From positions 1-17,252 of the forward strand of contig MNYV01000056.1 in assembly GCA_001873285.1 (NCBI GenBank): a stretch of DNA of 17,252 nt. Direction: 5' to 3'. Each line of letters begins with the position of its first letter. The first letter of the stretch is position 1. Shown here piece by piece: positions 1 to 17,252 of this stretch. The position numbers and the translations under genes were made by a program. This DNA is from Nitrospirae bacterium CG2_30_53_67. GTDB lineage: Bacteria; CG2-30-53-67. The notes beneath the pieces were generated by a model. That model made no database searches. It was not told the DNA's origin and saw only the letters and a list, made by a program, of their open reading frames with translations.

Positions 1-138
1 CTGTGCGCATATGCAATTCGGCTTGCCGCATTTACGATAATTGACCGAGATACTACCTCGCCTGAAATCACCAAGTGTTTTCAATCTCTCACAAAGACCA
101 TCCCGTCTCCGTTCCAGCTCTGACAAAGATTCCGGCAT
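1..138 (-). CDS. DUF6788-like protein, N-terminal 46 residues (runs off the window)
   Basis: Reading leftwards from ATG at 138, the frame stays open to the window edge (46 codons, no stop). The start is preceded by a strong ribosome binding site, TAAGGAGGG at 142-150. The peptide has an acidic/basic N-terminal helix (SLSELERRRDGL), then LGDFRRGSISVNYRKCGKPNCICAQ-type sequence split over residues 22-46. The GSISVxYRKCGKPNCxCA signature is, from memory, that of the DUF6788 family, small proteins often found beside transposases; no biochemical function is known to me. The Cys-x4-Cys-x-Cys cluster suggests metal binding, which is inference. The gene has its own consensus promoter and an operator-like palindrome, and it diverges from the kinase operon. 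Its position at the window edge agrees with a mobile-element boundary. Family assignment is fairly good given the short piece; role unknown. Confidence 0.7.
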   Translation of the reverse strand, partial: MPESLSELERRRDGLCERLKTLGDFRRGSISVNYRKCGKPNCICAQ

Positions 139-148
139 ATGCCCTCCT

Positions 149-183
149 TATAGTCTGGTAGTTTAATGAGCTACCAGATTATA
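149..183. promoter_or_regulatory. Operator-like inverted repeat at the DUF6788 gene start site
   Basis: The arms TATA-g-TCTGGTAG (149-161) and CTACCAGA-t-TATA (171-183) are complementary except at one position and enclose a 9-base spacer. The repeat covers the -10 box, the expected transcription start and the region up to the ribosome binding site. It could be a repressor site, possibly for autoregulation, or a 5' mRNA hairpin limiting translation. Sequence alone does not decide between these. Confidence 0.55.
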
Positions 184-206
184 AGGCATTTTGCCCTTTT
201 TGTCAA
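178..206 (-). promoter_or_regulatory. Consensus sigma-70 promoter of the DUF6788-like gene
   Basis: On the minus strand a TTGACA -35 (201-206) and TATAAT -10 (178-183) are separated by exactly 17 bases, a perfect match to both hexamers. It reads into the gene starting at 138. The -10 box forms one edge of the palindrome at 149-183, so a bound repressor would block initiation. Confidence 0.8.
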
Positions 207-249
207 TTCTACCTACAACTATGTCGCAGACCCCTCCTCTTGGAACCTG

Positions 250-278
250 TTGACAATTCCCTGTAAGAGACGTATAAA
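250..278 (+). promoter_or_regulatory. Sigma-70 promoter of the kinase-lipoprotein-activator operon
   Basis: TTGACA (250-255), a 17-base spacer and TATAAA (273-278) lie about 40 bases before the first ATG at 318. The predicted leader is about 35 bases. The ribosome binding site before 318 is poor (only AAAAGG, far upstream), so translation of the first gene may be weak. Confidence 0.7.
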
Positions 279-317
279 GGTAAATATTTTCTCTCCGGGA
301 AAAGGCTATTAACGATC

Positions 318-1352
318 ATGAAACTCACTCTCACCCGAAAGATCTTTCTGGGCTACTTCATCATGATCTGTCTGGTCCTGGTGGAGGGGTTCTATGCGGT
401 CTATGAGCTCAACCGATTGAACCGCCAAACCCGGTCCATGGTCCAGGGGGAGGTCTTCTCCATGGATCTGGAGAAGCGGCTTCTTGACCTTTTCCTGTCC
501 CAGGTGGGAAACGAAAAGAAGTACCTCGTAGTGCACGACCGGGATTTCCTTTCCCTCGCCCTTTCAAAAGGAGAGGAGTTTGATAAAATCCTTCTTCAAC
601 TGATGGCAGGGAGAAGGGGTGTTCCTTTTATGAAAGATCTGGAAGAGATCCAGCGGTTGCATGAGCGGCATATCAAAGGTTTTCTCTCAGCCGTGGAGGA
701 CGTTCCCGGTGATCAGGGTAAAGGCGAGGCCGAGCTTTCCGGAAGGGGCATGATGGGTGAGGCCGAGGTCCTGGCGATGACCGGGAGGATCGAGGAGATC
801 ATCCGGATTGAAGAGTTGTCCATTGCCCGGAAGATGAGTGAAGCGCAGGCGTTCAGCCAGCGGGCCTATACGATCACGATCGGGATTGTGGCCTCCATGG
901 GGCTTTTCGGCTTGCTCATGGCCTGGCTCATGATCCGGAGTATCCAGGAGCCGATTCAAAAACTCAAGCAGGGGACACAGTATATCTCTGAAGGGATTTT
1001 TGAGAAGCGGATTTTGATCTCTTCCAAGGACGAATTTGGAGACCTGGCACGGGCCTTTAATATCATGACCCAGAGGCTCTCGGAGCTGGAGGAGATGAAA
1101 CGGGAATTCATTGCCAACATGTCGCATGAACTCCGCACGCCGCTGACCTCCATCAAGGCGGCCGCATCGCTGATGCTGGATCAGGTCCCGGGTCACATCA
1201 CGGATAAGCAGAAAAGGGTGCTCTGCATTATTCAGGAGGAGACCGGAAAGCTGATCCGCCTGATCAACAACGTCCTCGACCTCTCCAGACTCAGGGCAGG
1301 AATGATGCCATACCTAAAATCTTTGAACGGTTCCGGCAGGCCGACCCCCTGA
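318..1352 (+). CDS. GlrK/QseE-like sensor histidine kinase, disrupted: ATP-binding domain cut off by an internal deletion with frameshift
   Basis: This is a membrane sensor kinase: TM1 about residues 9-30, a periplasmic sensor region of about 155 residues, TM2 about 186-207, HAMP about 208-262, then a HisKA dimerisation domain with phosphoacceptor His270 in NMSHELRTPL. After SRLRAGMM (residue 330) the family sequence stops and the frame ends 14 residues later. The sequence encoding the F-box and G2-box of the same domain resumes in another frame at 1304. The N-box and G1-box (DxGxG), about 80 residues, are missing. As read, the product could be phosphorylated in trans but could not bind ATP. 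Followed by a lipoprotein and a GlrR-type activator, the order matches E. coli glrK-qseG-glrR, which supports the identity. Either the gene is a recent pseudogene or the assembly lost bases here. Confidence 0.8.
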   Translation: MKLTLTRKIFLGYFIMICLVLVEGFYAVYELNRLNRQTRSMVQGEVFSMDLEKRLLDLFLSQVGNEKKYLVVHDRDFLSLALSKGEEFDKILLQLMAGRRGVPFMKDLEEIQRLHERHIKGFLSAVEDVPGDQGKGEAELSGRGMMGEAEVLAMTGRIEEIIRIEELSIARKMSEAQAFSQRAYTITIGIVASMGLFGLLMAWLMIRSIQEPIQKLKQGTQYISEGIFEKRILISSKDEFGDLARAFNIMTQRLSELEEMKREFIANMSHELRTPLTSIKAAASLMLDQVPGHITDKQKRVLCIIQEETGKLIRLINNVLDLSRLRAGMMPYLKSLNGSGRPTP

Positions 1353-1513
1353 TGGGGAAGCCGGCGAAAGGAACGGGCCTGGGTCTCTCCATCTGCAAAT
1401 ATTATATTGAGGGACATGGCGGAAGGATCTGGACAGAGAGCGAACGGGGCGCGGGGAGCCGTTTTTATTTTGATCTTCCCGTCATGAGGAAGGAAGTGAC
1501 GGTATCGGCATGA
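1304..1513 (+). pseudogene. Out-of-frame remainder of the kinase ATPase domain (F-box, G2-box, C-terminus)
   Basis: In the frame ending at TGA 1511-1513 the sequence reads DAIPKIFERFRQAD, then GTGLGLSICKYYIEGHGG and ends in FYFDLPV plus a short tail. These are the F-box, the G2-box and the last strand of a HATPase_c domain, in normal order and spacing, so they are the true C-terminus of the kinase starting at 318. There is no start codon or ribosome binding site of its own. The real stop overlaps the next gene's ATG by four bases (ATGA at 1510-1513), showing that the operon was translationally coupled before the damage. Confidence 0.85.
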
Positions 1514-2055
1514 AGATTCACAAAACATACTTTTTTTTAATTTTCCTGCTTTGCGCCGCTTGTTTGCCTCCCTATGATCTTAAAAATTTTTCGAGCCGGT
1601 CCGATGGTGGAGAGAGTAAAAAACAGGAGAAGATCAGTTCTCCGGATGAATTCTTTCTTAATGCAGATCAGTTGTTCCATGACGGGAAATACCGGAGCGC
1701 CCTGCATGACACCCGCCGTATTTATGAGGAGGCGCATCACCGGGAGGTTGAGGAGGAGGCCCTGTTCCGGATCATTCTGATTCAATCCTATGGAGATAAC
1801 CCCAACAGGGACTACAGGGAAGCCGGGCGGGTTGCAAAGGCATTCCTGAAGAACTATCCGGGAAGCAAACGCAGCCGGGAAGTTCAGGCCATCCTCCTCC
1901 TGATCGAGGAGATCCATCGCAGCGAAGCCGAAGCCGAGACCCTCAAGGGGTATAATGCCATCCAGGATGAGAAGATTCAGAGATTGATGCAGGACATCAG
2001 AAAGATCAAAGAGATCGACCTTCAATTGGAAGAACAGAAAAAGAAGCTGGAGTAG
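1510..2055 (+). CDS. QseG-like lipoprotein with TPR-like repeats and C-terminal coiled coil
   Basis: This 181-residue protein has a short basic start, a hydrophobic stretch (residues 7-17) and a lipobox LCAAC with the acylated Cys18, so it should be a lipoprotein. Residues about 45-125 form helical TPR-like units resembling BamD/YbgF (FFLNADQLFHDGKYRSAL; later AKAFLKNYPGSKRSREVQAI). Residues about 135-181 are a charged coiled coil rich in Glu, Lys and Gln. In E. coli the gene between glrK and glrR encodes the outer-membrane lipoprotein QseG (YfhG), which modulates the kinase; position and architecture suggest the same role, although sequence similarity is not obvious and this protein is shorter. 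The start overlaps the original kinase stop (ATGA), and glrR begins three bases after its TAG. Confidence 0.7.
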   Translation: MKIHKTYFFLIFLLCAACLPPYDLKNFSSRSDGGESKKQEKISSPDEFFLNADQLFHDGKYRSALHDTRRIYEEAHHREVEEEALFRIILIQSYGDNPNRDYREAGRVAKAFLKNYPGSKRSREVQAILLLIEEIHRSEAEAETLKGYNAIQDEKIQRLMQDIRKIKEIDLQLEEQKKKLE

Positions 2056-2058
2056 GCC

Positions 2059-3450
2059 ATGTCTAAAGAACGAATTCTACTTGTTGATGATGATCCGAAT
2101 ATCCTCGAGGTCTTATGCATGCGTCTTGAGTCCAAGGGGTTCGAACCGTTCAAGGTGAAGAGCACGGAGCAGGCCCTGAGCAGGCTGAAGCAGGAAAGAT
2201 ACGATCTGGTGCTGACCGACCTCAGGATGACGGGGCTCGACGGGATGGATCTTTTGGAAGAAATCAGAAGGATGGATCCGGAACTTCCGGTGATCATTCT
2301 CACCGCGCATGGCAGTATCCCCAATGCGGTGGAGGCCATGCAGAAAGGGGCGTTCAGTTATCTGACCAAGCCCTTTGAAGATAAAGAGATCACTTTCCAT
2401 GTTGAAAGGGCCCTTGAAAAAAGGCGGCTTGAGAAGAAGATTTATAATCTCAAAAGTCTGGTGGAAGACCGGTTCAGTTTCAAGAACATCGTGGGGAGAA
2501 GCCGTCTCATGCAGGGCATTTTCGACCAGGTGGTCCAGGCGGCTCCGTCCGACTCCACCATTTTACTGACCGGTGAGAGCGGAACCGGCAAGGAACTCTT
2601 CTCCAGGGCGATTCACGCCCATAGCCGCAGGGCCGGAGGGCCTTTTATTACCGTGAATTGTGCGGCAATCCCGGAAACCCTTCTGGAGAATGAACTCTTC
2701 GGACATGAGCGGGGCTCCTATACCGGGGCCGGCGCCTCTCAGGATGGATATTTTCTCCGGGCGGATGGGGGGACGATCTTTCTGGATGAAATCGGCGAGG
2801 CCCCTCTTTCCATTCAAGCCAAGCTTCTTCGTGTCTTGCAGGAAAAAGAGTTTAACCCCATCGGTTCAACCCGGTCGCTCAAAGTGGATGTCAGGATCAT
2901 CACGGCCACCAATCAGAACATAGAAAAGTCCGTTGAACAGGGAAAGTTCCGTGAGGATCTCTACTATCGAATTCATGTCATTCCCATTCATATCCCGCCG
3001 CTCAGGGAACGCAAGGAGGATATTCCTTTTCTGATCGACCATTTTATCCGGAAGCATTCGAGCCGGGTGGGGAAAAAGATCGAGGGAATTGACCCTGTGG
3101 CCGTGCAGCAGCTCATGCAGCAGAACTGGCCGGGGAATGTCCGGGAACTGGAGAACCGGATCGAACAGGGCATGGTGATGGCTCGTAATCCGGTTCTCGG
3201 TTCTCAAGACTTCCTCTTTGATCAGGATGAACACCGGCACAGGAAATTTCTGAATTTCAGAGAGGCGCGGGATGTTTTTGAAAAGGAATATGTGACCCAT
3301 CTCCTTAAGATGACCGGGGGGCATGTGACCCATGCGGCCCAAATGGCGGGGAAGCAGCGCGCTGATTTTTACAATATTATGAAAAAGCACGGGATTCAAC
3401 GAGAGGCCTTCAGGAACGTTTCCGGAAGGCCTCCGGATGCTGTAAGATGA
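2059..3450 (+). CDS. glrR: GlrR-type sigma-54-dependent response regulator
   Basis: The 463-residue protein has the NtrC-family layout. The receiver domain (1-120) has acidic residues D10-D12, phosphoacceptor Asp54 and Lys104. The AAA+ domain (about 143-375) has Walker A GESGTGKE at 172-179, Walker B GGTIFLDE at 238-245 and the R-finger region after ATNQN. A Fis-type helix-turn-helix lies at about 418-446. The sigma-54 contact loop reads GSYTGA (219-224) instead of GAFTGA. The receiver segment PVIILTAHGSIPNAVEA and the C-terminal GGHVTHAAQMAGKQRADFY closely resemble E. coli GlrR as I remember it, which together with the kinase-lipoprotein-regulator order favours GlrR over generic NtrC/ZraR. 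It activates sigma-54 promoters through upstream sites. Its partner kinase is broken here, so it may be inactive or served by another kinase. Its stop overlaps the next start by four bases. Confidence 0.85.
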   Translation: MSKERILLVDDDPNILEVLCMRLESKGFEPFKVKSTEQALSRLKQERYDLVLTDLRMTGLDGMDLLEEIRRMDPELPVIILTAHGSIPNAVEAMQKGAFSYLTKPFEDKEITFHVERALEKRRLEKKIYNLKSLVEDRFSFKNIVGRSRLMQGIFDQVVQAAPSDSTILLTGESGTGKELFSRAIHAHSRRAGGPFITVNCAAIPETLLENELFGHERGSYTGAGASQDGYFLRADGGTIFLDEIGEAPLSIQAKLLRVLQEKEFNPIGSTRSLKVDVRIITATNQNIEKSVEQGKFREDLYYRIHVIPIHIPPLRERKEDIPFLIDHFIRKHSSRVGKKIEGIDPVAVQQLMQQNWPGNVRELENRIEQGMVMARNPVLGSQDFLFDQDEHRHRKFLNFREARDVFEKEYVTHLLKMTGGHVTHAAQMAGKQRADFYNIMKKHGIQREAFRNVSGRPPDAVR

Positions 3451-4199
3451 CCATAGAACCAGGACCTCATGAGACCCTCGACACGCTTTCCACGGCCGGG
3501 ATCCGCATCCTCCAACCCAGGAGAGGGTATCGCTACTCCCTGGATTCCCTGATCCTTGCATTCTTCCTTCATCTCAAGAAAGGGGACGCCGTGGTGGAAC
3601 TCGGCGCCGGCGCAGGCGTGATCTCCATGATCCTGGCAAAACGGGATCCTGCCTGTCCTATCGTGGGGCTGGAGATCCAAAAACGGCTCTACGGCCTCAT
3701 GGCGAGGAACCTGGCGCTCAATGGTCTTGAGGGCCGGGTGCAGGCGGTCCATGGAGACATCCGCAGGATTGAAGAATATTTCGATCCTGCGAAAACAGAT
3801 GCCGTCTGCTCCAATCCCCCCTTTCGCAAGGTCCGTTCAGGCAGGATGAATCCGGACCCGGAAAAAGCTATTGCAAGACATGAGATCGAACTCACCCTTC
3901 CCGATCTGATCCATGCAGCGGCTTATCTCCTGAAGAGACATGGGAAATTTTCTTTGATCTATCTTCCTGAACGTCTGGCCGACCTGATCCAGCAGCTCAG
4001 ACAGGATCACCTCGAGCCGCGAAGAATGCAGACCATCCACTCCTTTCCGGAGACCCCGCCGGTCCTCGTGATGGTCGAGGCGGTCAAGGGGGCCGGGGCG
4101 GGGATGAGAATGGAGGCGCCCTTTATCATCTACCGGGATAAAACCGGCGCTTATTCCAAAGAGATGAAATCCATCTATGGGTTTCAGTCCGGTTCATGA
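3447..4199 (+). CDS. trmN6: TrmN6-type tRNA1(Val) (adenine37-N6)-methyltransferase
   Basis: This 250-residue class I SAM methyltransferase is of the COG4123 (YfiC/TrmN6) family, in which the E. coli member makes m6A37 in tRNA-Val. Visible signatures are the N-terminal QPRRGYRYSLDSLILA (24-39), the SAM-binding loop VELGAGAGVIS (50-60), an acidic residue for the ribose (GLEIQ, 74-78) and the catalytic NPPF at 123-126 within SNPPFRK, typical of N6-adenine methylation. Length matches the family (about 245). The ATG lies within the glrR stop (ATGA, 3447-3450), so it is translated from the same operon. A methyltransferase has no obvious link to envelope signalling; operon membership may only provide expression. 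The tRNA substrate is inferred from the family. Confidence 0.8.
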   Translation: MTIEPGPHETLDTLSTAGIRILQPRRGYRYSLDSLILAFFLHLKKGDAVVELGAGAGVISMILAKRDPACPIVGLEIQKRLYGLMARNLALNGLEGRVQAVHGDIRRIEEYFDPAKTDAVCSNPPFRKVRSGRMNPDPEKAIARHEIELTLPDLIHAAAYLLKRHGKFSLIYLPERLADLIQQLRQDHLEPRRMQTIHSFPETPPVLVMVEAVKGAGAGMRMEAPFIIYRDKTGAYSKEMKSIYGFQSGS

Positions 4200-4220
4200 T
4201 GATTGGAGATGCAGCCGGAA

Positions 4221-5873
4221 TCAGCGGTTTCTTTTGAGGTTTGATTCCATGGCGGTCATTTTTTGCGTCCCTGCGGCCGAGGATGTCGGTTGATTGAGGG
4301 CTTGGCTTTCTACCAGGCTTAGAAAGATCTGGGACAGGTTCGGATCAAACTGACTTCCGGATCCCTCGCCTATCTGGGAGCATGCGCCTTTCTGAGAAAG
4401 CTTTTTTTTATAGCTCCTTCCGGAAATCATGGCATCGTACGCGTCGCAAATGGAGAGGATACGCGCGCCCCGGCAGATCTCCCGTCCTTTTCTTCCAGTG
4501 GGATACCCCTTGCCGTCAAAACGTTCATGATGCTGCAGGATGATCTGCAGCTCCTTGTCCAGGAAGTTCAGAGGCTCAATCATCTTTGCGCTGAACAGGG
4601 GGTGGAGCTTCATGATCCTGAACTCCTTGGGGTTGTATCCCCCTTTTTTATAAAGGATCTGCGGGTCGATCCCAGCCTTGCCGATGTCATGAAGCATGCC
4701 GGCCAGCCGGATGGAGTTGATCTCCGGCTGGGGAAGATGAAGCGCCTTGGCAAGGGAGACCGCATAGCGGGTCACGTTGGGAGAATGCTGCGCCGTTCTT
4801 CGGTCTTTCTTTTCAATTTCTTCCACGATGGTTTTGCTGTATTCGATGAATTTGTCAACCATCTCCTGGGTAAAACCGATGAAACGATTCTGGTAATGCG
4901 CGATCTTTTGCTGGTACTCGTTGTTTAACAACTCATCAAAGGACTGTTTTTCCTTCCAGTGACAGACATTGTTCTTGCCCCTGTGCTTGGCTTCGTAAAG
5001 GGCCTCATCCGCATGACGGATCAGGACCTGAGGTTCCGTCACGCTCGGGTCGGTGCTTCCGGCCACTCCGATGCTCGCGGTCACGCGTGCGGAATTTTCT
5101 CCATCCTGGAACGTCCGGCAGAAAAAGCTTTCCCGTATCCGTTCACAAAGAGTGAGGACCCCGTCTTTTTTGATGTGCGAACAGAGCATGACGAATTCTT
5201 CCCCGCCGTACCGGGCCAGGAGATCAACATCCCTCATCTGCCTCCGCAGGATTTCAGCGCTCTTTTGCAGGACCGAATCACCGAAGATGTGGCCGTAAGT
5301 GTCGTTGATGGATTTAAAGTCATCCAGGTCCAGCATGATACAATGGAGAGGATAGGCATAGCGAAGCGCCTGACGGAACTCCTTTTCCATGAGATATTTA
5401 AAATACCGGTGGTTATAAAGACCGGTCAGGCCGTCCTGTGCGGCCTGCTCCTTGATCCGTTCCCCTTTCTGCCGCTTTTTTTCCTCTATGCGTTTCTGGC
5501 TGATGGCATTCCTGATGGCGGAACTCAAGGTCGAGGCGGTCAATTCTTTTTTGGAGATGTAGTCGTAGGCGCCGCGCTTCATGGCCTCCACGGCCGTCCG
5601 TTCATTCCCCTGAGAAGCGATCATGATGATGGCCGTATCAATCTTCTTTTTACGAATATCCTCCATCATGCTGAGGCCGTCAAATTTGGGAGTATGATGG
5701 CCGACCAGAACCAGGTCAACGGGATGTTCACTGAGATGGTGCAGGGCGGACTCGCCGTTCTGCACAAAGGCAAAGGAGGCGCCGCTGAGATCTTTTTTCA
5801 GGATCCCCTCGGCTGTTTTGGCGAAGCTTTTATTTTCGTCGATGCAGAGGATAGAAATTCGAGTGTTGGGCAC
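4221..5873 (-). CDS. Degenerate receiver - GGDEF - HD-GYP cyclic-di-GMP regulator
   Basis: This is a 550-residue cytoplasmic three-domain protein. The receiver fold (5-125) keeps D12-E13 and the YISKK lysine region, but the phosphoacceptor Asp is Gly58 (LVLVGHHTPKFDG), so it should not be phosphorylated in the usual way. After a helical linker the GGDEF domain (about 145-308) has an intact GGEEF active site (223-227) and an RxxD inhibitory site (RDVD, 214-217): an active, feedback-inhibited diguanylate cyclase is expected. A linker (309-350) leads to an HD-GYP phosphodiesterase domain (about 350-523) with H395-D396 and HHERFDGKGYP (448-458). Both opposing activities look catalytically intact. 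The start is GTG (5873-5871) with GGGAGG seven bases upstream; the alternative of a start further inside would cut the receiver. It is single-gene and convergent with the trmN6 operon. Confidence 0.9.
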   Translation of the reverse strand: MPNTRISILCIDENKSFAKTAEGILKKDLSGASFAFVQNGESALHHLSEHPVDLVLVGHHTPKFDGLSMMEDIRKKKIDTAIIMIASQGNERTAVEAMKRGAYDYISKKELTASTLSSAIRNAISQKRIEEKKRQKGERIKEQAAQDGLTGLYNHRYFKYLMEKEFRQALRYAYPLHCIMLDLDDFKSINDTYGHIFGDSVLQKSAEILRRQMRDVDLLARYGGEEFVMLCSHIKKDGVLTLCERIRESFFCRTFQDGENSARVTASIGVAGSTDPSVTEPQVLIRHADEALYEAKHRGKNNVCHWKEKQSFDELLNNEYQQKIAHYQNRFIGFTQEMVDKFIEYSKTIVEEIEKKDRRTAQHSPNVTRYAVSLAKALHLPQPEINSIRLAGMLHDIGKAGIDPQILYKKGGYNPKEFRIMKLHPLFSAKMIEPLNFLDKELQIILQHHERFDGKGYPTGRKGREICRGARILSICDAYDAMISGRSYKKKLSQKGACSQIGEGSGSQFDPNLSQIFLSLVESQALNQPTSSAAGTQKMTAMESNLKRNR

Positions 5874-5918
5874 AAAATCCTCCCTATGCTTTTTCCATAC
5901 CTCTTCAGAAGCGCAGGT

Positions 5919-5947
5919 ATCATAGCAGGGAATGGATCCGTAATCAA
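5919..5947 (-). promoter_or_regulatory. Sigma-70 promoter of the GGDEF/HD-GYP gene
   Basis: On the minus strand TTGATT (5942-5947), a 17-base spacer and TATGAT (5919-5924) lie about 45 bases upstream of the GTG start. No competing sigma-54 motif was seen here. Confidence 0.65.
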
Positions 5948-6039
5948 GTATTATGTTTGACTTGCCGCTGCCCCCGGTTCAACGTGGGTGAGGTTCCGTC
6001 CTGCAGGAAATGACACATGCGGTATGATTTTTCCTAGGC

Positions 6040-6097
6040 AAAAAAAAACTGCAGGAGATGATACGGGTGAGCCGGGCCCGTACGCTCTCCTGCAGTT
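6040..6097 (-). terminator. Strong intrinsic terminator after the zinc-ribbon gene
   Basis: A 12-bp perfect stem (AACTGCAGGAGA at 6047-6058 with TCTCCTGCAGTT at 6086-6097) encloses an inner TACGGG/CCCGTA stem. On the minus strand it is followed by nine T residues (6040-6048 on the plus strand as A). It lies about 60 bases beyond the zinc-ribbon stop at 6156. The same tract could also shield the GGDEF gene promoter from read-through. Confidence 0.85.
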
Positions 6098-6155
6098 CAG
6101 TGGTGAAACCACTCACTTGCGGGGTACCATTGCGATACCCCTGGGGGAATGGGGG

Positions 6156-6335
6156 TTATGCAACGTTGATGCTTTCTCGCTCAATCTGTTCATCCAGCCC
6201 AAGGAAGACCACCCTGGAGCAGATGGGGCATTTATAGTAGACATCAAAGAAGATGGCCCCGCCTTCGTCACGGTTTAAAGGAAGAAACCGGGTGTCATCT
6301 CTGAACATCTTGGAACCACATTTGCCGCAGTGCAT
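6156..6335 (-). CDS. 59-residue zinc-ribbon protein
   Basis: This small leftward gene starts with ATG at 6335, preceded by AGGAGG eight bases upstream, and ends with TAA at 6156-6158. The protein begins MHCGKCGSKMF and contains a second pair KCPICS, giving Cys3-x2-Cys6 and Cys36-x2-Cys39, a four-cysteine zinc ribbon with a 29-residue spacer. The middle (residues 11-34) is a mixed strand region with FFDVYYKC leading into the second knuckle, and the tail is acidic (LDEQIERES). Between them a near-consensus sigma-54 promoter and a strong intrinsic terminator bracket it as a complete one-gene transcription unit, which argues it is real despite its size. I do not recognise a characterised homologue; such ribbons act in nucleic-acid or protein binding. 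Confidence 0.75.
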   Translation of the reverse strand: MHCGKCGSKMFRDDTRFLPLNRDEGGAIFFDVYYKCPICSRVVFLGLDEQIERESINVA

Positions 6336-6409
6336 GGGGTGACCTCCTATTCTACGAATCCAGATCCACGGTTTTTGTCAAGAGCTAAATGCAATCTATA
6401 GGGTGATAT

Positions 6410-6426
6410 AGCAAATCATGTGCCAG
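6410..6426 (-). promoter_or_regulatory. Near-consensus sigma-54 (-24/-12) promoter of the zinc-ribbon gene
   Basis: The minus strand reads CTGGCACATGATTTGCT, matching the sigma-54 consensus YTGGCACGN4TTGCW at every defined position except one (A for G). The GG and GC elements have the required ten bases between them. The predicted start is near 6399, giving a leader of about 64 bases to the ATG at 6335. Upstream are two short perfect palindromes that could be activator sites: GGAAG-N4-CTTCC at 6465-6478 and CAATATATTG at 6485-6494. A TTGACA-like hexamer at 6376-6381 has no -10 box at good spacing. Confidence 0.7.
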
Positions 6427-6714
6427 TTCTTGTCTTGAAACACTTCCACGAAGGCAGGGAGGAGGGAAGATCGCTTCCAATCTACAATATATTGAATAAT
6501 CATCACTGGTTAGCACCGCCTGTATGGATTGAACCATGAAATTTATTTTATTTTTTTTTACCGGCCTGATGGTGAAAAGCCGGCAAGAGACCTTAAAAAG
6601 GCCTGAAAAGTCGGTCTATATAGATCAGTCTGGACTAAAATGGCCGTTAAGTTTTTGTCAATGACAAAATTTTGAGCCGATCTTATGACAGGGTTCCGGC
6701 CCCTGATCTCTATA
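6427..6714. other. Divergent intergenic region without a supported gene
   Basis: The space between the zinc-ribbon gene and the FAD protein is AT-rich with no convincing coding frame. It holds the two small palindromes noted for the sigma-54 promoter, a run of nine T (6550-6558) next to an ACCGGC...GCCGG inverted repeat that lacks T residues on its 3' side, a TCTATATAGA palindrome near 6613, and the 17-bp palindrome at 6653-6669. Confidence 0.5.
6653..6669. promoter_or_regulatory. Perfect 17-bp palindrome, operator candidate
   Basis: TTTTGTCA and TGACAAAA flank a single central A, a perfect 8+1+8 inverted repeat. It sits about 45 bases upstream of the -35 box of the FAD dehydrogenase promoter, a position suited to an activator, and it could also serve the divergent side. 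The regulator is unknown. Confidence 0.5.
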
Positions 6715-6744
6715 TTGTAAAGAACGGAACAGGTCGTGTATAAT
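6715..6744 (+). promoter_or_regulatory. Sigma-70 promoter of the FAD dehydrogenase gene
   Basis: TTGTAA (6715-6720), an 18-base spacer and a perfect TATAAT (6739-6744) lie about 70 bases before the ATG at 6817. The leader contains a small hairpin, GGTCG-N8-CGACC, around 6780-6797. Confidence 0.55.
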
Positions 6745-6816
6745 AAGACATATCTCGATAACATTTTTTTCATTTGAAAGGTCGCCTTCAAACGACCCGT
6801 AAAGCGGTGAGGTGAT

Positions 6817-8262
6817 ATGCCTGACGTGATCATCATTGGAGCCGGGCCTGCAGGGATTTTTGCCGCAATGACCTTGTTGGACCAGGGGATCAGTGATCTC
6901 CTTCTTCTGGAACGTGGGAGTGACCTTTCAAAGAGGCGCTGCCCTGCCAGGGAAAACAATGGACATTGCCTGCATTGCAGCCCCTGTTCCATCCTGACGG
7001 GGTGGGGCGGCGCCGGAGCGTTCAGCGACGGGAAGCTGACGCTCACGACTGAGGTGGGCGGGTTCCTCGGTGAACTGGTTCCCAGGTCTGAACTTGAAGA
7101 ACTGATCCGAACGGCCGACAAGCGGTTCGTCGATTACGGGGCTCCAGCGAAAATTTACGGCGGGTCGAGCCGGGAGACCCGGAGGATCAAGGCGCTGGCC
7201 AAAAAGGCGGAGATGACGTTTGTCGAGATGGAGGTGCGGCACCTGGGGACTGAAAATTGCTATCTGGTCCTGAAACGGATCCGCAGCGACCTGAATGGGC
7301 GCCTTGAGATCAGGACCCAAACCCAGGTGAAAAGCATCCGGGTACAAGACGGCATGGTGAAAGGTGTGGAAACCGAAGAGGGGGAATTCATTCCCGCAAA
7401 ATTTGTGGTCTCCGCACCCGGCCGGGTCGGGTCCGACTGGATGCGGGGGGAGTCCAGGCGGCTGGGCCTTGCGGCCATTCCGAGTCCTGTGGACATCGGC
7501 CTCCGTGTGGAGCTCCCCGCCGCGGTTCTGGAGGAACTCACGTCCGCAACCTATGAATCCAAGCTGATTTACTATTCAAAGACCTTCGATGACAAGGTCC
7601 GGACCTTCTGCATGAATCCGTATGGAAAGGTGGTTACCGAATATACGGGCGACATCATGACCGTGAACGGCCACTCCTATGCTGAAAAAAAAACCGAGAA
7701 CACCAATTTCGCCCTGCTGGTCTCCACCATATTCACCGAACCCTTCGATGATCCCATTGCCTACGGCCGGTATATCAGCCGGCTTGCCAATCTCCTGGGA
7801 AAAGGGGTGATCGTCCAGAGGCTGGGAGACCTGCTCAACGGCCGCCGCTCCACACCCGAGCGCATTGCCCACTCTTCGGTGCGCCCCACCCTCGAAAGCG
7901 CCACGCCCGGAGATCTCAGTTTCGTCCTGCCTTACCGGTATATCAAGGATATCACGGAGATGCTTGAGGCCATGGATCAGATCGCCCCGGGGGTGAACTC
8001 ACGCCACACGCTCCTCTACGGCGTGGAGGTCAAGTTCTATTCTCACCGCATCGAGGTGGACCGGAACATGGAGACGAAGATCAGGAACCTCTTCGTGGTG
8101 GGGGACGGCGCCGGCATTACGCGGGGGCTGATCCAGGCTTCGGCCAGCGGGATTCTTGCCGGGCAGGCCATCTCAAGAAAAACCTCCAAAAAGACCCGCA
8201 AGTCTCCAGCCAAAAAAGACAAGGGCGGCAGGCATGTTATTCCCCGCCTCCTGATCAAGTAA
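6817..8262 (+). CDS. COG2509 FAD-dependent dehydrogenase, uncharacterised family
   Basis: This 481-residue flavoprotein has an N-terminal Rossmann FAD-binding loop VIIIGAGPAGIFAA (4-17) and a glutamate for the ribose (LLLLERG, 28-34). The family block GWGGAGAFSDGKLTL lies at 62-76, and a second dinucleotide motif near the C-terminus reads NLFVVGDGAGITRGLIQASASGILAG. This is the COG2509 type (uncharacterised FAD-dependent dehydrogenases, distantly like HI0933/BaiN); the physiological substrate is not known. Four cysteines, C42, C51, C54 and C57 (CLHCSPC), sit just before the GWGGAGAFSDG block, an arrangement that could hold a metal or cluster or be redox active. The C-terminus after about residue 452 is a basic Lys/Arg-rich tail, probably flexible. 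Start supported by GGTGAGG just upstream. It stands alone, convergent with surA. Confidence 0.85.
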   Translation: MPDVIIIGAGPAGIFAAMTLLDQGISDLLLLERGSDLSKRRCPARENNGHCLHCSPCSILTGWGGAGAFSDGKLTLTTEVGGFLGELVPRSELEELIRTADKRFVDYGAPAKIYGGSSRETRRIKALAKKAEMTFVEMEVRHLGTENCYLVLKRIRSDLNGRLEIRTQTQVKSIRVQDGMVKGVETEEGEFIPAKFVVSAPGRVGSDWMRGESRRLGLAAIPSPVDIGLRVELPAAVLEELTSATYESKLIYYSKTFDDKVRTFCMNPYGKVVTEYTGDIMTVNGHSYAEKKTENTNFALLVSTIFTEPFDDPIAYGRYISRLANLLGKGVIVQRLGDLLNGRRSTPERIAHSSVRPTLESATPGDLSFVLPYRYIKDITEMLEAMDQIAPGVNSRHTLLYGVEVKFYSHRIEVDRNMETKIRNLFVVGDGAGITRGLIQASASGILAGQAISRKTSKKTRKSPAKKDKGGRHVIPRLLIK

Positions 8263-8287
8263 GACGGCCTACTTGACGGCTACGGGA

Positions 8288-9262
8288 CTATCCGCCCGGC
8301 CGGTCTTCAGGCGAGGCCGGTTTCCTCTCGATATAGGCCTTGCCCTTCAATTCATTGAGCCAGGCCTCATAGCGTTGTTTGAGCTTTTCCTGATACAATT
8401 CATCACGGATCTTCTCTTTGACCTCTTCAAAGGGGGTGTGTGAGGCGGCATGGACATCCTCAACCTTCAGCAGGACGAACCCTTCCTTGATCCGGATCAC
8501 GGGGCTCACATCGCCCGGTTTCATCTCGGCGACCGCCGGGCTCATTTCGCTCCTGAGATCATCCTGGGAAAGATACCCTAAGTCTCCACCCTCTTTTGCC
8601 TCTCGGCCGTCTGAGTACTCTACCGCGAGATCCCGGAAGGGTTCTCCGCTCAGGGCGCGCTGCCGCAGCTCATCAGCCAGCCGGTTCCTGGCCTGAATCT
8701 CTTCCTCTTCGGCCTTTTCAGGCACGGAGAGAAATATACTGAGGAGATGTTTCTTTTCGCCCATGGAATACCTCTCCATATGCTCCTGGTAGCCTTTCTC
8801 GAGATCCTCGGGCATGATCAAGATCTTGGATCGCACCTCCTGGTTTACAAGCGAGGAGAGGATCATCTGTTCCTGGATCTCTTTTTTGTATTCGGCCCAT
8901 GAGAATCCTTCCGATTTCAGTTTCTCCTTGAGGGCCTCCTCGGTGATCTTGTTCCTGACAAGGATCTGCTGAATGGCCGCCTGGAGTTCTTCATCCGAGA
9001 CCTTGATGTTGAGTTCCTCGGCCTTATGCAGCTTGATCTTCTTGTCGATCAGGTTGTCAAGGAGGTCGTCCATGTTGACCACGGGTCTTTCCCGGCCCGG
9101 CTGTTCGGGCGTGCTTTTCAGGACCGAGAGCTCGAGGCTCTTCAATTCACTCTGGGTGATGACCTCATCGTTGACTACAGCCACGATCCGATCAAGCACC
9201 ACGGCATGGGCCGGAGCCAAGCAGACAAAGAAGATAACGATGAAAACAAAAGTGCGCATCAT
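8288..9262 (-). CDS. surA: SurA-like periplasmic chaperone / peptidyl-prolyl isomerase
   Basis: This 324-residue protein has a signal peptide ending APAHA at residue 20, then the SurA N-terminal module beginning VVLDRIVAVVNDEVITQSEL (residues 21-40), a hallmark of the family, with helical segments to about 165. One parvulin domain follows (about 168-270), with FSVP-like start, EYSDGREAKEGGDLGYL and the PVIRIKEGFVLLKVED end, then a C-terminal helix that packs back on the N-domain. E. coli SurA has two parvulin domains and about 428 residues; single-parvulin forms are common outside enterobacteria. It escorts outer-membrane beta-barrel precursors across the periplasm. It begins five bases after the lipoprotein gene stop, with an AGAGGT ribosome binding site inside the end of that gene, and is last in the mfd operon. 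Confidence 0.85.
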   Translation of the reverse strand: MMRTFVFIVIFFVCLAPAHAVVLDRIVAVVNDEVITQSELKSLELSVLKSTPEQPGRERPVVNMDDLLDNLIDKKIKLHKAEELNIKVSDEELQAAIQQILVRNKITEEALKEKLKSEGFSWAEYKKEIQEQMILSSLVNQEVRSKILIMPEDLEKGYQEHMERYSMGEKKHLLSIFLSVPEKAEEEEIQARNRLADELRQRALSGEPFRDLAVEYSDGREAKEGGDLGYLSQDDLRSEMSPAVAEMKPGDVSPVIRIKEGFVLLKVEDVHAASHTPFEEVKEKIRDELYQEKLKQRYEAWLNELKGKAYIERKPASPEDRPGG

Positions 9263-9267
9263 GATGG

Positions 9268-10257
9268 TTACCTCTTTTCATTGAGCAGGGTGATCTCCGC
9301 ACGGTTCCAGAGGTCCTTCTGGTAGACCATGAAGGCCTGCTCGCGTTTTTCAGAGAAAAGTTTGCTGTAGATGATCTTTCTGACTTCTTTGAACAGGGTC
9401 TTCCCCGCCGGTAGGCGTTCCTCTACTCGGAAGATATGATATCCGTAAGGTGTTTTGACAACCGGGCTGATCTCCCCGACCTGCAGCGTGAAACAGACCT
9501 TGTCAAAATCCGGAGGCATCTGCCCTCGGGAGAAGATACCAATATCCCCTCCGAGATCCGCATCCGGGCTGAGCGAGACCTCATGGGCCACCAGGCCGAA
9601 GTCCTCCCCGCCATGGACCAGGCGCTCTCGAGCCTTCTCGGCATCCTTCTGGTTGGGAAGCACGATTTGGCGTACCCTCACGCGTTCAGGCAGAGTAAAT
9701 TCATCCGGGTGATTCTGATAATAAGCGGCCAGTTCCTCCTCCGTGATCCGGATCTTGGGATCGATGACCTGATGGATCAGTGTTTCGATCCTGCGGTCAT
9801 CCTTGATCCGGTTCATCCATTCCTGATAGGTCATCCCCGCCTCTTGAAGGATCTTTTCAAGGTCCTCTTTCGAGATATCCCCTTTCTGCTCCGTGACCAC
9901 CTGCTGGATCTGCTCCGGGGTCAAATCAATGCCGTTTTTCTCGGCTTCCCGGATCAGGAGGCGTTTCCGGATCATCTGGCGAAGGATCTCTGCTGAAAAC
10001 TTCCTGGCGTCCTCAGGTGAAGGGTGTGCGGAGAAGTCCTTATTCACTTGAAACATCTCTCTTTCCAGGTCCTTCTTGAGAATAGATTCCCCATTGACTC
10101 TGGCCGCGGCCTGCTCGGGAACGCCGGCCTTTTTCTCCGAGCACCCGGAGCTGAGGGCGAGCAGGCCGCCAAGGAAAAGGGCAACCCCGGCCATGATAAA
10201 AAAAGCAGAGCGCTTTTGATGAAAGATCTTCCAAAACATACTATACAGAGCTATCAT
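9268..10257 (-). CDS. Parvulin-type (PpiC/PrsA/SurA-like) lipoprotein
   Basis: The frame is open from 10299, but ATG at 10257 is chosen: it lies two bases after the mfd stop and has AGGAAC upstream, whereas the earlier ATG would overlap mfd by 40 bases with no ribosome site. From this start the protein has 329 residues: a basic N-region, a hydrophobic stretch (about 18-35) and a lipobox-like LSSGC with Cys39, so an acylated periplasm-facing protein is likely. A SurA_N-like module (ARVNGESILKKDLEREM onward) precedes one parvulin domain at about 189-280 (RQIVLP, SLSPDADLGGDIGIFSRGQMPPDF, TPYGYHIFRVEE). It should assist folding of exported proteins beside the SurA homologue downstream. The lipobox has Ser at -3, slightly atypical, so lipidation is not certain. 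Confidence 0.8.
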   Translation of the reverse strand: MIALYSMFWKIFHQKRSAFFIMAGVALFLGGLLALSSGCSEKKAGVPEQAAARVNGESILKKDLEREMFQVNKDFSAHPSPEDARKFSAEILRQMIRKRLLIREAEKNGIDLTPEQIQQVVTEQKGDISKEDLEKILQEAGMTYQEWMNRIKDDRRIETLIHQVIDPKIRITEEELAAYYQNHPDEFTLPERVRVRQIVLPNQKDAEKARERLVHGGEDFGLVAHEVSLSPDADLGGDIGIFSRGQMPPDFDKVCFTLQVGEISPVVKTPYGYHIFRVEERLPAGKTLFKEVRKIIYSKLFSEKREQAFMVYQKDLWNRAEITLLNEKR

Positions 10258-10259
10258 AA

Positions 10260-13200
10260 TCAGATGAGTTCCTGCAAGAGGTTTTTGGTCATGGACCACG
10301 ACTCCTCGAAGTTCCCGTCCGGCTTGACCAGTTCCAACTGGAATTCAGAGACCGGACGGATCCGGTTCGAGGAAGCACGAATCAGCCGCAAGACCCTTTC
10401 CTGAGGAACCGGGGTCTCCTTGTCAAAGGTGAACAGGATCCTTTTGTCTTGCTCCAGGATTTCGCTGATGTGAAGGCGGCGCGCCAGAATTCTCAATTCA
10501 ATGATCCGGAAGAGATTCTCAAGCTCCTGGGGATGGGGGCCGAACCGGTCCCGGGTTTCATCCATGATCCTGGCCAGGTCGGCAGGGTCATCCAGCCGGG
10601 CCACTCTCTGATAAAGGTCGATCCGGAGTCGGTTTTCCCGGAGATAACTCTTGGGGATTCTTGCAGAGACCTGCATGTGGATGGACGGCTCGACCGGTTG
10701 GACCTTTTTTTCTCCTTTCAATTCAGAGGCGACCTCGTCGACCAGCTGCATATAAAGATCGAAACCGATTGAGGCAATAAATCCGGACTGCTGGGAGCCG
10801 AGGAGGTTGCCTGAGCCCCGGATCTCAAGATCTCGTGCGGCGAGCTGAAAGCCCGAGCCGAGTTCAGTGAGTTCCTGAATGACCTGCAGGCGCTGCCGTG
10901 CCTCTTCACTCATGGATTTTTCTGAACGGGTCAGGAGGTAGGCATAGGCCCGGTGATCCATTCTGCCGATTCTTCCCCGGAGCTGGTAGAGCTGGCCGAG
11001 GCCGAACTCCTCAGGACGGTGGATGATCATGGTATTGGCATTGGGAATGTCCAGTCCGGATTGGATGATGCTGGTGGTGACCAGGAGATCGATTTTTTTA
11101 TCCAGAAATCGGTCCATGACATCTTTGAGCCGATTTTCTTCCATCTGTCCATGGGCTACATCAATCCTGACTTCCGGGACAATCCTGTGGATGTAGTCGG
11201 CCATCCGATGGATGTCGCTGACCCGGTTGTGAACAAAAAAAACCTGCCCTCCCCTGTTCAACTCTCGAAGGACAGCCTCCCGGATGATTTCATCAGAGAA
11301 TCGGGCCACCTTGGTGTAGATGGAGAGGCGGTTCTCCGGCGGGGTATTGATGATGCTGATGTCACGGATTCCCAAAAAAGCCATCTCCAGGGTCCTCGGT
11401 ATGGGCGTGGCGGTCAGGGTCAATACATCCACTTCCTTGCGGAGCTGTTTGAGCTTTTCCTTGTGGCGGACGCCGAAATGCTGTTCCTCGTCGATCACCA
11501 GGAGTCCCAAGTCCTTGAACACGAGGTCCTTAGATAGGAGGCGGTGCGTGCCGATCAGGATATCCACCTGTCCAAGACGGAGCTTTTCGAGGATCTCTTT
11601 TTGTTCCCTTCTCGGCTTGAACCGGCTCAGCATCTCCACTTTCACAGGAAAAGGACTGAACCTCTGTGTAAAAGAGTCGTAATGCTGCTGTGCCAGAAGG
11701 GTGGTTGGGACCAGGATGGCCGTCTGCTTGCCGTCGAGAACGGCCTTGAAGGCGGCCCGGATGGCCACTTCGGTTTTTCCGAACCCCACGTCGCCGCAGA
11801 CCAGCCGGTCCATGGGTGTGGGTTTCTGCATGTCTTCCAGAACCTCCTCGATGGCCCGCTGCTGGTCCGGGGTCTCTTCGTATTCGAAGGTCTCCTCTAA
11901 TTCATGGAAGAGATGGTCCGGCGGCGAAAATGCGGTTCCTTGGGCGACTTTCCGCTGCACATAGAGTTCAAGAAGTTCACGGGACATATCTTCGATGGAT
12001 TTTTTTACTTTTTGTTTGAGCTTCTCCCATCCGGTTCCGCCAAGGCGGTCCACCCGAACCGAGTGTCCTTCGCTTCCGGAATATTTCTGGAGAAGGCGGA
12101 TCTTCTCCGGCGGCACATAGAGGAGATCCCCCCCTGCATATTCAATCAGAATCAGGTCGCAATCCATCCCGTCTAAACCGACCTCTCTTAACCCGCGGTA
12201 CCGTCCGATGCCGTGATCCAGATGAACCACAAAATCCCCTTCCTTGAGTTCGGAGAGGCTGCTCAGGAAAGGCCCTTCCCGGAGGGGTTTGGATGACCTG
12301 CGGACCCTCTTGATTCCGAAAATTTCATCCTCGGTGATGCAGGCAAGATCGAAGATCGGAAAACCAAACCCTGCCGATAGAGGGCCGACGACGATTCCCA
12401 CAATCCCTTTTTCATTCGGTAGATCGGAAAATAGGTCGCAGCGGGCGGAGGGGATCTTCTCCTCTTTTGAAAGAAGCTCCATCATGCGATTGGCCTGTCC
12501 CGGAGTGCGTACGGATATGCAGATTCTTGCCTGATTCTTCATTCCTCTGACCACTTCGCAGAGGGAGGCGATACGGCTCTTTCCAGGAACGGCAAGACTT
12601 CCAATGGATTCGGTCTGAATGCGGGCCTCTTCTTCTCCTTCCTGTGGAATCAAGGCGAAGCTCAGGGATCTTCGGTCCTTAATCCTTGCGGTCAGTTCAC
12701 CGCTTCCCATGTAGAGATCCGGGATCCCGCAAGGCATTCGATCCTGGTACGAAGCCAGGGCATAGCGTTCCTCGATCTCTCTCCCGAAGGATACAGCCTG
12801 ATTTTGAATCTCTTCAGCCTGGTCCAGGACCACGATCGTCTGATCAGGCATATAATCGAAGATGGTCTCCATGTCAGGACAAAAAAGGGGCGCATAGAAC
12901 TCCACGCCATCCGGCGCCTCCTCCGGGTCCGGAAGCGCCGAGAGGGAGTGCAAAGCGCCGCCGGTCCGTTTTCTAAAATGGTCCATGGCCGGCGGGTCCA
13001 ACAGGATCTCTCGGGAGAGGATGGTCCGGATGCTTCCGACCTGATGAGAAGAGCGCTGGTCTTCCGGAGAGAAGATCCGGATCGATTCAACCTCGTCGCC
13101 GAAGAATTCCATGCGGAAAGGATAGGGCTGGTTAGGCGGGAAAATGTCCAGGATACCCCCCCTGCGGCTGAATGTACCCGGTCGATCAACCAGTTCCTCC

Positions 13201-13706
13201 CTCCGGTATCCAAGACGGCGGATCTGATCCATGAATGAATCCGGATCGAGGACGTCGCCTACATGAATCTCCAAAGCCCCCCGTTTCAACACGACCCTGG
13301 ACAGGATGCGCTGAAGCGCCGCCCGGACGGTCGTGACGACCATGAGGCGATCACCGTGGACAAGGCGGTAAAGGATGCTTAACCGTTCTTTTACGATCTC
13401 AGGGTGAGGGCTCTTGTCATCGTAAGGAAGGACTTCCCATTGGGGAAAGAGGCGCGGCTCCGGAATGTCTTTTTGTCTCCCCTTTGCCTCCTGAGAAAAA
13501 AAAATAAAGTCATTGAAAATCTTCTCAGCCTCGGATGGAGTAGAGGTCATGATGAGGAGAGGATGGGGTGCGGTTTTCAGTAAGTGTGAAAGGACCAGCA
13601 TCCTGGATGCGCCTTGCAGCCCTGTGAAACAGATGGGTTTCCCCTCTCCTTGAATCAGGGCTTCCCATAGGCGTTCCAAATCCTGGAGCGTGTTGATTTC
13701 TACCAT
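10260..13706 (-). CDS. mfd: Transcription-repair coupling factor Mfd
   Basis: The 1148-residue protein has the full Mfd architecture and usual length: UvrB-like N-terminal modules (1-about 340) with RPGTFSRRGGILDIFPP (175-191), a D3 region, and the RNA-polymerase-interacting domain (about 486-580) starting DFVVHLDHGIGRYRGL. The RecG-like SF2 translocase follows, with Walker A GDVGFGKT (638-645), DEEQ (739-742), TATPIPRTL (765-773) and the motif VI region GQLYQLRGRIGR, then the C-terminal D7 domain (about 1000-1148). Mfd displaces RNA polymerase stalled at lesions and recruits UvrA. It is first in an operon with the two folding factors, two bases between stop and next ATG. The start has no clear ribosome binding site. 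A repeat element lies immediately upstream and appears to have split the original promoter. Confidence 0.97.
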   Translation of the reverse strand: MVEINTLQDLERLWEALIQGEGKPICFTGLQGASRMLVLSHLLKTAPHPLLIMTSTPSEAEKIFNDFIFFSQEAKGRQKDIPEPRLFPQWEVLPYDDKSPHPEIVKERLSILYRLVHGDRLMVVTTVRAALQRILSRVVLKRGALEIHVGDVLDPDSFMDQIRRLGYRREELVDRPGTFSRRGGILDIFPPNQPYPFRMEFFGDEVESIRIFSPEDQRSSHQVGSIRTILSREILLDPPAMDHFRKRTGGALHSLSALPDPEEAPDGVEFYAPLFCPDMETIFDYMPDQTIVVLDQAEEIQNQAVSFGREIEERYALASYQDRMPCGIPDLYMGSGELTARIKDRRSLSFALIPQEGEEEARIQTESIGSLAVPGKSRIASLCEVVRGMKNQARICISVRTPGQANRMMELLSKEEKIPSARCDLFSDLPNEKGIVGIVVGPLSAGFGFPIFDLACITEDEIFGIKRVRRSSKPLREGPFLSSLSELKEGDFVVHLDHGIGRYRGLREVGLDGMDCDLILIEYAGGDLLYVPPEKIRLLQKYSGSEGHSVRVDRLGGTGWEKLKQKVKKSIEDMSRELLELYVQRKVAQGTAFSPPDHLFHELEETFEYEETPDQQRAIEEVLEDMQKPTPMDRLVCGDVGFGKTEVAIRAAFKAVLDGKQTAILVPTTLLAQQHYDSFTQRFSPFPVKVEMLSRFKPRREQKEILEKLRLGQVDILIGTHRLLSKDLVFKDLGLLVIDEEQHFGVRHKEKLKQLRKEVDVLTLTATPIPRTLEMAFLGIRDISIINTPPENRLSIYTKVARFSDEIIREAVLRELNRGGQVFFVHNRVSDIHRMADYIHRIVPEVRIDVAHGQMEENRLKDVMDRFLDKKIDLLVTTSIIQSGLDIPNANTMIIHRPEEFGLGQLYQLRGRIGRMDHRAYAYLLTRSEKSMSEEARQRLQVIQELTELGSGFQLAARDLEIRGSGNLLGSQQSGFIASIGFDLYMQLVDEVASELKGEKKVQPVEPSIHMQVSARIPKSYLRENRLRIDLYQRVARLDDPADLARIMDETRDRFGPHPQELENLFRIIELRILARRLHISEILEQDKRILFTFDKETPVPQERVLRLIRASSNRIRPVSEFQLELVKPDGNFEESWSMTKNLLQELI

Positions 13707-13734
13707 ACGGAAAAAATCTCAAGGGTTTAAATCA

Positions 13735-13752
13735 AAAATTATATACCATCTC
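13735..13752 (+). repeat. Left copy of the 18-bp direct repeat flanking repeat element 1
   Basis: AAAATTATATACCATCTC here and AAAATTATATCCCATCTC at 14050-14067 differ at one base. They bracket the element, as a target-site duplication would. The last six bases overlap the conserved left end of the element (CATCTCC), so the duplicated target may have already resembled the element end. Confidence 0.65.
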
Positions 13753-14048
13753 CAAAAGAGTGTGCGTAAAACATCAGGGTTCAAGGGGTCAAGGATTCCA
13801 GGGGTCAAGTGAAATGCTAAAAACATAAGGGGCCGAGTGTCCTATGGTTACGCTTCGCGTGTCCCGTTTTGCTCTATACTTGTCGTCTGCGACGGCTACT
13901 ACACTAAGGCATCCTGGGGTCAAGGGCCCCAGTGTTTTTTTCTAGAGATTTTGCTTGCGTTTCAGTATTTCACTTGAATCCTTGACCCCTTGGCCCCTCG
14001 ACCCCTTGGGTCCTCGAAACTTTTTTACCCACTAGATGGGAGAAGAAC
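13747..14048 (+). mobile_element. Repeat element copy 1: MITE-like, non-coding interior
   Basis: The ends match copy 2 at 16006-16271 in the same orientation: left end CATCTCCAAAAGAGTG followed by runs of GGGGTCAAGG type and AGGGGTCAAGTGAA; right end ACTTGA...CTTGACCCCTTG, TCCTCGAA, TTTTTACC and GGAGAAGAAC. Left and right arms are imperfect inverted repeats of each other over about 80 bases (for example TCAAGTGAAAT left, ATTTCACTTGA right). The interior (about 13815-13960) is unrelated to that of copy 2 and has two tight hairpins and a terminator-like structure. No transposase is encoded, so it must be moved in trans if mobile. Similar GGGTCAAGG repeats occur around four-helix-bundle genes in environmental genomes, from memory. 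Confidence 0.7.
13914..13941 (+). terminator. Terminator-like hairpin inside repeat element 1
   Basis: CTGGGG (13914-13919) pairs with CCCCAG (13927-13932) around a seven-base loop, followed by TG and seven T (13935-13941). No rightward gene precedes it, so it would end only an RNA made from the element interior. Part of the stem derives from the GGGGTCAAGG repeat, so chance is possible. Confidence 0.45.
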
Positions 14049-14049
14049 T

Positions 14050-14067
14050 AAAATTATATCCCATCTC
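14050..14067 (+). repeat. Right copy of the 18-bp direct repeat flanking repeat element 1
   Basis: This copy matches 13735-13752 at 17 of 18 bases. It starts one base after the conserved right end of the element (GAGAAGAAC). Confidence 0.65.
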
Positions 14068-14082
14068 ATCGTCATTCAACAA
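14053..14082 (-). promoter_or_regulatory. Ancestral mfd promoter, now separated from mfd by the repeat element
   Basis: On the minus strand TTGTTG (14077-14082), an 18-base spacer and TATAAT (14053-14058) point toward mfd across the element. The TATAAT is part of an 18-bp direct repeat whose other copy (TATAAT at 13738-13743) sits 32 bases before the mfd ATG without a good -35 box (CGCACA at the right distance). Before the insertion one promoter would have served mfd at normal distance; now transcription must either cross the element or use a remade promoter at its left end. Confidence 0.45.
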
Positions 14083-14204
14083 GAAGGAAAACGATCAAAT
14101 TCAAGATGGAAAGAACCAGAGGAGAAAAATGCCTGAACCTGATGCTGTATGCTGTGAATGAGAGCGGGAGAAGATAGCGTGTTATAAAGAAACCGATATG
14201 CGGA

Positions 14205-14750
14205 TCAGATCTCTTCAAGGAGGAGCTGTTTGGTCCGGTAAAGGGTCGTTTTGATGGAACCCGTGGACTTTCGCGTCTCTTTTGCGATCTCTTTGATGCT
14301 CAGACCGTCGAAATGTTTTTTTAAGAAGATCTCCCGGCTTTCAGAGTCGATTTTTGCAAGCTTTTTATTGCACGCCAGGAGAAATTCCTGGTATTCGATT
14401 TTTGAAAGGGGGGTATCGTTTTCCATATAAAAGTTTTCAAAATGGCTTTCTTCTGTCTCCTGAACGGCTTGGATTTTACGCCTCTTGCTTCGGAACCAGT
14501 TATGGACCGTATTTTTTGTAATACCGTAAATCCAGCAGAGAAGCGAAGACTTGCCTTCAAAATGCCCAAGGGATTCGATGATTGAGATAAAAACTTCCTG
14601 GGTGAGGTCTTCGCTGACCTCATGGTCTCGAACCTTCAGGAAAATCGTGTTGTAAACCTTATGGAAATAGGTATTGTATAAGGAATCGAAGGCTTCCCGG
14701 TTCCCGGATAGGATATTCTGAATTAATGCTCGCTCGTTATGACTCAACAT
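14205..14750 (-). CDS. ECF-type RNA polymerase sigma factor
   Basis: This is a 181-residue two-domain sigma factor. Region 2 (about 20-92) includes FDSLYNTYFHKVYNTIFLKV, the core-binding and -10 segment EDLTQEVFISIIESL, and CWIYGITKNTVHNWFRSKRR. A linker follows at 93-121. Region 4 (about 122-178) holds the helix-turn-helix DGLSIKEIAKETRKSTGSIKTTLYRTKQLL that reads the -35 element. No anti-sigma gene lies downstream: the next 155 bases have no credible frame before repeat element 1. It may be an orphan, or its partner was lost. There is no ribosome binding site before the ATG, and a sigma-54 promoter at 14763-14779 would start the mRNA about two bases upstream of it. By eye it is more AT-rich than mfd. 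Its group and regulon are not recognisable. Confidence 0.85.
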   Translation of the reverse strand: MLSHNERALIQNILSGNREAFDSLYNTYFHKVYNTIFLKVRDHEVSEDLTQEVFISIIESLGHFEGKSSLLCWIYGITKNTVHNWFRSKRRKIQAVQETEESHFENFYMENDTPLSKIEYQEFLLACNKKLAKIDSESREIFLKKHFDGLSIKEIAKETRKSTGSIKTTLYRTKQLLLEEI

Positions 14751-14762
14751 AAAGATCTATAA

Positions 14763-14779
14763 AGCAATTAATATGCCAA
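14763..14779 (-). promoter_or_regulatory. Sigma-54 promoter of the ECF sigma gene
   Basis: The minus strand reads TTGGCATATTAATTGCT: TTGGCA, six bases, TTGC, T, the exact spacing of a -24/-12 promoter, with both GG and GC present. The projected start is near 14752, two bases before the ATG at 14750, consistent with a nearly leaderless transcript and with the missing ribosome binding site. The AT-rich surroundings raise the chance of a random match. Confidence 0.55.
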
Positions 14780-14972
14780 TAAATTCAGGCAAACCGGCAA
14801 ATATCACCCAACTTCTTATATTTATTGGAGAAATAAATTTATAATCATCCGGTCTCTTGTCCAAGATCGGTTTTGGCCCGAAGAGGGGGAAAACGAAATA
14901 AATATTGTTTTACAAAGAGTTATCATTCTTGAGATCCATTTTCAACCCTGATGGGTTCAAGGGAAGGAGTGT

Positions 14973-15005
14973 GAAAATATTTTCCCTTTTTGTGAAAATA
15001 TTTTC
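14973..15005. promoter_or_regulatory. Two identical 12-bp palindromes 21 bp apart, enhancer-like
   Basis: The perfect palindrome GAAAATATTTTC occurs at 14973-14984 and again at 14994-15005, within a 21-bp tandem repeat (GTGAAAATATTTTC plus a pyrimidine run). A third, decayed unit starts near 15012. Spacing of 21 bp places both sites on the same DNA face. They lie about 220-250 bp upstream of the ECF gene's predicted start and just after the CheZ-like gene stop, fitting either upstream activator sites for the sigma-54 promoter or an AT-rich binding region for another protein. Confidence 0.5.
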
Positions 15006-15027
15006 TCTTTTTGTGTAAAAAATTACC

Positions 15028-15849
15028 CTATTTTAAAAATTCGGAGAGGAGCCGGTCCACTTCTTCCTGCTGGATGGCATCTTTTTTCTCCCCTTGGAGC
15101 ATGTCGAGCATCTGTTCTCCCCGTTTGATGTTTTCATCTTCAGGATTTTCTTCTTTTCGGAGCCTGATCCCGAAGTTGAAAAGGATAGAGATCAGCTTGT
15201 TTTCCACGTCTTCCTGGAGTTTGACCACCTGATGAAGTTTTTGGCCGGATCGGTCCTGAGCGGAGAGGGATTCCGCCATTTTTGTCAGATCGACGCCGCT
15301 TTCGGCGCTGTTGGTCTTCAACTCATCTATATTGTTGAAGAGATCGCCTTCTTGTTTTCTCATATCTTCCAGCGTCTTTTTAATGAGGTTAAATTTATCC
15401 GCCATATCTTCCTGACTTGCCTTGACCTTCTCCAGGAGATCCATGGTGTTGCTGCTCCCTTCATTTGCAGCCGCAAGGATCGTGGAGAGCTTCGCGGCTG
15501 GTGCAGGGATTCCCTTGACGGGAAATTGAGTCAGGTCCTGTCTCATGCTGTTCACCAGGTCTTGTTTGAGACGAACGATCTCATCAGACACCTCTTTGAC
15601 CTTGCCGAGAAGTTCACGATACATCTTTTCATAGGAGACCTTTGGAGGGGTTTTATTCTCAAAAAACCCGACCAGCTCTTTTGCATCGTAGAGCGGTATG
15701 CGTTCATCTTTATACTGGATCTGCCTGGGGATCTGCAGGGGGAAGTTCTGAGGCGGTAATATCGTATACAACCCGTCCAGCCGGATGGCTGTCTTCTTTC
15801 CGTTGACGTTGGCCAGAACAATGTAGCGTGCATTCTCTCTATTTTCCAT
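15028..15849 (-). CDS. CheZ-like phosphatase with a CheW-like N-terminal segment
   Basis: This is a 273-residue cytoplasmic protein. Residues about 7-63 (RYIVLANVNGKKTAIRLDGL, then PRQIQYKDERIPLYDAKELVGF) resemble the first half of a CheW fold. Residues about 70-235 are long helices like the CheZ hairpin, with AQDRSGQKLHQVV at 197-209; D199 and Q203 match the spacing of the catalytic Asp and Gln of E. coli CheZ (D143, Q147), which removes phosphate from CheY-P. The C-terminal EEVDRLLSEFLK (262-273) resembles the CheZ tail peptide that docks CheY. No other chemotaxis gene is in the window. The start has AGGAG ten bases upstream and a good promoter at 15938-15966. The CheZ part is fairly sure; the CheW part is tentative. 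Confidence 0.7.
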   Translation of the reverse strand: MENRENARYIVLANVNGKKTAIRLDGLYTILPPQNFPLQIPRQIQYKDERIPLYDAKELVGFFENKTPPKVSYEKMYRELLGKVKEVSDEIVRLKQDLVNSMRQDLTQFPVKGIPAPAAKLSTILAAANEGSSNTMDLLEKVKASQEDMADKFNLIKKTLEDMRKQEGDLFNNIDELKTNSAESGVDLTKMAESLSAQDRSGQKLHQVVKLQEDVENKLISILFNFGIRLRKEENPEDENIKRGEQMLDMLQGEKKDAIQQEEVDRLLSEFLK

Positions 15850-15937
15850 TGGGGATCTCCTGATTTATAAAGGGATATTTTTATGGGGCAGCCTTTTCCC
15901 TTCTCTTACCGGCCAACAGGAAAAGGAACCGGTATTC

Positions 15938-15966
15938 AATATACACGCGGCCCCGGGTTGTTGCAA
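15938..15966 (-). promoter_or_regulatory. Sigma-70 promoter of the CheZ-like gene
   Basis: On the minus strand TTGCAA (15961-15966), a 17-base spacer and TATATT (15938-15943) are followed by a leader of about 80 bases to the ATG at 15849. Repeat element 2 begins about 40 bases further upstream. Confidence 0.6.
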
Positions 15967-16005
15967 GAATAAATCATAGAGAACCCCATGTTTTTAAAAG
16001 TAGAT

Positions 16006-16271
16006 CATCTCCAAAAGAGTGGGTGAAAACATCAGGGGTCAAGGGTTCAAGGATTCCAGGGGTCAAGTGAAGTGCTCAAGTACGACAAGGAGTTAAAGGT
16101 TTGGCAGAAGTTTTATCAATGATGCTTGAAAATTTACAAAACAACAAAAAGATTTCCTGATGAGGTTGAGCGGATACTCAAGGCGCTGATCAAATCACTG
16201 GAAAACGAACACTTGACCCCTTGACCCCTGGAATCCTCGAACCCTTTTTACCTACTAAATAGGAGAAGAAC
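16006..16271 (+). mobile_element. Repeat element copy 2: carries a four-helix-bundle gene remnant
   Basis: It has the same ends and orientation as copy 1 at 13747-14048: left CATCTCCAAAAGAGTG and repeated GGGTCAAGG units to AGGGGTCAAGTGA; right ACTTGACCCCTTGACCCC, TCCTCGAA, TTTTTACC and GGAGAAGAAC. The interior is the decayed gene at 16072-16224. Flanks share only a loose match (TTAAAA...TA...GAT...CAT on both sides, with gaps), so a target duplication is uncertain. It lies 18 bases upstream of the -35 box of the rlmE promoter. Confidence 0.7.
16072..16224 (+). pseudogene. Four-helix-bundle (S23 / 23S rRNA intervening-sequence type) protein remnant
   Basis: From a GTG at 16072 the frame reads LKYDKELKVWQKFYQ, a TGA stop (16120-16122), then CLKIYKTTKRFPDE joined directly to EVERILKALIKSLENEH, ending at TGA 16222-16224. 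Intact members of this family (about 115-125 residues, from memory) start with a KYDKELKVWQKSYQLCLKIYK-like segment and end with a EVERMLKALIKSLEN-like helix, with the conserved SIPSNIAEG region between. That middle, about 70 residues, is missing, and one codon has become a stop, so the gene is dead. Such genes sit in IVS elements of 23S rRNA and in intergenic repeats in many environmental bacteria; their function is unclear. Confidence 0.75.
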
Positions 16272-16289
16272 CTTAAAAATAAGATAGCA

Positions 16290-16318
16290 TTGACTTCATT
16301 CGTATCCGCGTTTATTCT
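16290..16318 (+). promoter_or_regulatory. Sigma-70 promoter of rlmE
   Basis: TTGACT (16290-16295), a 17-base spacer and TATTCT (16313-16318) lie about 40 bases before the ATG at 16359. Confidence 0.6.
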
Positions 16319-16358
16319 CAATACATACCTTGGCAATTAAAGAATCAGGGATGGGGAG

Positions 16359-16991
16359 ATGAGCCGTTCTTCCAAAAGATGGAACCTGGAACATCAACAG
16401 GATATTTACGTTAAAAAGGCGCATAAGGAGAAGCTCCGTTCCAGAGCCGCCTATAAGCTCATTCAGATTCAGGAGAAGTTCCGGGTTATGCGTCCCGGAG
16501 ACTGGGTCCTGGATCTGGGTTCTGCTCCCGGCGGATGGAGCCAGGTGGCAGCCGGAATCGTGGGAGAGGGGGGACGCGTGGTTTCGGTTGACCTGCTTCC
16601 GATGGAACCGATCCCTATGGTCAGGATCGTGCGGGGAGACATCATGAAAGATGGGGTCATTGAAAAGATCCGCTCGGAATTAGAAGGGCGGACCGCCGAT
16701 CTCATGATGTCCGACATGGCTCCGAATACGACGGGTATTGCCTCAATCGATCATGATCGGAGCGTGCTCCTTGTGGAGGCCGTACTTGAGCTTGTCCCCC
16801 TTTTTTTACGTCCCCGAGGGGGGTTGATCCTCAAGGTTTTTCAAGGCAAGGATTTCAAGATATTAAAAGAGAAGACATTTTCGCTGTTTGAAAACGGCAG
16901 GGTCTTCAAACCTGATGCGTCCCGTGGGAGGAGCGTAGAAGTCTATTGGGTCGGGATCCAATCACGGTCACGTCAAAGTCGCCGTAGCTGA
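16359..16991 (+). CDS. rlmE: RlmE (FtsJ/RrmJ) 23S rRNA Um2552 2'-O-ribose methyltransferase
   Basis: The 210-residue length fits the family (about 209). The N-terminus SSKRWNLEHQQDIYVKKAHKE is typical, followed by SRAAYKL with catalytic Lys33, the SAM loop VLDLGSAPGGWSQV (50-63), Asp119 in MMSDMAPNTTG, Lys159 in LILKVFQG and Glu194 in SVEVYWVG, completing the K-D-K-E tetrad. It methylates the A-loop of 23S rRNA at a late step of 50S assembly. The ATG at 16359 is the only suitable start: the one eight bases earlier runs into a stop after three codons. AGGG lies about eight bases upstream. The gene is monocistronic here; in many bacteria it precedes ftsH, but what follows is non-coding. Confidence 0.95.
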   Translation: MSRSSKRWNLEHQQDIYVKKAHKEKLRSRAAYKLIQIQEKFRVMRPGDWVLDLGSAPGGWSQVAAGIVGEGGRVVSVDLLPMEPIPMVRIVRGDIMKDGVIEKIRSELEGRTADLMMSDMAPNTTGIASIDHDRSVLLVEAVLELVPLFLRPRGGLILKVFQGKDFKILKEKTFSLFENGRVFKPDASRGRSVEVYWVGIQSRSRQSRRS

Positions 16992-17120
16992 CGCCAAGGC
17001 AGTAATCGCGGAGATGCGAGGGGTGGATTTATGGAGTGCTAACGAACGCATGGCGTTATTCTATGGATTTAAGAATTGTTTCGCCCATTTTTAGGCGCAC
17101 CTGTTTTGTTATCGGGCAGA

Positions 17121-17145
17121 AGTAACTATCGTTGGCACAGTTACT
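17121..17145. repeat. Short inverted repeat downstream of the edge gene
   Basis: AGTAACT (17121-17127) and AGTTACT (17139-17145) are perfect complements with 11 bases between. They lie just past the stop of the leftward frame at 17156 and could be a subterminal repeat of an insertion sequence or simply a small hairpin without a T tract. The rest of 16992-17155 shows no gene. Confidence 0.35.
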
Positions 17146-17155
17146 ATGAAAGGGC

Positions 17156-17251
17156 TCAGATGCCTATGAGGCTAAGGGTCAGATGCTGTTTGGCCGCGTA
17201 GTGCCGAATCGCCTGAGAGATGTTGGTATACTTCCGAAAGCGCAGAATGCC
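17156..17251 (-). CDS. Possible C-terminal tail (31 residues) of a transposase-like protein
   Basis: Reading leftwards from the window edge, one frame is open for 31 codons to TGA at 17156-17158 and reads like real protein: FRKYTNISQAIRHYAAKQ, then LTLSLIGI. The amphipathic NISQAIRHYAA helix and final LxLIGI resemble, in my memory, the tails of some DDE transposases, but I cannot name the family. The open stretch is short, so chance is possible. Confidence 0.35.
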   Translation of the reverse strand, partial: GILRFRKYTNISQAIRHYAAKQHLTLSLIGI

Positions 17252-17252
17252 G

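What the first reader, a model, noticed from the sequence alone, without database searches (positions are those of the whole stretch)
13747..16271. Two same-orientation repeat elements with shared ends and different cargo bracket the ECF and CheZ-like genes
Both copies share about 65-base ends rich in GGGGTCAAGG, but one carries a dead four-helix-bundle gene and the other a structured non-coding segment. Modular cargo within constant ends is unusual for a MITE. The direct orientation would allow deletion of the 2.3 kb between them.
Basis: partly seen in the sequence, partly recalled or inferred. Interest (0 to 1): 0.7.

Follow-up and report, generated by a model that had tools for sequence, protein, structure and literature searches.

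The report
ISL3-type MITE carrying dead IVP cassette
The two repeats are copies of a small jumping element present about a hundred times in this genome, whose inside is a decaying cassette built around a four-helix-bundle gene; the same cassette design, a gene between mirror-image arrays of 7-9-letter repeats, turns out to be widespread in bacteria, which may explain what these puzzling repeat arrays are.

Summary
Confirmed and extended. The two repeats (13743-14049 and 16002-16272) are bounded insertions with ~28-bp imperfect terminal inverted repeats and 8-bp AT-rich target duplications. The draft genome has 218 matches to these ends (6 in the control) and I extracted 52 complete copies; 25 of 52 have flanks matching at 7-8 of 8 positions (shuffles: mean 1.3, max 6). 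A sister species lacks copy 2 at the syntenic site. The ends match those of an intact ISL3-family IS (Candidatus Manganitrophus; perfect 8-bp duplication), and the sister species holds a frameshifted ISL3 gene beside the same end. So these are ISL3-type MITEs, moved in trans by a transposase not found in this genome.

Inside the ends lie inverted octamer arrays around exchangeable modules: a decayed IVP (PF05635) gene, a REP-like double hairpin, other nested palindromes. More surprising, IVP genes in general sit in this setting: in 88 loci, mostly from different families, both flanks carry mirror-image arrays of degenerate 7-9-mers (61/88 above the 99th percentile of mismatched pairs). Cyanobacterial plasmids show such cassettes present or absent between homologous neighbouring genes. 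Deletion between the two window copies is possible but nothing here supports it.

The parts
13735..13742 (.). Target duplication, left side of copy 1 (AAAATTAT)
   Evidence: identical to 14050-14057; the sister species has the sequence once.
13743..14049 (+). Copy 1 of the ISL3-type MITE, 307 nt, non-coding REP-like interior
13743..13770 (+). Left terminal inverted repeat of copy 1
   Evidence: matches the ends of an intact ISL3 IS.
13776..13811 (+). Left octamer array (GGGTTCAA GGGGTCAA GGATTCCA GGGGTCAA GTGA)
   Evidence: inverted partner at 13972-14017.
13848..13917 (+). REP-like double-hairpin module (its reverse complement reads GTAG followed by a hairpin)
   Evidence: occurs without the terminal repeats in related genomes G002 and G004, and in both orientations inside other copies.
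13972..14017 (+). Right octamer array, inverted
   Evidence: I1, I2.
14020..14049 (-). Right terminal inverted repeat of copy 1
14050..14057 (.). Target duplication, right side of copy 1 (AAAATTAT)
15994..16001 (.). Target duplication, left side of copy 2 (TTAAAAGT)
   Evidence: 7 of 8 identical to 16273-16280.
16002..16272 (+). Copy 2 of the ISL3-type MITE, 271 nt, with IVP gene remnant
   Evidence: absent at the syntenic site of the sister species.
16002..16029 (+). Left terminal inverted repeat of copy 2
16034..16069 (+). Left octamer array of copy 2
   Evidence: I5, I7.
16078..16221 (+). Decayed IVP (PF05635, four-helix bundle) gene: 5' and 3' pieces, one stop, middle deleted
   Evidence: 16078-16164, E 1.7e-7; 16159-16221, E 4.7e-4.
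16210..16244 (+). Right octamer array of copy 2, inverted; in the better preserved copies it supplies the last codons and the stop of the IVP gene
16245..16272 (-). Right terminal inverted repeat of copy 2
16273..16280 (.). Target duplication, right side of copy 2 (TTAAAAAT)

Best explanation
Each repeat is a copy of a non-autonomous transposon (MITE) of the ISL3 family. Shown: terminal inverted repeats, 8-bp target duplications, high copy number, an empty site, and very similar ends on an intact ISL3 IS. Inferred: an ISL3 transposase acting in trans moved the elements; it is now lost or unassembled in this genome. The ISL3 ends enclose an IVP cassette, meaning inverted arrays of degenerate octamers around a four-helix-bundle (IVP/S23p) gene. 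The gene has decayed in every copy assembled with both ends. Recombination between the shared octamer arrays and nested insertion of smaller palindromes (inferred) turned the cassette into many interior types, which the MITE ends spread. IVP cassettes exist independently across bacteria, with 7-mer (sometimes 8- or 9-mer) arrays and without ISL3 ends, and are gained or lost between genes. How those cassettes themselves move is unknown; the most likely guess is a hairpin-forming, IVS-like selfish element in which the IVP protein binds the arms.
For: End pattern: 218 matches in G000, reversed control 0 and 6. 52 complete copies of 66-409 nt. TSD signal peaks sharply at length 8 (z 10.9; 25/52 with 7-8 of 8 matches, shuffles mean 1.33, max 6; 85% AT). 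Syntenic sister locus lacks copy 2. Intact ISL3-family IS in Candidatus Manganitrophus CP114560.1, 1,390 bp, ends GGATCTTCTCCAAAGTGAGTGGGTAAAAA and GGCTCTTCTCCCAAACGAGTGGGTGAAA, alignment scores 19.5 and 18.5 to the MITE left end against a shuffled maximum of 13.5, TSD ATTCTTTT on both sides. Sister species G001 has a frameshifted ISL3 gene, 76% identical to that one, beside GGGTCTTCTCCCAAACGAGTGGGTAGGAA. Mosaic interiors. About 22 IVP-bearing places in G000, many at contig ends. IVP flanks in 88 loci: inverted-arm score above the 99th percentile of mismatched pairs in 61 (direct orientation 6); 7-nt lag in 99/176 flank windows against 5/145 distant windows (arms listed). Present/absent cassettes in named plasmids.
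Against: No ISL3 transposase gene in G000, so the driver is inferred. 27 of 52 copies lack a clear 8-bp duplication (decay, or some rearranged ends). The copy-1 empty site is only half visible because the sister contig's left flank does not align. Module boundaries were drawn by eye and some matches are weak. For IVP cassettes in general no target duplication or transposase was found, so mobility rests on presence/absence at homologous junctions; loss is not excluded at each site, and the empty plasmids belong to related strains and genera, not isogenic ones.
Confidence: 0.88

Rival explanations
1. The octamer-IVP cassette is itself the mobile unit in this genome (IVS-like, RNA- or hairpin-based), and the outer terminal repeats are incidental flanks.
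For: Cassettes of this design exist without ISL3 ends in unrelated bacteria, and octamer arrays without the terminal repeats occur in related genomes G002 and G004.
Against: In G000 the 8-bp duplications lie exactly outside the ISL3-type ends, copies without IVP have moved as well, and interiors change while the outer ends stay constant.
Confidence: 0.07
2. REP/BIME-type repeats moved by a RAYT (TnpA_REP) transposase.
For: Copy 1 contains a GTAG-plus-hairpin module in its reverse complement, and RAYT-like Y1 genes exist in G000.
Against: In the only G000 RAYT locus that matched, the module lies inside a MITE copy about 1 kb away and does not flank the gene; the RAYT loci of the relatives had no match. 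Elements with no REP module have the same ends and duplications.
Confidence: 0.03
3. A conserved structured RNA or regulatory element, not a mobile one.
For: Both copies fold strongly.
Against: No Rfam family (only a subthreshold chance miRNA hit), no conserved position in relatives, interiors not conserved, target duplications.
Confidence: 0.02

Closest known systems
ISL3-family insertion sequences and MITEs derived from IS elements
   Same: GG-starting imperfect terminal inverted repeats, 8-bp AT-rich duplications, small size, no transposase, high copy number; ends match an intact ISL3 IS.
   Different: Interior is unrelated to an ISL3 transposase; it is an IVP cassette with inverted octamer arrays and nested small repeats.
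23S rRNA intervening sequences (IVS) with S23p/IVP gene, e.g. Coxiella burnetii (PMC4990558)
   Same: IVP gene between inverted complementary ends; the Coxiella IVS is reported to have tandem heptamers (GACAGAT) just upstream of its S23p gene and a 28-bp terminal stem.
   Different: Not in 23S rRNA: intergenic, about a hundred copies, enclosed in transposon ends, IVP gene dead.
Heptameric G-rich repeats of Xanthomonas and Nostoc (PMC4692102); cyanobacterial STRR repeats
   Same: Dispersed degenerate short tandem arrays; Xanthomonas has 70-75 inverted pairs per genome.
   Different: That paper reports no general association with mobile elements, and the terms 'four helix' and '23S' do not occur in its text; here the arrays are the arms of IVP cassettes, and in G000 they are octamers.
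BOX elements of Streptococcus pneumoniae
   Same: Small intergenic repeats with constant ends and variable inner modules (own knowledge; PMC3049150 located, not read).
   Different: No sequence relation claimed; here interiors include a gene remnant and nested elements.

Membership tests
ISL3-derived MITE | Terminal inverted repeats matching an ISL3-family IS | tested here: met
   intact IS in Candidatus Manganitrophus; relic in the sister species.
ISL3-derived MITE | 8-bp target duplication | tested here: met
   signal peaks at length 8; 25 of 52 copies with 7-8 of 8.
ISL3-derived MITE | Short, multi-copy, no transposase gene | tested here: met
   66-409 nt, 218 end matches.
ISL3-derived MITE | Empty site in a relative | tested here: met
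   for copy 2; copy 1 only partly alignable.
ISL3-derived MITE | Autonomous partner in the same genome | tested here: not met
   no PF01610 in G000 (about 95% complete draft). MITEs may outlive their partner, so this is not strictly defining.
IVS/IVP cassette | IVP (PF05635) gene between inverted repeat arms | tested here: met
   remnants in G000; general architecture.
IVS/IVP cassette | Location inside 23S rRNA | tested here: not met
   Copy 1 lies between a 1,148-aa ORF that reads as Mfd (own reading of the sequence) and the ECF gene, copy 2 between the CheZ-like gene and an FtsJ/RlmE-type gene. It is IVS-like in design, not a 23S IVS.
IVS/IVP cassette | Excision of the transcript by RNase III | not testable with these tools
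   Needs RNA work.
REP/RAYT | Cognate RAYT gene flanked by the repeats | tested here: not met
BOX-like modular repeat | Constant ends with variable inner modules | tested here: met
   A resemblance in layout only; no homology claimed.

The most novel reading that the evidence does not exclude
IVP (PF05635) genes across bacteria are the cargo of a so far unrecognised class of small selfish cassette, bounded by mirror-image arrays of degenerate 7-9-mers whose word differs from locus to locus. Such cassettes insert between genes, classic 23S rRNA intervening sequences are one special case, and dispersed heptamer arrays (as in Xanthomonas and Nostoc) are at least partly their remnants. In this genome an ISL3 MITE has captured one and amplified it.
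Probability: 0.55. Interest if true: 0.88.

Novelty: new variant of a known kind. Interest (0 to 1): 0.72.

Why it matters
The element itself is a large new family of ISL3-type MITEs that shapes intergenic DNA in one genus. The wider point matters more: a family known mainly as the 23S rRNA intervening-sequence protein appears in a shared genomic setting across bacteria, inside mirror-image short-repeat arrays, and comes and goes at gene junctions, including inside CRISPR-Cas operons. That would link two long-standing puzzles (what IVP proteins do; where dispersed heptamer arrays come from), makes both testable, and could explain why a CRISPR-association screen lists IVP (figure legend of PMC10910872).

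Tried and rejected
Rfam: nothing. REP/RAYT origin of the whole element: rejected. Octamer arrays as the true ends: rejected for this genome, since the duplications lie outside the ISL3-type ends. A first end pattern with the spacing off by one found a single site and was corrected. Same-genome IVP loci sharing one array word (simple amplification): not supported, since same-genome pairs score no higher than random pairs. Phage records: no IVP match with one query. ISL3 loci of other relatives (L166-L168) gave no comparable ends, nor did three other plasmid ISL3 loci. The IVP consensus used as a query and shown to Pfam has its middle filled in from the family, so the Pfam score of that protein is not evidence; the remnant matches lie in the parts taken from G000 copies. 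Literature: no paper in the held library was found that joins IVP genes to heptamer arrays in general; the Coxiella IVS paper notes heptamers upstream of S23p in that one case.
Full report
What was checked. The finding reports two same-orientation repeats with shared ends and different interiors at 13747-16271. Direct reading and repeat search confirm it. Refined limits are 13743-14049 and 16002-16272. Copy 2 holds pieces of a PF05635 (23S rRNA IVP, four-helix bundle) gene at 16078-16221; copy 1 is non-coding. Between them lie an ECF sigma factor (14205-14750, minus) and a CheZ-domain protein (15028-15849, minus). Both copies fold far better than shuffles because their two halves are complementary.

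Copies and ends. Searching the genome with copy 1 gave 105 matches. A pattern for the outer end, WTCTCCNNNNNNGNGGGTRAAAA with up to two mismatches, gave 110 forward and 108 reverse matches, against 0 and 6 for the reversed control, consistent with roughly a hundred elements in 2.36 Mb. From fetched stretches I extracted 52 complete elements (sequences). The consensus ends are GGATCATCTCCAAAAGAGTGGGTGAAAA on the left and, reverse-complemented, GGTTCTTCTCCCATTTAGTGGGTAAAAA on the right: an imperfect terminal inverted repeat.

Target duplications. For flank lengths 4-12, left and right flanks match far above shuffled pairing at length 8 (mean 5.44/8 against 3.55, z 10.9; next best z 3.4 at length 9). 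25 of 52 copies match at 7 or 8 positions (shuffled mean 1.33, maximum 6), and the duplicated sequence is 85% A+T. The window copies are among them: 8/8 for copy 1, 7/8 for copy 2.

Empty sites. In the sister species G001 the ECF, CheZ-like and RlmE-type genes are syntenic; alignment jumps from window 15978 to 16275 with 19 bases between on the sister side, so copy 2 is absent. For copy 1 the sister has the right flank with a single AAAATTAT and no element, but its left side is not alignable.

Which transposon family. No ISL3 transposase (PF01610) was found in G000. In G001 a frameshifted ISL3 gene lies next to GGGTCTTCTCCCAAACGAGTGGGTAGGAA. Its best annotated relative, the ISL3 family transposase of a Candidatus Manganitrophus plasmid (76% identical), belongs to an intact 1,390-bp IS with ends GGATCTTCTCCAAAGTGAGTGGGTAAAAA and GGCTCTTCTCCCAAACGAGTGGGTGAAA; these align to the MITE left end with scores 19.5 and 18.5, against a maximum of 13.5 in 1000 shuffles, and the IS is flanked by ATTCTTTT on both sides. 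I therefore file the window elements as ISL3-type MITEs. Trans-mobilisation is inferred, not shown.

Interiors. Inside the ends are octamer arrays (GGGGTCAA, GGGTTCAA, GGATTCCA and variants) in inverted orientation with an inner AAGTGAA/TTCACTT edge. Between them lie exchangeable modules: a short core, the REP-like double hairpin of copy 1 in either orientation, hairpins CCCCGTTAGAG...CTCTAACGGGG with a TGAA/TTCA repeat on both sides, other palindromes, a further nested MITE-like piece, or IVP gene pieces; about 30 orders occur among 52 copies. Some copies combine an IVP piece with the REP-like module (L041, L122). Related genomes G002 and G004 carry the REP-like module without the terminal repeats, so it is a separate repeat. 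G000 has about 22 places with IVP pieces of this type, many at contig ends, as expected for near-identical recent copies; none assembled with both ends has an open frame. IVP-bearing elements with the same ends also occur in related MAGs (Hainich L092; CG_2015-17 L095, left part only), so the cargo predates this species.

The wider pattern. A search of 290 genomes found IVP genes in 101. Reading the flanks of 88 loci, mostly from different families, showed arrays of degenerate short repeats on both sides in mirror orientation, each locus with its own word, for example cgtacgaagtacgatgtacgatgtacga upstream and gcaagtaggaagtacgatgtacgaagta downstream (reverse-complemented) in L249. The inverted alignment score exceeds the 99th percentile of mismatched upstream/downstream pairs in 61 of 88 loci; in direct orientation only 6 do. 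A 7-nt lag of at least 18/24 matches is present in 99 of 176 flank windows, 5 of 145 windows further away and practically none after shuffling. Loci of one genome do not share words, so this is not simple amplification of one element.

Presence and absence. Named cyanobacterial plasmids show the same design: Nostoc edaphicum GGGAACA arrays, Calothrix brevissima GGGTGTA arrays, Pseudanabaena AAAAGCT arrays. Related plasmids lack the cassette at the same gene junction: Picosynechococcus PCC 7003 against PCC 7002 between cas10 and cmr3; Calothrix NIES-22 against Nostoc carneum, Tolypothrix and Aulosira after an integrase gene; Nostoc edaphicum and C052 against C057; Nostoc ATCC 53789 pNsp_a against C052 and pNsp_b. 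In Nostoc ATCC 53789 pNsp_c the same junction as in N. edaphicum carries arms without an IVP gene, a parallel to the variable interiors in the window. No target duplication was recognised at these junctions.

Literature. The Coxiella burnetii 23S intervening sequence has tandem heptamers upstream of its S23p gene and a 28-bp inverted-repeat stem (PMC4990558), the same design inside rRNA. Xanthomonas, source of the only solved relative found (XCC0516, 2GSC), has heptameric arrays with 70-75 inverted pairs per genome, reported as generally not associated with mobile elements (PMC4692102). I found no paper in the held library making the general link, but subscription journals and preprints were not searched.

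Verdict. The window feature is a new, high-copy family of ISL3-type MITEs carrying a decaying IVP cassette: a new variant of a known kind. The general IVP-cassette pattern is the surprising part; the architecture is well supported here, its mobility moderately, its mechanism not at all.

Noticed in passing
L306, L307, L310 (cyanobacterial plasmids): IVP genes with their arrays sit inside CRISPR-Cas operons (between cas6 and cas4 of type I-D; between cas10 and cmr3 of type III-B), which may explain why a CRISPR-association screen lists IVP (PMC10910872).
   Followed up: partly
L013, L014, L019, L030, L118, L126: Small near-perfect palindromes CCCCGTTAGAG(N)CTCTAACGGGG lie at the inner edge of the octamer arrays, bracketed by TGAA or TTCA on both sides, as if inserted with a 4-bp duplication.
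   Followed up: partly
L126 and L079 (G001): Another nested repeat with CGTGTCGTGTC-type inverted ends and G+C-rich hairpins interrupts some elements.
   Followed up: no
L071 (C47) and L293 (C154:7030-7182): Two copies have flanks that are reverse complements of each other, probably fold-back assembly artefacts around the palindromic element.
   Followed up: no
L031 (G000:C159:7881-8195): A full-length IVP gene of a different type in the same genome, with differently worded short-repeat flanks (agtgagcag / cactgcccactgcgcac) and no ISL3-type ends.
   Followed up: partly
window 14970-15032: Three tandem 21-nt units TGTGAAAATATTTTCCCTTTT between the ECF and CheZ-like genes.
   Followed up: no
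L137 (G000:C101): A complete RAYT-like Y1 transposase gene bracketed by a different short repeat (GGGGTCAGACATTGAT), unrelated to the window modules.
   Followed up: no

Follow-up and report, generated by a model that had tools for sequence, protein, structure and literature searches.

A probable MITE with ISL3-type ends upstream of mfd in Nitrospirae bacterium CG2_30_53_67

The mfd locus and element 1

The window analysed here is a 17,252-nt stretch of contig MNYV01000056.1 from Nitrospirae bacterium CG2_30_53_67 (G000, the genome under study: a 2.36-Mb draft in 183 contigs, 95% complete). It contains mfd and its neighbour, an ECF-type sigma gene with which mfd is possibly co-transcribed, and the intergenic stretch between the two genes is interrupted by a repeat element (element 1; Table 1) whose left-hand duplication lies 28 bp before the start codon of mfd. 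In G003, which belongs to the same family and another genus, the same sigma gene stands directly before mfd, across a short gap and without the element; this gene order agrees with insertion in G000. A scan of genome contigs with Mfd found no closer relative; G001 is the one congener compared, and its Mfd is ~68% identical to that of G000. (Elsewhere in the window, at 14970-15032, three tandem 21-bp copies, TGTGAAAATATTTTCCCTTTT, lie beside the 3' end of a CheZ-like gene.)

Element 1 is 307 bp long, contains no ORF of at least 80 aa, and is laid out as AAAATTAT / 13743-14049 / AAAATTAT. Its subterminal arms are 73-79% complementary by repeat search, and its RNA, read in the mfd sense, is predicted to fold strongly (-105 kcal/mol, z -3.7). 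An Rfam scan of the whole window returned zero matches and no rRNA, and no DNA relatives of element 1 were found in plasmid and phage collections. Identity with a 23S rRNA intervening sequence was considered and rejected: element 1 and a second element of the window (element 2) are intergenic and do not lie within a 23S rRNA gene.

Table 1. Positions of genes, element parts and promoter-like motifs in the window
Feature	Positions	Strand	Basis
mfd (TRCF, UvrB_inter, CarD_TRCF_RID, DEAD, Helicase_C domains)	10260..13706	-	Pfam
Left target-site duplication AAAATTAT, 8 bp	13735..13742	.	identical to 14050-14057; family-wide 8-bp rule
Near-side TATAAT; element end supplies first base	13738..13743	-	
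Element 1: MITE copy (probable), 307 bp, ISL3-type ends	13743..14049	+	aligned with 24 other complete G000 copies
Left terminal inverted repeat of element 1, ATACCATCTCCAAAAGAGTG... (family GGATCATCTCCAAAAGAGTGGGTGAAAA)	13743..13770	+	resembles ISL3 insertion sequence ends
Left subterminal arm: degenerate 8-nt GGGGTCAA-type repeats, complementary to right arm	13776..13826	+	repeat search
Core of element 1, small hairpins; present too in other repeat elements of G002/G004	13846..13934	.	
Terminator-like hairpin and T-run within element 1, directed away from mfd	13914..13941	+	
Right subterminal arm of element 1	13960..14006	-	repeat search
Right terminal inverted repeat of element 1, minus-strand reading AGTTCTTCTCCCATCTAGTGGGTAAAAAAG (family GGTTCTTCTCCCATTTAGTGGGTAAAAA)	14020..14049	-	
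Right target-site duplication AAAATTAT	14050..14057	.	family-wide 8-bp rule
Candidate (weak) original promoter TTGTTG-18-TATAAT, intact, far side	14053..14082	-	sequence; fails consensus scan
Right flank ATCCCATCTC, 9/10 identical to element 1 left end	14058..14067	.	
ECF-type sigma-70 gene directly upstream of mfd, same strand	14205..14750	-	Pfam; G003 has same neighbour
Element 2: sister MITE, core an IVP/S23 gene remnant; duplication TTAAAAGT (15994-16001) / TTAAAAAT (16273-16280)	16002..16272	+	

Copies, ends and target sites of the family

Family left ends number ~105 (57 + 48) in G000 and 18 in G001 when up to 3 mismatches are allowed (a reversed control pattern gave 0), and many G000 contigs terminate in a family copy. 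Complete copies span 136-404 bp; alignment of 25 of them by their ends yields the consensus GGATCATCTCCAAAAGAGTGGGTGAAAACAT on the left and, read inward, GGTTCTTCTCCCATTTAGTGGGTAAAAA on the right. The terminal inverted repeats are imperfect (GG(A/T)TC(A/T)TCTCC...GAGTGGGT(G/A)AAAA), and complete copies carry both ends (GG(A/T)TC(A/T)TCTCC...AGTGGGT). In the 25 complete copies, left and right flanks resemble each other (identity 0.68-0.88) over exactly 8 positions; outside these, identity drops to background (0.04 at -1, 0.20 at +8). Over the 8 positions 158 of 200 flank bases match, as against 96.5 +/- 6.6 for shuffled pairs (maximum 125 in 10,000 shuffles). Exact duplications in other copies include TAAAAAAT, ATAAATAT, AAAATTAA, TTAATTTT, GAAAATGT, ATAATTAC and TAACTTAC, and a copy in the congener has TAAATAAA.

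The 8-bp duplication at mfd is not a chance match, because it belongs to this family-wide rule. An earlier note on this DNA had described a longer direct repeat, AAAATTATAT(A/C)CCATCTC, on both sides of the element and had read it as the mark of an insertion that duplicated its target. The repeat is there, with 17 of 18 bases identical (AAAATTATATACCATCTC at 13735-13752, AAAATTATATCCCATCTC at 14050-14067), and both the insertion and the duplication of most of a TATAAT hold; the length of the duplication does not, being 8 bp and not 18. (What this means in terms of sequence is that the first 8 bases alone, AAAATTAT, constitute the target-site duplication, and that what follows, from base 9 to base 18, is already the left end of the element.)

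Element 1 is short and without a transposase gene, has terminal inverted repeats and an 8-bp duplication, and is one of many dispersed copies. It is very probably a non-autonomous MITE with ISL3-type ends that inserted upstream of mfd with 8-bp duplication of AAAATTAT; insertion at this place has good support. The family resembles bacterial MITEs in general in being short and non-coding, with terminal inverted repeats, target duplications and high copy number, and differs from them in that its cores are exchangeable, one of them being derived from an IVP/S23 gene. No previous description of it was found in the literature searched. At L076 / L162 (G000 C57) the subterminal 8-nt repeats have grown into a longer tandem array, the arms acting like a variable repeat. 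Arms of GGGGTCAAG-type 8-nt repeats also occur in related genera in combination with different ends (L003 and L004 in G002 and G004, L005 in G005, L006 in G036); in the distant genome G036 (L006) they are near an IVP-gene fragment.

The long self-complementary arms, the RNA fold (z -3.7) and the occurrence of the same hairpin-rich core in other repeats are also what might be expected of a repeat of the REP or structural RNA type that recombination, and no transposase, has spread, its flank matches arising from AT-rich bias. This origin is highly improbable, since the sharp 8-position flank identity, well above that of shuffled pairs, already contradicts it and the defined ends match an ISL3 insertion sequence. 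A different matter is the similarity that extends past the duplication and that a simple 8-bp insertion does not predict: the left end of element 1, ATACCATCTC, agrees with the right flank, ATCCCATCTC, in 9 of 10 bases, a score reached in none of 1478 comparisons of a left end with the right flank of another copy (maximum 8/10, twice). It may reflect coincidence, a second local duplication or conversion. A second event following the 8-bp insertion (tandem duplication then deletion, slippage, or gene conversion between the flanks) may have copied the 18-bp junction, with the near TATAAT restored thereby or by selection; it would supplement MITE insertion and not replace it. In addition to the exceptional match, the left end of element 1 reads ATAC where the family has GGAT, and all three differences are towards the right-flank base. 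However, this is a single case, the left ends of other copies drift at these positions too, and the flank is without more element sequence past CATCTC; a second event is accordingly regarded as a tentative and rather doubtful addition to MITE insertion.

Promoter-like sequences at the insertion site

TATAAT is found, as the earlier note had stated, on both sides of the element; it reads on the minus strand (14058-14053 and 13743-13738), and the far copy is preceded, at a spacing of 18 bases, by TTGTTG (14082-14077). The duplication supplies ATAAT, 5 of the 6 bases of the near TATAAT, whose leading T is complementary to base 1 of the element. That base is G in most copies, which would give CATAAT; the near TATAAT exists only because the terminal base of element 1 is A instead of this usual G.

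The note had proposed that the element inserted in the mfd promoter and would separate its -35 and -10 elements by ~300 bases; in full, this reading has a duplication of ~18 bp and a change of mfd expression. The 17/18 direct repeat, the perfect TATAAT on either side and the confinement of TTGTTG at 18 bases to the far side speak for such an event, which is nevertheless quite unlikely: the family rule is 8 bp, the remainder of the repeat being element end, and the original TTGTTG-18-TATAAT pair is not split. It is intact on the far side, moved 315 bp from mfd. Nor is it a convincing promoter, as no pair in 13600-14300 passes a consensus scan and TTGTTG agrees with TTGACA at only 3/6 positions, so that this pair lacks the consensus-like -35 and -10 elements of a sigma-70 promoter. 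Moreover, the ~230 nt upstream of mfd in G001 show no ATAATTTT-type site and no TATAAT (G003 is too diverged to compare); the G001 contig ends ~237 nt upstream of mfd, too soon to reveal an empty site there. The case for a change of the mfd promoter by element 1 is weak.

Promoter targeting by the MITE family as a whole was also considered and rejected: target sites overlap a -10-like sequence in 8 of 25 cases against ~5 expected from AT-matched local sequence, which in this small sample is no clear enrichment. The best explanation of the TATAAT overlap is that it is a by-product of AT-rich target preference. What looked like a split mfd promoter is better read as insertion into a leader. Transcripts of mfd starting upstream of element 1 would carry ~307 extra nt as a long self-complementary leader; if the far promoter is real, it would, judging by the sequence, have stayed intact and gained a leader of ~315 nt. 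An effect of the strongly folding element RNA, as modelled, on mfd by way of this leader is conceivable.

ISL3 relatives and copies with IVP/S23 gene remnants

An intact ISL3 element (Pfam DDE_Tnp_ISL3, E 1.5e-67) on the Ca. Manganitrophus plasmid CP114560 is 76% identical, over the compared part, to a broken transposase of G001. Its ends, GGATCTTCTCCAAAGTGAGTGGGTAAAAA and GGCTCTTCTCCCAAACGAGTGGGTGAAA, are the best MITE-end matches in its locus (score 20, 0/5000 shuffles), and an exact 8-bp duplication, ATTCTTTT, lies on either side of it. The broken ISL3 gene of G001 has one end of the MITE kind, GGGTCTTCTCCCAAACGAGTGGGTAGG. The ISL3 element of G005 is intact and flanked by an exact 8-bp duplication, TTCTCTTT; its looser ends (GGTTCT...GTGTGGGTAA) are only weakly similar to MITE ends. 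(A Nitrobacter ISL3 match was rejected: its ends do not match.) For ISCg1, a member of the ISL3 family, the targets are 8 bp long and AT-rich at the centre (PMC8715038). Element 1 thus shares its terminal repeat sequence with the Manganitrophus insertion sequence, and an AT-rich 8-bp target duplication with that element and ISCg1. Unlike ISL3 insertion sequences it has no transposase gene, measures 307 bp, has arms of 8-nt repeats on either side of a hairpin-rich core, and resides in a genome without a detected active ISL3 gene.

Element 1 was probably moved in trans by an ISL3-family transposase making a staggered cut at an AT-rich 8-bp target; repair then left AAAATTAT on each side, as the family-wide 8-bp rule shows. 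Of the features of an ISL3-derived element, the ISL3-like terminal repeats and the AT-rich 8-bp target are present, and an active transposase in the same genome is not. Because no PF01610 (ISL3) transposase is detectable in G000 (95% complete) and G001 has just a broken one, we only infer mobilisation in trans, which may be long past, and the claim is therefore restricted to 'ISL3-type ends' and does not extend to 'currently mobile'.

Element 2 exemplifies a set of sister copies (also L045, L046, L048, L050, L051 and L064) that have the same ends, mostly clear duplications, and cores that are remnants of a PF05635 (IVP/S23) gene, PF05635 being the four-helix-bundle 23S-rRNA intervening-sequence protein. 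At one contig end the C-terminal 67 codons of the IVP gene are open and run into the right arm (E 8.9e-12). IVP-remnant copies are found also at L156 1-256, L163 and L165, the fullest copies being collapsed at contig ends. In G001, the copy L171 (C118:8009-8285) likewise holds an IVP remnant; it shares 91% identity with element 2 and is flanked by an exact duplication of its own, TAAATAAA. Such likeness, though Mfd is so much less similar between the two species, suggests recent or horizontal spread.

The mobility of IVP/S23 has been debated since 1990. Burgin 1990 and Ralph & McClelland 1993 (both cited in PMC4990558) long ago put forward the hypothesis that 23S rRNA intervening sequences stem from transposition. 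Like the intervening sequences with an S23p/IVP ORF of Coxiella and Leptospira, sister copies such as element 2 have inverted arms around an IVP ORF, here a remnant; they differ in lying outside rRNA genes, in their ISL3-type ends and 8-bp duplications, and in that the ORF is mostly broken. It is possible, if at present speculative, that IVP/S23 genes are carried here by non-autonomous transposons of ISL3 type that make exact 8-bp duplications, in which case a common origin or mobilisation route would connect intervening-sequence elements with ISL3 MITEs. A narrow search, which is no proof of novelty, found no literature joining 'four helix bundle protein' with 'MITE'. The IVP-remnant copies, an incidental finding, are more novel than the insertion at mfd, and provide a concrete handle on whether 23S rRNA intervening sequences derive from transposition. 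A high-copy MITE family of a little-known groundwater lineage is now defined by its precise ends, its rule for targets and the family of transposase that probably moved it.
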